Below are positions 1 through 64,000 of a DNA stretch of 64,000 nucleotides, piece by piece; within the stretch, counting starts at the first letter, position 1, and each line of letters opens with the position of its first letter. The notes below the pieces were generated by a model, which made no database searches, was not told the DNA's origin, and saw only the letters and a list, made by a program, of their open reading frames with translations. Made by a program: the position numbers and the translations under genes. This stretch comes from Cognatishimia activa (GTDB lineage Bacteria; Pseudomonadota; Alphaproteobacteria; Rhodobacterales; Rhodobacteraceae), in contig NZ_CP060010.1 in the NCBI RefSeq assembly GCF_017798205.1, forward strand, positions 124,001-188,000. The letters are read 5' to 3'.

Positions 1-588
1 CGCAAAGACCCCCGCAAACACTACTTTGCCGCCCTAGAGGCGCTGGACATAGAACTCGGTCGCCTCCTGGACAGCCTCTCCCCTGCCGAGCGGCGCGACA
101 CCGTCGTCATATTCACCGGAGACAATGGCACCACCCGCCAAGTCACCCGCCGCCTGAATTCGCAACGCGACGCCAAAGGCACGATCTACAACGGCGGCAC
201 CCATGTGCCGATGGTGATCACAGGCCCCGGTGTCTCAAAGGGCCGTACCGAAGGCCCAGTCCAAGTCACCGACCTCTTTGACACGATCCTCGCTTTGACC
301 GGTGCGCGCGGCCAAACTGCCGACAGCCACGACCTGACGCCGACCTTCACAGGCCGGTCCACAACCCGAGACGCCGCCTACATCGAGCATTTCTCCTCGC
401 GCTCAGGCCGCGGCAAACCGGTCTATGGCTGGTCCATCATCAGCAAAGACTACAGCCTCATCGCCCCAGAAGACGCGCCGATGGAACTTTATGCAAGCAC
501 GGACCAAAAACAGCGCAAGAACCTTATCAGCAAAGCCCAATCAGAGGCCGAGCAGCTGGTCGCGCTCCGCAAAGACTACCTGAACTGA
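1..588 (+). CDS. Sulfatase, C-terminal part (5' end outside the window)
   Basis: The reading frame is open from base 1 and ends with TGA at 586-588, so the first visible ATG at 205 is internal. Arylsulfatases hydrolyse sulfate esters. The catalytic half with the formylglycine site would lie upstream of the window. What is visible is the conserved metal-binding region FTGDNGT (about residues 38-44 of the fragment) and the segment KGTIYNGGTHVPMVI, which matches the lysine-containing 'G-x-YEGG-x-R-VP' block of sulfatases; here the usual arginine is histidine. The end of the protein is short after this block, as in compact bacterial sulfatases. The substrate cannot be told from this part. Confidence 0.8.
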   Translation, partial: RKDPRKHYFAALEALDIELGRLLDSLSPAERRDTVVIFTGDNGTTRQVTRRLNSQRDAKGTIYNGGTHVPMVITGPGVSKGRTEGPVQVTDLFDTILALTGARGQTADSHDLTPTFTGRSTTRDAAYIEHFSSRSGRGKPVYGWSIISKDYSLIAPEDAPMELYASTDQKQRKNLISKAQSEAEQLVALRKDYLN

Positions 589-594
589 TCCGCC

Positions 595-640
595 TTCATC
601 TTGCTATAAATACTCCGGGGGTTTGGGGGCTGGCCCCCAA
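595..640 (+). repeat. Dispersed TTTCATCTTGC-type repeat, copy 1, with downstream hairpin
   Basis: TTCATCTTGC at 595-604, then AAATACTCCGGGG at 608-620, is one of several copies of an intergenic motif in this window. It is followed by a hairpin, TTGGGGG (623-629) and CCCCCAA (634-640) with a 4-base loop, just after the sulfatase stop. It may act as a terminator, although there is no strong T run. Confidence 0.6.
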
Positions 641-756
641 TTCCCTCACATTTTCGCGCAAAGGCCTTTGCCTGCCGCCCAAGCCCCTTGCCTCGCCCCC
701 AAAAACTGCATAGATAGCCCGCTGTAATCGCACACTACAGCCACGCAAAGGCCACC

Positions 757-1125
757 ATGGAAAACGTTGTCCTCATCATCCACCTTCTTCTGGCGCTTGG
801 CCTGATCGGCATCGTTCTGATGCAACGTTCCGAAGGCGGAGGCTTGGGCATCGGTGGCGGTGGCGGCGGTGGCGCCGTTGCGGGCCGCTCAGCGGCGACT
901 GCTCTGGGTAAAATCACCTGGGTTCTTGCGATTGCCTTCATCTGCACATCCATCACACTGACCATTCTGGCCGCGCGCAACGCAGCCGGCACATCGGTCA
1001 TCGATCAATTGGGCGTCGAAGTTCCTGCAGGCGAAGCCACCGTGCCGACCGCACCAACAGCCGAAGGCAGCCTGCTGCCACCTGCTGAAGGCGACGACGC
1101 ACCACTGGTTCCAATCGCAGAGTAA
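757..1125 (+). CDS. secG: Preprotein translocase subunit SecG
   Basis: SecG is the small accessory subunit of the SecYEG channel and assists SecA-driven export across the inner membrane. The 122-residue product has two hydrophobic segments (about residues 3-20 and 52-70). The loop between them contains LMQRSEGGGLG and a run of glycines, which is the SecG signature. The tail is acidic and rich in Pro and Ala, a common lineage-specific extension. An AAAGG-like ribosome site lies just before ATG 757. It precedes pyrG, an arrangement I recall from other alphaproteobacteria. The long antisense frames over this gene are composition artefacts. Confidence 0.95.
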   Translation: MENVVLIIHLLLALGLIGIVLMQRSEGGGLGIGGGGGGGAVAGRSAATALGKITWVLAIAFICTSITLTILAARNAAGTSVIDQLGVEVPAGEATVPTAPTAEGSLLPPAEGDDAPLVPIAE

Positions 1126-1234
1126 CCACTCGGGTCGATTTCGGCTCCACCACCAGTACTTGAGTATCCAACGGATGCCGCAACTGTATCTTGCGGTCAT
1201 CTTGCCAAGCTATTGCGAATCCTTTATATGTGAA

Positions 1235-1322
1235 CCCCCGTGATACATCGGCAGAATCGCTGCCGAGGGTGTTCATTTTGAATGCAAGTCGCGCCCGAAT
1301 TGCGCGCATCAACTCACGGGGG
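1235..1322 (+). promoter_or_regulatory. Structured 5' leader of pyrG (candidate translational switch)
   Basis: A 9-bp perfect pairing CCCCCGTGA (1235-1243) with TCACGGGGG (1314-1322) encloses a hairpin TCGGCAG/CTGCCGA (1248-1254 with 1260-1266), a small TTCA/TGAA hairpin (1272-1275 with 1279-1282) and a CGCGC/GCGCG hairpin with a 7-base loop (1290-1294 with 1302-1306). The right arm of the closing helix contains the only G-rich stretch before the pyrG ATG at 1334 (GGGGG, 1318-1322), so the fold would hide the likely ribosome-binding site. The pairings are seen directly. A regulatory role is inferred. I cannot match it to a named Rfam family. Confidence 0.5.
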
Positions 1323-1333
1323 TCGCCAACTCT

Positions 1334-2977
1334 ATGGCACGATTTATCTTCATTACCGGCGGCGTGGTTTCTTCCCTTGGCAAAGGTCTGGCCTCTGCGG
1401 CTTTGGGCTCTTTGTTGCAGGCCCGCGGCTATTCGGTGCGCCTTCGGAAGCTCGACCCTTACCTAAACGTCGACCCCGGCACGATGAGCCCCTTTGAGCA
1501 CGGCGAAGTCTTTGTCACCGACGATGGCGCAGAGACCGACCTCGACCTCGGCCATTACGAACGCTTCACCGGCGTGCCTGCGCGGATGACCGATTCCGTC
1601 TCCTCTGGACGCATCTATTCCAACGTTCTGGAAAAAGAGCGTCGCGGCGACTACCTCGGCAAAACCATTCAGGTCGTTCCCCATGTGACCAACGCTATCA
1701 AAGCGTTCATCTCAATCGGTGAAGACGAAGTGGATTTCATGCTTTGTGAAATCGGCGGTACCGTGGGCGACATCGAAGGCCTGCCGTTTTTCGAAGCCAT
1801 CCGTCAGTTCAGCCACGACAAACCCCGCGGCGAATGTATCTTCATGCACCTGACCCTGCTGCCTTATCTGGCGGCCTCAGGAGAGCTGAAGACCAAGCCG
1901 ACGCAGCACTCTGTGAAAGAACTGCAATCCATCGGCATCGCGCCTGATGTTCTGGTCTGTCGTTCCGAACAGCCGATCCCCGAAAAAGAACGCGAGAAAA
2001 TCGCGCTGTTCTGCAACGTGCGCAAAGAAGCCGTTGTCGCCGCCTACGACCTCAAGTCCATCTACGAAGCCCCGCTGGCTTACCATCGCGAAGGCCTTGA
2101 TCAGGCAGTTCTGGACGCCTTCCAGATCGCCCCTGCCCCGAAACCGAACCTCGATCGCTGGAACGACGTCTACGATCGGATCCACAACACGGACGGCGAA
2201 GTTTCCGTGGCCATCGTTGGCAAATACACCCAGCTTGAGGACGCCTATAAGTCCATCAAAGAGGCCCTGATCCACGGCGGCATGCACAACCGCTGCAAGG
2301 TCAATGTGAACTGGGTCGACGCCGAAGTCTTTGACAAGGGCGATGCCGCCCCGCATCTGGAAGGCTATGATGCAATCCTCGTGCCCGGCGGCTTTGGCGA
2401 GCGCGGCACCGAAGGCAAAATCAAAGCAGCCCAATTCGCGCGTGAACACAAAGTCCCCTACCTTGGCATCTGTCTGGGCATGCAAATGGCCGTTATCGAA
2501 GCCGCGCGCAACACCGCTGGCGTCGAAGGCGCGGGATCTGAAGAATTTGACCACGAAGCAGGCAAAAAGCGTTTCGAACCCGTGGTTTACCACCTGAAAG
2601 AATGGGTTCAGGGCAACGCCAAAGTCACCCGCAAAGCCGATGACGACAAAGGCGGCACCATGCGGCTGGGCGCCTATAACGCTACACTGGCCGAAGGGTC
2701 CAAAGTCGCCGAAGTCTATGGCACCACCGCCATCGACGAACGCCACCGTCACCGCTATGAGGTCGACATCAAATACCGCGAACAGCTGGAAAAAGCTGGC
2801 CTCAAATTCACTGGCATGAGCCCGGATGGCCGCCTGCCAGAGATCGTCGAATGGCAAGATCACCCTTGGTTCATCGGTGTGCAGTTCCACCCGGAACTCA
2901 AGTCCAAACCGTTTGATCCCCACCCGCTCTTCCGCGATTTCGTGAAAGCCGCGCTGGAAAATTCGCGCCTGGTCTAA
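1334..2977 (+). CDS. pyrG: CTP synthase
   Basis: CTP synthase makes CTP from UTP, ATP and glutamine, the last step of pyrimidine nucleotide synthesis, in the cytoplasm. The 547 residues match the family length. The N-terminal amidoligase domain starts with [15 protein letters not shown] and carries the [11 protein letters not shown] block (about 138-148). The C-terminal class I glutaminase domain has the nucleophile Cys380 in GICLGMQ and the HPEL motif near residue 521. The gene follows secG and stands behind the paired leader at 1235-1322, which probably controls its translation. There is no strong purine-rich ribosome site other than the G run inside that leader. Nothing is missing from the enzyme. 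Confidence 0.98.
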
Positions 2978-3086
2978 CGGGCCAAATTAACCATCTGGCA
3001 CGTTTTCGCGCAGATCGTTTCGCGAAATCCCAAACCTCGTGTTAGCCTCCTTTTGCGCGGTCCCCGACTGACGCAAGGGAGGCTAT

Positions 3087-3572
3087 ATGTCATTGTTAAC
3101 TATTCGCCGGGCGCGCGCGTCCGACGCCAAGTCGCTTGCAAAGATCGGTCATCAGGCCTGGCAACGTGGCATTGCGGCCCATCTGCCCGCGAACGCCCGC
3201 GACAAGATCGGCCCGCAAGTCTTTGAAGACTTTGCAAATTCCTTTCCAGACGAAATCCTGATTGCCGAAGACGAGGACGGCATTCTTGGCTTTGCCGCCA
3301 CGGAAAACGGCGACAATCACGTGACAGATCTTTGGGTCGCGCCCGCCAATCAAGGTAAAGGCATCGGTTCGCAACTCATGAAACGCATGGAAGATCGCGC
3401 CCGCAGACGCGGCTTTGATTCCGTCGAGCTTGAGGTGCTTACATCCAACACCCGCGCCCTCAGCCTCTATAAATACCTCGGCTACCGCGTCACCAAACGC
3501 GGCATGAAAATGGACCGCGTGCTGGAACTCCCGCTGCATAAAACCAAACTCAAGAAATCCCTATTCTTCTAA
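3087..3572 (+). CDS. GNAT family N-acetyltransferase (RimI-like)
   Basis: The 161-residue product has the GNAT fold: an N-terminal strand (SLLTIRRARASDAKSLAKI), the acetyl-CoA loop VAPANQGKGIGSQLM (the Q-x-x-G-x-G/A signature) near residues 87-101, and the terminal block LYKYLGYRV with the basic tail. Members acetylate amino groups of proteins or small molecules. The substrate cannot be read from the sequence. The start is well set by GGGAGGC just before ATG 3087. It is a single-gene unit between pyrG and the TerB pair, and the dispersed repeat follows immediately. Confidence 0.88.
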   Translation: MSLLTIRRARASDAKSLAKIGHQAWQRGIAAHLPANARDKIGPQVFEDFANSFPDEILIAEDEDGILGFAATENGDNHVTDLWVAPANQGKGIGSQLMKRMEDRARRRGFDSVELEVLTSNTRALSLYKYLGYRVTKRGMKMDRVLELPLHKTKLKKSLFF

Positions 3573-3573
3573 G

Positions 3574-3600
3574 TTTCATCTTGCCTGAAATACTCTGGGG
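3574..3600 (+). repeat. Dispersed TTTCATCTTGC-type repeat, copy 2
   Basis: TTTCATCTTGC (3574-3584), then GAAATACTCTGGGG to 3600, sits right after the GNAT stop. It is followed by GC-rich self-complementary sequence (GGCCGCAAGGCC and GGGGCAAAGCCCC within 3605-3630) that could fold and end transcription. Confidence 0.65.
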
Positions 3601-3683
3601 TGAGGCCGCAAGGCCGAGGGGCAAAGCCCCTATTGCGCCATGACCTCCTGCGTCCCATAGTGACGAAAAACAGGGACATTTTC

Positions 3684-4103
3684 ATGTGGGACGACTTTCT
3701 CGCGCGCCTGCGCGGCACACCAAAAGCACAAGAGCTTCCAGAGCCTGACGAAAAGCTAGCCCTCGGCGCACTTCTCGTCCGCGTCGCGAAATCGGACACC
3801 TTTTACCACGTCAACGAGATCGTCGAGATCGACCACATCCTCGCAAATAGCTTCGGTCTGAACGCGGTCGAAGCCGCTAAGCTCCGCGCCACCTCGGAAA
3901 AGCTGGAATCCCATGCACCAGACACCACAGACTTTGCCGCACTGATCCGCGAAACCGTCGACTATGCCCATCGGTTGGAAATCACAGAGCAACTCTGGAA
4001 GGTCATCCTGGCCGACGGGCGCGACCTGCCCGAAGAACACAGCGCATTGCACGAGATCGAAAGCCACCTTGGGATCAATCCTGCCGACAGCCCCGCGCGA
4101 TAG
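3684..4103 (+). CDS. TerB-like tellurite-resistance family protein (first of tandem pair)
   Basis: A 139-residue all-alpha protein of the TerB type, starting MWDDFLARLRG. I chose ATG 3684 rather than the frame-open start at 3600 because the region before it is repeat and hairpin sequence, and because MWDDF aligns with MFADF of the next gene. TerB domains bind divalent metal through two acidic loops. The second loop (ILADGRDLPEE) is intact, but the first reads AKSDTFYHVNEI where the partner gene has ARADGDYAQAEI, so one metal loop appears degenerate. Function is unknown; some relatives occur in stress and membrane-associated complexes. It probably shares an operon with the two downstream genes. 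Confidence 0.75.
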   Translation: MWDDFLARLRGTPKAQELPEPDEKLALGALLVRVAKSDTFYHVNEIVEIDHILANSFGLNAVEAAKLRATSEKLESHAPDTTDFAALIRETVDYAHRLEITEQLWKVILADGRDLPEEHSALHEIESHLGINPADSPAR

Positions 4104-4148
4104 CTCTCAAGCCTTGACGCCCGAACAAAAAATACCAATCTAGCGCTC

Positions 4149-4583
4149 ATGTTTGCTGATTTTCTAAAGCGCCTCACTGCCCCCGATCCCGAACCCCTCA
4201 ACGATGGCGACGCACGCCTTGCCCTGACCGCCCTTCTGGTGCGCATCGCGCGCGCCGATGGCGACTATGCGCAGGCCGAAATTGATCGGATCGACCGGAT
4301 CACAGCTGCGCGCTATGGGCTTTCTGCTTTCGAGGCCAGTGCCCTGCGCAAAGAGGCCGAGACCTTGGAAACCGAGGCCCCCGACACCGTCCGTTTCACC
4401 CGCGCCATCAAGGACGCCGTGCCTTTTGAAGGACGCATCGCTGTGATTGAAAGCCTGTGGCAAGTGGTTTTGGCCGATGGGGAACGCGACGCCGAAGAAG
4501 ACTCTCTGGTGCGACTGGCGGCCAACCTCTTGGGGATCAACGACCGCGATAGCGCCTTGGCGCGTCAAAGGGTTTCTAAATGA
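4149..4583 (+). CDS. TerB-like tellurite-resistance family protein (second of tandem pair)
   Basis: A 144-residue TerB-type protein clearly paralogous to the gene before it; shared features are LALxALLVRIA, the LGIN near the C-terminus and two acidic loops. Both loops are complete here: RADGDYAQAEID (about 34-45) and LADGERDAEED (about 109-119). It overlaps the next gene by four bases (ATGA at 4580-4583), which indicates translational coupling with the PhnD-like protein. The biochemical role is unknown. Tellurite resistance should not be assumed, because no TerC, TerD or TerE gene is nearby. Confidence 0.8.
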   Translation: MFADFLKRLTAPDPEPLNDGDARLALTALLVRIARADGDYAQAEIDRIDRITAARYGLSAFEASALRKEAETLETEAPDTVRFTRAIKDAVPFEGRIAVIESLWQVVLADGERDAEEDSLVRLAANLLGINDRDSALARQRVSK

Positions 4584-5341
4584 TTGCGGCTCTGGGCATG
4601 TATGACCGGCCGGAAACAGCGGCTGCGAATGATGCTCTTTGGACGGCGATACAACAGAATTTGGGATATGGCCCAGATGGCCTGACACGGGATCAGGATT
4701 TTTGGGATATCTGGCAGTCTCCGGACCTGCTCCTAGCCCAGACCTGTGGCTTGCCTTATCGCGCGAAGCTGCATGACAAGGTTACCTTGGTCGGCACGCC
4801 GATCTACGACATTCCAGATTGTGATGACGGGCACTATTATTCAGTGCTCGTGGCGCATGCCGATGCCGCAGACGAACTCTCTGATTTCGACGGCTGCGCC
4901 TTTGCCTATAACGAAGCGCTCAGCCAATCCGGTTGGGCCGCGCCGACGAAGGCTCTGGTTGAGGGCGGCATAAAACCCGGCAACCTCTTGGAAACAGGCG
5001 CACATCGCGCCTCAGCCATTGCCGTCGCAGAAGGTCGAGCGGATCTTGCGGGCCTCGATGTTGTGACATGGCAGCTCATCCAGCGTCACGACGCCTTTGC
5101 GAATGATCTCAAAGTAATCGCAAAGACCGAACCAACCCCGGTCCTGCCCTTGATCTCGGCGCAAGACCGCGACCCTGACCCTCTGTTTGACGCAATTGAT
5201 GCCGCGATTTCAGCGCTTCCTGATGCCACGCGCGACGCGCTTTTCCTGCGTGGTTTAACCCATGTGCCCAAAGCCGACTATTTGGCGCAACCCATTCCGA
5301 TCCCACCGGAAAGCTTTGACCTCCGCCAGCCTGCGCGTTAA
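4580..5341 (+). CDS. PhnD-like phosphate/phosphonate-type binding protein without export signal
   Basis: A 253-residue protein resembling the periplasmic binding fold of the PhnD/PtxB type: an early LGMYDRPET segment, LAQTCGLPYRAKL at about 53-65, FNYNEALSQSG-like wording in FAYNEALSQSGW at about 112-123, and VTWQLIQRH at about 161-169. Family members bind phosphonate, phosphite or similar anions for ABC import. This one has no signal peptide or lipobox, so it probably stays in the cytoplasm, and no transporter genes adjoin it. It overlaps the TerB gene by ATGA and is followed after 34 bases by a glutamine amidotransferase. A sensing or enzymatic role is possible but unproven. Confidence 0.7.
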   Translation: MIAALGMYDRPETAAANDALWTAIQQNLGYGPDGLTRDQDFWDIWQSPDLLLAQTCGLPYRAKLHDKVTLVGTPIYDIPDCDDGHYYSVLVAHADAADELSDFDGCAFAYNEALSQSGWAAPTKALVEGGIKPGNLLETGAHRASAIAVAEGRADLAGLDVVTWQLIQRHDAFANDLKVIAKTEPTPVLPLISAQDRDPDPLFDAIDAAISALPDATRDALFLRGLTHVPKADYLAQPIPIPPESFDLRQPAR

Positions 5342-5375
5342 CCACTTCCGGCCCCTAGCCTAAGGATCTTCACAG

Positions 5376-6056
5376 ATGAAAATCGGTTTTCTTCTTTGCG
5401 GAACCATGCCGCAACCTGCCATCGATGCCCATGGAGATTATACCGAGCTTTATGCAGAGCTATTGGGCGGTCAGGGGTTCACTTTTGACTCTTGGAATGT
5501 ACATGCTGGCGACTTCCCTGAGTCTCCTCAGGACGCTGATGGCTGGCTGATCAGCGGGTCAAAGCACGGTGCCTATGAGGACCATGATTGGATCCCACCG
5601 CTTGAGGATTTCATCCGAGCAAGCGTCGAAGCTGCCCGCCCCATCGTTGGCATTTGCTTTGGTCATCAGATCATTGCACAAGCCCTTGGTGGCAAAGTAG
5701 AAAAATACGAGGGCGGATGGACATTGGGCCGCCAGACCTATGACTTTGCAGGGCTGGATTTGCCGCTTATGGCCTGGCATCAGGATCAGGTCACCGAGAT
5801 CCCCGAGGGCGTGCAGATCATCGCCAGCACCGACAGATGCAAACATGCGGCCCTCTTGTACGGGGACCGTGCTTTCACGATGCAGCCCCATCCGGAATTC
5901 GACGCCGAAACCGTTGAAATCTTGGCTGAGGTGAACAAAGCAAACGTGCCTGACGAGCTTCTGAAAGCCATCCCAAACGGCCTCTACGAACCGATCGCAG
6001 ACGAGATTCTCGCCGATCAGATTTCAGATTTTTTCAGGCTGTCCCGCAACCCGTGA
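5376..6056 (+). CDS. Class I glutamine amidotransferase (GMP synthase-like)
   Basis: A 226-residue stand-alone glutaminase domain. The nucleophile Cys94 is in GICFGHQIIAQ, and the catalytic His-x-Glu lies in QPHPEFD near residues 171-177. The oxyanion-type loop ISGSKHGAYED is at about 59-69. Such proteins resemble the amidotransferase half of GMP synthase and the PuuD-type gamma-glutamyl hydrolases. The partner synthetase, if any, is not obvious here. It lies 34 bases after the PhnD-like gene on the same strand, so it is probably in the same transcript. The acceptor is unknown. Confidence 0.85.
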   Translation: MKIGFLLCGTMPQPAIDAHGDYTELYAELLGGQGFTFDSWNVHAGDFPESPQDADGWLISGSKHGAYEDHDWIPPLEDFIRASVEAARPIVGICFGHQIIAQALGGKVEKYEGGWTLGRQTYDFAGLDLPLMAWHQDQVTEIPEGVQIIASTDRCKHAALLYGDRAFTMQPHPEFDAETVEILAEVNKANVPDELLKAIPNGLYEPIADEILADQISDFFRLSRNP

Positions 6057-6165
6057 CCCGCTTGCAATAGCGGTACGATTTCACACTCTCCTCAGAGTTT
6101 AGCCTCGTTTTCTCACCGCCACTGTTTTATTATTTCCAAAGCATAACTTAAGAAAAGTGAAAACT

Positions 6166-7380
6166 ATGGCCCTGCCAGACGTCTATTCCTCCGAGCCGAT
6201 CCCAGAGTCTGTCCGCCCGGAAATCGAACGCCTTCTGCAAACTGCTGACCTCTTCCGCTACACCGCGCCTCAGGATGCGCCGGTGGCACTGCTAGAGCAG
6301 GAATTTGCAGAGATGCTGGGCACGAAATATGCGCTGGCGGTGTCGTCTTGCTCGGCCGCTTTGTTCCTTTCACTAAAGGCGCTCGGCTTGCCCAAAAACG
6401 CTCGGGTGCTGATTCCTGGCTTCACCTTCGCTGCTGTGCCCTCCTCAGTCGTCCATGCGGATTATCAGCCGGTGCTCTGCGAAGTCGGCGAGAATTATCG
6501 CATCGATCTCGCCGATTTTGAGGCCAAGCTGGGCGATGTGGATGCGGTGATCATCAGCCATATGCGAGGCCATACGTCTGATATGGACGCGATCATGACG
6601 CTCTGTGACGCACGGGACATTCCCGTGATCGAGGACGCCGCCCATTCACTGGGCACCACCTGGAATGGCCAAAACATCGGCACGATTGGCAAGGTCGGCT
6701 GTTTCTCTTTCCAGTCCTACAAGCTGATAAACGCAGGCGAAGGCGGCATTCTAATCACCGATGACGCGGATCTGGTCGCGCGAGCGGTGATTATGTCGGG
6801 TGCCTATGAGCACAACTGGCAGAAACATAAATCCCGCGCAGGCGACAACAGCGCCGAGCTCGAAGAGGCCTTTGCCCTCTGGCAAAACAAACTGCCGCTC
6901 TACAATCTGCGCCTTGGCAATATGTCGGCCGCTTTGGTGCGCCCTCAGTTGGCCGAAGTGCCGCGTCGCGTGCGTGACGGTCGGGCGAACCACGACTATG
7001 TGGCTGCGAAACTGAACGAAAACGCATGGATGCAGGTGCCTAACAAACTTGCTCCAGAAGAGCGCGCGCCAGACAGCATTCAGTTTAACCTTGAAGGTAT
7101 GAATGACGCTCAGATCGCGGCGTTTCAAACTGCGGCGCAGGACCGTGGCATCAAGGTTCAGGTGTTTGGAGCCTCGCAAGACAACGCCCGTGCCTTCTGG
7201 AACTGGCAGTTCATCGAAGACCTTCCAGAGCTGCCGCAAACCCGCGCTATGTTGATGCGGGCCTGTGACGTCCGCCTGCCCGCGCGCCTTAGAAAAGACG
7301 AACTAGACGTGATCGCAGATATTCTGATCGCAGCGGTCAATGACGTGATGGAACCCACCCAGCTTGCCACAGCGAGCTAA
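6166..7380 (+). CDS. DegT/DnrJ/EryC1/StrS family PLP-dependent aminotransferase
   Basis: About 404 residues with the fold-type I features of sugar aminotransferases: SSCSAALFLSLKAL near 61-74, the PGFTFAAVPSS block near 85-95, VIEDAAHSLGT with the cofactor-binding Asp, and FSFQSYKLINAGEGG with the presumed Schiff-base lysine near residue 195. These enzymes usually aminate nucleotide-linked keto sugars or form aminated antibiotic precursors. The reading frame can also start at GTG 6157 (adds MKT); ATG 6166 is preferred. There are no sugar-nucleotide genes beside it, so the substrate is open. A bidirectional hairpin terminator follows. Confidence 0.85.
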   Translation: MALPDVYSSEPIPESVRPEIERLLQTADLFRYTAPQDAPVALLEQEFAEMLGTKYALAVSSCSAALFLSLKALGLPKNARVLIPGFTFAAVPSSVVHADYQPVLCEVGENYRIDLADFEAKLGDVDAVIISHMRGHTSDMDAIMTLCDARDIPVIEDAAHSLGTTWNGQNIGTIGKVGCFSFQSYKLINAGEGGILITDDADLVARAVIMSGAYEHNWQKHKSRAGDNSAELEEAFALWQNKLPLYNLRLGNMSAALVRPQLAEVPRRVRDGRANHDYVAAKLNENAWMQVPNKLAPEERAPDSIQFNLEGMNDAQIAAFQTAAQDRGIKVQVFGASQDNARAFWNWQFIEDLPELPQTRAMLMRACDVRLPARLRKDELDVIADILIAAVNDVMEPTQLATAS

Positions 7381-7388
7381 GGGCGAAG

Positions 7389-7420
7389 AAAAACGCGGCC
7401 TCCGGGGCCGCGTTTTCGTT
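7389..7420. terminator. Bidirectional rho-independent terminator between DegT gene and phaR
   Basis: AACGCGGCC (7392-7400) pairs with GGCCGCGTT (7405-7413) and is followed by TTTTCGTTT on the plus strand. On the minus strand the same stem is followed by TTTTTCTTCG, so it can serve both convergent genes. It abuts the phaR stop codon. Confidence 0.8.
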
Positions 7421-7962
7421 TAAGACAGTTTGGACAGTTTGGCCTGAAGATCGGCGAGCTGTTTCTTTATGTCGGCGAGATCCTCGCCCTCTTCTTCTTT
7501 CGCGGGCTCAGGTTCCGGCGCAGAGGTGCCGCCGGTCCAGCCGGAAAACCCGCCACTCATCGCCTTCATAAAGGCCTCTTGCTGCGCCATAAGCGCCTGC
7601 ATTGGGCTGTTCTCGGGCATTTGCTCCATCATCTTGTTCTGACCTTCCCGCAGCATTTCAAAGCTGGTGGCCAGGAACTGCGGCACCATCGAGGTCGCCT
7701 GAGATGTATAGGAGCGCACGAGGTCGTTCAAAACATTCACCGGCAGCATGTTTTCGCCGCGGCTTTCGTGTTCTGCGATGATTTGCAAAAGATACTGACG
7801 GGTCAGGTCATCGCCAGATTTCAGGTCTACGATCTGAACCTCTCGGCCAGAGCGGATCACAGCAGCAATATCGTCCAGGGTCACATAGTCGCTGGTTTCG
7901 GTATTATAGAGCCGGCGGCTCGCGTAACGCTTGATCAGAAGCGGGTTGTCACTCTCTGCCAA
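7420..7962 (-). CDS. phaR: Polyhydroxyalkanoate synthesis repressor PhaR
   Basis: PhaR represses phasin and its own gene and is released when it binds polyhydroxybutyrate granules. The 180-residue product has the diagnostic N-terminal DNA-binding region with KRYASRRLYNTETSDYVTLDDI, the central LVRSYTSQA and FEMLREGQ helices, and an acidic C-terminal tail ending in a short coiled coil (IKKQLADLQAKLSKL). No ATG is available. Translation probably starts at TTG 7962, because GGGGAGA stands five to six bases before it and the protein begins in the conserved place. A PhaR-type half-operator lies 36-58 bases upstream, which suggests autoregulation. Confidence 0.95.
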   Translation of the reverse strand: MAESDNPLLIKRYASRRLYNTETSDYVTLDDIAAVIRSGREVQIVDLKSGDDLTRQYLLQIIAEHESRGENMLPVNVLNDLVRSYTSQATSMVPQFLATSFEMLREGQNKMMEQMPENSPMQALMAQQEAFMKAMSGGFSGWTGGTSAPEPEPAKEEEGEDLADIKKQLADLQAKLSKLS

Positions 7963-7997
7963 AATTGTCTCCCCAGATTTTCAGCACTGCAGCAGAC

Positions 7998-8020
7998 TTT
8001 TGCGCGTGCAGCAAAAAAAA
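7998..8020. promoter_or_regulatory. Candidate imperfect PhaR operator before phaR
   Basis: TTTTGCGCGTGCAGCAAAAA begins at 7998. Its right half TGCAGCAAAAAAA is identical to the right half of the perfect operator before phaP (8634-8645), while the left half is degenerate. A second TGC-rich stretch (CACTGCAGCAG, 7986-7996) is next to it. Autoregulation by PhaR is known in relatives and inferred here. Confidence 0.5.
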
Positions 8021-8022
8021 GC

Positions 8023-8049
8023 AAGGGCGCGCCGCATTGGCGCGCCCTT
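8023..8049 (-). terminator. Rho-independent terminator after phaP
   Basis: AAGGGCGCGCC (8023-8033) pairs perfectly over 11 bp with GGCGCGCCCTT (8039-8049) across a 5-base loop. On the minus strand it is followed by a T-rich run (GCTTTTTTTTGC), so it fits the end of the phaP transcript. phaR would then be made mainly from its own promoter. Confidence 0.75.
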
Positions 8050-8085
8050 TAACCATCCGATGGGGGGAGGTAAATCGGTAGGTAA

Positions 8086-8529
8086 TTACTTAGCAGTCGC
8101 TTTTTTAGCCGCTGCAGTTACGTCTGCAGTTGCTTTTTTAACAGCAGCTTGCGCGCCGTCAGTTGCTTCTTTGGAAGCAGACATGAACAGTTCGAAAGAG
8201 TCTGCTTGAACTTTTTTCGCAACTTCTGCGAAAGCCGCCAGGTTTTCAGCAGCAACTTCGGCTTGAGCGGACGCGAAGTCGGTCATTGCTTTTGCGTAGT
8301 CCGCTGGCTCTGCTTTGGCCTTAGACATGTCGGACAGTTTTGCCAGAGTGTCTTTGGTCCATTTGTTGGAGATCTCAGAGGATTTCTCTGCTGCGGTCAG
8401 AGCAACGCCTGCCAGCTTTTCGTTCAGGGACGCGGTGTTTTTGAAAGCATCTTCGAACGCGGCGGTGTCTACCGGAAACGCGCCCATCATGTCCTTCAGA
8501 ACGGCGGTCATGTCTTGTGTCTTAGCCAT
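8086..8529 (-). CDS. phaP: Phasin (PHA granule surface protein)
   Basis: Phasins coat polyhydroxyalkanoate granules and control their size. The protein is 147 residues, starting MAKTQDMTAVLKDMMGAFPVD, typical of the Rhodobacterales phasins. It is amphipathic and mostly helical and ends in an Ala/Lys-rich tail (AAVKKATADVTAAAKKATAK). I chose ATG 8529 over the longer frame to 8586 because the family begins there and AAGGA lies upstream; the extra 19 codons run through the promoter. The gene sits between phaC and phaR and has two perfect PhaR boxes upstream, so it should be the main PhaR-regulated gene. Confidence 0.95.
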   Translation of the reverse strand: MAKTQDMTAVLKDMMGAFPVDTAAFEDAFKNTASLNEKLAGVALTAAEKSSEISNKWTKDTLAKLSDMSKAKAEPADYAKAMTDFASAQAEVAAENLAAFAEVAKKVQADSFELFMSASKEATDGAQAAVKKATADVTAAAKKATAK

Positions 8530-8598
8530 AGTCCTAATTCCTTGTGTGATGTCGCGGGACAACCCCGCTGTTTTCTGCATCTGCATTGTAAGTACATT

Positions 8599-8645
8599 CT
8601 GCAGCGCAGCATTACAAGGGTTTTTTGCTGCAGTGCAGCAAAAAA
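8599..8645. promoter_or_regulatory. Twin PhaR operators before phaP
   Basis: Two exact CTGC-N3-GCAG boxes lie here: CTGCAGCGCAG (8599-8609) and CTGCAGTGCAG (8628-8638), centres 29 bases apart. The second is the core of a longer perfect palindrome with 12-base arms, TTTTTTGCTGCA (8621-8632), G, TGCAGCAAAAAA (8634-8645). I recall CTGCN3GCAG as the PhaR recognition motif in Rhodobacter sphaeroides. Both lie 70-116 bases before the phaP start. Confidence 0.8.
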
Positions 8646-8658
8646 ATTATAAGACCCT

Positions 8659-10452
8659 TTATTTAAAGGCTTTTTTCTTCACATATTCGCCCGGAGCAGC
8701 GCAAAGCACGGGGTGATCCGAGTCGCCAGGCGCTCTTGCAGGCACCTTTTTACCGGATTTCGGGGACAACCACGCATCCCAAGTCGGCCACCAGGACCCT
8801 TCATTATAGGTCGCACCGTCCATCCATTCCTCGGCACTGCCCTTCATGTCCGCATTGGTATAGTGACCGTATTTCTTTTTGCTGGGCGGGTTCACGATAC
8901 CAGCGATATGGCCTGACTCAGACACAACAAAGTTTTTGGAGCGGCTGCCTGACTGCTGGTAGCCGCGATAACAATCTTTCCACGCTGCAATGTGATCGGT
9001 CTCGCAGGTGATCGACATGGTCGGGATCGTCACATCTTTGATCGAGAGTTTCTCTCCAAAGAGGTCAAAGCCCTCGCCGACGAATTCATTGCGTTGACAC
9101 AGACCCCGCAAATATTCGACCGCCATCTTGCCCGGCAGACCAGAGCCGTCGCCATTCCAGAACAAAAGGTCGAAGGTGGCAGGTGCCTCGCCCATCATAT
9201 AGCTCTTGATGGCGGGACCGTAGATCAGGTCGTTTGAGCGCAAGAAGCTGAACGTCCGCTGCATGATCAAAGACCGCAGTACGCCCTGCTGCTCACACTC
9301 GCGTTCGATCCCGTCGATGAAGTCGTTCTGCAGGAAGGGCGTGAACTCGCCTTGATCCGAGAAATCGGTGAGCGTGGTAAAGAAGGTCGCCGATTTTACC
9401 GATTTATCGCCCCGCTTCTTCATCAGCGACAGGGTCAGGTTCAACGTGGTGCCTGCGATGCAATAGCCAACCGCATTAACTTGCTTTTGATCCGTAATGG
9501 ACTTCACCTCTTCGATCGCACGCAAGTAGCCATCCTGGATATAATCCTCCATACCGATCTCGGCATGGCTTGGGTCCGGGTTCAGCCAGCTAACGATAAA
9601 GACGGTATAGCCCTGATCCACGATCCATTTGATCAGGCTGTTTTTCTCTTTCAGATCGAGAATGTAGTATTTGTTGATCCACGGCGGGAAAATCACCAAC
9701 GGGATTTCATGCACCTCATCGGTGCTGGGCGCGAATTGGATGAGCTCCATCATCTCATTGCGATAGACAACAGCCCCTTCGGTCGTAGCAACATTGCCGC
9801 CCAACTCGAAAGCTTTTTCATCCGCCAGCTTCACAATCAGCTCGCCATTGTTCTCTTCAAGATCGCGGATCAGGTTTTCCAGCCCGTCGACAAGCGACTG
9901 ACCTTCTGTTTCCACGGCCTTTTCCAAAGCATCCGGGTTGGTGGACAGGAAATTCGTCGGACACATCATTTCGACGATTTGGTCCGCGAAATAGTTGATC
10001 CGGCGCTTTTGGGTTTCGTCCAGATCTTCCATTGCGGCCACAGAATCGCGTACTGCTTGGGAGTTCAGCATGTACTGCTGTTTTACGAAATTGAAGTACG
10101 GGTTGGATTGCCACAACGGATTTGCAAAGCGACGATCCTGCGGCGTGTTGTCCGCCGGAGGCTCGAATTTACCCTGTGCGAACATGTGCTGCGCTTCGAT
10201 AAAATGCTTCACAGATTTGCCCCAAAAGGCCATCTGCTGTTCAAAAATCGCACCCGGGTTTTCCATCGCTTTTGCCCAATATGCCGTTGCAGCATTGGAA
10301 AAAACGTCCTCATTGGGACCGGTCAAAGATTTGCGCATGGGTTGGTGATGCGCCATGACTTCTATCAATCTTTGAGACAATTCCTCTACACGCTTAAGAT
10401 TGTCGGACATTTTGTCCAATTTCGCGACTGCAGCATCTTCGCTAGTTGTCAT
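8659..10452 (-). CDS. phaC: Class I poly(3-hydroxyalkanoate) synthase
   Basis: PhaC polymerises 3-hydroxyacyl-CoA, mainly 3-hydroxybutyryl-CoA, into storage polyester at the granule surface. The 597-residue length is right for class I. The lipase-like box reads GYCIAG with the nucleophile Cys331, the helix VIFPPWINKYYILDL is about 70 residues before it, and the late catalytic region contains SGHIAGIVNPP. ATG 10452 is chosen; the frame also has a TTG at 10464 that would add four residues. phaP and phaR follow on the same strand and phaZ is divergent. One PhaR box lies in the shared upstream gap. Confidence 0.97.
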   Translation of the reverse strand: MTTSEDAAVAKLDKMSDNLKRVEELSQRLIEVMAHHQPMRKSLTGPNEDVFSNAATAYWAKAMENPGAIFEQQMAFWGKSVKHFIEAQHMFAQGKFEPPADNTPQDRRFANPLWQSNPYFNFVKQQYMLNSQAVRDSVAAMEDLDETQKRRINYFADQIVEMMCPTNFLSTNPDALEKAVETEGQSLVDGLENLIRDLEENNGELIVKLADEKAFELGGNVATTEGAVVYRNEMMELIQFAPSTDEVHEIPLVIFPPWINKYYILDLKEKNSLIKWIVDQGYTVFIVSWLNPDPSHAEIGMEDYIQDGYLRAIEEVKSITDQKQVNAVGYCIAGTTLNLTLSLMKKRGDKSVKSATFFTTLTDFSDQGEFTPFLQNDFIDGIERECEQQGVLRSLIMQRTFSFLRSNDLIYGPAIKSYMMGEAPATFDLLFWNGDGSGLPGKMAVEYLRGLCQRNEFVGEGFDLFGEKLSIKDVTIPTMSITCETDHIAAWKDCYRGYQQSGSRSKNFVVSESGHIAGIVNPPSKKKYGHYTNADMKGSAEEWMDGATYNEGSWWPTWDAWLSPKSGKKVPARAPGDSDHPVLCAAPGEYVKKKAFK

Positions 10453-10476
10453 ATTAAGATCCAACCCCTATGGTCG

Positions 10477-10487
10477 CTGCTACGCAG
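10477..10487. promoter_or_regulatory. PhaR operator in the phaC-phaZ divergent gap
   Basis: CTGCTACGCAG is an exact CTGC-N3-GCAG box, followed by CAAAAA as in the phaP operator. It lies 25 bases before the phaC ATG and about 73 before the phaZ ATG, so it could control synthase, depolymerase or both. Confidence 0.7.
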
Positions 10488-10559
10488 CAAAAATACGCGC
10501 TCGGTAATACGTTAAACGCCTTTAATTGGTATCATAGCCGTGCAAACGAGGAGAAGCCA

Positions 10560-11834
10560 ATGCGTTATATGGCCACCTATGATTTGATGGAAACGATCCG
10601 CAATACCAATGAATGGTACGGTGCGACCGCGCGGGCGATGGCGTCCTACCCGATGTTTGCGCTCTTCCCTTCCCCTGCTCTTAAGTGGATGGAAGCCTGG
10701 GGCGAAGTCACCGAACGCACTTTCCAGCGTATGGTTGTGAAGCCTGACTGGGACATCCAGTCCTTCACCTGCGAAGATGGCAAAGACCACGTGGTTCAGG
10801 TGAAATCCGTGGTCGAAAAACCGTTTGGCGATCTCATCCACTTCTCTGTCGCAGGGCGCAAACGTCGCAAACGTCAGGTGCTGTTGGTAGCGCCGATGTC
10901 TGGCCACTATGCGACACTGCTGCGCTCGACCGTGAAATCTCTGCTGCCTGACTGCGAAGTCTATATCACCGATTGGCACAACGCCCGCGACATTCCTGTC
11001 AGCGAAGGCAAGTTTGATGTCGAGGATTACACGCTTTATCTGGTCGACTTCATGAAAGAACTCGGCCCGGACACCCATGTTATTGCTGTCTGCCAACCCG
11101 CGCCTTTGACTTTGGCGGCAACCGCCTATCTGGCCGAAGAAGACCCCAAAGCGCAGCCCCGCTCGCTCACGCTGATCGGCGGTCCGATCGATCCAAACGC
11201 AGCCCCAACGGACGTGACCGACTTTGGCCATTCCGTCACCATGGGCCAGCTAGAGGAAATGATGATCCAACGCGTCGGCTTTAAATACGACGGCGTTGGC
11301 CGCAAAGTTTACCCCGGCCTGCTGCAGCTCGCGTCCTTCATGTCGATGAACGCGGATACGCATGGCAAGGCCTTTATGGATCAGATCACCCGCGTCATGA
11401 AGGGCGAGGCCTCTGATCACGACAAGCACAACCGCTTCTATGATGAATATCTCGCGGTGATGGATATGCCTGCCGAATTCTACTTGTCCACCGTAGATCG
11501 CATCTTCAAAAAGGGTGAGATCGCGGCAAATGAATTCACCGTTGCAGGCCGCAAAGTCGACATCGGCGCGATTACGACCGTGGCGGTTAAGACCGTCGAG
11601 GGCTCCAAGGACGATATCTCAGCGCCAGGCCAATGTGTGGCGGCGCTGGATCTTCTGACCGGCCTGCCAGGCGAGAAGAAGGCCCACCACCTTGAAGAAG
11701 GCGCGGGCCATTACGGGATCTTTGCTGGCAAAAGCTGGCGGAACAACATTCGACCGCTGGTTCTGGATTTCATCAACGCCAATAGTGGCGACGCGAAAAA
11801 GCCAAAAGCAGCAAACAAAAACGCGGCGGCCTAG
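10560..11834 (+). CDS. phaZ: Intracellular polyhydroxyalkanoate depolymerase
   Basis: PhaZ hydrolyses stored granule polyester to release hydroxybutyrate units. The 424-residue product fits the family of intracellular depolymerases of about 400-420 residues. It contains AVCQPAPLTLAATAYLA with the presumed nucleophile Cys178, the preceding TDWHNARDIPVSEGKF segment, and EEGAGHYGIFAGKSW near the C-terminus with the catalytic His. ATG 10560 follows GAGGAGAAG and starts MRYMATYDLMET; the frame extension to 10470 would read through the phaC promoter and is rejected. Co-location with phaC and the shared PhaR box suggests that synthesis and mobilisation are adjusted together. Confidence 0.95.
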   Translation: MRYMATYDLMETIRNTNEWYGATARAMASYPMFALFPSPALKWMEAWGEVTERTFQRMVVKPDWDIQSFTCEDGKDHVVQVKSVVEKPFGDLIHFSVAGRKRRKRQVLLVAPMSGHYATLLRSTVKSLLPDCEVYITDWHNARDIPVSEGKFDVEDYTLYLVDFMKELGPDTHVIAVCQPAPLTLAATAYLAEEDPKAQPRSLTLIGGPIDPNAAPTDVTDFGHSVTMGQLEEMMIQRVGFKYDGVGRKVYPGLLQLASFMSMNADTHGKAFMDQITRVMKGEASDHDKHNRFYDEYLAVMDMPAEFYLSTVDRIFKKGEIAANEFTVAGRKVDIGAITTVAVKTVEGSKDDISAPGQCVAALDLLTGLPGEKKAHHLEEGAGHYGIFAGKSWRNNIRPLVLDFINANSGDAKKPKAANKNAAA

Positions 11835-11843
11835 TCAGGCCGC
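11826..11843. terminator. Hairpin holding both stop codons of phaZ and the convergent transporter
   Basis: GCGGCC (11826-11831), TAGTCA, GGCCGC (11838-11843) is a perfect 6-bp stem. Its six-base loop consists exactly of the phaZ stop (TAG) and the complement of the transporter stop (TGA on minus). There is no T run, so termination strength is doubtful. Confidence 0.45.
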
Positions 11844-13187
11844 ACGCGCATCGTGAACCCCTTTGGCGCGTGGCCGATAGGCTAGTGCCAAAAGGGCGAT
11901 CCCTCCCCACATAATGATTGCAGGCAACAGCGTGACTGCCCAGCGCAAGGCTTCTAGCGCGCTGTCGCTTTGGGCCACAACACCCTCAGAGCTTTCCTGA
12001 AAACCATAAATGCTCAGGACAAGGCCAAGCACCAAGGGCGCAAAGGCATTCGCCACTTTCTGACCAAAGAGCCAAAGCGCCGCGAATGCTCCCTCTACGG
12101 CCTCGCCGCTTTCGTCTCGTGTCACATCCATCAGGTCCGGATACATCGCCCAGGGCAGCTGCTGATACGCGCCATTACAAAAGCCCGCAAAGATGAACAG
12201 GATCGCCATGAGGCTGATGCTCTCTGCCGGCAGCTGCATGTAAATCGCGGCGAGAACAACAGTATAGATCACCATGCCAAATATCAGCGCAGAGAGCTTG
12301 CCCATACGCGCCGCCGCAAACACCCAAAAGGCCTGCGACAATACCGAGCCGACGATGAACATCGCAAAAAGCGCCGCGAAGACACCCAAAGCGGCCGCAA
12401 GCCCTGCCAGTGGGCCGCCCGTTGCGACCATCAAATAAAGCGCCGAAATCTGCAGGCCAGCAGCTATCAAGGCAACACCCAGCGTCAAGACGCCATAGAT
12501 CACCACCAAAAGCGTAAACCGACGATTGGACAACACCAGGCGCAACATGTCGCCCAGACCCAACCCCGTCGGCGTCGCAATCCGCGGCGCACGCCGCGTG
12601 GCGGCAATCGACATCCAGATCGCAAGCACCATGATGGGCGACACATAAAGTACCGCCATGCCAAACCCGGCTTTCGTGTCTCCGGCCAAAGCAGGCACCA
12701 CCGCCCCCGCCATCAACAACCCCAAAGAGGCAAACCCCATGCGCCAGGCCATCATCACCGAGCGCTCTTGAGGGTCCTGCGTCATCTCTCCGGCCATCGC
12801 GCCATAGGGAATGGTTACCGCCGTAAAGCCCAACGTCGCCAGAGCAAAGAAGGCCATGACCCAGGCGGCATTGGCCTGCCAACTCATACCATCGGGCACC
12901 ATAAAGATCCCAACGATCCCAACGGCCTGCACAATGGCCCCGATAAACATCCAAGGATACCGCCGCCCAAAGCGGCTGTGGGTCTTGTCTGACAGATAGC
13001 CGATCAAGGGATCCGTGATGACATCAAAGGCCAGAACCGAAAAAGTCAGCACCCCGGCAACTGCAGGCGGCACCCCCAAATAAGTGGTCATAAAGGCAAA
13101 GACCAAAAGCTGCTTTACCACCACGAAAACATTGATACCCAGATCGGCCAGCCCCCAGCCCGCCTTCTGCCCTACTGATAACGCCAT
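11835..13187 (-). CDS. MFS transporter of the GPH (glycoside-pentoside-hexuronide:cation) type
   Basis: A 450-residue integral membrane protein with about twelve hydrophobic segments. The signature of the GPH/MelB group is visible: DVITDPLIGYLSDKTHSRFGRRYPWM at about 55-80 (two parts, each conserved). Such carriers import sugars or related compounds with sodium or protons. The substrate is not evident, and no sugar catabolic genes lie beside it. It abuts phaZ with no spacer, its stop being the next base after the phaZ stop. Reading frame and length look intact. Confidence 0.88.
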   Translation of the reverse strand: MALSVGQKAGWGLADLGINVFVVVKQLLVFAFMTTYLGVPPAVAGVLTFSVLAFDVITDPLIGYLSDKTHSRFGRRYPWMFIGAIVQAVGIVGIFMVPDGMSWQANAAWVMAFFALATLGFTAVTIPYGAMAGEMTQDPQERSVMMAWRMGFASLGLLMAGAVVPALAGDTKAGFGMAVLYVSPIMVLAIWMSIAATRRAPRIATPTGLGLGDMLRLVLSNRRFTLLVVIYGVLTLGVALIAAGLQISALYLMVATGGPLAGLAAALGVFAALFAMFIVGSVLSQAFWVFAAARMGKLSALIFGMVIYTVVLAAIYMQLPAESISLMAILFIFAGFCNGAYQQLPWAMYPDLMDVTRDESGEAVEGAFAALWLFGQKVANAFAPLVLGLVLSIYGFQESSEGVVAQSDSALEALRWAVTLLPAIIMWGGIALLALAYRPRAKGVHDARAA

Positions 13188-13265
13188 GAATCCCTCCCTT
13201 TCGGTCGGATCACGCTAAGCGGTTTCGCCGCTGTGACAAAGATTCACCTAACGTCAGCCGAAGGC

Positions 13266-14000
13266 TTAAAGAACCTCGGTGATCGCCTGCGTAATCAGAT
13301 CAAGGCTGCGCGGATCAGACAGGCTGTGATCGCCCCCCTTCACCAAGGTCAGTCGCATGTTCTCGCAATCGGCATGATCCAACAAGCGCAAAGCCGTTTC
13401 CCGTGTCACCGCCGTGTCTTCTGTGCCCTGCAAAAACCGTACCGGGAATGGCAGTGGCAAGGCTTCACGCAACACCAGATGATCCCGTCCATCCTCGATC
13501 ATGCGTTTGGTGATGATGTAAGGCTCCATATAGTCCGACGGCAATTCAACATGCCCGACGGTCTCTAACGTCTCTTTCTGCGCATCCGAAAAGTTGGCCC
13601 AATAGCCATCCTCTGTAAAATCCGGAGCCGCTGCGATCGTGACCATGCCCTTGATCCGATCCGCTCGCACTTTGGCCAGCAGCAACGCCTGCCAACCGCC
13701 CATCGAAGAGCCAACCACCACAAGTGCCCCCTCCGTCAGCGTATCAACCGCTGCGAGAGTATCTTCGTGCCAGTCGCCAATGCAGCCATCTTCAAACCGT
13801 TCAGAACTCTGACCATGGCCGGAATAGTCAAACCGCAAGAAAGCCTGCCCACGCGCTTTACACCAGTCTTCCAAGTGGATCGCTTTGGTGCCTTCCATGT
13901 CGGACTTTAGCCCGCCCAGAAACACCACAGTCGGCCCTGCGCCTTCGGTCTTGTGATAGGCAAGCCGCCGCCCCTGCGCCGTTTCTAAAAATTCAGCCAT
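13266..14000 (-). CDS. Alpha/beta hydrolase
   Basis: A 244-residue single-domain alpha/beta hydrolase. The nucleophile elbow is [13 protein letters not shown] (Ser near residue 98), the oxyanion region is [10 protein letters not shown] near 27-36, DYSGHGQS lies near 58-65, and the catalytic His is in [10 protein letters not shown] near the end. The pattern resembles the palmitoyl-thioesterase/ABHD10-like group, but I cannot name a substrate. It is a single minus-strand gene between the transporter and thrS, and its start region overlaps nothing. Confidence 0.88.
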
Positions 14001-14052
14001 GACATCCTCCGTTTGCTATTGCTTAGCCTGCCAACCGAGAAACCAAAACCCA

Positions 14053-14081
14053 TTTCATCTTGCCCCAAATACTCAAATCCC
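14053..14081 (+). repeat. Dispersed TTTCATCTTGC-type repeat, copy 3
   Basis: TTTCATCTTGCCCCAAATAC starts at 14053 and continues TCAAATCCC to 14081. It is almost identical to the inverted copy at 55937-55967. It lies in the divergent gap between the hydrolase and thrS, upstream of a TTGACA (14103-14108) that may be a thrS -35 element. Confidence 0.65.
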
Positions 14082-14198
14082 ACCGCGCTGAAAAAGCTGT
14101 GGTTGACAGGGCGCGCAACGGGCCTCAAAAGGACGTCGAACCATATAACCCGCAACCGGGCGTTCCGTGGGCGCCAAACTGACGAGGAGAGCCAAGCT

Positions 14199-16151
14199 AT
14201 GGCCCAGATTTCCCTCACTTTTCCCGATGGCAATGCACGTGACTATGACGCAGGCGTAACCCCTGCTGACGTCGCTAAGTCGATCTCAACTTCTTTGGCC
14301 AAAAAGGCAATCTCTGCGACCGTAGACGGCGCGCATTGGGATATGCAGTGGCCGATCGAGGCTGATGCACAGATTGCCATCAACACCCTCAAAGACAACG
14401 ACGCCGAAGCGCTCGAACTGATCCGCCACGACTGCGCCCATATCATGGCGCGCGCAGTCCAAGAGATCTGGCCAGACGTCAAAGTCACCATCGGCCCTGT
14501 CATCGAGAATGGCTGGTACTATGACTTTGACCGTGCCGAGCCCTTTACCCCAGAAGACCTCGGCGCGATCGAGAAGAAGATGAAAGAGATCATCAACCTC
14601 CGTGACCCGGTGAAAACCGAAGTCTGGGCGCGCGATGTCGCTGTGCAATATTACAAAGACCGCGGTGAGCCTTACAAAGTCGAGCTGATCGACTCGATCC
14701 CTGGCGACGAGCCACTGCGCATGTATTGGCATGGCGACTGGCAGGACCTATGCCGGGGCCCACACCTGCAGCACACCGGCCAGGTTCCCGCCGACTCGTT
14801 CAAACTGATGTCCGTGGCTGGCGCCTATTGGCGCGGCGACAGCAATCGTCCGATGCTGCAACGGATCTATGGCGTGGCCTTTAAAAACAAAGAAGATCTG
14901 CGCAAACACCTGAACTTCCTCGAAGAGGCCGAAAAACGCGATCACCGCAAGTTGGGCCGCGAAATGGACCTCTATCACATGCAAGAGGAAGCGCCCGGTC
15001 AGGTTTTCTGGCACCCGAACGGCTGGACTGTTTACACCGAGCTGCAGGACTATATGCGCCGTCAGCAACGCGCAGGCGGCTATGTCGAGGTCAACACACC
15101 TCAGGTTGTGGATCGCAAGCTTTGGGAAGCCTCGGGCCACTGGGACAAATACCAAGAGAATATGTTCATCGTTGAGGTCGACGAGGATCACGCGCGCGAA
15201 AAGGCCGTGAATGCTCTGAAACCGATGAACTGCCCGTGCCACGTTCAGATCTTTAACCAAGGGCTGAAGTCCTATCGTGACCTGCCCTTGCGGATGGCCG
15301 AGTTCGGCTCTTGCGCTCGGTATGAACCCTCTGGCGCGCTGCATGGTATCATGCGCGTGCGCGGGTTCACCCAAGACGATGGTCACATCTTCTGTACAGA
15401 CGACCAGATCGAATCCGAAACCAAACGGTTCATCGATTTCCTTTCGATGATCTATGCCGACCTCGGTTTCCACGACTGGACCATCAAACTCTCGACGCGC
15501 CCTGAAAAGCGTATTGGGTCTGATGAAGTTTGGGACCGCATGGAAGAAGCCCTGGGCGAAGCTTGTAAGGCTGCGGGCCACGACTTCGAAATTCTAGAGG
15601 GTGAAGGTGCCTTCTATGGCCCGAAACTAGAGTTCACTCTGACCGACGCGATTGGTCGGAACTGGCAATGTGGCACGCTTCAGGTTGACAGCAACCTGCC
15701 AGAACGCCTTGAAGCATCCTTCATTGGGGCAGATGGCGAAAAACACCGCCCCGTCATGCTGCACCGCGCAACGCTTGGCTCGTTTGAACGCTTCATCGGT
15801 ATTCTGATCGAAGAACACGCAGGCAAATTGCCCTTCTGGCTGGCTCCGCGTCAGGTGGTTGTGGCCGCAATTGTGTCTGATGCAGATGATTATTGCCTTG
15901 AGGTCGTCGAAAAACTCAAAGCCGCTGGTGTGCGCGCCGAGGCGGATCTGCGCAACGAGAAGATCAACTACAAGGTCCGCGAGCATTCCGTCGGCAAAGT
16001 TCCGGTCATTCTCGCCTGCGGCATGAAAGAGGTCGAAGAGAAAACCGTCTCGACCCGCCGCCTTGGTGAGAAGCAAACCAAGGTCCAGAGCCTGGAAGAG
16101 ATTGTTACAATCCTCGCAGCCGAGGCAACGCCACCGGATCTGGCACGGTAA
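14199..16151 (+). CDS. thrS: Threonyl-tRNA synthetase
   Basis: Charges tRNA-Thr with threonine in the cytoplasm. The 650-residue product has the full domain set: an N-terminal TGS domain ([20 protein letters not shown]), the editing domain with [12 protein letters not shown] near 83-94 (the HxxxH site), the class II catalytic core with [10 protein letters not shown] (zinc Cys) and motif 2 [21 protein letters not shown], and the C-terminal anticodon-binding domain. ATG 14199 is chosen because GACGAGGAGAG precedes it and the TGS domain begins there; the open frame to 14013 is leader sequence. A strong terminator follows. Confidence 0.98.
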
Positions 16152-16180
16152 GCCTGTAACATTTGGCGTAACATTTTACG

Positions 16181-16216
16181 AAAAGCCGGTCACATTGGGC
16201 CGGCTTTTTCTTTTTT
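16181..16216 (+). terminator. Rho-independent terminator after thrS
   Basis: AAAAGCCGG (16181-16189) pairs with CCGGCTTTT (16200-16208) across a 10-base loop, followed by TTCTTTTTT. The stem and T tract are textbook. Confidence 0.9.
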
Positions 16217-16369
16217 ACTGGGGAAATTGCTGCATTCTCTCTCACAGCAGATAACACAGCCGTGACACACGTTTCCGTTATTGGAATTTGGGCGGTGGCC
16301 CCGACTAATGTTCACTCAAGCCGTCGAGCGCGGCTGGAATTAACCTTTTATCCATGAGGACTTAACCAA

Positions 16370-16675
16370 ATGTCTACTCCACTGAAATCCCTGGCCGTGG
16401 CCGCATCCGTCGCAGCAGCAGTCACCGCAGCAACCGCACCAGCAGCTTCTGCAATGGGCAAAGAAAAATGCTACGGCGTTTCCCTCGCAGGCGAAAACGA
16501 TTGTGCAGCCGGTGCAGGCACCACATGCAAAGGCACCTCCACCGTTGACTATCAAGGCAACGCATGGACTCTGGTAGACGCAGGCACTTGCGCAGAGATC
16601 GAACTGCCAGCAATGGCAGACGGCACCGCGCGCATGGGTTCCCTGGAAGAGCTGGACCGCGACCTGCCAGCATAA
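16370..16675 (+). CDS. bufA1: Bufferin-type RiPP precursor (DUF2282 family)
   Basis: A 101-residue secreted peptide precursor. An Ala-rich signal peptide ends near residue 28 (APAASA). The mature part carries four cysteines, Cys34 ([11 protein letters not shown]), Cys45 (NDCAAG), Cys53 (TTCKG) and Cys74 (AGTCAE), which is the DUF2282 pattern. In Caulobacter such peptides are the bufferins, ribosomal peptides whose cysteines are oxidised by an MNIO enzyme and which bind copper in the periplasm (from memory of the literature). The next three genes are the expected partners. The region before it (16217-16369) has GGAATT motifs at 16283 and 16335, but I cannot assign a promoter with confidence. 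Confidence 0.9.
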
Positions 16676-16683
16676 GCTTTCCC

Positions 16684-16712
16684 GAGCTGGGCCTGACCGT
16701 AGGGCCCAGCTC
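16684..16712 (+). terminator. Hairpin between bufferin precursor and its modifying enzyme
   Basis: GAGCTGGGCC (16684-16693) pairs with GGCCCAGCTC (16703-16712) over 10 bp, starting eight bases after the bufA1 stop. There is no T tract. It probably stabilises the 3' end of the precursor message or partly ends transcription, giving more precursor than enzyme. This role is inferred. Confidence 0.6.
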
Positions 16713-16743
16713 ACCCCAACTGCACTTGGTAAAGAGGTTCGCC

Positions 16744-17601
16744 ATGTTTGACCAAAGTTTTGAACACCTCCCACAGGGGTGCGGCGTCGGATACAAACCT
16801 CAGCATTTCGCAGACATCATGGAAAACGCCGGCTCGGTCAGCTGGTTTGAGATCCATGCAGAGAATTACATGGGCGACGGCGGCCGCCCCTTGGCGCAAC
16901 TTCGGCATCTGGCCGAGCGCTATGCAATGTCCGTCCACGGCGTGGGACTTTCGATCGGTGGCGAAGGCGACCTTGATCAAGACCACCTCAACCGTCTGAA
17001 GCATCTAGTCGGCTGGCTGAACCCTGCCAGCTTTTCCGAGCATCTCGCTTGGTCCACCCACGAAACACACTTTTTGAACGACTTACTGCCCCTGCCCTAT
17101 AACGCAAAGACCGTTCAGCGCGTCAGCAGCCATATCTCGCAGGTTCAAGAGACTGTCGGGCGTCAGATGCTGCTTGAGAACCCCTCGAACTATCTGGCCT
17201 TTTCCGACAGCGACATGAGCGAGATCGACTTCCTGAAAGAGGTCGCGAACCGTTCGGGCTGTGGGCTGTTGTTGGACGTGAACAACGTCTTTGTCTCGGC
17301 AACTAACCAGAAAATGAATGCTGTTGAATATATCGACGCCTTCCCGCTGGATCTGGTCGGAGAAATCCACCTTGGCGGCCATGACGAGGACGTGGACGAC
17401 CACGGCGACCCTCTGTTGATCGACAGCCATGACCAGCCTGTGGTCAATCAGGTCTGGTCGCTCTTTGCCCATACGATCCTGCGCGGCGGCAAAAAGCCCG
17501 TGCTGATCGAACGCGACGGCAATATCCCCCCTTGGGACGAACTTGAAAGCGAAGCCGCCCAAGCCCTTGATATCATGACAAACGTCAAGGCCGCGGCATG
17601 A
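16744..17601 (+). CDS. bufB1: DUF692 / MNIO family multinuclear iron oxidative enzyme
   Basis: A 285-residue TIM-barrel enzyme of the multinuclear non-heme iron oxidative group, which converts precursor cysteines to oxazolone, thiooxazole or related groups. Candidate iron ligands are His65 (SVHGVGLS), Glu99-His100 (FSEHLAW), Glu145 (LLENPSNY), Asp178 (LLLDVNNV), His209 (GEIHLGGH), His229 (DSHDQPV) and Glu256 (LIERDGN). ATG 16744 is preferred over the frame opening at 16564, because AAAGAGG precedes it and because the extension would overlap the precursor gene and the hairpin. It is followed by its usual DUF2063 partner with a 4-base overlap. Confidence 0.93.
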   Translation: MFDQSFEHLPQGCGVGYKPQHFADIMENAGSVSWFEIHAENYMGDGGRPLAQLRHLAERYAMSVHGVGLSIGGEGDLDQDHLNRLKHLVGWLNPASFSEHLAWSTHETHFLNDLLPLPYNAKTVQRVSSHISQVQETVGRQMLLENPSNYLAFSDSDMSEIDFLKEVANRSGCGLLLDVNNVFVSATNQKMNAVEYIDAFPLDLVGEIHLGGHDEDVDDHGDPLLIDSHDQPVVNQVWSLFAHTILRGGKKPVLIERDGNIPPWDELESEAAQALDIMTNVKAAA

Positions 17602-18356
17602 CACCGGATCAAACAGATTTCACCGAGGCGCTGCTGCGCCCTGATTTACCGCACCCGGAAAACCTGATCGACCATGCGGGGCGTCCGGCGGGCAAACGCT
17701 TTGACGTCTACCGCAACAACGTTGTGCTCAGCCTTAGCGAAGCTTTGGAAACCAGCTTTCCGGTGCTGCAGAAACTGCTCGGCGAGCAATTCTTTGGCGC
17801 GATGGCGGGTCTGTTCGTGCGGCAGCATCCGCCAACAACGCCGATGATGATGTACTACGGCGATGAGATGCCGGCGTTTTTGACGGGCTTCGAGCCGGTT
17901 CAGAAATACCCCTATCTGCCCGATGTCGCCCGTCTGGAACTGGCCATGCGCCAAAGCTATCACGCGGCGGATGCCACGCCGATTGATCCGCAAATCATCG
18001 CCACCCTGCCCGCGGATCAGTTGATGGCCGCGCGTCTGGAGATAGCGCCGTCGCTGAAACTCTTGCGCTCCCGCTGGCCGATCTTTTCGATCTGGTCTGC
18101 CCAAACCCACGGCACGCCAATGCCCGAGGCCCCCAGCGGAGAAGCCCTGATCATCACCCGCGCCGAATTTGACCCCGCGCCCCAGCTTTTGCCCGCAGGC
18201 GGAGCGACCTTTGTCATGGCCCTGCAAGCGGGCGAAGCCTTTGGTCAGGCGCTCGATAAAGCCACCACCGCCATTCCCGATTTCGATCTGCAAACAACCT
18301 TGGGACTGTTGATTGCCGGGAATGCCATAACCGCCATAAAAACCGGAGATGCGTAA
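17598..18356 (+). CDS. bufC1: DUF2063-domain partner of the MNIO enzyme
   Basis: A 252-residue protein starting MTPDQTDFTEALLRPD. The N-terminal DUF2063 domain shows FDVYRNNVVLSLSEALETSFPVLQKLLG (two conserved halves, near 34-61) and LPDVARLELAMRQSYHA near 103-119. DUF2063 proteins are the recognition partners that present the precursor to the MNIO enzyme; the old label 'putative DNA-binding' comes from the family name. The gene overlaps bufB1 by ATGA and bufD1 by the single shared A of TAATG, so the three are translationally coupled. Product complex formation is expected from relatives, not shown here. Confidence 0.9.
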   Translation: MTPDQTDFTEALLRPDLPHPENLIDHAGRPAGKRFDVYRNNVVLSLSEALETSFPVLQKLLGEQFFGAMAGLFVRQHPPTTPMMMYYGDEMPAFLTGFEPVQKYPYLPDVARLELAMRQSYHAADATPIDPQIIATLPADQLMAARLEIAPSLKLLRSRWPIFSIWSAQTHGTPMPEAPSGEALIITRAEFDPAPQLLPAGGATFVMALQAGEAFGQALDKATTAIPDFDLQTTLGLLIAGNAITAIKTGDA

Positions 18357-18934
18357 TGATTAACCAACTGATGTCACTCTATAAAAGCATCTTTGCGGGC
18401 GTAGAACGCCTGGCGGAACCTTGGCTCTTGCCAACCCTCTCGCGCTTCGTTTTCGCAGCCGTGCTGTTTTACTATTTCTATCAGTCGGGCGTTTCTAAAG
18501 TCGATTTTGGCAACGGTATCTTTGGGTTCCTGAAGCCTACAGACGGCGGCTTTGTCCAGATCTTCCCGAAAGCGGCTGAGGCCGTGTTTTACGACATCAC
18601 CCAGGCGTCCTTCTTTCAGAAGCTGGTGATCGTCGGCGGCGGCTGGGCCGAAATCCTTTTGCCCATCATGGTCGTCATCGGCCTTCTGACGCGCTTGGCT
18701 GGCGTTGGCATGATCGGCTTTGTCGTGGTCCAAAGCCTCACCGACCTCTACGGTCACGGCGGCATTGCCCACAAAGAGACACTCGGCGTCTGGTTTGATC
18801 AGTTCTCAAACTCGGCGATCCTAGATCAGCGCGCCTTCTGGATGCTGCTCTTTGTGGTGCTGATCGTGCGTGGCGCCGGCCCTATTTCGGTCGACGCCCT
18901 GCTTGGCCTGAACAAAAAACCAGTCGCCGCTTAG
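18356..18934 (+). CDS. bufD1: DoxX-family membrane protein of the bufferin operon
   Basis: A 192-residue integral membrane protein with about four to five hydrophobic segments. The DoxX-type elements are visible: RFVFAAVLFYYFYQSGVSKV near 31-50, GGGWAEILLPIMVVIGLLTR near 98-117, and a final membrane segment WMLLFVVLIVRGAGPIS. DoxX proteins commonly close bufferin-type operons and may act with quinones or in oxidant handling; its exact role is unclear. The start overlaps the bufC1 stop by one base. Its own stop overlaps the stop of the convergent neighbour. Confidence 0.85.
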   Translation: MINQLMSLYKSIFAGVERLAEPWLLPTLSRFVFAAVLFYYFYQSGVSKVDFGNGIFGFLKPTDGGFVQIFPKAAEAVFYDITQASFFQKLVIVGGGWAEILLPIMVVIGLLTRLAGVGMIGFVVVQSLTDLYGHGGIAHKETLGVWFDQFSNSAILDQRAFWMLLFVVLIVRGAGPISVDALLGLNKKPVAA

Positions 18935-19299
18935 AAATGCGCCTTCTCCTCGTCGGGTTTGCCCGCCGCAACGGCCAGCACCCCGGCGAGACCCGCAAAG
19001 GCAATCGGGAACATCGTAAAGACGTTGAACCCAAAGCCCGCATACATCCAAGCCGCTGAGATCAAAAGCAAAACGCCACCCCACAGCGCCCGCGCTCGCG
19101 CCATTGCGCCGCCCGCAATGGCCAACAGCGGAGCCATGAGGGCGGTGGAGCGCACCAAACCGACGTTCTCGACCTGTGTCGCCCAGTCTCCGACCTCGCC
19201 ATAGCGGTCAATGACTTCGGTGTAGCCCCAGCCAAAAAAGCCTACGATCATGCCGAAAAGTCCGGCGATGATCCCTAAAACCAGTGCTGCATTCCGCAT
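18931..19299 (-). CDS. Small four-helix membrane protein of unknown function
   Basis: A 122-residue protein with four predicted membrane segments: ALVLGIIAGLFGMIVGFFGW (about 4-23), STALMAPLLAIAGGAMARA (about 51-69), ALWGGVLLLISAAWMYAGFG (about 71-90) and PIAFAGLAGVLAVAAG (about 97-112). I do not recognise a characterised family; the layout resembles small DUF4064-like proteins. Its stop codon overlaps that of the bufferin DoxX gene by two bases on the opposite strand (TTAG). The start is at 19299 after AAGGAGAGACAG on the minus strand. A link to the bufferin operon is not indicated, because it is convergent. Confidence 0.7.
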   Translation of the reverse strand: MRNAALVLGIIAGLFGMIVGFFGWGYTEVIDRYGEVGDWATQVENVGLVRSTALMAPLLAIAGGAMARARALWGGVLLLISAAWMYAGFGFNVFTMFPIAFAGLAGVLAVAAGKPDEEKAHF

Positions 19300-19341
19300 C
19301 TGTCTCTCCTTAAGCCGCCCACTTTACATGGGCACGCCCCC

Positions 19342-19656
19342 TTATAATCCAAGTGCAGCCTGTACTTTAGGGGTCCATCCCAAAAGAAATTCCCCGTCGC
19401 GTTCAATCAAGGGCCGTTTCATCACAGTCGGCTCCTGCGCAAGCAGATCGAGCACCGGCATCGCACGTGTCGCCTCGTCCATTCCGCGCCATGTGGTAGA
19501 CCGTGTATTAACCAAAGCCTCCCCCAAAACCTCATAGGCCTGCGTCAGTACCTCTGGCGAAATCCCATCCGCGCGTACGTCTACGAACTCTGCCTCAGGC
19601 AGAGCCTTTATCGCCTTACGACAGGTATCACAGTTCTTTAGGCCATATATTTTCAT
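19342..19656 (-). CDS. ArsC/Spx-like thioredoxin-fold protein (YffB type)
   Basis: A 104-residue protein starting MKIYGLKNCDTCRKAIKAL. The CxxC pair (Cys9, Cys12) and the C-terminal VMKRPLIERDGEFLLGW block are typical of the YffB branch of the ArsC/Spx family. These proteins have a thioredoxin fold; a glutathione-linked thiol role has been proposed, and arsenate reduction is not established for this branch. I chose ATG 19656 rather than the longer frame to 19740, which lacks family similarity. It is a single gene in the gap between the bufferin region and csp. Confidence 0.85.
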   Translation of the reverse strand: MKIYGLKNCDTCRKAIKALPEAEFVDVRADGISPEVLTQAYEVLGEALVNTRSTTWRGMDEATRAMPVLDLLAQEPTVMKRPLIERDGEFLLGWTPKVQAALGL

Positions 19657-19814
19657 CGCTTTTCCTGTATTTTTTTCCCGCTGGACGCTTCGTGAAGGAA
19701 ATACGTCCTGTTTCGCTTGCTTTTTACAATAGGCGTGCAATCATCCCAACCGTAGCATTCGTTTTATGTGACCGGCTCTGTACTTTATGAAAAGGGATCC
19801 TAGATCAGATGTTG

Positions 19815-19834
19815 CACCCTGCGAAAACAGGGTG
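19815..19834 (+). promoter_or_regulatory. Hairpin in the leader of the cold-shock gene
   Basis: CACCCTG (19815-19821) pairs perfectly with CAGGGTG (19828-19834) across a CGAAAA loop, 25 bases before the csp ATG and just ahead of its ribosome site. Cold-shock mRNAs often carry structured leaders. A thermosensor role is only a suggestion. Confidence 0.4.
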
Positions 19835-19859
19835 ACTGACTAATGGAAGGAGACACGGT

Positions 19860-20069
19860 ATGCCAAGTGGCACCGTTAAATGGTTCAACACCACAAAAGG
19901 CTACGGCTTTATTGCACCTGACGAAGGCGGCAAAGACGTTTTTGTCCATATTTCGGCGGTAGAACGCTCTGGTCTGACAGGTTTGGCGGACAATCAGAAA
20001 GTCGAATATGAGCTGTCCGAAGGCCGTGATGGCCGTCAAATGGCAGGCGACTTGAAACTGGTCCAATAA
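19860..20069 (+). CDS. Cold-shock domain protein (CspA family)
   Basis: A 69-residue single cold-shock domain. Both RNA-binding motifs are intact: KGYGFIAPD (RNP1, about 16-24) and VFVHIS (RNP2, about 31-36). Such proteins melt RNA secondary structure in the cold or during growth transitions. The start is fixed by AAGGAGA eight bases before ATG 19860. The small size matches the family. It stands alone with a leader of at least 100 bases that includes a 7-bp hairpin. Confidence 0.95.
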   Translation: MPSGTVKWFNTTKGYGFIAPDEGGKDVFVHISAVERSGLTGLADNQKVEYELSEGRDGRQMAGDLKLVQ

Positions 20070-20114
20070 TCCTAGGGATACGGGAGCACCCCCAGGACAT
20101 GATCTAAGACAATC

Positions 20115-20140
20115 ACATCACCAACTTCAGTTGGTGGTGT
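20115..20140. terminator. Hairpin at the convergent ends of csp and the Cys-rich secreted protein
   Basis: ACATCACCAAC (20115-20125) pairs with GTTGGTGGTGT (20130-20140) over 11 bp with one T-G wobble and a 4-base loop. The loop contains the TGA stop of the minus-strand gene. There is no T run, so efficiency is uncertain. Confidence 0.5.
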
Positions 20141-20477
20141 AACATCCCTTTACGCCTTCTGGGCAGACCATACGTTTGTGAACCTTCGGCTTCACGCGCG
20201 GCGGCTCGTGACAGACTTCGCCCGCGACCGGCACACCACAGCTGACCATTCCCCCAACTTGAACAGGCTGCAGACCCGCTGGGCAAATGCCACCGGCATT
20301 GGCGTTGGCCGCGGCGGCCATGCGATAGGCGCAGCCCATTGGCACTTGGGGCGGCGTTTTTGGTGTGAAAGTGATTTCGGGATCCGGCTTGATCTTGCAC
20401 GGAAAGATAATGCAGGTCGCATGCGCAGGCACCGCGATGACGGCAAGACAACTTGCGAACAGGATATTCTTAAACAT
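20127..20477 (-). CDS. Secreted cysteine-rich protein of unknown function
   Basis: A 116-residue protein with a clear signal peptide (MFKNILFASCLAVIAVPAHA, cleavage after about residue 20). The mature part of about 96 residues has eight cysteines (ATCIIFPC, PMGC, GGIC, MVSC, GEVC, RMVC, KGC), many prolines and a basic stretch (PRVKPKVHKR). An even number of cysteines in a short exported protein suggests disulfides in the periplasm. I do not recognise a family. The stop lies in the loop of a hairpin shared with csp. The start at 20477 follows AAAGGGGCCTAG on the minus strand. Confidence 0.65.
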   Translation of the reverse strand: MFKNILFASCLAVIAVPAHATCIIFPCKIKPDPEITFTPKTPPQVPMGCAYRMAAAANANAGGICPAGLQPVQVGGMVSCGVPVAGEVCHEPPRVKPKVHKRMVCPEGVKGCYTTN

Positions 20478-20590
20478 CTAGGCCCCTTTTCTTTGCTTCT
20501 GCTCAATTATCAGGTGGGTCACTGGCCCATAGACTACTATATTTTGTGGGTCAGTCAATTTCTGATAGCGGGGAACCGCTGGAAAAACGG

Positions 20591-21073
20591 TTAACGGACG
20601 CGGCGAATATATTCGTCCACGCGGCAGGCTGGTGTTGCGCCCTCCAAAGGCACTTCTGAGATGCGGTGGAAATCATCGGTCGAGAAATCTGGGAAGTAGA
20701 CATCTGCATCCGGGATCTCTGTGTCGACCTCGGTGACCAGAAGCCGATCCGCAATCGGCAGCATGGCCTTATAGATCCCTGCGCCGCCGATCCCATAGAT
20801 CCGCATATAGCCCTCGGCGCGCGCCAGAGCTATGGCCTCGTCAATCGAGCTCGCCACATGTTCAGCCAGATCTTTTTGCGAGGACACGACGATATTAAAC
20901 CGGTTCTTTAGTGGCTTAAATGGCAGGCTATCCCAGGTGTTGCGCCCCATGATGATCGCGCCGCCCAGCGTTTCGCGTTTGAACATCGCGAGATCCTCGG
21001 GGACGTGCCACGGGATATCATTGTCTTTGCCAATCGCGCCATTTCGCGCGCGCGCCACGATGAGGGAAATCAT
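20591..21073 (-). CDS. folA: Dihydrofolate reductase
   Basis: Reduces dihydrofolate to tetrahydrofolate with NADPH. The 160-residue product has [28 protein letters not shown] in its first 28 residues (NADPH and folate site, including the Trp and the acidic residue), [12 protein letters not shown] near 39-50 with the Thr, and [14 protein letters not shown] near 93-106. It overlaps thyA upstream by ATGA (21070-21073), the classical pairing in which reductase regenerates the cofactor used by thymidylate synthase. Confidence 0.97.
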
Positions 21074-21885
21074 ACGGCCACCGGCGCTTTGATATTTGGG
21101 TCGGCTTCGTAGTTCAGGATTTCAAAATCCTCGAATTTGAAGTCGAAGATGGACTTTACGTCGCGCTTGATCCGGATCTGCGGCAAAGGTTTGGGTGTGC
21201 GCTCCAATTGCGTGGCGACCTGCTCCATGTGGTTGGAATAGATATGCGCGTCGCCAATCGTATGTACGAAATCGCCCGGCTCGTACCCTGTCACATGTGC
21301 CAGCATCACCAGCAAAAGCGCATAGGAGGCGATGTTGAACGGCACGCCAAGGAACATATCGGCCGAGCGTTGATAGAGCTGCAAATGCAGCTTGCCTCCA
21401 ATGATCCGCACTTGCCAAAGCGTATGGCACGGCGGCAGCGCCATGTCGGGGACATCAGCGGGGTTCCAGGCAGACACAATCATACGGCGACTGTCGGGCG
21501 AGGTCTTGATCAGCTTGATCAGCTCGTCGACCTGATCCACACTTCCGCGACTGAGGATGCCGTCGTCGTTTTGAAGCGCCGGAAAATTGCGCCACTGATA
21601 GCCATAGACCGGGCCCAGATCCCCGTTTTCATCCGCCCATTCGTCCCAGATCGAGACGCCATTGTCCTTGAGGTATTTGATATTCGTGTCGCCACTCAGA
21701 AACCAAAGCAGTTCATGGATGATCGAGCGCAGATGTAGTTTCTTGGTCGTGACCAAGGGAAATCCGTCACTGAGCGGATAGCGTGCTTGCATCCCGAAAT
21801 AGGACGTCGTGCCAGTTCCCGTACGATCACTTGAGGGCGTCCCTTGATCCAAAATCAAGCGCAGTTGGTCGTGATATTGCTGCAT
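21070..21885 (-). CDS. thyA: Thymidylate synthase
   Basis: Makes dTMP from dUMP with methylene-tetrahydrofolate. The 271-residue product has [12 protein letters not shown] near 18-29, [13 protein letters not shown] near 53-65, the nucleophile Cys in [30 protein letters not shown], and THE C-terminal APVAV. I chose ATG 21885 ([15 protein letters not shown]) because GGAGGGC precedes it and the family begins there; upstream in-frame ATGs at 21897 and 21933 are less likely. It is cotranscribed with folA. Confidence 0.97.
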
Positions 21886-22070
21886 TTTGCCCTCCATCGT
21901 CGCCAATTCACCCCGCGACTCATGAGCAAGCATACCCCCCAGATCTAGACGCCACCACCCAAAAGGCCGCTAAATGCTGTTAATTTCCGCGCAATCCGCC
22001 AGAAGCCTCTCGACAGGCGACATGAAACATCTAGCTTTAGCGCAACCATGATCTTTACCGGAGCTGACAC

Positions 22071-22499
22071 ATGAAGATTCGCTACCTGCACACGATGGTT
22101 CGTGTGGCTGACCTAGACGCCTCTATCGCCTTTTATGAGCTGCTCGGGCTGGAAGAAACCCGCCGCTATGAGAACGAAGGCGGTCGGTTCACATTGGTTT
22201 TCATGACGCCTCCGGGCCAAGAAGATGCGCACGTCGAGCTGACTTACAATTGGGACGGAGACGACGGACTGCCCAGCGACAGCCGCCACTTTGGCCACCT
22301 CGCCTATAGTGTCGAAAACATCTACGACATGTGCCAGCATCTGATGGACAATGGTGTCACTATCAATCGACCGCCACGTGATGGGCGCATGGCCTTTGTG
22401 CGCAGCCCGGACAATGTCTCGATTGAACTATTGCAGGATGGAGATGCACTGCCATCGGCGGAACCCTGGGCCTCGATGGAAAACACCGGTCACTGGTAA
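22071..22499 (+). CDS. gloA: Lactoylglutathione lyase (glyoxalase I)
   Basis: Isomerises the hemithioacetal of methylglyoxal and glutathione, a detoxification step. The 142-residue single-module vicinal-oxygen-chelate protein begins MKIRYLHTMVRVADLDASIAFY and has the metal ligands His7 (LHTMVRV), Glu in HVELTYNW, His in FGHLAYSVENIY and Glu in NVSIELLQ. The length matches the bacterial nickel-type enzyme. It is a single gene, convergent with the MarR regulator gene, whose stop is one base away. Confidence 0.95.
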   Translation: MKIRYLHTMVRVADLDASIAFYELLGLEETRRYENEGGRFTLVFMTPPGQEDAHVELTYNWDGDDGLPSDSRHFGHLAYSVENIYDMCQHLMDNGVTINRPPRDGRMAFVRSPDNVSIELLQDGDALPSAEPWASMENTGHW

Positions 22500-22500
22500 A

Positions 22501-22998
22501 TCAGTAGATATAGCGGATTTGGTCCGTCCAATACCGCTCCACTCGTTTGAGGGCCTGTGTGATATCCAGCAGGCCTTCAATCCCCAAAACGCCTTTGGAT
22601 TGCAGCCCGTCGGCGTGACGTTCAAACAAAGTCGCGACAAGATCGCGGATCTCACGCCCTTTTGGCGTCAATCGCACCCGCACCGAGCGGCGATCAATCT
22701 CGCAGCGCTGATGGTGCATATAGCCCATTTCCACCAGTTTTTTAAGGTTATAGCTGACGTTGCTGCCCTGATAGTAGCCACGCGATTTCAGCTCGCCCGC
22801 CGTGACCTCATTGTCGCCGATATTGAACAACAAAAGCGCCTGCACCGCGTTGATTTCCAACACGCCCACCCGCTCAAACTCGTCCTTAATGACATCCAAA
22901 AGCAAGCGATGCAGACGTTCCACCAGCGCAAGCGCGTCCAGATAATTCGATATATATCCCGCGTCTGTGGGAAGACGCGTGGGTGAATGAATGCTCAT
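22501..22998 (-). CDS. MarR-family winged-helix regulator (LdtR-like)
   Basis: A 165-residue regulator with a winged helix: INAVQALLLFNIGDNEVTAGELKSRGYYQGSNVSYNLKKLVEMGYM spans the recognition region (about 49-94), and RRSVRVRLTPKGREI is the wing. The wording GYYQGSNVSYNLKKL is characteristic of the LdtR branch found in Rhizobiales and Rhodobacterales, which in Liberibacter controls an L,D-transpeptidase gene. Its target here is unknown. The start at 22998 follows GGAGGCAGGG. It is convergent with gloA and separated from the sdhE end by about 85 bases. Confidence 0.85.
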   Translation of the reverse strand: MSIHSPTRLPTDAGYISNYLDALALVERLHRLLLDVIKDEFERVGVLEINAVQALLLFNIGDNEVTAGELKSRGYYQGSNVSYNLKKLVEMGYMHHQRCEIDRRSVRVRLTPKGREIRDLVATLFERHADGLQSKGVLGIEGLLDITQALKRVERYWTDQIRYIY

Positions 22999-23084
22999 CC
23001 CTGCCTCCGAGGTTTGTCAGAGGTTAGGTTGAGTCAAAATTGCCAAAATTCCGTTAAATCCGGAGCAGTCGATTAAAATTCAAT

Positions 23085-23348
23085 TTAATCAGCGCCTTGG
23101 ACATGAGCTGAAATCTCAGAAATCAATGCCGCAAGCTCTTGTGGAGCCTCGGCCTGTCCGCTCACCCATTGATAGAGGTCCTGATCGTTCTCGTTCAACA
23201 GGGCCTCATAAAGGTCCAATGCAGGTTCATCCATGCCCGCAAGATACGCATCGGCATAGCGGCTGAGAATGATGTCCATTTCCTTAATACCGCGGCGCAT
23301 GGATCGCATTTGCAGTCGCTTTAGGCGGTTTTCATGGGTCTCAGACAC
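23085..23348 (-). CDS. sdhE: FAD assembly factor SdhE (succinate dehydrogenase assembly)
   Basis: SdhE promotes covalent FAD attachment to the SdhA flavoprotein of succinate dehydrogenase. The 87-residue helical protein has the signature RSMRRGIKEMDIIL (the RGxxE motif near 19-23) followed by LDLYEALLNENDQDLYQWV. Translation begins at GTG 23348; AAAGGGG lies upstream inside the end of the regulator gene. It is only three bases after the XRE gene, so the two form one transcript. No sdh structural genes are in the window. Confidence 0.93.
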   Translation of the reverse strand: MSETHENRLKRLQMRSMRRGIKEMDIILSRYADAYLAGMDEPALDLYEALLNENDQDLYQWVSGQAEAPQELAALISEISAHVQGAD

Positions 23349-23351
23349 AGA

Positions 23352-23756
23352 TCAGGCCCCTTTGCGAAGACGCTTTTCAAGCACGGCCAAGCGCTTGGTC
23401 GCATTCTGCAACTGCGTGTGAATTTCGCGAATTTCGGACAAGATCGCCTGATCAGCCGAGGCCGTGGACTCTTCGACGTCCACATCGTCGCCTTCGCCTG
23501 TCAGCAGCCACTTCAGCGACACGCCCAACAGGCCAGACACCATCTGCAACCGGTTGGCACGCGGCTCGTTCAGATCGTCTTCCCAACTGACCAAGGTGAC
23601 TTTCTTGACCCCCAGTTTTCGCGCCAGATCCGTCTGGGACAGGCCCGCCTGTTCACGTGCCGCCGTCAGACGATCTCCGAAGGTTGCGACCTCGGGCACA
23701 TACCAATCTTCGGTATCCATGACCTCTTCGCCGGTCCATTCGTCCTGATCGCTCAT
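23352..23756 (-). CDS. XRE-family helix-turn-helix regulator
   Basis: A 134-residue protein with an HTH_3 domain in the middle (GDRLTAAREQAGLSQTDLA, then KLGVKKVTLVSWED, about 27-59), an acidic N-terminus (SDQDEWTGEEVMDTEDW) and a C-terminal helix IREIHTQLQNATKRLAVLEKRL likely to form a coiled coil. Its DNA target is unknown. I chose ATG 23756; the frame also opens at 23798. It comes immediately before sdhE and is divergent from the aminotransferase gene 80 bases away, so it may control either. Confidence 0.85.
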   Translation of the reverse strand: MSDQDEWTGEEVMDTEDWYVPEVATFGDRLTAAREQAGLSQTDLARKLGVKKVTLVSWEDDLNEPRANRLQMVSGLLGVSLKWLLTGEGDDVDVEESTASADQAILSEIREIHTQLQNATKRLAVLEKRLRKGA

Positions 23757-23814
23757 CGCCGTCGCCCTTAACTTTGCTTGCCCATCAATGGGGCGCACAT
23801 TATGACAAGCATGA

Positions 23815-25038
<1,224 letters not shown>

Positions 25039-25047
25039 GGAGCCCCC

Positions 25048-25467
25048 ATGATCAGCGCCCTACCCGAGCTTTACTTTCGCCTGCGCGACAATGGCGCGAC
25101 GGTTTTTCGTATGGCGGATGATGCGCGCAACGGGCGGTTGGACATGACGCAGATCGCGACGGTGAACCTGCGCAGTGGCGAGTATAAAGCGACGGGTGAC
25201 AAGGCCTTGTCTGAAGCAGATCAGGAGGCCATCAAAGCCTGGATCGCCGACCGTCAAGAAAGCCTTCCTTGGCGACGTCTGGATCGCGCCATGCAAGTGA
25301 TTGAGGACATCAATCAAACGGCGCATTGGGCGCAAACTGAAGCCAGCGACAAGGACCTCGAGGGTGTCGCGGATGCCTTGTTTCTGGCCATGCACGATCT
25401 GCGTCAGGTTCTAGTACGCAAGACGGCAGATCGGGTGCGCAAAGAGACTAAAGCCGCCAAAGACTAG
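25048..25467 (+). CDS. Uncharacterised protein downstream of the aminotransferase
   Basis: A 139-residue soluble protein, mostly helical in its second half (AMQVIEDINQTAHWAQTEASDKD, then ALFLAMHDLRQVLVRKTADRVRKET), with a short beta-rich N-terminus (LYFRLRDNGATVFRMADDARNGRLDM). I do not recognise a family. AAGGAG precedes ATG 25048. It starts nine bases after the aminotransferase stop and so is probably in the same operon. Its stop overlaps the stop of the convergent MATE gene by the shared CTAG (25464-25467). Confidence 0.7.
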   Translation: MISALPELYFRLRDNGATVFRMADDARNGRLDMTQIATVNLRSGEYKATGDKALSEADQEAIKAWIADRQESLPWRRLDRAMQVIEDINQTAHWAQTEASDKDLEGVADALFLAMHDLRQVLVRKTADRVRKETKAAKD

Positions 25468-26834
25468 CTTTGGCCCGAGGCTCTCAGGTTCACCATTATC
25501 TGTCGCCAGAAGCGCCACATTAGCAAAACGGCTGCGCAGGCCAGCCCCGCAACCAACCCAAACCAGACGCCAACCCCTTCAAGCTCGAGCGGGAAACCCA
25601 ACGTGTAGCCGATGCTGACGCCCACCAGCCAATAGCTGACGGCAGCGAGGATCATCGGCCATTTCGTGTCCAGCACCCCGCGCAAAAGCCCCAAAGCCAT
25701 GGCCTGCGCGCCGTCCACAAATTGGAACAGTGCGGCCAGCAACATGAGCTTGGCGCCCAAAATAACAACGGCTTCATAGTTTGGATCATCCGAAGTCAGG
25801 AACAACCCAATCAGAGTCTGAGGGATGGTCACCATGACTGTCACTGCGACAACCGAAAACCCAAGGCTCATCCAAATCGCCATCCGCGCGCCCCGCGCAA
25901 GGTGGTCATAGTCTTTGCGTCCCAAGGCATTGCCCGCCCGCACCGTTGCTGCGCTCGACAGGCCAAGGTGCATCATAAAGGCAAGCCCTGCGATATTGAT
26001 GGCAATGCCATGGGCCACCAATGGGACAGTCCCAAGCCAGCCCATCATGGTCGTGCTAAACGCAAAGAGCGTCACTTCGGACAAAGCCGTCAACCCAATC
26101 GGAAGCCCGACACGGAACACCTTGGCCAGGACTTCGCCGTCAGCTTTCCAGATCCGCTGGAACATCGCATGCTCTGGCAGCACTTTCAGCGCATAGATCA
26201 CAACGCCCGCAATCGACACCACCTGCACCACTAAAGACGCTATTGCCGCGCCGACGATCCCAAGCTCTGGCGCTCCGAATTTGCCGAAGATCAGCACGTA
26301 GTTCACGGCCGCATTTACCAAAGCGGCCAGAACGGTGATCCAAAACACTACACGCGTGCGTTCCAGTGCGGCGAGGTAGCTTTTCAGAACATTGGTCAAA
26401 AGCGCGGGCAGCAAACCAAAGACAACGATCCGCAAATAAAGCTGCGCCTGATCCGCAAGATCCGGTTGTTGCCCAATGGCTTTAAGCACCGGAGCGGACC
26501 ACCAGAACAGAGGAAAAATCAGCAACGCATAGCCAACAGACAGCCACATCCCCATCCGCGTGATCCGTCGGATTTGAATATCGTCATCCGTCGCATCTGC
26601 CTCAGCCACCATCGGCATCACGGCAATGGCAAACCCCGATCCCAAGATGAATGTCACGAAAAACAAGGTGCTTCCCAGAACAGCCGCCGCCAAAGCCTCT
26701 GCCGAATAGCGGCCCAACATCGCCGTATCCGTCATGCCAATCGCAAACTGCGCCAGATGGCCGCCGATCAACGGCAGTCCCAGCACCAAAAGGGCCCGAA
26801 AATGGCCCCGATAACTCATAACCTTGTGTTCCAT
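25464..26834 (-). CDS. MATE-family multidrug/toxin exporter (NorM type)
   Basis: A 456-residue membrane protein with about twelve hydrophobic segments arranged as two related halves. MATE features include LPLIGGHLAQFAIGMTDTAMLGRYS near 19-43 (two adjacent parts) and the second-half counterpart LPIGLTALSEVTLFAFSTTMMGW. Members export cationic drugs or metabolites in exchange for sodium or protons. I chose ATG 26834 (MEHKVMSYRG, AAGGG upstream); an internal ATG at 26819 is also possible. It is divergent from parE, and its end overlaps the preceding convergent gene. Confidence 0.9.
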   Translation of the reverse strand: MEHKVMSYRGHFRALLVLGLPLIGGHLAQFAIGMTDTAMLGRYSAEALAAAVLGSTLFFVTFILGSGFAIAVMPMVAEADATDDDIQIRRITRMGMWLSVGYALLIFPLFWWSAPVLKAIGQQPDLADQAQLYLRIVVFGLLPALLTNVLKSYLAALERTRVVFWITVLAALVNAAVNYVLIFGKFGAPELGIVGAAIASLVVQVVSIAGVVIYALKVLPEHAMFQRIWKADGEVLAKVFRVGLPIGLTALSEVTLFAFSTTMMGWLGTVPLVAHGIAINIAGLAFMMHLGLSSAATVRAGNALGRKDYDHLARGARMAIWMSLGFSVVAVTVMVTIPQTLIGLFLTSDDPNYEAVVILGAKLMLLAALFQFVDGAQAMALGLLRGVLDTKWPMILAAVSYWLVGVSIGYTLGFPLELEGVGVWFGLVAGLACAAVLLMWRFWRQIMVNLRASGQS

Positions 26835-26927
26835 GCCACAACCCTTAGGAGTCACACGCAATCTTGGCAAGTACAGGAACGACGAAGACACTGTCGTGTT
26901 TTGACAGCAGATCGCGGGCGGCGAAAC

Positions 26928-26936
26928 TTATCCACA
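26928..26936 (+). promoter_or_regulatory. Perfect DnaA-box sequence upstream of parE
   Basis: TTATCCACA matches the DnaA-box consensus exactly and lies 83 bases before the parE start. A TTGACA at 26901-26906 upstream may be a -35 element. One 9-mer in 64 kb can occur by chance, so function is uncertain. Confidence 0.35.
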
Positions 26937-27018
26937 GACCGCCGCGCCGCCCTTGCTCAAAGCGGGCTTGGGTGAAATAGTAGAGCCAATCAAAGACAGA
27001 TCAGAGCAGCAGATCCAT

Positions 27019-28980
27019 ATGGCCAACGACCTTCTTGCGGAAACCGAAACTGAGTCCACCTATGACGCGTCCTCCATTGACGTGCTTGACGGCCTTGAAG
27101 CGGTCCGCAAACGCCCCGGCATGTATATCGGCGGCACCGACGAGCGCGCGTTGCACCATATGGCCGCCGAGATCATCGACAACTCGATGGACGAAGCCGT
27201 GGCTGGGTTTGCGACGCGGATCGAGGTCACTCTGCTGGCGGATCACTCACTGAAAGTCGTGGACAACGGGCGCGGCATTCCAATTGATCCGCATCCCAAG
27301 TTCCCCGACAAATCAGCACTCGAGGTGATCTTCACCGAGCTCCACGCGGGCGGCAAATTTTCGGGCAAAGCCTATGAGACCTCGGGTGGTCTGCATGGCG
27401 TCGGCTCCACCGTGGTGAATGCGCTGTCTGACAGCCTGATCGTCGAGGTCGCTAAGAACAAAGAAGTCTATCAACAAAGCTTCGTGCGCGGCGTGCCACA
27501 GGGCAAACTGGAGAAAATCGGCACCACGCCAAATCGGCGCGGCACGACGGTGACCTTCCACGCAGACGATCAGATCTTTGGCAGCCACCGGTTCAAACCC
27601 AAGCGGCTGTTTACGTTGGTGCGCTCTAAGGCTTACCTCTTCTCTGGCGTCGAGATCCGCTGGAAAAGCGAAATCGACGACGGCGAAACACCGGTCGAAG
27701 CCACCTTCCACTTCCCCGGAGGCCTCTCGGACTATCTGACCGAGACGCTGGGCACTGCGACCTCTTATGCCGACGCGCCTTTCGCAGGCAAAGTACAGTT
27801 CAAAGAGAAGTTCAACGAAGCCGGCTATGTAGAATGGGCGATCAACTGGACGCCTTCACGTGACGGCTTCATCCAGTCCTATTGCAACACCGTCCCCACG
27901 CCCGAAGGCGGCACCCATGTTACTGGTTTCTGGGCCGCGATCCTGAAGGGCATCAAGGCCTACGGAGAACTCGTCGGCAACAAAAAGGCCGCACAGATCA
28001 CGCGGGACGATCTGTTGACGGGCGGCTGCGCCTTGGTCAGCTGTTTCATCGCGGATCCGGCCTTTGTGGGCCAGACCAAAGATCGCCTTAGCACCGAGTC
28101 CGCCAATAAAATGGTGGAAAACTCGGTTCGCGACCACTTCGACAACTGGCTAGCGGCGGATACGAAATCCGCAGGTGCGATCCTCGATTTCCTCGTCCTG
28201 CGCGCCGAGGAACGCCTGCGCCGCCGTCAGGAAAAAGAAACCCAACGGAAGTCCGCAACCAAGAAACTCCGCCTGCCCGGCAAGCTGGTGGATTGTTCGG
28301 CAAGCAACCGCGACGGCACCGAGCTGTTTATTGTCGAGGGTGACTCCGCGGGCGGCTCGGCCAAAATGGCGCGCAACCGTAAGACACAGGCGCTCTTGCC
28401 CCTGCGGGGTAAGATCCTGAACGTGCTCGGCGCGGCGAGCTCGAAACTCGGGTCCAATGCCGAAATCAACGACCTCTCCCAAGCGCTCGGCGTCGGGCTG
28501 GGCAGCCGTTTCAACGTCGATGATCTGCGCTATGACAAGATCATCATCATGACCGACGCGGATGTGGACGGCGCGCATATCGCCTCGCTGCTCATGACGT
28601 TCTTCTTCACCCAGATGCGCCCGATGATTGACCAAGGACATCTGTATCTGGCCTGCCCGCCCCTCTTCCGCCTGACCCAAGGCGCCAAGCGCGTCTATTG
28701 CATCGACGAGGCCGAACGCGACGCCTATTTGGAAAAAGGCCTTGGCGGTAAAGGCAAAATTGATGTGTCCCGCTTTAAAGGTCTGGGCGAGATGGACGCG
28801 AAGGATTTGAAAGAGACCACCATGGACCCCGCGTCACGCAAATTGATCCGCGTGACGATTGACGAGGACAACCCGGGCGAAACCGGAGACCTTGTCGAGC
28901 GATTGATGGGCAAGAAACCGGAGAAGCGGTTTGAGTACATCCAAGAAAACGCGCGGTTTGTGGAGGAGTTGGATGTTTGA
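27019..28980 (+). CDS. parE: DNA topoisomerase IV subunit B
   Basis: The ATPase subunit of topoisomerase IV, which separates replicated chromosomes. The 654 residues show the GHKL ATPase (LEAVRKRPGMYIGG near 26-39, EIIDNSMDEAVAGFA, VVDNGRGIPID and GGLHGVGSTVVNALS), the transducer, and the TOPRIM domain (FIVEGDSAGGSAKMARN, MTDADVDGAHIASLLM). The C-terminus PEKRFEYIQENARFVEELDV fits ParE rather than GyrB, and there is no GyrB-type insert. ATG 27019 (MANDLLAETE) is chosen over the frame opening at 26953. The ribosome site is weak. Confidence 0.96.
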   Translation: MANDLLAETETESTYDASSIDVLDGLEAVRKRPGMYIGGTDERALHHMAAEIIDNSMDEAVAGFATRIEVTLLADHSLKVVDNGRGIPIDPHPKFPDKSALEVIFTELHAGGKFSGKAYETSGGLHGVGSTVVNALSDSLIVEVAKNKEVYQQSFVRGVPQGKLEKIGTTPNRRGTTVTFHADDQIFGSHRFKPKRLFTLVRSKAYLFSGVEIRWKSEIDDGETPVEATFHFPGGLSDYLTETLGTATSYADAPFAGKVQFKEKFNEAGYVEWAINWTPSRDGFIQSYCNTVPTPEGGTHVTGFWAAILKGIKAYGELVGNKKAAQITRDDLLTGGCALVSCFIADPAFVGQTKDRLSTESANKMVENSVRDHFDNWLAADTKSAGAILDFLVLRAEERLRRRQEKETQRKSATKKLRLPGKLVDCSASNRDGTELFIVEGDSAGGSAKMARNRKTQALLPLRGKILNVLGAASSKLGSNAEINDLSQALGVGLGSRFNVDDLRYDKIIIMTDADVDGAHIASLLMTFFFTQMRPMIDQGHLYLACPPLFRLTQGAKRVYCIDEAERDAYLEKGLGGKGKIDVSRFKGLGEMDAKDLKETTMDPASRKLIRVTIDEDNPGETGDLVERLMGKKPEKRFEYIQENARFVEELDV

Positions 28981-28981
28981 T

Positions 28982-30058
28982 TTACAGTCGATCAAACAAA
29001 CCTCTAGGTGAGTTTTTAAGATAGTCGCTGTCTTGAATATACTCACCCAAGATCGATGCCAGAGCGTTTTCATCTAGTGCTCTACCGATTGATTGATCGT
29101 TGAATTTCAGCACCCGAACCGCCTTGTGTTCCCTTTGACGTCCATCCACATACTTTGTCGCGAGCTGAACGGTTATTTTGTCATCCTGACCAAACGATAG
29201 ATCATGTCTGTCAACTTTGTTCCAAAAGTCTTGGTCCTCGACGGCAAAAAGAACGGATTTTTGGTCGCCGATCCGCCCTTTCCACTTACGAGTTTCTTGA
29301 TCTCGTTTTTCCAATACGGGCGACGTGACAGTCAGTTCAACAATCGAAACATCCCAATGCTCATTAGGGCTTTCATCTTTTTCAGGTTTTTGGGGTCGAA
29401 TGGCGCGCTCAGGAAAACCACTGCGCGGAATGGGTGGCGATCCTGTATTTTCAAATTCAATAGCAGAGACATCCATCTCTGAAATGCATTTCTCAAAAAG
29501 TTCGGCTTGAGCGCTGGTAAGTTCGTAGCGAGCCTTTAATGAAATGCCCAAGCTGTCCAACTGATCTCTCGGCGCCTCCAATACGGAGGCGGCGGAGTCT
29601 ACGAATATTTCTTCAACTTTCTCGCACAGTTTTTCAATAGCTTCTGCCTCAAGCTCTTCGATTTCTTTTTTGCTTTTTTGAAGTTCCGCTTTGTCATGAT
29701 ATTCACGCACAACGTCTGCAGCGATCGCAGCAGGCTCCTGGCCAGTCAATTCTTTGATTACTGACTTAGCTATGTCTGTTTCAAGCATTTGAACAATTGA
29801 CCAAAAAACGGCCCAACTACCTCCAACACCAATCGCTGAGATCTTTGCTCCTTTGACCACAACCTTGAGTATTTGGCGTATGCTTCCAGATTCTGGTGCC
29901 GCGACTACTAGAACGACGACTATGTCGCCTCCAAACAACTCATCGTTCAGAGTATCAATAATCCTTTGCGTGGACAGTGCAGACGCTACAAATGTATCTA
30001 CACTTACGTGATGTTCGGGAACGTGAAAACGTACGCTAATTTGTTTCAAGAAATGCAA
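28982..30058 (-). CDS. AT-rich orphan gene, unknown protein with central membrane-like segment
   Basis: A 358-residue protein I cannot assign. The N-terminal part (VSVDTFVASALSTQRIIDTLNDELFGGD) is followed by a hydrophobic stretch around 45-90 containing KISAIGVGGSWAVFWSIV and LTGQEPA, then a charged coiled coil near 120-150 (LQKSKKEIEELEAEAIEKL). A beta-rich C-terminal domain has VSIVELTVTSPVLEKRD and DKITVQLATKYV. Its base composition is visibly AT-richer than its neighbours, and it ends one base from the parE stop, so it looks like a transferred islet gene. The TTG at 30058 is a poor start. A frame from ATG 30077 (MKKIFKVAFLETN) runs out after 13 residues over the same spot, so a 5' frameshift is possible. 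Confidence 0.6.
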   Translation of the reverse strand: MHFLKQISVRFHVPEHHVSVDTFVASALSTQRIIDTLNDELFGGDIVVVLVVAAPESGSIRQILKVVVKGAKISAIGVGGSWAVFWSIVQMLETDIAKSVIKELTGQEPAAIAADVVREYHDKAELQKSKKEIEELEAEAIEKLCEKVEEIFVDSAASVLEAPRDQLDSLGISLKARYELTSAQAELFEKCISEMDVSAIEFENTGSPPIPRSGFPERAIRPQKPEKDESPNEHWDVSIVELTVTSPVLEKRDQETRKWKGRIGDQKSVLFAVEDQDFWNKVDRHDLSFGQDDKITVQLATKYVDGRQREHKAVRVLKFNDQSIGRALDENALASILGEYIQDSDYLKNSPRGLFDRL

Positions 30059-30136
30059 CCTTAAATATTTTTTTCATTATTGGGTGGGTTTTGTAGAACG
30101 TCAATCTTCAAGGTTTTCAATTGTGTTGGCTCTAAA

Positions 30137-30174
30137 GGGCAACGCCCGCTCATGGGGGCGGTCGGGCGCTGCCC
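30137..30174. repeat. GC-rich inverted repeat in the gap before the entericidin gene
   Basis: GGGCAACGCCCG (30137-30148) pairs with CGGGCGCTGCCC (30163-30174) with one mismatch. It stands in the intergenic stretch 30059-30281, which otherwise shows no gene apart from AT-rich sequence next to the orphan gene. It may be a terminator or a dispersed palindromic element. Confidence 0.5.
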
Positions 30175-30281
30175 GAGCCGCAAGCGGCACTGGCAATTCA
30201 TAACAACGCACCCAAAACTTGAGCTTCCCCTCCATTCGCACTAAATCTATGTTGCACCTACGAAATCAACTGGACCAACCC

Positions 30282-30398
30282 ATGACGCGCATTCTGATCA
30301 TCACCGCTCTCTTTGCTCTGACCGCCTGCGAGACCATCGAAGGTGCTGGCCGCGACATCTCTGCTGCGGGCAATGCTATTTCCAACGCGGCGAAGTAG
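30282..30398 (+). CDS. Entericidin A/B-like small lipoprotein
   Basis: A 38-residue lipoprotein precursor starting MTRILIITALFALTACETIE. A short hydrophobic signal ends in the lipobox LTAC with the lipidated Cys16, followed by the amphipathic tail EGAGRDISAAGNAISNAAK, which is the entericidin pattern (G-x-G-x-D-I/V-x-x-A-G-x-A-I). Entericidins are small membrane lipoproteins, in E. coli linked to a bacteriolytic toxin-antidote pair. Here there is only one copy. The stop codon TAG is part of the palindromic repeat that follows. The gene is short enough to be missed by routine gene calling. Confidence 0.8.
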   Translation: MTRILIITALFALTACETIEGAGRDISAAGNAISNAAK

Positions 30399-30475
30399 GG
30401 TGGGTTTCTAACCCACCACTCGGGCGTTTGCCTTGACCACCAACGCAGCATTGGTGGGGTGAAACCCCACCCTAC
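30395..30475. repeat. Palindromic GTAGGGTGGG-type repeat pair (bidirectional terminator candidate)
   Basis: Two inverted copies of a 23-base unit face each other: one starts GTAGGGTGGGTTTC at 30395-30417, and its complement ends CCCCACCCTAC at 30453-30475. Each unit is itself a hairpin (GGTGGGTTTCTAACCCACC; GGTGGGGTGAAACCCCACC). The TAG in the first unit is the stop of the entericidin gene, and the TAG in the second, on minus, is the stop of puuD. It resembles REP-like dispersed elements. Confidence 0.75.
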
Positions 30476-31695
30476 GAGCCGGCGTTGAACCAAGCCACGA
30501 CCTTCGCGCGTTCGGCCTCTTCCATCCAGCTCACATTTGCGGGCGGCATGGCGTGGGTCGCCCCTGACTGCACATAAATCGCCTGCGCATGGGCGGCGAT
30601 TTCTCCGGGGGTTTCCAAAATCACCCCTTTAGGCGCGCGGTGGATGCCGTCAAAAAACGGCTCGCGCGCGTGGCACATGGAACAGCGGCCCAGCACGATA
30701 TCGGTGACCTCGTCAAACCCCTCGGCCTGCGCGAACCGCTGGCCCTCCGGTGGGATCGCGGCCTCGGTCTCTTCTAACGTGCGTCCCGACATCCCCGCCG
30801 TGCTCAGCCACATGATCAGAATGAACAGGATCGCGGTCACGCACCACGTCCACCATTTCATCCCGCCCCGCGCATGCATGGTGTTAAAGAAATGCCGGAT
30901 CGTGACGCCCATCAGGAAGACCAAAGCGGCAATCACCCAGTTGTATTCCGTTGCAAAGGCCAGCGGGTAGTGGTTTGACAACATGAGGAAAATCACCGGC
31001 AGCGTCAGGTAGTTGTTATGCGTGCTGCGCAGTTTCGCGATCTTGCCGTATTTGGGATCAGGCTTCCGTCCTGCCTTCAAATCCGCCACTACGATCCGCT
31101 GGTTCGGCATGATGATGAAGAACACATTGGCCGTCATGATCGTCGCCGTGAACGCCCCCAGATGCAGCATCATGGCGCGGCCCGTAAAGACTTGGTTGAG
31201 GCCCCAGCCCATGACCACCAAGAGGCAGAACAAGAGGAACATCAGAAGCGTCGGATATTCCTTCATGCCTGAGCGACAGAGGAAGTTATAGATCAACCAA
31301 CCGATCGACAGAGACCCTGCCGAGATCAGGATGCCTTGGAACAGGGTGATATCGCTTTTGTGGCTATCGACCAGATAAAGCTCGCCGCCGACCCAATAGA
31401 TGACCATGAGAAGCGCAAAGCCCGAGAGCCAGGTCGAATAGCTCTCCCATTTGAACCATGTGAGGTGGTCGGGCATCTCGCTGGGCGCCACGAGGTATTT
31501 GCGGACGTGGTAAAAGCCGCCGCCGTGCACCTGCCATTCTTCTCCATCCGCGCCGCCGAGGTCTCCGTCCCGGCGCAGACCGAGGTCCAACGCAATGAAA
31601 TAAAACGAAGATCCGATCCAGGCGATGGCGGTGATCACATGCACCCAGCGCACGGCAAAGCCGATCCATTCCCAGATGATTGGCAGTTCAAACAT
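30472..31695 (-). CDS. puuD: Membrane-bound urate hydroxylase with C-terminal cytochrome c domain
   Basis: PuuD oxidises urate to 5-hydroxyisourate and passes electrons to the respiratory chain through a fused cytochrome. The 407-residue protein has about eight membrane segments starting WIGFAVRWVHVITAIAWIGS, with conserved histidines, and ends in a cytochrome c domain with the haem motif CSMCH (near residue 345) and the axial Met in ATHAMPPANV. AAGGAG precedes ATG 31695. The stop lies within the palindromic repeat. It is divergent from the LysR gene, and the neighbours provide the next steps of urate breakdown. Confidence 0.95.
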   Translation of the reverse strand: MFELPIIWEWIGFAVRWVHVITAIAWIGSSFYFIALDLGLRRDGDLGGADGEEWQVHGGGFYHVRKYLVAPSEMPDHLTWFKWESYSTWLSGFALLMVIYWVGGELYLVDSHKSDITLFQGILISAGSLSIGWLIYNFLCRSGMKEYPTLLMFLLFCLLVVMGWGLNQVFTGRAMMLHLGAFTATIMTANVFFIIMPNQRIVVADLKAGRKPDPKYGKIAKLRSTHNNYLTLPVIFLMLSNHYPLAFATEYNWVIAALVFLMGVTIRHFFNTMHARGGMKWWTWCVTAILFILIMWLSTAGMSGRTLEETEAAIPPEGQRFAQAEGFDEVTDIVLGRCSMCHAREPFFDGIHRAPKGVILETPGEIAAHAQAIYVQSGATHAMPPANVSWMEEAERAKVVAWFNAGS

Positions 31696-31787
31696 GGCGC
31701 GACTCCTTCATGCGCACTCTACCGAGCTTGCGGATTATCTTCCATTGCCATAGAAAGGCGAGAAGTTTCAAAAATAGCAAGTAAATC

Positions 31788-32699
31788 ATGTCCTATATCG
31801 ACAATATCCGTACCTTTGTCCGTGTCTACGAGCTTGGCAATATGTCCGCAGCCGCGCGGGATCAGCGGATCTCGGCGGCGGTGGCCTCCTCGCGGATTTC
31901 GCAATTGGAGGATTACCTGAATGTGCGCCTGTTCCAGCGCACGACGCGGCAGTTGAATGCGACCGAACAGGGGCATATTTTCTATAGCGGGGCCGTGAAG
32001 GTTTTGGAGGCGATTGATGAGGCTGAGGCTGCGGTCAATTCCGTCACGGATAACCCGCGTGGGTCTTTGTTTGTTGCGGCGCCATTGGGGATTGGGCGAC
32101 GGTTGATTGCGCCGCAAATCCCTGCCTTTAAAGAAGAATATCCGCTGATCAACGTGCGCTTGCGCCTGTCTGATCGCAAGCTTGATCTGACCGCAGAGGG
32201 TCTGGATATCGCCTTTTACCTCGGCCTGCCCGAAGACAGCGCTCTTAGGGTGCGCAAGATCGCGGATTGCCCGCGTTTGCTTTGTGCCGCGCCGGATTAT
32301 CTGAAACGCAAAGGGCAGCCGAAATCACCGGACGAGCTGACCGATGGCACCCATGACTGTCTGAATTTGCGCTATCCGGGGGCTCCGGAATTTCAGTGGC
32401 CTTTGCAGGTCGATGGTGAGACCCAGCGCTTTGCCGTCGCGGGCCCGTTTGAGACGGATGACGGTGATGTGCTCACGCAATGGGCGCTTGAGGGCCATGG
32501 GATCATTATGAAACCGACCTTTGAAGTCGCCGACCACTTGGCGTCGGGCGCTTTGGTACCGGTGCTGACGGAAACCCCACCCGTGCCGATCCAACTTGGC
32601 TGCCTGTACACACACCGTCGCCACCAAGATCCCAAGACGCGGCTTTTCATCGACCACATGGCGCAGCATGTGGCGCAGAGCCTGCCGAAAGCAGATTAA
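31788..32699 (+). CDS. LysR-family transcriptional regulator of the urate cluster
   Basis: A 303-residue LysR regulator: an N-terminal winged HTH (FVRVYELGNMSAAARDQRIS, then ASSRISQLEDYLNVRLFQRTTRQL, about 10-55) and a C-terminal periplasmic-binding-like effector domain (AAPLGIGRRLIAPQIPAF, EGLDIAFYLGLP). It is divergent from puuD across 92 bases and convergent with uraH, whose stop overlaps its own (TTAA). By position it probably controls the urate genes in response to urate or a breakdown product. No clear T-N11-A operator could be fixed by eye. Confidence 0.9.
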   Translation: MSYIDNIRTFVRVYELGNMSAAARDQRISAAVASSRISQLEDYLNVRLFQRTTRQLNATEQGHIFYSGAVKVLEAIDEAEAAVNSVTDNPRGSLFVAAPLGIGRRLIAPQIPAFKEEYPLINVRLRLSDRKLDLTAEGLDIAFYLGLPEDSALRVRKIADCPRLLCAAPDYLKRKGQPKSPDELTDGTHDCLNLRYPGAPEFQWPLQVDGETQRFAVAGPFETDDGDVLTQWALEGHGIIMKPTFEVADHLASGALVPVLTETPPVPIQLGCLYTHRRHQDPKTRLFIDHMAQHVAQSLPKAD

Positions 32700-33049
32700 C
32701 TGCCGCGATAGGTGGAATAGCCGTAAGGCGACAACAGAAGCGGTACGTGATAATGCGCAGCGTCGCTCATACCAAAGCGGATGGGCACGGCATCCAGAAA
32801 CAGAACATCCTCAGAGGCTTGTCCGCTGTTCCTGAGGTAATCTCCAGCCTCAAAAACCAACTCATAGCTACCCGTCGCGAATTCGCTTTCAGGCAGGATC
32901 GGTGAATCTGTGCGGCCATCGTCATTGGTCACCGCCTGCGCGATCTCTTCTCGGCCTACGCCGGTCAAACGATAGAGCGTGATCCGAATGCCTTCGGCCG
33001 GGCAACCTTTGGCCGTGTCCAAGACATGTGTCGTAAGATATCCGCTCAT
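32696..33049 (-). CDS. uraH: 5-Hydroxyisourate hydrolase (transthyretin-like)
   Basis: Opens 5-hydroxyisourate to OHCU, the second step of urate breakdown. The 117-residue protein has the family markers: LTTHVLDTAKGCPAEGIRI (His and Asp of the active site) near 5-23, RTDSP near 46-50, and the C-terminal HYHVPLLLSPYGYSTYRGS with the YRGS signature. AAGGAT precedes ATG 33049. It is divergent from the puuE-uraD fusion, so both may be controlled from the 147-base gap between them. Confidence 0.97.
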   Translation of the reverse strand: MSGYLTTHVLDTAKGCPAEGIRITLYRLTGVGREEIAQAVTNDDGRTDSPILPESEFATGSYELVFEAGDYLRNSGQASEDVLFLDAVPIRFGMSDAAHYHVPLLLSPYGYSTYRGS

Positions 33050-33196
33050 ATTTTCATCCTTTTCACCCTACTCGGGTCTATCCTGATCCGATCCGACAAA
33101 CCTACTGTACAGACGCGAATGTCTCTTTCAAAATACTCCTGAAAATAAATCCTTTCGACCTGCGCTAGAAGGGAAGAAACAAGAGGGACATTGGGC

Positions 33197-34612
33197 GTGA
33201 CACGATATCCACGAGATATGCGCGGCTATGGGGCGACGCCTCCGGATGCGGCTTGGCCGAATGGCGCACGCGTGGCGGTTCAGTTTGTGCTGAACTACGA
33301 GGAAGGCGGCGAGAACTGTGTTCTGCATGGGGATGCGGCCTCGGAAGCGTTTTTGTCCGATATCCCTGGGGCGGCTCAGTGGCCTGGGCAACGCCATTGG
33401 AACATGGAGTCGATCTATGAGTATGGCGCGCGGGCGGGGTTCTGGCGTCTGCATAAGCTCTTCACCAGCGTAAAGATCCCGGTCACGATTTATGGCGTTG
33501 CAACGGCCTTGGCGCGCGCGCCGGAACAGGTCCGCGCTATGCAAGAGGCTGGTTGGGAAATCGCTTCGCATGGTTTGAAATGGGTTGAGCACAAGGATAT
33601 GCCTGAGGCCGAAGAGCGTGCGGCGATAGCCGAAGCAATGAGGCTCCACGAAGAGGTCACAGGTGAAGCCCCGCGCGGTTGGTACACGGGACGTTGCTCG
33701 GAAAACACCGTACGACTGGTCGCGGAAACAGGCGGTTTTGACTATGTTTCAGACACCTATGATGACGACCTGCCCTATTGGCGCGAATATGGCGACCTCG
33801 ATCAGCTGATCATCCCCTATACGCTTGAAGCTAACGACATGCGCTTCGCGACCGCGCCGGGCTGGGTGACGGGGCAGGATTTCTTCACATATCTGAAAGA
33901 CGCCTTTGATGTGCTCTATGAAGAAGGCCGCGCTGGCGCGCCCAAGATGATGAGCATCGGCCTGCACTGTCGCCTCATCGGACGGCCCGGCAAGATCAAA
34001 GGCCTCATGCAGTTCATCGACTATATCCAAGGCTTTGAAGGCGTCTGGACCCCACGCCGGATCGACATTGCGAAACACTGGGCGGAACACCACCCGCATC
34101 AACGCTATGCGCGTCCATCCCAAATGGATCGAGAGACGTTTGTAGGCACCTATGGAGGCATCTTTGAGCATTCCGCTTGGATCGCAGAACGTGCTTTTGA
34201 CCGAGAACTCGGCCCCGCCCATGACACAGCTATCGGCCTGCATTCCGCCCTCGCCCGTGTGTTTCGGATCGCGTCCGAGGACGAACGTCGTGGCGTTCTG
34301 CTTGCCCACCCGGATCTGGCGGGCAAGCTCGCTGCCGCAGGACGCTTGACAGAGGAGTCAACCTCTGAACAGGCCTCAGCTGGCCTTGATATGCTGACGG
34401 ACGCGGAACGCGCGCGCTTTACCCAGCTGAACACCGACTATGTCGCCAAACACGGCTTCCCCTTCATCATCGCCGTACGAGATCACAACAAACAGGGCAT
34501 CCTGAATGCCTTTGAACGCCGTATTAACAATGACAGCGCGACCGAATTCGCCGGGGCCTGCACACAGGTCGAACGCATCGCCGAGCTGCGCCTCGCAGAT
34601 CTTTTGCCATGA
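33197..34612 (+). CDS. puuE-uraD: Bifunctional allantoinase (PuuE) - OHCU decarboxylase (UraD)
   Basis: A 471-residue fusion. Residues about 1-300 are the polysaccharide-deacetylase-fold allantoinase PuuE (TRYPRDMRGYGATPPDAAWP, VQFVLNYEEGGENCVLHGD, EIASHGLKWVEH, MMSIGLHCRLIGRPGK), which needs no metal. Residues about 310-471 are UraD, with FVGTYGGIFEHSAWIAE, the catalytic His in LLAHPDLAGKLA, the SxxEQASAGLD block and GFPFIIAVRDHNK. UraD makes (S)-allantoin and PuuE hydrolyses it to allantoate, so the fusion joins consecutive steps. GTG 33197 is chosen as start (GAGGGA eight bases upstream) over TTG 33191. Confidence 0.95.
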   Translation: MTRYPRDMRGYGATPPDAAWPNGARVAVQFVLNYEEGGENCVLHGDAASEAFLSDIPGAAQWPGQRHWNMESIYEYGARAGFWRLHKLFTSVKIPVTIYGVATALARAPEQVRAMQEAGWEIASHGLKWVEHKDMPEAEERAAIAEAMRLHEEVTGEAPRGWYTGRCSENTVRLVAETGGFDYVSDTYDDDLPYWREYGDLDQLIIPYTLEANDMRFATAPGWVTGQDFFTYLKDAFDVLYEEGRAGAPKMMSIGLHCRLIGRPGKIKGLMQFIDYIQGFEGVWTPRRIDIAKHWAEHHPHQRYARPSQMDRETFVGTYGGIFEHSAWIAERAFDRELGPAHDTAIGLHSALARVFRIASEDERRGVLLAHPDLAGKLAAAGRLTEESTSEQASAGLDMLTDAERARFTQLNTDYVAKHGFPFIIAVRDHNKQGILNAFERRINNDSATEFAGACTQVERIAELRLADLLP

Positions 34613-35100
34613 TCGAGATCATCGCCCAGCCCCTGACCAAAGAGACCTTCGCCCCTTTCGGAGACGCCTTGGAGCTGCGCGACACGCCTGACAAGATGAT
34701 CAATCAGGACATGTGCGGCCGTCACCACGACCTCGCAAACCTCGATTTCACAGACGGGCGCGCGGGAATCAGCCTCTTTGACGCGATCCCACGCGCGCTG
34801 CCCTATCACTTCAATCTGGTAGAGCGGCACCCCTTAGGGTCACAAGCCTTTATACCAATGAGCATATCGCCTTTCTTGGTCATCGTCGCCGAAGACCTGG
34901 ACGGCACGCCCGGCACACCGCGTGCCTTTATCACTCGCGCGGGCCAAGGCATTAATTTTCATCGAAATACTTGGCACGGCGTTCTGACACCGCTGCATAC
35001 CCCCGGATTGTTCGCCGTCATCGACCGCATTGGCGATGGCGCAAACCTAGAAGAATTCACCTATGAAACTGGTTTCATGGTAACCAAACAACAAGAATAG
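34609..35100 (+). CDS. allA: Ureidoglycolate lyase
   Basis: Cleaves ureidoglycolate to glyoxylate and urea, the last step of purine ring breakdown. The 163-residue cupin-type protein starts MIEIIAQPLTKETFAPFGDAL and contains LVERHPLGSQAFIPM near 70-84 and the pair GQGINFHRNTWHGVLTPL near 118-135, typical of AllA. It overlaps the fusion gene by ATGA (34609-34612) and so is translationally coupled. The permease gene follows after 49 bases. Confidence 0.95.
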   Translation: MIEIIAQPLTKETFAPFGDALELRDTPDKMINQDMCGRHHDLANLDFTDGRAGISLFDAIPRALPYHFNLVERHPLGSQAFIPMSISPFLVIVAEDLDGTPGTPRAFITRAGQGINFHRNTWHGVLTPLHTPGLFAVIDRIGDGANLEEFTYETGFMVTKQQE

Positions 35101-35149
35101 GCGCTGAGACAACAGTGCCACTCATTGCCAACAGAAAGAGGGACATTTC

Positions 35150-36463
35150 ATGGCAGACGCACAGACTTACTCAGATCCAAATGCAACACCGCCGTTAAAC
35201 CAAGCGATCCCGCTTGGGTTTCAGCACGTGCTGGCGATGTTTGCATCCAACGTAACGCCGTCCATCATCGTGGCTGGCGCTGCCGGGCTGGCCTTTGGGG
35301 GACCAGAGCAGATCTATCTGATCCAGATGGCGATGCTCTTCGCCGGGATCGCGACGCTGTTTCAAACCGTTGGGATTGGCCCCGTCGGCGCGCGGCTTCC
35401 GATTATGCAGGGTACTAGCTTTGCCTTTGTAGGCGTGCTTGCGGGGATTGCCGCGACCCAAGGGCTCGGCGTGGCGCTGACCGCCTGTATCATTGGCGGT
35501 ATCGTGCACTTCTTATTGGGGTCGGTGATCGGCAACCTACGCTGGCTCTTCCCGCCGCTTGTGACCGGGCTCGTGATCTTGGCGATTGGTCTTTACCTGA
35601 TCCCCGTTGCGATCAAATACGCAGCAGGCGGGGCTGCTCAGTTCCAAATGGAAGCCGAAAGCTTTGGCTCGCTGATGCATTGGTCTGTCGCCCTGACAGT
35701 GGTGATCGTCGCCTTGGTGCTTAAGTTCTTTACCAAAGGCATCCTCTCCAGCGCAGCTATTCTCGTGGGCTTGCTCGCGGGCTATGCTCTGGCCTTTGCT
35801 CTTGGCATGGTGAACTTTGGCGCGGTTGCCAAAGCCTCCTGGATCACCGGCATTCAGCCACTGCCTTACGGGTTTGAATTCAGCCTCGGTGCCGTGATTG
35901 CCGTGACATTGGTGTCGATCGTTTCGGCGATTGAGACCGTGGGCGATGCTTCAGCCACCGCCAAAGCGGGCGCGGGTCGCGATGCAACCGATGCCGAGAT
36001 CCAGGGCGCGACCTATGCGGACGGTCTGGGCACTGCAGTTGCGGGTGTCTTTGGCGGCCTGCCAAACACTTCCTTCAGCCAAAACGTCGGCATCGTCGGC
36101 ATGACCGGTATCATGAGCCGCCATGTTGTGACCATCGCTGGTCTTGTTATGGTGATTTGTGGCCTTCTGCCAAAGATCGGCGCGGTCATCGCCTCTATGC
36201 CTCTGCCTGTGCTTGGTGGCGGTGTGATCGTGATGTTCGGCATGGTGGCTGCGGCTGGCCTGAACGTGCTTTCTGAGGTCAAGATGAACCGCCGCAATAT
36301 GGTGATCATCGCGATCTCACTGGCAGTTGGCCTTGGCCTCAACCTTGTGCCAACAGCCGTGCAGTACCTGCCAGGCGTGGTGAAAACGTTGATGACATCG
36401 GCGGTCGCACCGACAGCGCTCTGCGCGATTGTGCTGAACCTGGTTTTGCCACAAGAAGACTAA
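35150..36463 (+). CDS. NCS2-family purine permease (urate/xanthine type)
   Basis: A 437-residue transporter with about 12-14 membrane segments. The family markers are PLGFQHVLAMFASNVTPSIIVAG near the start, PIMQGTSFAFVGV near 84-96, and PNTSFSQNVGIVGMTGIMSR near 306-325. The QNVG form occurs in urate and xanthine carriers of the NCS2 family, whereas uracil carriers have other wording. With urate enzymes on either side it most probably brings in urate by proton or sodium symport. AGAGGGAC precedes ATG 35150. A strong terminator follows. Confidence 0.9.
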   Translation: MADAQTYSDPNATPPLNQAIPLGFQHVLAMFASNVTPSIIVAGAAGLAFGGPEQIYLIQMAMLFAGIATLFQTVGIGPVGARLPIMQGTSFAFVGVLAGIAATQGLGVALTACIIGGIVHFLLGSVIGNLRWLFPPLVTGLVILAIGLYLIPVAIKYAAGGAAQFQMEAESFGSLMHWSVALTVVIVALVLKFFTKGILSSAAILVGLLAGYALAFALGMVNFGAVAKASWITGIQPLPYGFEFSLGAVIAVTLVSIVSAIETVGDASATAKAGAGRDATDAEIQGATYADGLGTAVAGVFGGLPNTSFSQNVGIVGMTGIMSRHVVTIAGLVMVICGLLPKIGAVIASMPLPVLGGGVIVMFGMVAAAGLNVLSEVKMNRRNMVIIAISLAVGLGLNLVPTAVQYLPGVVKTLMTSAVAPTALCAIVLNLVLPQED

Positions 36464-36508
36464 GACGTCTCGGCGGACCTCGTCCGTTGAAATTATAGTT
36501 CAATACTG

Positions 36509-36537
36509 GACGCACCCTTTTAGAGTGCGTCTTTTTT
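36509..36537 (+). terminator. Rho-independent terminator after the urate operon
   Basis: GACGCAC (36509-36515) pairs with GTGCGTC (36525-36531) across a 9-base loop, followed by TTTTTT. The remaining gap to aceE (36538-36748) is AT-rich and probably holds the aceE promoter, but I cannot fix its elements. Confidence 0.88.
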
Positions 36538-36748
36538 AACGCTAAAAAGAATTAAAATATATTAATTACAAACACTTAATCAAAACCGCCCACAAGAAAC
36601 AACGCCTCCACATTCGCTTATACTTATGGAGGTCGGCTTTGAATTGAGTTGCCCGACTTATGCATGGCTGCTATGCGCGTAGCCAGCTACCAAAGTAGTT
36701 CAGCATTAAACTATACTGCTGCTATAGCATTTTGGAGGAGGTCTCTAC

Positions 36749-39403
36749 ATGGCGACACCATTGGACGATATTGATCCGGTCGAATCCCGAGAATGGCAAG
36801 ATGCCGTTGAGGATGTGATCGCGCGCGATGGCGCGGACCGGGCGCATTACCTATTAGACAAAGCGGTGCAACAAGCGCGCGCCGCCGGGGCGAACCTGCC
36901 GTTTTCGGCGACAACCCCATATCAGAACACGATACCAGTGGATCAGCAGGAAGCCTTCCCCGGCGATCTGGATATGGAATGGCGCATCCGCACGATCAAC
37001 CGCTGGAACGCGATGGCAACGGTTGTCCGCCGCAACAAGGTCAGCAGCGAATACGGCGGCCACATCGCTTCCTTCGCCTCCTCTGCTGTCATGTATGACA
37101 TCGGCCTGAACCACTTCTGGCGCTCTAAGTCGGCGATCCACGGCGGCGATCTGGTATTCTTCCAGGGTCACGTGATCCCAGGCATCTATGCACGCTCCTT
37201 CATGGAAGGCCGTCTAACAGAAGAGCAAATGGAGAATTTCCGCTCTGAAGTAGATGGCAATGGCCTGTCTTCTTATCCGCACCCATGGCTGATGCCGGAC
37301 TACTGGCAGTTCCCAACCGTTTCCATGGGTCTTGGCCCGTTGATGGCGATCTACCAAGCACGGTTCATGAAATACATGCACAACCGCGGCCACATTGATA
37401 TGGCGGACCGTAAGGTCTGGTGTTTCCTGGGCGACGGCGAGATGGACGAGCCGGAAAGCCGTGGCGCGATCGACCTCGCCGCGCGCGAGGGCCTCGATAA
37501 CCTGATCTTTGTTGTGAACTGCAACCTGCAGCGTCTTGATGGCCCTGTGCGCGGCAACCACAAGATCGTTCAGGAACTTGAGGGCGACTTCCGTGGCGCA
37601 GGCTGGAACGTCATCAAACTGCTTTGGGGCAAGGGCTGGGACGAACTGCTAGAGAAAGACACCTCTGGCAAACTGCGTCAGCTGATGGATGAAACAGTCG
37701 ACGGTGACTACCAGACCTTCAAATCCAAAGACGGCGCCTATATCCGCGAGCATTTCTTTGGCAAATACCCAGAGACCGCGAAGCTGGTCGAAGACTGGAG
37801 CGACGAGCAGATCTTTGCTCTGCGTCGTGGCGGCCATGATCCGCAAAAAGTCTATACAGCCTTCAAACGCGCGACAGATACCAAAGGCACCCCAACCTGC
37901 CTCTTGATCAAAACGGTTAAGGGTTACGGCATGGGTTCTGCGGGTGAAGGTCAGAACACGACCCACCAGCAAAAGAAAATGGCCGAGGATCAACTGCGCG
38001 CGTTCCGGGATCGCTTTGAGATCCCTGTGAGCGACGAAGATCTGCCAAAAGCACCGTTTGTAAAGCTGAACAACGCTCAGAAAGCCTATCTTGCAGATCG
38101 CCGTAAAGCTTTGGGTGGCGAGTTCCCGAAACGGGAAACCAAATCCGACAAGCTCGAAATCCCGCCGCTGTCGAAGTTTGACGCACAGCTCAAAGGCACA
38201 GGCGAGCGTGAGATTTCAACCACTATGGCCTTTGTCCGTATCCTGACCACGCTGTTGCGTGACAAGCAGATCGGCAAAAACGTGGTACCGATTGTGCCGG
38301 ATGAAAGCCGCACCTTTGGTATGGAAGGGCTGTTCCGATCTGTGGGGATCTACAACCCACTGGGCCAGAACTATACGCCCGAAGATGCAGACCAGATGAT
38401 GTACTACAAAGAGTCCATCAACGGTCAAGTTCTGCAAGAAGGCATCAACGAAGCCGGCGCGATGGCCGACTGGATTGCGGCGGCGACGTCCTATTCCAAC
38501 CACGGCGTGCCAATGATCCCCTTCTTCATCTACTACTCGATGTTTGGCTTCCAGCGGATCGGCGATCTGGCCTGGGCCGCAGGCGACAGCCGTGCCCGTG
38601 GCTTTATGCTGGGCGGCACCGCGGGTCGGACCACACTGAACGGTGAAGGTCTGCAACACGAGGACGGCCACAGCCATATCCTTGCAGGCACTATCCCGAA
38701 CTGCATCAGCTATGACCCGACCTTCCAGTTTGAGGTTGCCACCATCGTGCAACATGGTCTCAAGCGGATGTATGAGGACCAAGAAGACGTGTTCTTCTAT
38801 CTCACGCTGATGAACGAGAACTACAGCCATCCGGATATGCCAGCAGGTGTTGAGGATGACATCATCAAGGGTCTCTATCGTTTCAAAGACGTGAAACGTC
38901 CGGGCAAGAAACATGTCACGCTGATGGGCTCTGGCACCATTCTGGTGCAGGCGATGAAGGCGGCTGAGATGCTGGAAGAGGACTTTGGTGTGTCTTCCGA
39001 GATCTGGTCTGCCCCAAGCTTCAACGAGCTGGCCCGCGATGTTCAGGATGTGGATCGTCACAACCGTCTGAACCCGCTGGCGGATCCGAAAGTGCCATTT
39101 GTCACCGAGCAACTGAGCAAAGCCAAAGGCCCGATCATCGTCGCGACCGACTATATGAAGAACTATGCCGAGCAGATCCGCTCTGCGGTTCCGGGTCGCT
39201 ACACGGTTCTGGGCACGGATGGCTTCGGGCGCTCTGACAGCCGCGTGAACCTGCGCCGCTTCTTTGAGGTGGATGCAAACCACATCGCGGCGGCGGCCAT
39301 GGTTGACCTCTATCGTGAGGGCAACGTGACCAAGGCGCAGCTCGAAAAAGCACTTAAAAAATATGACATCGACGGCAACAAGCCGAACCCCCGTCTGGTG
39401 TGA
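36749..39403 (+). CDS. aceE: Pyruvate dehydrogenase E1 component, homodimeric type
   Basis: The thiamine-diphosphate subunit of the pyruvate dehydrogenase complex. The 884 residues are the length of the homodimeric AceE, with EWRIRTINRWNAMATVVR near 76-93, GGHIASFASSAVMYDIGLNHF, the cofactor motif GDGEMDEPESRGAI near 228-241, and the second half with GRTTLNGEGLQHEDGHSH. GGAGGAGG stands before ATG 36749. It heads an operon with aceF and lpdA. Many alphaproteobacteria use a two-gene E1 (PdhA/PdhB) instead, so this may be a second or acquired complex. Confidence 0.97.
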   Translation: MATPLDDIDPVESREWQDAVEDVIARDGADRAHYLLDKAVQQARAAGANLPFSATTPYQNTIPVDQQEAFPGDLDMEWRIRTINRWNAMATVVRRNKVSSEYGGHIASFASSAVMYDIGLNHFWRSKSAIHGGDLVFFQGHVIPGIYARSFMEGRLTEEQMENFRSEVDGNGLSSYPHPWLMPDYWQFPTVSMGLGPLMAIYQARFMKYMHNRGHIDMADRKVWCFLGDGEMDEPESRGAIDLAAREGLDNLIFVVNCNLQRLDGPVRGNHKIVQELEGDFRGAGWNVIKLLWGKGWDELLEKDTSGKLRQLMDETVDGDYQTFKSKDGAYIREHFFGKYPETAKLVEDWSDEQIFALRRGGHDPQKVYTAFKRATDTKGTPTCLLIKTVKGYGMGSAGEGQNTTHQQKKMAEDQLRAFRDRFEIPVSDEDLPKAPFVKLNNAQKAYLADRRKALGGEFPKRETKSDKLEIPPLSKFDAQLKGTGEREISTTMAFVRILTTLLRDKQIGKNVVPIVPDESRTFGMEGLFRSVGIYNPLGQNYTPEDADQMMYYKESINGQVLQEGINEAGAMADWIAAATSYSNHGVPMIPFFIYYSMFGFQRIGDLAWAAGDSRARGFMLGGTAGRTTLNGEGLQHEDGHSHILAGTIPNCISYDPTFQFEVATIVQHGLKRMYEDQEDVFFYLTLMNENYSHPDMPAGVEDDIIKGLYRFKDVKRPGKKHVTLMGSGTILVQAMKAAEMLEEDFGVSSEIWSAPSFNELARDVQDVDRHNRLNPLADPKVPFVTEQLSKAKGPIIVATDYMKNYAEQIRSAVPGRYTVLGTDGFGRSDSRVNLRRFFEVDANHIAAAAMVDLYREGNVTKAQLEKALKKYDIDGNKPNPRLV

Positions 39404-39423
39404 TCGGGAGAGGAGACAAGATT

Positions 39424-40692
39424 ATGACTATTGACGTAAAAGTACCCGATATCGGCGATTTTTCCGACGTACCGGTTGTGACCATTCTGGTCAGCGTGGG
39501 GGATGTGGTCAGCGAAGAAGACCCGCTGATCGAAGTGGAAAGCGACAAGGCGACGATGGAAGTGCCCTCGCCTGCGGCAGGCACGGTCAAGGAGATCAAA
39601 GTGTCCGAAGGCGATCCCGTTTCTGAGGGCACCCTGATCGTGGTTTTGGACGGCGAAGCAGCCGCCTCAACCGAGGCCCCTGCAGCAGCGCCAGCTCCTG
39701 CGGCTGCACCAGCGGCAGCGACCGCGGCGGCCACTGCTCCGGCGGCACCGGCAGCGGCCTCTGTCACGGACAGTGGCTTCTCTAAGGCGCACGCCAGCCC
39801 ATCGGTGCGTGCCTTTGCACGCCAGCTGGACATCGACATTTCCAAAGTGAACGGCTCTGGCCGCAAAGGTCGGATCCTGCGCGAAGACGTCACGGCCTTC
39901 CTGAAATCCACCACAGCCCCTGCGGCCTCTGGTGGCGCAGCAGCGCAAGGCGGCATGGGGATCCCTCCGATCCCAGCGGTCGACTTCAGCAAATTCGGCA
40001 AAGTCGAAGACGTGGAAATGCCACGGATCAAAAAGATCTCTGGCCCTGCGCTGCATCGCTCTTGGCTCAATATCCCGCATGTTACCCATAATGATGAGGC
40101 TGACATCACGGATCTGGACAAATACCGCAAGGAAATGGACACGATGGCCAAAGAGAACGGCTATCGCGTGACCCTCCTGAGCTTTGTCATCAAAGCATCG
40201 GTGTCCGCCCTGAAAGAGCATTGGGAAGTCAACAGCTCGATCCATCCGGATGGCGACAAGCTGATCAAGAAGGACTACTACAACATCGGCTTTGCGGCAG
40301 ACACGCCAAACGGTCTGGTGGTACCTGTGATCAAAGACGCGGACCGCAAGGGCATCGTTGAGATCTCTAAGGATCTGATGGAACTCTCCGGCAAGGCCCG
40401 CGCGGGCGAGCTGAAGGGCCCTGACATGTCTGGCGCGACCTTCACGATTTCGTCCCTAGGCGGCATCGGCGGCACATCTTTCACCCCGATTGTGAACGCA
40501 CCAGAAGTTGCGATCCTTGGTCTGACACGGTCCAAAATGGCCCCAGTCTGGAACGGCGAAGAATTCGTGCCGCGCCTGATGCAGCCTCTGTCGCTGTCTT
40601 ACGACCACCGCGCCATCGACGGAGCCTTGGCCGCACGGTTTACCGTGACGCTCAAGACCCTCTTGGGCGATATGCGCAAGTTGATGTGGTAA
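39424..40692 (+). CDS. aceF: Dihydrolipoyllysine acetyltransferase, pyruvate dehydrogenase E2
   Basis: The core subunit that carries acetyl groups on lipoyl-lysine to CoA. The 422 residues have one lipoyl domain (Lys42 in [12 protein letters not shown]), an Ala/Pro-rich linker (about 80-118), a peripheral subunit-binding domain ([19 protein letters not shown]), a second Ala/Gly linker and the catalytic domain ending with [16 protein letters not shown] chose ATG 39424, preceded by GAGAGGAGAC, rather than the frame opening at 39400. It lies between aceE and lpdA. Confidence 0.96.
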
Positions 40693-40705
40693 GGGGGATA
40701 ATCTG

Positions 40706-42442
40706 ATGGAAGTTAAAGTACCTGATATCGGTGATTTTTCCGAAGTTCCTGTGATCTCGATCCTGGTCGCCGTGGGCGACACGGTTGCGGAAGAAGACCC
40801 GCTGATTGAGCTGGAATCTGACAAAGCGACTATGGAAGTGCCCTCCCCTGCGGCGGGCACTGTGAAAGAGATCAAAGTTTCTGAGGGCGACAATGTATCA
40901 GAAGGCTCTGTGATCTTGGTTCTCGAAGGCGCTGCGGCGGCGGATGCCCCTGCAGCGGCCCCAGCCGCAGAGGCACCAGCGGCGCCGACCGCTGTGGCGC
41001 CGACCGGCACCGCAACTGGTGCAGGCGATGTACATGCCGAAGTCGTGGTTTTGGGGTCTGGCCCGGGCGGCTACACCGCAGCGTTCCGCGCGGCGGACCT
41101 TGGCAAAAAGGTCGTGCTGATCGAGAAAGACAACAACCTTGGCGGCGTCTGTCTGAACGTCGGCTGTATCCCGTCCAAGGCACTGTTGCATGCGGCCAAA
41201 GTGATCACCGAGTCCGAGGAAATGGGCGATCACGGTATCACTTTTGACACGCCGAATGTCGATCTGGACAAGCTGCGCGGCTGGAAGGACTCTGTGGTCA
41301 AACAGCTGACCGGCGGTCTGGGAGGCCTCGCGAAGGGCCGTAAGGTTCAGGTTGTGACCGGTTTCGGTACCTTTACCGGACCGAACATGATCGAAGTGAA
41401 CGACAACGGCAAACGCTCGACCGTTAGCTTTGATCAATGTATCATCGCAGCAGGGTCCGAGCCGGTCACCTTGCCCTTCATCCCACATGATGATGAGCGT
41501 GTGATTGACTCGACTGGTGCTTTGGAACTGAAAGACATCCCAAAGCGGATGTTGGTTCTGGGCGGCGGCATCATCGGTCTGGAAATGGCGACGGTCTATG
41601 ACGCGCTTGGCGCCGATGTGACCATCGTAGAACTGATGGATCAGATCATTCCAGGCGCTGACAAAGACATCGTGAAGCCTCTGCATAACCGCATCAAATC
41701 GCGCTATGAGGACATCAAACTTAAGACCAAAGTCACCGCTGTCGAAGCGCGTGAGGACGGTCTGAAAGTGACCTTTGAGGATGACAAGGGCGAGGTCACA
41801 ACCGATGTCTTTGACAAGCTTTTGGTTTCTGTCGGTCGTCGCCCGAATGGCGCCAAGATCAATGCAGCTGCTGCAGGGGTTGCGGTGGATGAGCGCGGCT
41901 TTATCGCGGTCGACAGCCAGCAACGCACGGGTCAAGCGCATATCTTTGCGATTGGCGATGTGGTTGGTCAGCCGATGCTCGCGCACAAAGCCGTCCACGA
42001 AGGCAAGGTCGCAGCTGAAGTCGCAGCAGGCCACAAGCGCCACTTTGATGCGCGCGTGATCCCGTCGGTGGCCTATACCGATCCAGAAGTGGCTTGGGTT
42101 GGCGTGACCGAGAACCAAGCGAAAGCGGAAGGTATCAAGGTCGGCAAGGGCTCGTTCCCTTGGGCGGCGTCGGGCCGGTCGCTGTCGCTGGGGCGCTCTG
42201 AAGGCATCACGAAGCTGATCTTTGATCACGAGACTGATCGTGTGATTGGCGCTGGCATCGTGGGTCCAAACGCCGGCGATCTGATTGCTGAGGTGGCGCT
42301 GGCCATCGAGATGGGATCCGATGCGACCGATCTGGGCCACACGATCCACCCGCACCCGACCCTGTCGGAAACGGTGAACTTTGCAGCCGAAATGTTTGAA
42401 GGCACGATCACCGATCTTATGCCTCCGAAAAAGCGCAAGTAA
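40706..42442 (+). CDS. lpdA: Dihydrolipoyl dehydrogenase with N-terminal lipoyl domain, E3
   Basis: Reoxidises dihydrolipoamide with NAD. The 578 residues are about 110 longer than ordinary E3, because a lipoyl domain (Lys40 in [12 protein letters not shown]) is fused to the front; it is nearly identical to that of the neighbouring E2. After an Ala/Pro linker come the FAD site [20 protein letters not shown], the redox disulfide Cys149/Cys154 in CLNVGC, the NAD motif [19 protein letters not shown] and the active-site block HPHPTLSE. The gene is the third of the operon and is followed by a strong terminator. Confidence 0.97.
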
Positions 42443-42466
42443 GGGCGCACAGAAGCAAGAGACGAG

Positions 42467-42498
42467 AAAGCCCCGCCAATTGGCGGGGCTTTTCTTTT
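42467..42498 (+). terminator. Rho-independent terminator of the pyruvate dehydrogenase operon
   Basis: AAAGCCCCGCC (42467-42477) pairs over 11 bp with GGCGGGGCTTT (42482-42492), loop AATT, then TCTTTT. Confidence 0.93.
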
Positions 42499-42532
42499 AG
42501 GGCTCTGCCCTCTTGGCCTGCGGCCAATTCAT

Positions 42533-42557
42533 CCGGGATATTTTGGGCAAGAGAAAG
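42533..42557 (-). repeat. Dispersed TTTCATCTTGC-type repeat, diverged inverted copy
   Basis: Read on the minus strand this is TTTCTCTTGCCCAAAATATC followed by CCGG, matching the family with two changes. It lies directly after the gap stop codon, the usual position for this repeat. Confidence 0.5.
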
Positions 42558-42559
42558 AC

Positions 42560-43555
42560 CTAGCGAGCCATCAGGCGGACCATGTCGAGAAGGCGGCAGG
42601 AGAAGCCGAACTCGTTGTCATACCAGCCAAAGACGCGCAACAAGCCCCCGACGCTGACAGAGGTTTCGCGTTCGCAGATAACGAGGCTCTCGGGGCGCAT
42701 GCGCAGGTCGGTTGAGACGAGTGGTTTTTGCGTCCAGCCCAGAATGCCGTCGGCGGTCTTGGACTTGAGCAAGGCGTTCACCGTCTCTGCAGAGACTGGG
42801 GACTCTGTCTGGATCGTCAGGTCGATGGCGCTGACGCTGGCGGTGGGCACTCGGATCGCGCGGGCTTCGACGCGGCCTTCCAGGTGAGGCAGCACGCGAT
42901 CAATCAGCTTTTGGGCGCTGGTGGTCGTGGGCACCATCGAGAGCGCCGCCGCGCGGCTGCGTTCGAGATTGGCGCGGGGTTTGTCGACGGTAGGCTGCGA
43001 GCCGGTGTAGCAGTGCACAGTCGTCATGTGGCCACTGATCAGGCCGTATTCGGCGTCCAGAACTTTCATCAAAGGTGCGAGTGCGTTGGTGGTACAAGAC
43101 GCGTTGGACACCACGCGATGGGAGCCGATTTGATCTTCATTCGCGCCCAGCACAATGGTGATGTCCGCCTCATCCGAGGGACCAGAGATCAGAACACGCT
43201 TCGCCCCCGCCTCTAGTCCATGTTCGGCAAAGGCGCGTTTGCCGGCCATGCCGGTGCATTCCAGAACCACGTCGACGGTGCTGAGATCCAATGTCGAGAT
43301 GTCTTTTTCGCTGTGGAACGGAATGACCTGACCGTCCACAGTCAAGGATTGATCGCCCGCCTCAACCTCACCCGGATAGGGCCCAAAGATCGAGTCATAT
43401 TCGAACAAATAGGCGCAGGTTTCGAGCGGCTCGATATCGTTCAGGCCAACAATTTCGATATCGCGATAGGCCGCGTTCTGTTTCAGAATACGCAGGACCG
43501 CTCGGCCGATCCGGCCAAAGCCATTAATAAAGATACGCGTTGTTTGATCAGACAT
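42560..43555 (-). CDS. gap: Glyceraldehyde-3-phosphate dehydrogenase (type I)
   Basis: Oxidises glyceraldehyde 3-phosphate to 1,3-bisphosphoglycerate. The 331 residues include the NAD site IFINGFGRIGRAVLR near 8-22, the catalytic Cys154 in SNASCTTNALAP, the His in TTVHCYTGSQPTVDKPR, and the C-terminal WYDNEFGFSCRLLDM. The T-G-S-Q-P wording in the His block differs from the common YTNDQ of the glycolytic enzyme, so this may be a paralog with another role; I cannot decide. It lies between the pyruvate dehydrogenase operon and allE, on the minus strand. Confidence 0.92.
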   Translation of the reverse strand: MSDQTTRIFINGFGRIGRAVLRILKQNAAYRDIEIVGLNDIEPLETCAYLFEYDSIFGPYPGEVEAGDQSLTVDGQVIPFHSEKDISTLDLSTVDVVLECTGMAGKRAFAEHGLEAGAKRVLISGPSDEADITIVLGANEDQIGSHRVVSNASCTTNALAPLMKVLDAEYGLISGHMTTVHCYTGSQPTVDKPRANLERSRAAALSMVPTTTSAQKLIDRVLPHLEGRVEARAIRVPTASVSAIDLTIQTESPVSAETVNALLKSKTADGILGWTQKPLVSTDLRMRPESLVICERETSVSVGGLLRVFGWYDNEFGFSCRLLDMVRLMAR

Positions 43556-43637
43556 TGCACAGCCCTCATGGCGAGTCGCTTAGGCGCGCAGTTTCACTCT
43601 CTTTGCCGCGCAATGGCCAGAGCGAAATTGTACCAAT

Positions 43638-44453
43638 CTAGAGCGGCATATGCCGGTTCACGTCCTTATAGAGCAGATAGCGGAAGCGGCCCGGTCCTGA
43701 GGCATAACAGGCCTGCGGGCAGAAGGCGCGCAGCCACATGAAGTCGCCGGCCTCCACCTCGATCCATTGTTGATTGAGCAGGTAGACCGCCTTGCCTTCG
43801 AGCACAAAAAGACCGTGCTCCATGACATGGGTTTCCGGGAATGGGATCACGCCGCCCGGCTCAAAAGTCACGATATTGACGTGCATGTCGTGGCGCATGT
43901 CGTCGGGCTCCACAAAGCGTGTCGTGGCCCAGCGCCCTTCGGTGTCGGGCATAGCAATGGGCGCATGGTCTGCATCCGACGTCACAAAAGCCTCTGGCGC
44001 ATCGATGCCGTCAACCGCGTCATAGGCTTTGCGGACCCAATGAAATTGTGCGGGTTGATCGCTGGTATTCAGAAGAGTCCATTCGCTGCCCGCGGGAATA
44101 TAGGCATAGCCCCCCGCGGCCAATTCGTGTGTCGCGCCACCAAGCGTCAATTGCACTTCACCGCCGACAACAAACAGAACGCCCTGTGCTTCTGGATCAA
44201 GCTCTGGCTTATGACTGCCGCCACCCGCGCCGACCTCCATAAGGTAATGCGAGAATGTTTCGGCAAACCCGCTGAGCGGGCGCGCTAGAACCCAGGCGCG
44301 TGTCTTTTCCCAGAATGGCAGGTTTGAGGTCACGATATCAGTCATCACGCCCTTCGGGATCACCGCGAAAGCCTCGGTGAAAATCGCGCGGGTTGTGGTG
44401 ATCTGGGTTTGCGGAGGCAGGCCGCCTTCGGGGATATGATAAGACGTGGTCAT
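43638..44453 (-). CDS. allE: (S)-Ureidoglycine aminohydrolase
   Basis: Releases ammonia from (S)-ureidoglycine to give (S)-ureidoglycolate, the substrate of AllA. The 271-residue protein is a double cupin: the first around LMEVGAGGGSHKPELDPEAQ and GGYAYIPAGSEW, the second around NIVTFEPGGVIPFPETHVMEHG and EAGDFMWLRAFCPQACYASG. The manganese-type ligands Glu, His and His lie in ETHVMEHG. The gene belongs functionally to the urate cluster but is separated from it by seven kilobases. It follows gap on the minus strand with 82 bases between. Confidence 0.95.
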   Translation of the reverse strand: MTTSYHIPEGGLPPQTQITTTRAIFTEAFAVIPKGVMTDIVTSNLPFWEKTRAWVLARPLSGFAETFSHYLMEVGAGGGSHKPELDPEAQGVLFVVGGEVQLTLGGATHELAAGGYAYIPAGSEWTLLNTSDQPAQFHWVRKAYDAVDGIDAPEAFVTSDADHAPIAMPDTEGRWATTRFVEPDDMRHDMHVNIVTFEPGGVIPFPETHVMEHGLFVLEGKAVYLLNQQWIEVEAGDFMWLRAFCPQACYASGPGRFRYLLYKDVNRHMPL

Positions 44454-44550
44454 GGCAGTCTTTCGCTGTTCTCTTGCGCTACAGAACCTGATTTTGACAC
44501 ATCCGCCAAGGCGTTACGGCGCCAAAACACTCGTAGCCTGTGTTTGAAAA

Positions 44551-45207
44551 TCATGGCTGGAATGGCTCGATAAGCTCTGGCCCCTGCGCGCGATTGGAGT
44601 TCACTTTGGGATCGACCTGGTAAAAGGACAAGAGGTCCTCATCTGCTGCTTTCATCAACGGTGCGGCCCCAAACCCCTCTTCGCCCAACCACAGCCCCCA
44701 GTCTTTTTGGCCAATCACAACGGGCATTCGGTGATGCACCTGAGACATGGTCTCATTGGCTTTGATCGTCACAACCGCACAGGTGCGCTGGCGGGCATCC
44801 TCAAGCCCCCAGTCTTGCCAGACACCGGCCAAGGCCAAGGTCTCTGGCCCCTGTATGTACCAAGGCCAGCGTTTGCCGGCCTCGTCCTTGGTCCATTCAT
44901 AAAAGCCGCTGATCGGGATCAGGCAACGGCGCGCGCGGCAGGCCTCGCGGAAGGCGGGTTTCTCTGCAATGGTTTCGGCACGCGCGTTGATCAGCAAAGG
45001 CCCGTCCGTCGGGCTCTTGTACCAATGCGGCAGGAACCCCCAGCGCATGGTGACAAGCTTTCGACTGTCCTCAGACATGACCACATGCACGCCGGTTGTC
45101 GGGCAGACGTTGTAGTTGGGCACATCGGGCATGTCGTTCGCTGGCGCTGCGTCAAACAATTGCGCCATGGCATCTGTCGGCAGAGTTATCGCGAAACGCC
45201 CGCACAT
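44551..45207 (-). CDS. SRAP-domain protein (YedK/HMCES type)
   Basis: Forms a covalent thiazolidine crosslink with abasic sites in single-stranded DNA and protects them. The 218 residues begin MCGRFAI, so Cys2 becomes the catalytic N-terminal residue after methionine removal. Further family blocks are NARAETIAEKPAFREACRARRCLIP near 73-97, FYEWTKDEAGKRWPWYI and the His-containing VHHRMPVVI. It shares the minus strand with the DUF1992 gene, seven bases away, and probably one transcript. No LexA-type box was noticed. Confidence 0.95.
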   Translation of the reverse strand: MCGRFAITLPTDAMAQLFDAAPANDMPDVPNYNVCPTTGVHVVMSEDSRKLVTMRWGFLPHWYKSPTDGPLLINARAETIAEKPAFREACRARRCLIPISGFYEWTKDEAGKRWPWYIQGPETLALAGVWQDWGLEDARQRTCAVVTIKANETMSQVHHRMPVVIGQKDWGLWLGEEGFGAAPLMKAADEDLLSFYQVDPKVNSNRAQGPELIEPFQP

Positions 45208-45213
45208 CGCTGA

Positions 45214-45519
45214 CTATCGCGCCTGTTTGCGGGCGAGCTCTATTTTGGCCTCCATCATCGACATCTCTTTCATGATGTCCTGACGTCTGGTGCGATCGCC
45301 GGTCTCGCGTAGCTCCTCACGCAGTTTGGCCAGTTCCCGCGAGAGCGATACGAATTCGGGCACCCCGCCGCTTTCCTTGATCAGGCGATTGATCAGAGCG
45401 TTCTCGGGATCGTCCTCGCGCGGCAACGGCTTGCCTGCGCCTTCAAGGTCGTCAAAGGCGCCTTCCGCCTCTGCGGCCGCGATTTTTTGGTTGATGAGGT
45501 CAATGAGCGGGTGATCCAT
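45214..45519 (-). CDS. DUF1992 / DnaJ-homologue C-terminal-type small protein
   Basis: A 101-residue helical protein with MDHPLIDLINQKIAAAEAEGAFDDLEGAGKPLP, the DUF1992 signature (I-x-x-A-x-x-x-G-x-F-D-x-L-x-G-x-G-K-P-L), and a coiled coil SRELAKLREELRETGDRTRR. This domain occurs in proteins annotated as DnaJ homologue subfamily C member 28, but the J domain itself is absent here. Function is unknown. It stands just before the SRAP gene on the same strand. Confidence 0.85.
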   Translation of the reverse strand: MDHPLIDLINQKIAAAEAEGAFDDLEGAGKPLPREDDPENALINRLIKESGGVPEFVSLSRELAKLREELRETGDRTRRQDIMKEMSMMEAKIELARKQAR

Positions 45520-45674
45520 ATCCCCTTTCTAAGCCCCTCGCCCCTGCCTGTCAGCCCATTTGCGCAGAGCGCCAAACATCTGTGCTAAAATGCGCAAGTC
45601 TCCTGCACAGGCGTGGAATAGGCAGACCGCCAAAAGACGCTACATTTGTCAAAGCCAATCATTCGGAGGCCGCA

Positions 45675-45971
45675 ATGACGATAACGATCACACGCGAAGA
45701 CACAGGATCTAAAGCCAGCTATCTGGCAAAGGTAGACGGGTTTGAGGGCGAAGGCATCCTAACTATCTCGGTCGCCTCAGGTGCCTTGGTGATTGCCGAC
45801 CATACCTCGGTTTCTGACGATTTGCGGGGGCAAGGGATCGCAAAAGCACTGGCAGAACGGCTTGTCGCAGATGCCCGAGCCGCGGGGCAAAAGATCCTGC
45901 CGCTCTGCCCGTATATGAAGGGCTATATGGACCGCCACCCCGATGAAACGCGCGATGTGCGCGCCTCTTAA
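45675..45971 (+). CDS. Small GNAT-like N-acetyltransferase (YjdJ/NATD1 type)
   Basis: A 98-residue minimal GNAT domain. It keeps the acetyl-CoA loop VSDDLRGQGIAKALAERLV near 52-70 and the terminal block ILPLCPYMKGYMDRHPD typical of the COG2388 group (YjdJ, human NATD1). I chose ATG 45675 (MTITITREDT), preceded by GGAGG; the frame open to 45582 is upstream sequence. The substrate is unknown. The pirin gene follows after 15 bases, so they form one transcript. Confidence 0.88.
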   Translation: MTITITREDTGSKASYLAKVDGFEGEGILTISVASGALVIADHTSVSDDLRGQGIAKALAERLVADARAAGQKILPLCPYMKGYMDRHPDETRDVRAS

Positions 45972-45986
45972 GCGAAAGGACAGATC

Positions 45987-46931
45987 ATGAGCTGGAACCC
46001 AAGCCAACACCCCGAAGCCACGCTTGAGAATATTGAGACGATGATTGTACCGCGGGCGCGAGACCTTGGTGGTTTCGAAGTGCGCCGTGCTTTGCCTTCG
46101 GTCGAGCGCAAGATGGTCGGGCCGTTTGTATTTTTCGACCAGATGGGCCCGGCCGAGTTCATCACCGAGGGCGGCATCGACGTGCGCCCGCATCCTCATA
46201 TTGGCTTGGGTACGGTGACCTACCTGTATCAGGGCGAATTTGAGCATCGCGACTCTTTGGGCACCCACCAGATGATCTATCCCGGCGAGGTGAACTGGAT
46301 GTTGGCAGGCCGAGGCGTGACCCATTCCGAACGCACCTCGGACGAGACCCGCGCGACGCGACACTCGCTGTTTGGGATCCAGACCTGGGTCGCGCTGCCT
46401 GAGGACAAAGAGGACATGGCGCCTGACTTTGAGCATCACAAAGAAGCCGCGCTGCCCTATCTACAGGACGGCGGCGCGTCGGTGCGTTTGATCCTTGGGG
46501 ACGCTTGGGGGGCCGCATCGCCTGTGACCATGCAATCCGAGATCTTCTATGCCGATGTCGTGCTAGAGGCCCACGCGCAGTTCCCCCTGCCCGACAATCA
46601 CGAAGACCGTGGGATCTATGTCACGCAAGGGTCGATTGAGGTCAGCGGGCAAGTGTTTGAGGTCGGCCAGATGATGGTGTTCCGACCGGGGGACAAGATC
46701 TCGATCCGAGCGGGCGCGCAGGGTGCGCGACTGATGGCTCTGGGCGGAGCGACGCTGAACGGGCCGCGCTATATCTGGTGGAACTTTGTGAGCTCTGACA
46801 AGGCCAAGATCGAGGCCGCGAAGGAGGCTTGGAAAACCGAGGATTGGGCAAACGGGCCGTTTCACCTGCCGCCCGGTGACACGAAAGAGTTCATTCCGAT
46901 TTCGGACAAGCAGGATCGTATCAAGATCTAG
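45987..46931 (+). CDS. Pirin-family bicupin protein
   Basis: A 314-residue pirin. The N-terminal cupin has the metal motif FDQMGPAEF, HPHIGLGTVTYLYQGEFEHRDSLG near 67-90 and MLAGRGVTHSERT near 104-116. The C-terminal cupin has DRGIYVTQGSIEVSGQ. Bacterial pirins include quercetin 2,3-dioxygenases and regulators of pyruvate dehydrogenase or stress, and this one cannot be placed more finely. GCGAAAGGAC precedes ATG 45987. Downstream lies a long inverted repeat. Confidence 0.93.
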   Translation: MSWNPSQHPEATLENIETMIVPRARDLGGFEVRRALPSVERKMVGPFVFFDQMGPAEFITEGGIDVRPHPHIGLGTVTYLYQGEFEHRDSLGTHQMIYPGEVNWMLAGRGVTHSERTSDETRATRHSLFGIQTWVALPEDKEDMAPDFEHHKEAALPYLQDGGASVRLILGDAWGAASPVTMQSEIFYADVVLEAHAQFPLPDNHEDRGIYVTQGSIEVSGQVFEVGQMMVFRPGDKISIRAGAQGARLMALGGATLNGPRYIWWNFVSSDKAKIEAAKEAWKTEDWANGPFHLPPGDTKEFIPISDKQDRIKI

Positions 46932-46934
46932 CGC

Positions 46935-47084
46935 AAAGCCGCTCTTGCGCCGATCCGAGGGGCGGCATCTGGCCAGTTCTATTTGCCACTTTATGTTTCA
47001 GCCCACGTTCTAGTTCGGTGTTGGAGCGAAACCTCACAAATGCGCCGCCCCTGCGGGTCGGGTCGGCGCAAGAGCGGCGGCTTT
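46935..47084. repeat. Long imperfect inverted repeat of about 150 bp
   Basis: AAAGCCGCTCTTGCGCCGAT (from 46935) and GAGGGGCGGC (46957-46966) reappear as the complement in GCCGCCCC (47044-47051) and TCGGCGCAAGAGCGG (47063-47077), GGCTTT (47079-47084). The arms enclose about 77 bases. No gene is visible in 46932-47160. It may be a small palindromic mobile-type element or a structured RNA. Confidence 0.65.
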
Positions 47085-47111
47085 CGGCCTTGATTCCACT
47101 CTAAAAGGAAA

Positions 47112-47137
47112 AAGCCCGGCCATGGCGGGCCGGGCTT
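47112..47137 (-). terminator. Rho-independent terminator after the 5'-nucleotidase gene
   Basis: AAGCCCGGCC (47112-47121) pairs with GGCCGGGCTT (47128-47137), loop of six. On the minus strand it is followed by TTTTTCC, so it serves the nucleotidase gene ending at 47161. Confidence 0.85.
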
Positions 47138-47160
47138 CTCAGTTTCTGGGTTAAACTAGT

Positions 47161-48738
47161 CTACTTCTGAGCAATCCGCCCATCAGTATAAGGCGTATAA
47201 GGACCAACTTTCGCCAGATACTCTGCGGTCACATCCGCGAGGTCCGGGCCGTAGTCATAAGCATTGTCCGCATCGCGGAACATCTTATAGCCGTCACCAC
47301 CGCCACGCACATAGTTGTTGGACACCAGACCATAGGTCTTGGCTGGATCAATCGCGACGAACTCGCCACCTTCCATGACCATCACCTCTTGGATACGGCC
47401 TTCGCCAGCCGCCACAGAGGCATCCCAGGTGAACTTCAGACCCGCGACCTGTGGGAAGCGACCTTTCACTTCTTCGACCTGGCTCACGCCGTTTTCAAGC
47501 GCGTCGATCACGGTTTGACCGGACACATAGAAGGTCGACAGCGTGTTCTGGAATGGCAGAACGGTCAGAACTTCACCCATGGTGACCTCGCCTGCGTCAA
47601 TCGACGCGCGCAGACCACCACCGTTTTGGATAGCGATGGAAATACCCTGGTCCTTCACACGATCCAGCATCGCGTCGGCCACAAGGTTGCCCATGGCGCA
47701 TTCACCAGTCCGGCAGAACTCACGCGCGCCTTCGACCGCTTCGGCGGTTTCCGCCACAACGCGCTGCTTCATTTCCTCAATCGGTGCGCCCATTTCGGCG
47801 ATCCGCGCAGCCATTGCTGCATCAGGGGTCACAGAAGCATCCAGCAAGATCGGCTCACCCATTGCAGAGGTCACATTGCCCGCGTCATCAAAGGTGACGG
47901 TCAGCTCGCCCAGATACTTGGAATAAGCATAGGCCTGCACCACTGGAACTGCACCAACCATGGTTGGATAGGCGCCCGCCGCGCGGTCAGAGGTGTTGGA
48001 CAGAAGCGTGTGGGAGTGACCACCCACGACCACATCAATACCAGGCACAGCAGCCGCAATCTCTAGGTCTTTGGCCAGACCAACGTGGTTCAGCGCGATG
48101 ATTTTGTTGACACCTTCCGCTTCCAGCGCGGCAACATCGGCCTTCAGGCTCTCGATCTCGTCTTGGAAAACCACGTTTTCACCCGGAGAGGAGGTTTCCA
48201 CGGTATCGACCGCAAGGGCCGAGATAATACCGATCTTTTGGCCACCAACGTTCAGTACAACGTGGTTCGACACTTTGCCGTTCAGCGCTGGTTCCGAGGT
48301 CAAATCAAGGTTGCCAGAGATCACAGGGAAAGACACGGTGTCCACGAATGCCTCAAGGCCTTCGGGGCCGTCATCAAACTCGTGGTTGCCCACGGCCATG
48401 ACGTCATAGCCGATCGCTTCCATAAACTCGGCCTCAGCCGCACCCTTGTAGGTGGTGTAGAACAAAGAGCCCTGGAACGGATCGCCTGCGTCCAGAACAA
48501 CATAGTTGCTGCCTGCAAGTTCCGAGCGTTTCGCATCAACCGCCGTCTTGATCCGCGCCATACCGCCAAAGCATTTGCCCTCTGCTTCGCCGTCCGCATT
48601 ACAGGTCGAGTCAAACCGGTTGATCGACTCAACCCGGCTGTGAATGTCGTTGGTATGCAAAATAGTCAGCGTATAATCCGCCGACGCCATACCCGCAGTG
48701 AGCGCCAAACCCGCTGCAGTAAAGAGTAGTTTAGACAT
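47161..48738 (-). CDS. Secreted 5'-nucleotidase / UshA-type metallophosphatase
   Basis: A 525-residue periplasmic enzyme that probably releases phosphate from nucleotides. A signal peptide (MSKLLFTAAGLALTAGMASA) is followed by the metallophosphatase domain with LTILHTNDIHSRVE, LDAGDPFQGSLFY, AVGNHEFDDGPEG and VVGGHSHTLL, then the nucleotidase C-terminal domain with NGGGLRASIDAGEVTMG and FPQVAGLKFTWD. I chose ATG 48738, because the in-frame ATG at 48753 is itself part of the GGGAGA ribosome site. A candidate Pho box lies about 100 bases upstream, fitting phosphate scavenging. Confidence 0.95.
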   Translation of the reverse strand: MSKLLFTAAGLALTAGMASADYTLTILHTNDIHSRVESINRFDSTCNADGEAEGKCFGGMARIKTAVDAKRSELAGSNYVVLDAGDPFQGSLFYTTYKGAAEAEFMEAIGYDVMAVGNHEFDDGPEGLEAFVDTVSFPVISGNLDLTSEPALNGKVSNHVVLNVGGQKIGIISALAVDTVETSSPGENVVFQDEIESLKADVAALEAEGVNKIIALNHVGLAKDLEIAAAVPGIDVVVGGHSHTLLSNTSDRAAGAYPTMVGAVPVVQAYAYSKYLGELTVTFDDAGNVTSAMGEPILLDASVTPDAAMAARIAEMGAPIEEMKQRVVAETAEAVEGAREFCRTGECAMGNLVADAMLDRVKDQGISIAIQNGGGLRASIDAGEVTMGEVLTVLPFQNTLSTFYVSGQTVIDALENGVSQVEEVKGRFPQVAGLKFTWDASVAAGEGRIQEVMVMEGGEFVAIDPAKTYGLVSNNYVRGGGDGYKMFRDADNAYDYGPDLADVTAEYLAKVGPYTPYTDGRIAQK

Positions 48739-48837
48739 CTTTTTTTCTCCCATATTATCGTTAACGTCTAATAAAGAGCCACGCTTTCAAAGCTCTTTGA
48801 AAAAGACAAACACCCAAGCCGAAATAGACTTTCAACT

Positions 48838-48855
48838 TTAACAGTATAATGACAT
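48838..48855 (-). promoter_or_regulatory. Candidate Pho box upstream of the 5'-nucleotidase gene
   Basis: On the minus strand this reads ATGTCATTATACTGTTAA, two half sites spaced by four bases, with 11 of 14 positions agreeing with the PhoB consensus CTGTCAT-N4-CTGTCAT. It lies 100 bases before the nucleotidase start. Confidence 0.4.
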
Positions 48856-48900
48856 CTCGCGCGACTTGACCATTCTTGACGTTACGGGCATGTCAGCGCC

Positions 48901-49242
48901 ATGCAGATTTATAAAATCCTCCGCTCTGATGAATGGAGCGACCTGAAAACTAACGGAGAATCCCAAGGGGCTCCGATTGATATCGCTGATGGCTTTGTGC
49001 ATTTCTCGACCGCTGCGCAGGCCGAAGAGACCGCTAAGCGGCATTTTGCTGGTGTGGACGGGCTGTTGTTACTGGCGCTGGATGGTGAAAAATTGGGCGA
49101 AGCCCTAAAATGGGAACCTTCACGGGGCGGCGATTTGTTTCCGCATCTTTATGGGACTCTGCGACTCGCCGATGTGCTCTGGGCACAGCCCTTGCCCTTG
49201 GTTGACGGCGCGCATCAGTTTCCGGCCGGAGGCATGGAATGA
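48901..49242 (+). CDS. DUF952-domain protein
   Basis: A 113-residue protein of the DUF952 family: [15 protein letters not shown] at the start, [22 protein letters not shown] near 35-56, [17 protein letters not shown] near 75-91 and [11 protein letters not shown] near the end. The fold is related to ADP-ribosyl-transferase-like RNA-modifying proteins in some reports, but no activity is known to me. It overlaps pyrD by ATGA (49239-49242) and is translationally coupled to it. Confidence 0.92.
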
Positions 49243-50297
49243 ATTTCCTCGAACGGCTGGGTATGCCCCTGCTCTATCGCTTTGATCCAGAGACTGCGCA
49301 TGGGCTTGCGATCAAATCATTGCAGTTGGGTCTGGCCGCCTCTCCGGGGCTGGTGACGTCGCCTCGGATGCGCACGACTGTAGCAGGCCTGGATCTGACA
49401 AACCCGTTGGGATTGGCGGCTGGGTTTGACAAGAACGCGGAGGCTTTGCTCGGGTTGTCGCGGGCTGGCTTTGGGTTCTTTGAGGTTGGCGCAGCGACCC
49501 CGCGCGCGCAGCCGGGCAATCCGAAACCGCGCCTGTTTCGCCTGACCGAAGATCAAGCCGCCATCAACCGATTTGGCTTTAATAATCAGGGTATGGAAGC
49601 GATTGCCGCGCGGCTGGCAAAACGCCCACGCGATGCGGTTCTGGGCTTGAACCTTGGGGCCAACAAAGACAGCGACGACCGCGCGGCGGATTTCGCCAAA
49701 GTCCTCGCCCATTGCGGCAATCACCTCGACTTCGCGACGGTGAATGTCAGCTCTCCGAACACCGAGAAACTGCGCGATCTGCAGGGCAAAGAGGCCCTCT
49801 CCGCGCTCCTTTCCGGAGTGCTCGAGGTGCGCGATACGCTCAATCGCAAGATCCCGATTTTCCTGAAGATCGCGCCTGATCTGACCGAGGCAGAGATCGA
49901 AGCGATCGCCGAGGTTGCGCTTGAGCTAAAGATCGACGCCGTGATCGCCACGAATACCACTCTGGATCGCGCGGGCCTGCAGTCGCAGCATCGCGACGAA
50001 ATGGGCGGGCTGTCCGGCGCGCCGCTGTTTGAAAAATCCACGCGCGTGTTGGCGCGGCTGTCCTATGTGACCGAAGGCAAATTGCCGTTGATCGGGGTCG
50101 GGGGCGTTTCTAACGCAGAACAAGCCTACGCCAAGATCTGCGCGGGCGCATCTGCCGTGCAACTTTACACAGCCTTGGTCTACGGCGGCCTGTCGATGGT
50201 GCAGGATATCCTCGTGGGCCTGGACCGGCTGATCGAACAAGACGGCTTTGCCAATGTGTCTGAGGCCGTTGGCACCAAACGGAGTGACTGGCTATGA
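49239..50297 (+). CDS. pyrD: Dihydroorotate dehydrogenase (quinone), class 2
   Basis: Oxidises dihydroorotate to orotate with a membrane quinone as acceptor. The 352-residue length and N-terminal helical extension ([24 protein letters not shown]) are those of class 2. The core includes [16 protein letters not shown] near 51-66, [26 protein letters not shown] with the catalytic serine, and [13 protein letters not shown] for FMN phosphate binding. It overlaps both neighbours by ATGA, giving a compact DUF952-pyrD-arsC set. Confidence 0.97.
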
Positions 50298-50632
50298 CCA
50301 CCATCTGGCACAACCCGCGCTGCTCAAAATCCCGCGCGACTTTGGCAATTGTCGAGGAACACGGGCCGGTGGAGATCCGCAAATACCTTGAGGACGCGCC
50401 AAACGAGGCGGACATTCGGGACGTGCTGGCTCAGCTCGGCATTCCAGCGATCCAACTGATGCGCACAGGGGAAGCCGAATTTAAAGAGCTCGGCCTCTCC
50501 AAGACGGACAGCGACGAGGTGCTGATTGCTGCCATGGCCAAGGCTCCGAAATTGATCGAACGCCCTGTGGTCATCACCGACAAGGGCGCGCGCATCGGTC
50601 GCCCTCCTGAAAGCGTGAAAGAGATCCTCTAG
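50294..50632 (+). CDS. arsC: Arsenate reductase (glutaredoxin-dependent ArsC)
   Basis: Reduces arsenate to arsenite with glutathione and glutaredoxin. The 112-residue product starts [17 protein letters not shown], with Cys10 in the diagnostic NPRCSKSR motif, and has [20 protein letters not shown] near 89-108. The arginine triad positions look conserved. It overlaps pyrD by ATGA, but no arsB, acr3 or arsR gene is near, so it may be a housekeeping copy. Its TAG stop overlaps the TAG of the convergent MATE gene in a CTAG. Confidence 0.92.
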
Positions 50633-51942
50633 GCGACAGATCTCTCAAGCCCCGGATACTTCAGCCCCAAAGTGATCCCCCGTGCGATAAAGGAAATGAT
50701 CAGCGCGGACCAAAGCCCGTCGTTGCCGTAAACGGGCACCAAGGCCAAGACCGCAGCGATATAGATCACAAAAGACACCGCCATCATGTTGCGCATGTCC
50801 CGCCCGCGCGTTGCGCCTATGAAGATGCCATCAAACATCCAGGCGACAAAGCCCGTGACCGGAGCCAAGACCATCCACCACAAATACTGGCGCGCCACGT
50901 CTTGCACATCGGCTGACTTGGCCATGACATCGATCAAATACCCGCCGCCCAGCGCAAAGCCGAGCGCCAGAAAGACACAAGTCACCCCGCCCCAGAACAT
51001 GCAATAGCGCGCTGCCTTGCGCACACGGGCGCGGTTGGATTGCCCAATCGCGCGCGCAATAAGGGCCTCGGCTGCAAAGGCAAACCCATCCATCGCGTAA
51101 GCCGTGATATGCAGGAACTGGGTCAGGACTTCGTTTGCCGCCAAAGTCACATCGCCGAAACGCGCGCCGATGAAGACAAAGCTTGTGAAGATCGCCATTA
51201 GCATGGCTGAACGGATCAGGATATCGAGGTTCAGAACCATCATCCGCGTGACCTTCTCGCGGTCAAACACCCGCAGCCAATTGCGCCATTCCACGTTGTC
51301 AAAGGCATCGCGACAATACCAAAGCGCGAAGACCGCACCGGTGAACTCCGCGATCACGGTTGCAAAGGCAACGCCCTGCACGCCCCAGCCCAGCCCGAGG
51401 ACAAACCAAAGGTCCAAGACGATATTGATCCCGTTCATCACGAGTTGAATCCAAAAGACCCCCGAGGTGCGCTCCATCGCGACAAGCCATCCAGTCAGCG
51501 CATAAACCGCAATTGCGAAAGGAGCCGTCCAGATGCGAATGCGTAGATATGAGGCCGCGAGAGTCTCCACCTCCTCAGAGGCAGGCGACAAGGCAAATGC
51601 GCCGCGGAAGAGCAAGGCCTGCAACACAATCAACCCGACGCCCGCGGTGCCTGCGATCATCAGAGAGCGGGTCAGAATGGCCGAGACTTCGGCGCTATCC
51701 CCTGCCCCATTGGCCTGACCGACCAAACCGGCCGTGCCCATGCGCAAAAAGCCAAAGAACCAATAGAGCGTCGTCAGAATGATCGCGCCCATGCCGACAG
51801 CCCCAATCGGAGCCGCTTCGCCCATCTGCCCCACAACGCCAACGTCAACCGCCCCAAGAATGGGCACCGTGGCGTTGGACAGCACAATGGGTACGGCGAT
51901 CTTCAGCACGCGGCGGTGGGTGATCTCCGCTTGCTGGGTCAT
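50629..51942 (-). CDS. MATE-family exporter (DinF type)
   Basis: A 437-residue membrane protein with about twelve hydrophobic segments. Features include ALPIVLSN-like KIAVPIVLSNATVPILGAVDVGVVGQMG near 13-40 (read in two halves), FLRMGTAGLVGQANGAGD and the second-half MDGFAFAAEALIARAIGQ, which points to the DinF subgroup. It is distinct from the NorM-type copy at 25464-26834. Substrates are unknown. The two thioesterase genes precede it on the same strand with only three bases between, so they may be cotranscribed. Confidence 0.9.
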   Translation of the reverse strand: MTQQAEITHRRVLKIAVPIVLSNATVPILGAVDVGVVGQMGEAAPIGAVGMGAIILTTLYWFFGFLRMGTAGLVGQANGAGDSAEVSAILTRSLMIAGTAGVGLIVLQALLFRGAFALSPASEEVETLAASYLRIRIWTAPFAIAVYALTGWLVAMERTSGVFWIQLVMNGINIVLDLWFVLGLGWGVQGVAFATVIAEFTGAVFALWYCRDAFDNVEWRNWLRVFDREKVTRMMVLNLDILIRSAMLMAIFTSFVFIGARFGDVTLAANEVLTQFLHITAYAMDGFAFAAEALIARAIGQSNRARVRKAARYCMFWGGVTCVFLALGFALGGGYLIDVMAKSADVQDVARQYLWWMVLAPVTGFVAWMFDGIFIGATRGRDMRNMMAVSFVIYIAAVLALVPVYGNDGLWSALIISFIARGITLGLKYPGLERSVA

Positions 51943-51945
51943 GGC

Positions 51946-52464
51946 TTAAACGTTGTCCTGCCGCTGAGGCATCAGGAAGTGACCTGTGGCTTGCACATAA
52001 GGCCTGCTGCGTTGATCCTGCCAGGCTTCGACAAACACAGACGCATAACGGCGGCCCGAACGGTTCAGAGTTGCGCGCGCATAGGAATCCCGAGGCAGAC
52101 CGGTGCGCAGATAATCGACCGAGAAATCAATCGTCTTGGGCAGACGCGGCAACTTGCCCTCCTCCAGTTCTTCCAATGACAAGGCGCCTGACTCCATGTC
52201 TTCCCACAGGGTGCTCCAGCTCAGAACAATCAGAGCTGTGGCCTCTAGAAAGGCAGCAGAGGCCCCGCCATGCAAGGCGGGCAGCATCGGATTGCCAATC
52301 AAGCTGTCATTATATGGCATGATGGCCGTGACTTCATCGCCCCGACGGTCGAACTGAAACCCCATGAAACTGTAGTACGGAATATTGGACACCAGCGCTT
52401 TCAGCACGGCATCGCGACGTTGCTTGACGACTTGGACGGGTTCTGGGCGAGGTCTGCTCATCAC
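51946..52464 (-). CDS. PaaI-type hotdog thioesterase (first of tandem pair in gene order: second)
   Basis: A 172-residue hotdog-fold protein. It has IPYYSFMGFQFDRRGDEVTAIMPYND, then the PaaI helix region PALHGGASAAFLEATALIVL near 61-80, and TIDFSVDYLRTGLPRDSYARAT near 111-132. Such enzymes hydrolyse acyl-CoA esters. HGG in the helix is the usual catalytic block. It overlaps the upstream thioesterase gene by ATGA (52461-52464), so the two probably work on related substrates or as a heteromer. Confidence 0.88.
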   Translation of the reverse strand: MMSRPRPEPVQVVKQRRDAVLKALVSNIPYYSFMGFQFDRRGDEVTAIMPYNDSLIGNPMLPALHGGASAAFLEATALIVLSWSTLWEDMESGALSLEELEEGKLPRLPKTIDFSVDYLRTGLPRDSYARATLNRSGRRYASVFVEAWQDQRSRPYVQATGHFLMPQRQDNV

Positions 52465-52880
52465 TTGTGCTCCATCGTAAAGGCGCCAGTGGCGGTGGCC
52501 ACAGGGTTTTCCATATCGTCATCAAAGGCGCGCGCGCGCACGAAGGCCACCGAACGGGTCATGTGATAGACCTCAGCAAAGGCCGATATCCTTTGCCCTG
52601 GCTCTGCCCCGCGCATGTAATCAATCCGCAAATCCATCGTTGCCGTACGTGCTGGTGCTTTCGGGTGAGTCAGAACCGCAGCACCACAACAGGTGTCCAA
52701 AAGGGCTGACACAGCGCCACCGGAAATCACTTTGGATTCAGGGTCTCCGATAAAGCGTTCGTCGTAGTCCATCGCAATTCCCGCGGTTCCATCCTCAAGC
52801 GAAATGAACTCCATCCCCAAGGCGGCCGAATGCGGCAGAGCTTTGATAAATTGTTGTGCGATCTTAGTTTTATCGACCAT
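52461..52880 (-). CDS. PaaI-type hotdog thioesterase
   Basis: A 139-residue hotdog thioesterase: LPHSAALGMEFISLEDGTAGIAM near 15-37, VISGGAVSALLDTCCGAAVL with the SGG version of the active-site helix near 51-70, and TMDLRIDYMRGAEPGQRISA. I chose ATG 52880 (MVDKTKIAQQF), with GGGAAAG upstream, over the longer frame to 52922. It is the first gene of a minus-strand set with the second thioesterase and a MATE exporter, and it is divergent from the MerR regulator, so it may share its control with fatty-acid breakdown. Confidence 0.9.
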   Translation of the reverse strand: MVDKTKIAQQFIKALPHSAALGMEFISLEDGTAGIAMDYDERFIGDPESKVISGGAVSALLDTCCGAAVLTHPKAPARTATMDLRIDYMRGAEPGQRISAFAEVYHMTRSVAFVRARAFDDDMENPVATATGAFTMEHK

Positions 52881-52954
52881 AGCTACTTTCCCAACGTCAC
52901 AACTGTTGCCCTTAGTGAACACTGGGCCTAAATTCCCCGCAAGGGAGAATACTC

Positions 52955-53320
52955 ATGACCGAACGTCTAACTTTCAAAGAGATGTGTGCGAAATTCGACG
53001 TAACGCCTCGGACTTTGCGGTACTATGAGTATATCGAACTCCTGCAGCCAGAGCGCGAAGGGCGCAGCCGGTTCTACGGCCCCAAGGAAAGCGCGCGCAT
53101 GACGTTGATTCTGCGCGGGCGTAAGTTTGGCATCAAACTTGAAGAGATGCGTCAGTGGCTGCTGATCTATGAAAAAGAAGGCACCCAAGCACAGATGCGT
53201 GCCTTTCTGGATATGGCCGACAACCAGCTTGCGAATCTCCATGAGCAACGCGCTCAGCTGGATGAAGCCATCGAAGAGCTCTCTGCGCTGCGCGCCGAAA
53301 CAGCGTCAAACCTCGACTAA
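52955..53320 (+). CDS. MerR-family regulator (first of tandem pair)
   Basis: A 121-residue regulator with the MerR winged helix at the front: [35 protein letters not shown] (about 6-40 in two parts), followed by the dimer helix with MRAFLDMADNQLANLHEQRAQLDEAIEEL. It lacks metal-binding cysteines, so it senses another type of signal. It closely resembles the second MerR gene 178 bases downstream. The next enzymes are of beta-oxidation, so acyl-CoA-linked control is likely but inferred. Confidence 0.9.
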   Translation: MTERLTFKEMCAKFDVTPRTLRYYEYIELLQPEREGRSRFYGPKESARMTLILRGRKFGIKLEEMRQWLLIYEKEGTQAQMRAFLDMADNQLANLHEQRAQLDEAIEELSALRAETASNLD

Positions 53321-53367
53321 TTCCCTCCCCTACGATTGCCAAAACGGTTGAACTGCGTCCAGCTTTC

Positions 53368-53434
53368 AAGTTGACGTAAGTCGACGCTACGTCAACTTCA
53401 CTTGTGACGTAGCGTATCGCTTACGTAAACGTAA
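53368..53434. promoter_or_regulatory. Operator region between the two MerR genes
   Basis: A perfect inverted repeat AAGTTGACGTA (53368-53378) and TACGTCAACTT (53388-53398) is separated by nine bases. A second set follows: GACGTAGCG (53406-53414), CGCTTACGT (53418-53426) and TTACGTAAACGTAAAC (53421-53436). The core ACGTNAAC-type wording resembles MerR-type operators of acyl-CoA catabolism as I remember them. It lies 60-130 bases before the second MerR start. Confidence 0.65.
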
Positions 53435-53497
53435 ACTAATTCCTAGATATTGTTCAGACCCACGTAACCGACCGTTTTGTTAGCGCGAGGAAATGAC

Positions 53498-53899
53498 ATG
53501 ACCGAAGACACTTTGACCATCCGTCAGATGTGCGATGCATTCGACGTGACCCCGCGGACGCTGCGTTTTTACGAAGCGAAGGAACTATTGTTCCCGATCC
53601 GCGACGGCCAGAAACGCCTGTTCACGCGCCGCGATCGCGCGCGGCTTAAGCTGATCCTGCGCGGCAAGCGTTTTGGCTTTTCGCTCGAGGAAATCCGCCA
53701 GTTGCTGAACCTCTATGACGTAGGTGACCAGCAACAGACCCAATACGAACGCACCTATGAGATCGCCAAAGGCCATCTTGAGGGCATGGAACGTCAGCGC
53801 GAAGAGCTGGACGAAGCCATCGCCGATCTCAAGGCCCAGCTCAAATGGGGAGAACGCATGTTGTCCTCGTTTAACAACCAGAAAAAAGCAGCAGAGTAA
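53498..53899 (+). CDS. MerR-family regulator (second of tandem pair)
   Basis: A 133-residue MerR regulator: [49 protein letters not shown] covers the winged helix (about 5-52, in overlapping blocks), then [15 protein letters not shown] and the coiled coil [23 protein letters not shown]. No metal cysteines are present. I chose ATG 53498 with GAGGAAAT before it; the frame opens at 53477. It immediately precedes the acyl-CoA dehydrogenase gene (20 bases), probably in one transcript, and the palindromes upstream are its likely binding sites. Confidence 0.9.
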
Positions 53900-53919
53900 A
53901 AAGCTCCGGAGGAGAAGAG

Positions 53920-55695
53920 ATGCCAAGCTATGTAGCCCCAGTAAAGGACGCACAGTACATTTTGCACGATGTCCTGAAGGTTTCTGAAAGCAAAACCCCT
54001 GGGTATGACGAGTTAGACGCGGATTTCACAAATGCCATCCTCGAAGAGGCCGGCAAACTGACCAGCGAAGTCCTCGCCCCCCTGAATGTTGTGGGCGACA
54101 AGGAGGGCTGCCGTCTGGAAAACGGTGTGGTCTATACGCCCAAAGGCTTCAAAGACGCCTTCGAAATGGTGAAAGAAGGCGGCTGGACTGGTCTGGACAT
54201 GCCCGAGGAATTCGGCGGGCAGAATATGCCAGCGGTCATCGGCAGCGCAGTTGGCGAATTCTTCTCCGGTGCCAACCAAGCCTTCACCATGTATCAGGGC
54301 CTGACCCACGGCGCGGCCTCTGCGATCCTTGCGCATGGCACCGACGAGCAGAAAGCCACCTATCTGCCAAACATGGTCAGCTGTGAATGGACCGGCACCA
54401 TGAACCTGACCGAGCCACATTGCGGCACCGATCTGGGCTTGATGCGCACCAAAGCAGAGCCTCAGGACGATGGGTCCTACAAGGTATCCGGCCAGAAGAT
54501 CTTTATCTCGGCGGGCGAGCACGACATGGCGGATAACATCATCCACCTCGTACTTGCGAAAATTCCGGGCGGCCCTGAAGGCATCAAGGGCGTGTCCCTC
54601 TTCATCGTTCCGAAGTTCATGGTCAACGAAGATGGCTCTCTGGGCGCGCGCAATGGCGTGTCCGTCGGCAATATCGAAGAGAAGATGGGCATCCACGGCA
54701 ACTCGACTTGTGTGATGAACTATGACGAGGCGACCGGCTATCTGCTGGGGGACATGCACAAAGGCATGCGCGCTATGTTCACCATGATGAACGAAGCCCG
54801 TCTGGGCGTTGCGATGCAGGGTCTGGCACAATCCGAGGTCGCCTATCAGAACGCTCTGATCTACGCGAAAGACCGTCTGCAAGGTCGTGACGTCACTGGT
54901 GTGAAGAACCCCGATGGCCCAGCCGATCCGCTGATCGTCCATCCAGATATCCGCCGTTCCTTGATGGATCAAAAGTCCTTTAACGAAGGCGCCCGCGCCT
55001 TCACGCTCTGGGGCGCAACCCTGCTGGACGACGCGCATCGCAATGGCGACAAAGACGCAGATGGTCTGATTTCTCTGCTGACGCCTGTTCTGAAAGGTTT
55101 TCTGACTGACGAAGGCTACGACATGACCGTGCTGGCACAGCAGGTCTACGGTGGTCACGGCTATATCGAAGAATGGGGCATGAGCCAGTTCACGCGCGAC
55201 GCCCGCATTGCAATGATCTACGAAGGTGCAAACGGCGTTCAGGCGCTGGACCTTGTGGGCCGCAAACTGGCGGCAGATGGCGGCAAACACGTCATGGCTT
55301 TCTTTGAGCTGGTGAAAAACTTCTGCAAAGAACAAGGCGCGGATGAGACCATGGCTGATTTCGTCGAGCCGCTGAAGACCGCGTCCAAACACCTTCAGTC
55401 TGCGGGCATGTTCTTCATGCAAAACGGTATGAAAAACCCGAATGCAGCACTCTCTGGGTCCTATGACTTCATGCACCTCTTTGGGCATGTATGCTTGGGT
55501 CTGATGTGGGGTAAAATGGCGCGTGCGTCGCTGGATGCGCTGGCAAATGGCACGTCCGACACCACGTTCCATGAAACCAAACTGGCCACCGCGCGCTACT
55601 ATATGGCCCGCCGCCTGCCCGCCACTGCGATGCACCTTGCGCGCATCGAAAGCGGCGCGGATCCGGTGATGGCTCTGGACGCGGAGGCATTCTAA
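53920..55695 (+). CDS. Acyl-CoA dehydrogenase (long form with C-terminal domain)
   Basis: Introduces the trans-2 double bond in acyl-CoA, the first step of beta-oxidation. The 591 residues are longer than the classical 380-residue type because of the N-terminal extension ([18 protein letters not shown]) and the C-terminal DUF4-type helical domain. The core has [22 protein letters not shown] near 160-181, ITGQKIFI-like [41 protein letters not shown] with the usual catalytic Glu region near 408-434. GGAGGAG precedes the ATG. It follows the MerR gene and leads the beta-oxidation set. Confidence 0.95.
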
Positions 55696-55701
55696 GCCAC
55701 G

Positions 55702-55914
55702 ATGCCCAAACGTTTTCGCCTGACCCGCCGAGTACCGATTGCCATGACCGAGGACGCCTATCGTCGTCTCAAGTCCTTTGCAGCAGAGGCGGGTCTGGAC
55801 GAAGGAGAAGCCATTTCCTTTGTCTTTGAGAACTTTGACGGCATCACAGATGAAGAAGGCCTTTTGCATCGGCTGCGCCGGTTCAATCTGGAATTGGACG
55901 GGCGCAAGAAATGA
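55702..55914 (+). CDS. Small ribbon-helix-helix-like protein
   Basis: A 70-residue basic protein: MPKRFRLTRRVPIAMTEDAYRRLKSFAAEAGLDEGEAISFVFENFD. The strand-helix-helix order (RRVPIAMTEDAYRRLKSFA, then GLDEGEAISFVFENF) resembles a ribbon-helix-helix DNA-binding domain, and the tail RLRRFNLELDGRKK is basic. It begins six bases after the acyl-CoA dehydrogenase stop, so it is probably in the same transcript. The alternative is a small structural protein. I do not recognise a named family. Confidence 0.6.
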   Translation: MPKRFRLTRRVPIAMTEDAYRRLKSFAAEAGLDEGEAISFVFENFDGITDEEGLLHRLRRFNLELDGRKK

Positions 55915-55936
55915 GTGTCAGCGTTACAGGAGTTCT

Positions 55937-55967
55937 GGGGATTTGAGTATTTGGAGCAAGATGAAAT
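55937..55967 (-). repeat. Dispersed TTTCATCTTGC-type repeat, inverted copy
   Basis: Read on minus this is GGATTTCATCTTGCTCCAAA and then TACTCAAATCC, nearly the same as the copy at 14053-14081. The gap 55915-56205 holds this copy, another at 56103 and hairpins, and no gene that I can support. Confidence 0.65.
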
Positions 55968-56102
55968 CCGGGATCCCCCCACTTCGCACCGCGCGGAGAG
56001 ATGGGTGCGAAATGGGGTTTCACCTTGCACGGCCATCGGCTCTCCAGCCTGTACCGCGACGTCAGGGAAACCGATCTTGGTTAAGCAACTCTAAAGACCC
56101 AC

Positions 56103-56187
56103 ATTCATCTTGCGAAAAATACTCCGCGGGGGCGGGTTAAAATCGCAGATTTTGACCCCGGGGGTGCGAAACCCCCGCCGCGACATT
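56103..56187 (+). repeat. Dispersed TTTCATCTTGC-type repeat with following hairpins
   Basis: ATTCATCTTGCGAAAAATAC begins at 56103, then TCCGCGGGGG to 56132. Two hairpins follow: AAAATC/GATTTT around 56140-56154 and GGGGGT/ACCCCC around 56160-56177. Together they may end the acyl-CoA dehydrogenase transcript. Confidence 0.6.
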
Positions 56188-56205
56188 TAAGACTGGGAGG
56201 CACAT

Positions 56206-56847
56206 ATGACGATTAAACTCTACTGCTTTGGCGAAAGCGGTAACGCCTATAAGGCGGCGCTGGCTTTGGAGCTGTCGGGGCTCGAGTGGGAGCCGGTCTA
56301 TGTGGATTTCTTCGGCGGCGAAGCGCGCAGCGAAGACTATTTGTCCAACGTCAATGAAATGGGCGAAGTGCCTGTACTTGTGGACGGCGACGTCAAGCTC
56401 ACGCAGTCCGGCGTCATTCAACAGTACATCACGGACAAAACCGGCAAGTTTGGTGGCAGCTCAGATGCCGAGCGCTATGAAATCCTGCGCTGGGTGCTGT
56501 TTGATAACCACAAACTTTCCAGCCAGAACGGTGTGACACGCTTTCTGATGAACTTCCTGCCCGAGGACAAACGTCCGGCGCAGGCCATTGGCTTTCTGCA
56601 AGGACGTCTGCAAGCCGCCTATAAGGTCCTGAACACCCATCTTGAGGGCCGCGATTGGATCGTTGGCGATGGCCTGACCAACGCCGATATCTCTTGCTGC
56701 GGCTATCTCTTCTACCCTGAGCCCTACGGATTTGTCCGCGCCGATTGGCCGAACATCGATCGCTGGCTCAGCAACATCGAAAACACACCGGGATGGAAAC
56801 ACCCCTACGATCTTATGCCCGGTCACCCAAGTGACCGTGGCCTGTAA
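56206..56847 (+). CDS. Glutathione S-transferase
   Basis: A 213-residue GST. The thioredoxin-like N-terminal domain starts MTIKLYCFGESGNAYKAALAL and has NEMGEVPVLVDGDVKLTQSGVI near 51-72, which holds the cis-proline and the ESG-like glutathione site. The helical C-terminal domain has GRDWIVGDGLTNADISCCGYLF with the N-capping box. Ser10 or Ser12 may be the thiol-activating residue. GGGAGGC precedes the ATG. It lies between acyl-CoA dehydrogenase and thiolase genes, 22 bases before the latter, so it is cotranscribed with beta-oxidation genes. Confidence 0.92.
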   Translation: MTIKLYCFGESGNAYKAALALELSGLEWEPVYVDFFGGEARSEDYLSNVNEMGEVPVLVDGDVKLTQSGVIQQYITDKTGKFGGSSDAERYEILRWVLFDNHKLSSQNGVTRFLMNFLPEDKRPAQAIGFLQGRLQAAYKVLNTHLEGRDWIVGDGLTNADISCCGYLFYPEPYGFVRADWPNIDRWLSNIENTPGWKHPYDLMPGHPSDRGL

Positions 56848-56869
56848 CTTTAAAAATTAGGAGGCAAGT

Positions 56870-58081
56870 ATGACCGAAGCCTATATCTATGACGCCGCGC
56901 GCACCCCGCGGGGCAAGGGGCGCAAGGATGGATCCTTGCACGAGGTGACCTCGCTCGCCCTGTCTGCGCAAATGCTGAACGCGGTGAAATCCCGCAATGA
57001 TCTGCCGGGCGACGCCATTGAAGACGTGATCTGGGGCAATGTGACCCAAGTCATGGAAAACGGCGGCTGTCTGGCACGCGCCTCGGTTCTGCTGTCTGAT
57101 TTTGATCAGTCGGTGCCGGGTCTGGCGATCAACCGTTTCTGTGCTTCCGGTATGGAAGCTGTGAACCTCGCAGCCAACCAAGTCAAAGGCGGCGCAGGCG
57201 ATGCTTATATCGCGGGCGGCTGTGAGGTCATGAGCCGGGTGGCGATGGGCTCGGATGGCGCGGCGATGGCCGTGGATCCACGCATCGCGATGGGCGAGAA
57301 CTTTATGCCTCAGGGTGTTTCTGCCGACCTGATCGCAACCGAATATGGCTTTACTCGAGAAGATTGCGACGCATTTGCTGCGCAATCTCAGGCACGCGCA
57401 GCCGCCGCTTGGGAAGACCGCCGTTTTGACAAATCCATCGTGCCAGTGACCGACATCAACGGCCTGACCATTCTGGATCATGATGAATACATGCGTCCGG
57501 GCACCACTGCCGAAGACCTTGGCAAACTCAAGGCCTCTTTCCAGGAAATGGGCGAAGTCATGCCGGGTTTCGACAAGGTCGCTCTGATGAAATACCCGCA
57601 TCTGGAGCGCGTGAACCACGTGCACCACGCGGGCAACAGCTCTGGCATCGTGGATGGCGCGACGGCGATCCTGATCGGCAACAAAGAGTTCGGTGAAAAG
57701 CACGGTCTCACACCGCGCGCGCGCATCAAAGCGAACGCCAAGATCGGCTCGGAACCAACCATCAACCTTACTGGCCCTGTTCCCGTCACCGAGAAAATCC
57801 TCGCCGAGAACGGCATGTCCATCAACGACATCGACCTCTTTGAAGTGAACGAAGCCTTTGCGGCCGTGGTTCTACGTTTCTTGCAGGCCTTCCAGGTGGA
57901 TGACGCCAAAGTCAACGTGAACGGCGGAGCCATCGCCATGGGTCACCCGCTGGGCGCAACAGGCGCGATGATCATCGGCACGCTTCTGGACGAGCTTGAG
58001 CGTCAGGACAAAGAAGTCGGTCTGGCAACCCTTTGTGTGGCTGCGGGCATGGGCTCTGCCACCATCATCGAACGCGTCTAA
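56870..58081 (+). CDS. Acetyl-CoA C-acyltransferase (FadA-like thiolase)
   Basis: Cleaves 3-ketoacyl-CoA with CoA, the last step of beta-oxidation. The 403-residue thiolase has the acyl-accepting Cys91 in NRFCASGMEAVNLAA, the second-half block NEAFAAVVLRFLQAF, His in NGGAIAMGHPLGATGA near 346-361, and the final Cys in LCVAAGMGSATIIERV. GGAGGCAAG precedes ATG 56870. It is followed after 11 bases by the FadB-like gene, the usual partner with which it forms the trifunctional complex. Confidence 0.95.
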   Translation: MTEAYIYDAARTPRGKGRKDGSLHEVTSLALSAQMLNAVKSRNDLPGDAIEDVIWGNVTQVMENGGCLARASVLLSDFDQSVPGLAINRFCASGMEAVNLAANQVKGGAGDAYIAGGCEVMSRVAMGSDGAAMAVDPRIAMGENFMPQGVSADLIATEYGFTREDCDAFAAQSQARAAAAWEDRRFDKSIVPVTDINGLTILDHDEYMRPGTTAEDLGKLKASFQEMGEVMPGFDKVALMKYPHLERVNHVHHAGNSSGIVDGATAILIGNKEFGEKHGLTPRARIKANAKIGSEPTINLTGPVPVTEKILAENGMSINDIDLFEVNEAFAAVVLRFLQAFQVDDAKVNVNGGAIAMGHPLGATGAMIIGTLLDELERQDKEVGLATLCVAAGMGSATIIERV

Positions 58082-58092
58082 GGAGAGAGATC

Positions 58093-60282
58093 ATGAGCGA
58101 TTTTAGCTACGCATTGGACGCAGACGGCGTTGGCGTCATCACGTGGGACACCGTTGGCAAGTCCATGAATGTCATGAACCAGCAAGGGTTCATGGATCTG
58201 GACACTATGGTGGATGCAGCCCTCGCGGATGAGGCCTGTAAGGGCATCATCATCACCTCAGGCAAGCCCGGCTCTTTTGCCGGCGGCATGGACCTGAACA
58301 TCATCGCGAAGATGAAAGAAATGGCCGGCGGCTCGCCTGAGCAAGGCCTGATGGATGGTCTGATGCAGACCCACGGCATCCTGCGCAAAATCGAGCGCGC
58401 GGGGATGGATCCGAAAACCAACAAGGGCGGCAAGCCGATTGCATGTGTGCTGCCGGGCACGGCTCTGGGCATTGGGTTTGAGATCCCTCTGGCCTGCCAC
58501 CGTATCTTTGCAGCCGACAATCCAAAGGCCAAGATCGGCCTGCCGGAAATCATGGTTGGTATCTTCCCGGGTATGGGCGGCACCACGCGTTTGACTCGCA
58601 AGCTGGGCGCGATGGCGGCTTCTCCGTTCCTGCTGCAGGGTAAGCTCTCTGATCCGAAGAAAGCCAAATCCGCAGGATTGATTGATGAGGTCTCCGAGGA
58701 TCCGATGGCCGATGCAAAGGCGTGGGTTCTGTCGGAACCAAAGATCGTCAAACCTTGGGACGAAAAAGGCTATAAAATGCCAGGCGGCGCGCCTTATCAC
58801 CCTGCAGGTTTCATGACCTTTGTCGGTGCAAACGCCATGGTCAATGGCAACACGCAAGGTGTTTACCCGGCGGCCAAAGCGATGTTGTCTGCGGTCTACG
58901 AAGGCGCTCTGGTGCCCTTTGACACTGCAATCAAGATCGAGGCACGCTGGTTCACCCATGTTCTGATGAACCCAAGCAGCTCTGCCATGATCCGCAGCCT
59001 CTTCATCAACAAAGAGGCCTTGGAGAAAGGCGCGAACCGTCCAGCTGTTGCCGATCAGACCGTCAAGAAGGTTGGTGTTCTGGGCGCAGGTATGATGGGC
59101 GCAGGAATCGCATTGGTTTCCGCCAAAGCGGGCATCGAGGTCGTTCTGATCGACCGCGACCAGGAGGCCGCCGACAAGGGAAAAGCCTATATCGAAGCCT
59201 TTGCCGACAAGGGCATCGCGCGTAAGAAATCCACGCCCGAGCAGAAAGAAAAGATGCTGGGTCTGGTCAACGCGACCGCGGATCTTGAGACTCTGAAAGG
59301 TTGTGATCTGATCGTTGAGGCTGTCTTTGAGGATGTGGGCGTCAAGGCCGAGATGACCAAGAAGGTTGAGGCCATCGTGGGCGAAGATTGCGTCTTTGCC
59401 ACAAACACCTCGACCCTTCCGATCACCGAACTGGCGAAAGCATCACAGCGGGCGGATAAGTTCATCGGCATCCACTTCTTCTCGCCTGTAGAGAAAATGA
59501 TGCTGGTTGAGATCATCAAAGGCCGCGAGACCGGCGATGTGGCCGTGGCCAAAGCGCTCGACTTTGTGCGTCAGATCAAGAAGACACCAATCGTCGTCAA
59601 TGACGCGCGCTTCTTCTACGCCAACCGCTGCATCATCCCATACATCAACGAAGGCATCCGCATGGTCACCGAAGGCGTCGCGCCTGCGCTGATCGAGAAT
59701 GCGGCCAAAATGCTGGGCATGCCTCTGGGTCCGCTGCAGCTGACCGATGAGACTTCGATTGATCTGGGCGTCAAAATCGCCAAGGCCACGAAAGATGCCA
59801 TGGGGGCTGATTATGACGATGCCTGCGACGAGATCCTGTTCTGGATGTTTGACGAAGGCCGTCTGGGTCGCAAAGCCAACGCGGGCTTTTATTCCTACAG
59901 CGAGAAAGGCAAACGCGAAGGGCTCTGGACCGGACTGGGCGAGAAATACGCACTCTCGTCCGAGCAGCCTTCGCTGATCGAAGTCCAGAACCGCTTGATG
60001 TTCGCACAGGTGCTGGAAGCGGTCCGCGCGCTGGAAGAAGGCGTGCTGGAAGACATCCGCGAAGGCGATGTCGGCGCGATCCTGGGCTGGGGCTTTGCGC
60101 CTTGGTCGGGTGGTCCCTTCTCTTGGCTCGATATCGTGGGCGCGGAATGGGCGGCAGAGACCTGCGATGCCCTTACTGAGGCCCATGGCGCACGTTTTGC
60201 CACCCCTGCCCTGTTGCGGGATATGGCGGCGAAAGGTCAGGACTTCTATGGCCGCTTTGGGCCACAGGCTGCGGCGGCGTAA
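58093..60282 (+). CDS. FadB-like multifunctional enoyl-CoA hydratase / 3-hydroxyacyl-CoA dehydrogenase
   Basis: Carries out hydration and NAD-dependent oxidation in beta-oxidation. The 729 residues have the crotonase domain first (ITSGKPGSFAGGMDLNII, LPGTALGIGFEIPLACHRI, LPEIMVGIFPGMGGTTRL with the catalytic Glu), then the dehydrogenase domain (VGVLGAGMMGAGIALVSAKAG near 336-356, CDLIVEAVFED, IGIHFFSPVEKMMLVEII) and the C-terminal half with RKANAGFYSYSE. ATG 58093 is chosen, preceded by AAGGAGAGA; the frame overlaps thiolase upstream. A strong terminator follows. Confidence 0.95.
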   Translation: MSDFSYALDADGVGVITWDTVGKSMNVMNQQGFMDLDTMVDAALADEACKGIIITSGKPGSFAGGMDLNIIAKMKEMAGGSPEQGLMDGLMQTHGILRKIERAGMDPKTNKGGKPIACVLPGTALGIGFEIPLACHRIFAADNPKAKIGLPEIMVGIFPGMGGTTRLTRKLGAMAASPFLLQGKLSDPKKAKSAGLIDEVSEDPMADAKAWVLSEPKIVKPWDEKGYKMPGGAPYHPAGFMTFVGANAMVNGNTQGVYPAAKAMLSAVYEGALVPFDTAIKIEARWFTHVLMNPSSSAMIRSLFINKEALEKGANRPAVADQTVKKVGVLGAGMMGAGIALVSAKAGIEVVLIDRDQEAADKGKAYIEAFADKGIARKKSTPEQKEKMLGLVNATADLETLKGCDLIVEAVFEDVGVKAEMTKKVEAIVGEDCVFATNTSTLPITELAKASQRADKFIGIHFFSPVEKMMLVEIIKGRETGDVAVAKALDFVRQIKKTPIVVNDARFFYANRCIIPYINEGIRMVTEGVAPALIENAAKMLGMPLGPLQLTDETSIDLGVKIAKATKDAMGADYDDACDEILFWMFDEGRLGRKANAGFYSYSEKGKREGLWTGLGEKYALSSEQPSLIEVQNRLMFAQVLEAVRALEEGVLEDIREGDVGAILGWGFAPWSGGPFSWLDIVGAEWAAETCDALTEAHGARFATPALLRDMAAKGQDFYGRFGPQAAAA

Positions 60283-60299
60283 TCGCTGTCACATCTTGG

Positions 60300-60331
60300 A
60301 AAAGCCCCGGTCCCTCGGCCGGGGCTTTTTC
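60300..60331 (+). terminator. Rho-independent terminator of the beta-oxidation operon
   Basis: AAAAGCCCCGG (60300-60310) pairs over 11 bp with CCGGGGCTTTT (60319-60329), loop of eight, then T and CGTC. It lies 18 bases after the FadB-like stop and just before the convergent sulfotransferase end. Confidence 0.93.
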
Positions 60332-60334
60332 GTC

Positions 60335-60976
60335 TTAGAAACTGTATTTGAATCGTGCGATGTCTTCGGCGCAGACGTCGGCAACCGCTGCGCTGGTTTT
60401 CTCGTCATAATAGGCGCGATAGTCGGCTTTGCGGTCAGAGGCATTGACCCGCGACAGCGACAAGGAAAACCCGAGGTGGTCAAACAGCGGTTGCGCGTCC
60501 TCTTCGAAATTTTCGATCCGAATGAAACAGGACGCGCGCTCGTGGCCTCGAAGCGTCAGATAGCTGGCGTAGGGACTAGACCTGAAGCTCTTCATCGTCT
60601 GCGGATGTTGCGCAAAGCCCTGAAACTCTAGCTCTTGCGCCAATGTCACGGCCGGATGCGCGAAGCTCTGATCCTTTAGCCAGTGGTAGTAACTTACCAT
60701 GCGATCCCACGGGTTCCGCACCAGGGTGAAGGTAAAATAAGAGCCAATCTCTTCAGCGCTCACCAACCCCTCAATGTCGCTTAAAGTCGAATGTTTCCAC
60801 AAGCGCCCCGCTGCCTGAACGTCCTTCAACCGCCGCCGCCGTTTTAGCGCTTTGGGCGTGTCTCCAAGCATCAGATCATCCTTCATCGCCCGCCCCTCAA
60901 GCGCCAGCGCCATCGCTGTGCCCGCTGTCTTGGGAATATGCACAAAGATATATCTGCGTCCGTGCGAAATGATCAT
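60335..60976 (-). CDS. Sulfotransferase-family protein
   Basis: A 213-residue protein of the sulfotransferase family 2 type. It begins MIISHGRRYIFVHIPKTAGTAM; HIPKTAGT is the 5'-phosphosulfate-binding loop for PAPS. The second site is FTLVRNPWDRMVSYYHWL near 87-104, the 3'-phosphate loop with Arg and Ser. Substrates could be glycans or lipids. ATG 60976 is preferred over GTG 60985. It stands alone between the beta-oxidation terminator and the acyl-CoA ligase, divergent from the latter, and the two probably have no functional link. Confidence 0.87.
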   Translation of the reverse strand: MIISHGRRYIFVHIPKTAGTAMALALEGRAMKDDLMLGDTPKALKRRRRLKDVQAAGRLWKHSTLSDIEGLVSAEEIGSYFTFTLVRNPWDRMVSYYHWLKDQSFAHPAVTLAQELEFQGFAQHPQTMKSFRSSPYASYLTLRGHERASCFIRIENFEEDAQPLFDHLGFSLSLSRVNASDRKADYRAYYDEKTSAAVADVCAEDIARFKYSF

Positions 60977-61149
60977 GGACGGCACGTTACATCTGCGCCT
61001 GCACCGATGAAAGAGCGAAGCGCTTGACAGAGGCCAGCCCCCTCGCTCATGTAAACCACCGCAGTTCTACGGACCGGATTTCTACCAGCTATCAACAGCG
61101 GGTAAGGCCCTGATAGAACGCAGGCAAATGGACATGAGGGAGGCGTTCC

Positions 61150-62778
61150 ATGGGCTGGATGAAAGATGAAACCGGACTTGGCAAAACCGAGGCCAATTTT
61201 GTACCGCTGACCCCGCTCAGCCATTTGCGCCGCGCGGTTCAGGTGTTTCCGGATCGTCTGGCCAATGTCTACGGCGACCACCGCAAGACCTATGTGGAAT
61301 ATTATGAACGCTGCACGCGCTTTGCCTCGGCTCTGGTGAAAATGGGCGTTCAGCCCGGTGACGTTGTGGCAACGCTTTTGCCCAACATACCCGCGCAATG
61401 TGAAGCGAGCTTTGGTGTGCCAGCCTCAGGTGCGGTCCTGAACACGACTAACACGCGTCTGGATGCCTCGACCGTTGGCTATATTTTTGACCACGGAGAA
61501 GCCAAAGTCGTGCTGGTAGACACTAGCCTTTTGCCCCTCGTTCAGGCCTCGATTGAGAAAATGGAAGGCCCGGCCCCAACCATCATCGAAGTCGCAGACC
61601 CCCAAGCAGGCTTTCCGCCAAGCGGCGATCACGTCGAGTACGAAGACTTCGTCGCAGGCGGTGACGCGGATTTCGACTGGATCATGCCTGAGGATGAGTG
61701 GGAAAGCCTTGCGCTGAACTACACCTCGGGCACCACGGGTCGTCCCAAGGGCGTGGTCTATCACCACCGCGGCGCCTATCTTATGACCATGGGCACCGTC
61801 GTGTCCTGGCGTCTGACCCTGCATCCTGTCTATCTGACGATCGTGCCGCTGTTTCATTGCAACGGCTGGAACCACACCTGGATGATGCCGGTTCTGGGCG
61901 GCACCGTGGTCTGCTGCCGCGACATCACGGCCAAGAACGTCTTTGACGCCATCGCCGATGAAGGCGTGACTCACATGGGCGGGGCTCCGATTGTTCTGAA
62001 CGCCTTGGTCAATTCGCCGGCCGAAGACCGTCGAGACTTTGACCACATTGTCGAGACCTACACCGCGGGCGCACCCCCTGCCCCAGCAACCCTCGCGAAA
62101 ATCGAAGAGCTCGGGTTTAATATCACCCATGTTTACGGTCTGACCGAAACCTATGGGCACGTGACTGAATGCTATTGGAAAGGCGGCGATTGGGACGACA
62201 TGAGCACCGCCGAAGTCGCAGCGCGTAAGAGTCAGCAAGGCGTGGCCTTCCCGATGATGGAACCTGTGATTGTGCGCGACAGCGAGCATAATCCGGTTCC
62301 TATGGACGGTACAACGCAGGGCGAAATCGCCATTCGCGGCAACTCGGTCATGAAGGGGTATTTGAAGAACCCCGAGGCCACCGAAGAGGCCTTCAAAGGC
62401 GGGTATTTCAACTCTGGCGACATCGCTGTGCAGCACCCAGACAGCTATATCCAGATCGCCGACCGCGCCAAGGACATCATCATTTCCGGTGGCGAAAACA
62501 TCAGTTCAGTCGAAGTCGAGGGCGTTCTCATGGAGCACCCGGACGTTCTGCTCGCGGCTGTGGTTGCAAAGAACGACGAGAAATGGGGCGAAGTGCCTTG
62601 CGCCTTCGTCGAACTCAAACCCGGCGCGACTGCCACGGACAAAGATCTGATTGCCTTCAGCCGCGAGACGCTGGCGGGCTTCAAAGCCCCCAAACATGTG
62701 CTGTTCCAAGAGCTGCCGAAAACTTCGACCGGCAAAATCCAAAAGTTCGAGCTGCGCAAAATCGCAAACGGCGACTAA
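61150..62778 (+). CDS. Acyl-CoA ligase (AMP-binding, medium/long chain type)
   Basis: Activates carboxylic acids to CoA thioesters with ATP. The 542 residues include the P-loop-like LNYTSGTTGRPKGVVYHHRG near 190-209, VPLFHCNGWNHTWMMPVLGG, THVYGLTETYGHVTECYW, the hinge motif DRAKDIISGGENISSVEVE-like block near 437-456 and the catalytic Lys in LPKTSTGKIQKFELRK near the C-terminus. The wording FHCNGW fits the group annotated as acyl-CoA synthetase in beta-oxidation contexts. It would feed substrates to the enzymes encoded upstream. Confidence 0.93.
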   Translation: MGWMKDETGLGKTEANFVPLTPLSHLRRAVQVFPDRLANVYGDHRKTYVEYYERCTRFASALVKMGVQPGDVVATLLPNIPAQCEASFGVPASGAVLNTTNTRLDASTVGYIFDHGEAKVVLVDTSLLPLVQASIEKMEGPAPTIIEVADPQAGFPPSGDHVEYEDFVAGGDADFDWIMPEDEWESLALNYTSGTTGRPKGVVYHHRGAYLMTMGTVVSWRLTLHPVYLTIVPLFHCNGWNHTWMMPVLGGTVVCCRDITAKNVFDAIADEGVTHMGGAPIVLNALVNSPAEDRRDFDHIVETYTAGAPPAPATLAKIEELGFNITHVYGLTETYGHVTECYWKGGDWDDMSTAEVAARKSQQGVAFPMMEPVIVRDSEHNPVPMDGTTQGEIAIRGNSVMKGYLKNPEATEEAFKGGYFNSGDIAVQHPDSYIQIADRAKDIIISGGENISSVEVEGVLMEHPDVLLAAVVAKNDEKWGEVPCAFVELKPGATATDKDLIAFSRETLAGFKAPKHVLFQELPKTSTGKIQKFELRKIANGD

Positions 62779-62859
62779 ATCTACCGCGTGGGCGTGATTG
62801 CCCACGCTATCCTTTCGCGCTAAACTGGCATCAACAAAGATGGCAGAGCAGCCACGCAC

Positions 62860-63873
62860 ATGAGCACCGCATTTGAAAAATATCAGAGGCTAGAGGCCTC
62901 AGCCCTTTGGCGTGAAACGCCCGAGGCGCAGCGTCGTGAGGTCATTATCTCGATCGGGGACGCGAGCCTTTTGATCTCTGACATGCAGGATCGCCCGCTG
63001 TCCCATTGGTCTCTGACGGCTGTGGAACGCGCGAACCCGGGCAAGACCCCTGCGATTTTCATTCCCGGCGGCGACGATTCAGAAAGCCTTGAGCTGGCAG
63101 AAAACGAGGTCGAGATGGTCGAGGCCATCGATACGCTCCGTAAAGCCCTGCATCGCGGAAAACCCCGCCCCGGACGCCTTAGGTGGGCGATCCTTTTGGG
63201 CAGCGTCGCTGCTTTGGCTGCTGGCCTGACCCTCTGGCTTCCGAACGCATTGCGCAGCCATGTTGTTGGGCTTGTACCGGATCTGAACCGCGTGGTGATC
63301 GGCAATGATGTGATCGGACATCTGGAACGTACGACAGGATCTGTCTGTCACTCGGGCCTTGGCGATCAAGCCCTGAAGAAACTCGCGCAAACCATTGGCG
63401 TGTCTGAAATTCTCGTCGTTCCGGGGGGCGTGAAATCCACAGCCTCTTTGCCGGGTACGGCCTTGGTCGTTGGGCGCAGTATCGTCGAAGACTTTGACGA
63501 CCCGGCCGCCGCCATTGGGTTCATGCTGGCCGAAGCCAAATTCGCAGAGGAAAACGATCCACTGGAACGCATCCTCGAATTTGGCGGCGTGACCGAGAGT
63601 TTCCGTCTGCTCACCTCGGGTCAATTGGCCCCCGAGACCCTGTCAGCCTACGCCGAACATCTGGCGATCTCGCCCGCCGGCAAAGCCTCGGATACAGCGC
63701 TGATCGAAGGATTTTCGGAGCTTGGCCTATCGGCCAGCCCCTACGCCTATGCGCTTGATATATCTGGGGAAACCACGCTCAATCTGATCGAAGCCGATGC
63801 GGTCATCACCCAAGGCGCGCCAATCCTCACAGATGGTGAATGGGTCGCATTGCAGGATATCTGCGCGACTTAG
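62860..63873 (+). CDS. Membrane-anchored protein of unknown function
   Basis: A 337-residue protein with a cytoplasmic N-terminal domain (about 1-105, with VIISIGDASLLISDMQDRP and LSHWSLTAVERANPGKTPAI), one membrane segment (LRWAILLGSVAALAAGLTLWL, about 107-127) and a C-terminal domain outside (LNRVVIGNDVIGHLE, EILVVPGGVKSTASLPGTAL). The outer part resembles a degenerate M48-type peptidase-associated layout, since it speaks of a release step (VVGRSIVEDFDDPAAAIGFMLAEA), but no HExxH is present. I do not recognise the family. The start ATG 62860 has GCAGAG upstream. It is convergent with the SPOR gene. Confidence 0.65.
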   Translation: MSTAFEKYQRLEASALWRETPEAQRREVIISIGDASLLISDMQDRPLSHWSLTAVERANPGKTPAIFIPGGDDSESLELAENEVEMVEAIDTLRKALHRGKPRPGRLRWAILLGSVAALAAGLTLWLPNALRSHVVGLVPDLNRVVIGNDVIGHLERTTGSVCHSGLGDQALKKLAQTIGVSEILVVPGGVKSTASLPGTALVVGRSIVEDFDDPAAAIGFMLAEAKFAEENDPLERILEFGGVTESFRLLTSGQLAPETLSAYAEHLAISPAGKASDTALIEGFSELGLSASPYAYALDISGETTLNLIEADAVITQGAPILTDGEWVALQDICAT

Positions 63874-63875
63874 AC

Positions 63876-64000
63876 TTACCTGATGTAGGCGTTGTGAAAA
63901 CCTGCCGAGCGGGCTTTGCTCAATGCCGACTGCGCGGCCGCATGCGAATGAAACGGTCCCGCCAGAACCATGCGCACCTCTTGATAGCCCTGACGCTGTT
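63876..64000 (-). CDS. SPOR-domain protein, C-terminal end (5' part outside the window)
   Basis: Reading minus from 63998, the last 40 residues are QRQGYQEVRMVLAGPFHSHA and on to SARSAGFHNAYIR-like wording, ending with TAA at 63876-63878. The strand RMVLAGPF, the pattern AAAQSALSKARSAGF and the final strand are the C-terminal half of a SPOR domain, which binds denuded peptidoglycan at division sites. The protein is truncated by the window edge. Its stop lies two bases after the convergent stop of the preceding gene. Confidence 0.7.
   Translation of the reverse strand, partial: QRQGYQEVRMVLAGPFHSHAAAQSALSKARSAGFHNAYIR

Follow-up and report, generated by a model that had tools for sequence, protein, structure and literature searches.

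Nucleotide-sensitive switching of the transcription start site is said to have been described for pyrC and pyrD of E. coli and Salmonella by Wilson in 1992, Sorensen in 1993 and Liu and Turnbough in 1994. The E. coli pyrC leader reads TATCCT-TTGTGT-CCGGC...GCCGGAG...ATG, with the right arm shortly before the ATG, and in E. coli pyrD the sequence CATAAT is followed, after six bases, by CCGG, with CCGGG as the right arm (the -10 of each gene was assigned in this analysis). Control of B. subtilis pyrG, according to work reportedly by Shin in 2020, proceeds through reiterative transcription and attenuation. Here we describe a pyrG leader in Rhodobacteraceae whose layout covers the Shine-Dalgarno (SD) sequence, an arrangement for translational control that is, judged from sequence, well supported. 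On the combined grounds of sequence patterns, folding models and analogy, we consider it somewhat probable that this leader is a CTP-sensing start-site switch working like that of E. coli pyrC. The literature, outside subscription papers and supplementary start-site tables, yielded no description of this leader or of a C-started alphaproteobacterial pyrG.

The window analyzed here is a 64,000-nucleotide stretch of the Cognatishimia activa genome (contig NZ_CP060010.1, positions 124,001 to 188,000), and coordinates below count from its first base. Its pyrG region contains the following features.

757 to 1125, forward strand: upstream neighbor, a 122-aa open reading frame that we take, by sequence and position, to be secG
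1202 to 1207, forward strand: -35 element TTGCCA, from conserved TTG columns
1217 to 1221, forward strand: GAATC (GANTC) site between -35 and -10, from GANTC at a fixed offset
1225 to 1230, forward strand: -10 element TATATG, lacking a -7T and separated from the -35 by 17 bases, from TA at a fixed offset
1237 to 1240, forward strand: predicted start region C+1 C+2 C+3 G+4, bases 7 to 10 downstream of the -10, deduced from -10 spacing and CCCG columns
1237 to 1243, forward strand: left arm of the conserved helix, CCCGTGA, from pairing across leaders (the arm as originally drawn starts two bases before)
1244 to 1313, forward strand: helix interior, folding into three hairpins in the window and variable in relatives
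1314 to 1322, forward strand: right arm TCACGGG followed by GG, with the SD formed by the G run, from sequence and pairing across leaders
1334 to 2977, forward strand: open reading frame of 547 aa, presumably pyrG (CTP synthase), named from its sequence

The original prediction for this locus described a perfect 9-bp closing helix around three hairpins within 88 bases, with an SD-like G run in its right arm, and these elements were confirmed. CCCCCGTGA (1235-1243) is perfectly complementary to TCACGGGGG (1314-1322), the pyrG ATG at 1334 lies 11 bases past 1322, and the 88-base element folds at -40.6 kcal/mol into three hairpins enclosed by the closing helix (equal stability in 1 of 200 dinucleotide shuffles; z = -4.0). 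That the element is not a tRNA, as had also been stated, agrees with the lack of any ARAGORN match in 1000-1600. The RNA running from the predicted start at 1237 to the ATG shows a smaller stability excess (z -1.6, 9 of 200 shuffles), and the outermost pairs of the helix, those of 1235 and 1236, precede the predicted +1, and in relatives their positions do not covary.

The conservation of the helix was assessed in a family sample of 150 genomes, one per genus and at least 90% complete, drawn from a larger group; the PyrG N-terminus was present in 148, and all 148 upstream regions were used. Left arms were located by their resemblance to the promoter-proximal consensus, with extra credit where TA stood at the -10 distance (placement repeated without this credit gave the identical arm in 147 of 148), and the right arm was the best partner within about the last 32 bases before the start. 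The helix (T)CCCGTGA/TCACGGG(G), whose right arm contains the SD G's, forms at least seven of its eight pairs in 141 of the 148 leaders (8/8 in 103, 7/8 in 38) and fewer than seven in the other seven (L141, L178, L210, L212, L239, L253, L254), while an identical search of shuffled tails returned seven or eight pairs in 15% of 2960 trials. With L178 and L254 left out as doubtful placements, 1119 of 1168 helix cells are paired in the resulting 146 leaders, against 447-695 after sliding one arm by 1 to 3 bases.

Two-sided changes, counted across genera without a species tree, convert the G-C of pair 7 to A-U in five leaders and the A-U of pair 8 to G-C in six and to U-A in two, and shuffling of partners matched the observed pairing in 0 of 2000 trials at pair 7 and 1 of 2000 at pair 8. 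The five changes at pair 7 compare with 0-1 in slid versions; the eight at pair 8 fall within the slid range of 0-15, three of six slides being higher (9, 9 and 15), which slightly lowers our confidence in the proposed switch, and the 15 counted over the whole helix lie inside a slid range of 4-16. Pairs 2-5 are nearly invariant and thus uninformative on covariation. RNAalifold, given 31 chosen leaders, returned the 8-pair helix as its sole output, with two-sided changes at two pairs. Just outside the eight pairs, base -1 (T or C) stands opposite a pairing base in 139 of 146 leaders with no covariation (303 of 2000 shuffles were as good), and base -2 pairs in 45 of 146; given the pairing at -1, the helix may lack a sharp boundary at +1. 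Among AT-rich family members, L257 retains the helix with altered bases (TCCCGTAA with TTTACGGGA), and L258 retains CCCGTGA with an interrupted G run (CACGGAAGG). A search for second genomic copies of TANNNNTNAANNCCCGT gave four matches versus two for the reversed control, and the other three have no such helix before a start.

The multibranch fold itself is real, but its conservation across the family is limited to the closing helix. Inner hairpin loops number one in 59, two in 69, three in 12 and four in 1 of the 141 good-helix leaders, the distance from +1 to the helix end ranges from 46 to 103 bases, and the interior differs across the family in length, sequence and hairpin number, with no family-wide conserved core. 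The first hairpin is kept locally, within the genus: RNAalifold run on the window plus seven same-genus leaders also found it, with a few two-sided changes. These data bear on the metabolite-binding translational riboswitch that the original prediction had in mind. Such a riboswitch would suit a closing helix whose right arm contains the SD, an interior slightly more stable than mononucleotide shuffles (median z -1.3) and a first hairpin retained within the genus, but the conserved ligand-binding core that defines one is not found in the pyrG leaders, and because the inner hairpins vary from 1 to 4, a ligand-binding aptamer is not indicated. No Rfam family reached its cut-off anywhere in the window, and a search of six loci with E up to 5 gave three sub-threshold matches, none overlapping the element. 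What stands of the original translational leader is therefore its SD-covering layout, with the helix in 141 of 148 genera; a ligand riboswitch we regard as highly improbable. A short upstream open reading frame starting from the left-arm GTG was also considered and rejected, as stops occur in its frame at the same rate (0.0251) as in another (0.0252); the remaining frame, at 0.071, contains the TGA of the arm.

Aligned on the left arm, the 146 leaders display fixed promoter columns, namely TTG at -33 to -31 (T 0.99, T 0.88, G 0.98), GAATC at -18 to -14, TA at -10 and -9, and T at -4, followed by A-rich bases and then (T)CCCGTG. When the arm was placed without promoter bases, TTG was found at a fixed offset in 126 of 148 leaders and TA in 115 of 148. 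CCCG occupies the predicted start in 146 of 146 leaders used, the arm having been placed by likeness to that same consensus. The window reads -35, 17-base spacer, -10, six bases and then the C at 1237, and the fixed place of the left arm in so rigid a promoter points to this first C as the predicted transcription start of pyrG. The original prediction had held that a start downstream of 1235 would count against it; the start predicted here does fall downstream, inside the left arm, and instead comes near what is probably the mechanism, in which the base chosen for initiation would set how much of the arm is transcribed.

Starts in E. coli fall most often on base 7 after the -10, with 8, 55, 29 and 7% at bases 6 to 9 (partial text of PMC5730371). 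Alphaproteobacterial promoters mostly lack the -7T (partial text of PMC8407463), and an E. coli-type consensus scan, which demands that base, called no promoter here. C starts account for 13.7% of S. meliloti mRNA starts and, in agrobacteria, for 148 of 4590 primary starts (partial texts of PMC3616915 and PMC10469942, respectively); given how uncommon they are, it is unusual for the canonical start to be a conserved C. Two further elements accompany this promoter. A GANTC site, of the CcrM methylation type, lies just 5' of the pyrG -10 at a constant offset in 105 of 146 family leaders, and GANTC occurs in -40 to -12 in 11 of 56 leaderless-type relatives, a count with no control; cell-cycle input through this site is possible. 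Between secG and the pyrG -35 lies an inverted repeat, CCGCAA-(CTGTATC)-TTGCGG (1178-1196), found in relatives at roughly -55 to -65 relative to the left arm, with the loop CAGCATC in several genera. The best stem of this region is at least 8 in 26 of 146 leaders versus 0 of 146 shuffles, and there is no T run; the repeat may be a terminator or an operator.

In the proposed switch, RNA polymerase would normally use the first C (1237), which is base 7 after the -10, as its start. The RNA beginning 5' CCCGUGA would then pair with UCACGGG and cover the SD, so that PyrG synthesis would fall at ample CTP. When CTP is scarce, initiation would move to the G at 1240, and the resulting RNA, lacking the three C's, would retain only GUGA/UCAC, the helix would open and PyrG would be made. 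For a CTP synthase gene with a conserved C start, CTP is naturally read as the signal; we infer the start sites, their CTP dependence and the translational effect.

The 141 good-helix leaders were folded through the AUG from the upstream A's, from C+1 or from G+4. The median unpaired probability of the GGG opposite CCC is 0.002 for A-start, 0.004 for C-start and 0.31 for G-start RNAs, with the G-start RNA more open than the C-start RNA in 138 of 141 leaders; in 423 shuffled transcripts, C-like and G-like versions are unpaired at 0.42 and 0.43. A value below 0.1 for the C start together with one above 0.3 for the G start is found in 71 of 141 leaders versus 2 of 423 shuffles. Adding 30 coding bases gives medians of 0.010 (C) versus 0.30 (G), the latter higher in 124 of 141, and the leader of the window itself gives 0.0035 versus 0.33, or 0.011 versus 0.66 with 30 coding bases. 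If the count also takes in a fourth G, which in the C-start RNA has no transcribed partner, accessibility is 0.24 versus 0.33, with a rise in 109 of 141. The models predict, then, a partial opening of the SD upon loss of the three C's.

Against the switch stands the location of G+4 at base 10 after the -10, beyond the E. coli positions 6 to 9, where it may be little used as a start. In E. coli, a start at base 7 goes to base 9 once CCT replaces a GGG discriminator (partial text of PMC5730371), and we speculate that the present one, which reads T, mostly pyrimidine, A or G, may have a similar, partial effect. The partial predicted opening, the seven leaders with fewer than seven pairs and the lack of a promoter call by the E. 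coli-type scan weigh on the opposing side too. Also against it, an A-start RNA has the entire arm and keeps the SD shut, and in the models starts at the upstream A's would abolish sensing. That shut fold (0.002 unpaired) and the greater frequency of purines as start bases (partial texts of PMC3616915 and PMC10469942) would equally suit a leader that masks the SD without start switching, initiating always at the C or at an upstream A and relying on a protein or helicase to open the helix. The upstream A's, however, lie merely at bases 3-5 after the -10, and the base-7 C is retained in relatives without the hairpin; we consider this alternative unlikely.

Of 192 genomes searched across the class, 184 gave a PyrG match, three of them family members, and 107 of the other 181 were examined in match-score order (L261-L287, L292-L371). 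The start was alignable in 100, of which 85 have ATG and 15, with the start elsewhere or non-ATG, were set aside. Among these 85 pyrG genes, CC precedes the ATG in 72, TA stands at -14 in 59, and both occur together (TA-N10-CC-ATG) in 56; TA at -12, the position for an ordinary leaderless start, occurs in 13. The 56 genes with both have T at -9 (0.84) and, at -37 to -35, T, T and a weak G (0.89, 0.64, 0.41), columns consistent with -10 and -35 elements 17 bases apart. Counted from this -10, the C is once more base 7, and the AUG begins at base 9. In an overlapping set of 74 non-family loci, C reaches 0.89 and 0.88 at -2 and -1. TA-N10-CC-ATG joined to a strict PyrG start, which demands Phe at codons 4 and 6 and so makes the count a lower bound, was found in at least 48 of 192 genomes, with none for the reversed control among the matches listed. 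A strict 7-of-7 scan for the hairpin form, over 100 class loci plus the usable ones of L037-L110, gave five matches, all in genera that we take to be Rhodobacteraceae.

These relatives bear on two further readings of the family helix. Slippage (reiterative transcription) on CCC in the manner of B. subtilis pyrG, in which added C's would lengthen the pairing with the G run, could draw on the CCCG at the predicted start of every leader used and on the spare G's past the right arm; yet leaderless relatives often have two C's only, short for slippage (TCC-ATG in 43 of 85), and no terminator-like site was found in 1100-1400; we judge slippage decidedly unlikely. If the helix were instead an mRNA 5' stabilizer without nucleotide sensing, for which a 5'-terminal stem is indeed predicted in the C-start transcript, it would have no need to end on the SD, and the CC at the identical promoter position in helix-free relatives would go unexplained; we judge this very unlikely.

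Returning to the CTP-sensing start, the 56 of 85 genes with TA-N10-CC-ATG suggest that a C start is widespread in the leaderless form. A tentative extension, to which we give rather less than even weight, is that pyrG across Alphaproteobacteria senses CTP via its own first bases, an ancestral sensor with leaderless and SD-helix outputs. In leaderless lineages a start at CC would yield CCAUG, poorly translated, and a start two bases on would yield AUG, well translated; Rhodobacteraceae would have converted the shared C start into an SD-covering helix. An AUG close to the 5' end reportedly favors leaderless expression in E. coli, a finding attributed to Krishnan in 2010, and a leaderless on/off switch of such a kind was not found described in the literature outside subscription papers. 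The fixed TA-N10-CC was also sought at pyrD, pyrB, pyrE and carA in six same-genus genomes, including that of the window, and appeared at scattered offsets only (3/6 pyrE, 3/6 carA, 0/12 pyrD and pyrB, with doubtful starts in L386, L388 and probably L405); the pattern is thus specific to pyrG among the five genes examined. The carA start of same-genus genomes L402-L404, L406 and L407 is preceded by a stretch like TTAGTTTCCCGACAATTTGTC.

Should the switch operate as proposed, CTP synthase in a large bacterial class would gain a feedback circuit without a protein regulator, and alphaproteobacterial pyrG control becomes directly testable by mutating two or three bases. If the leaderless form is true as well, a two-base start shift would be a simple nucleotide-supply switch for leaderless genes. 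As in alphaproteobacterial leaderless mRNAs, most of the non-family pyrG genes examined have their ATG very near the predicted +1, here two bases past it. Leaderless transcripts are defined in the partial text of PMC3616915 as beginning at the first base of the AUG, whereas the predicted 5' end of non-family pyrG is C C A U G. Like B. subtilis pyrG, the family gene would be controlled at its first transcribed bases, but its predicted start is CCCG rather than a G run, there are 0 terminator-like sites in 1100-1400 before pyrG, and translation would be the target. From E. coli pyrC and pyrD the leader differs in the gene controlled, in its length and the variable hairpins within it, in a promoter without -7T and often with GANTC, and in having three C's, which place the G at base 10 rather than 9. 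With pyrC and pyrD it shares a -10 followed, after about six bases, by C's and then G, and with pyrC it shares 5' C's that, in the long transcript, can pair with the SD-bearing right arm and that, when lost from the short transcript, are predicted to free the SD (0.004 to 0.31, more weakly by the four-G measure).
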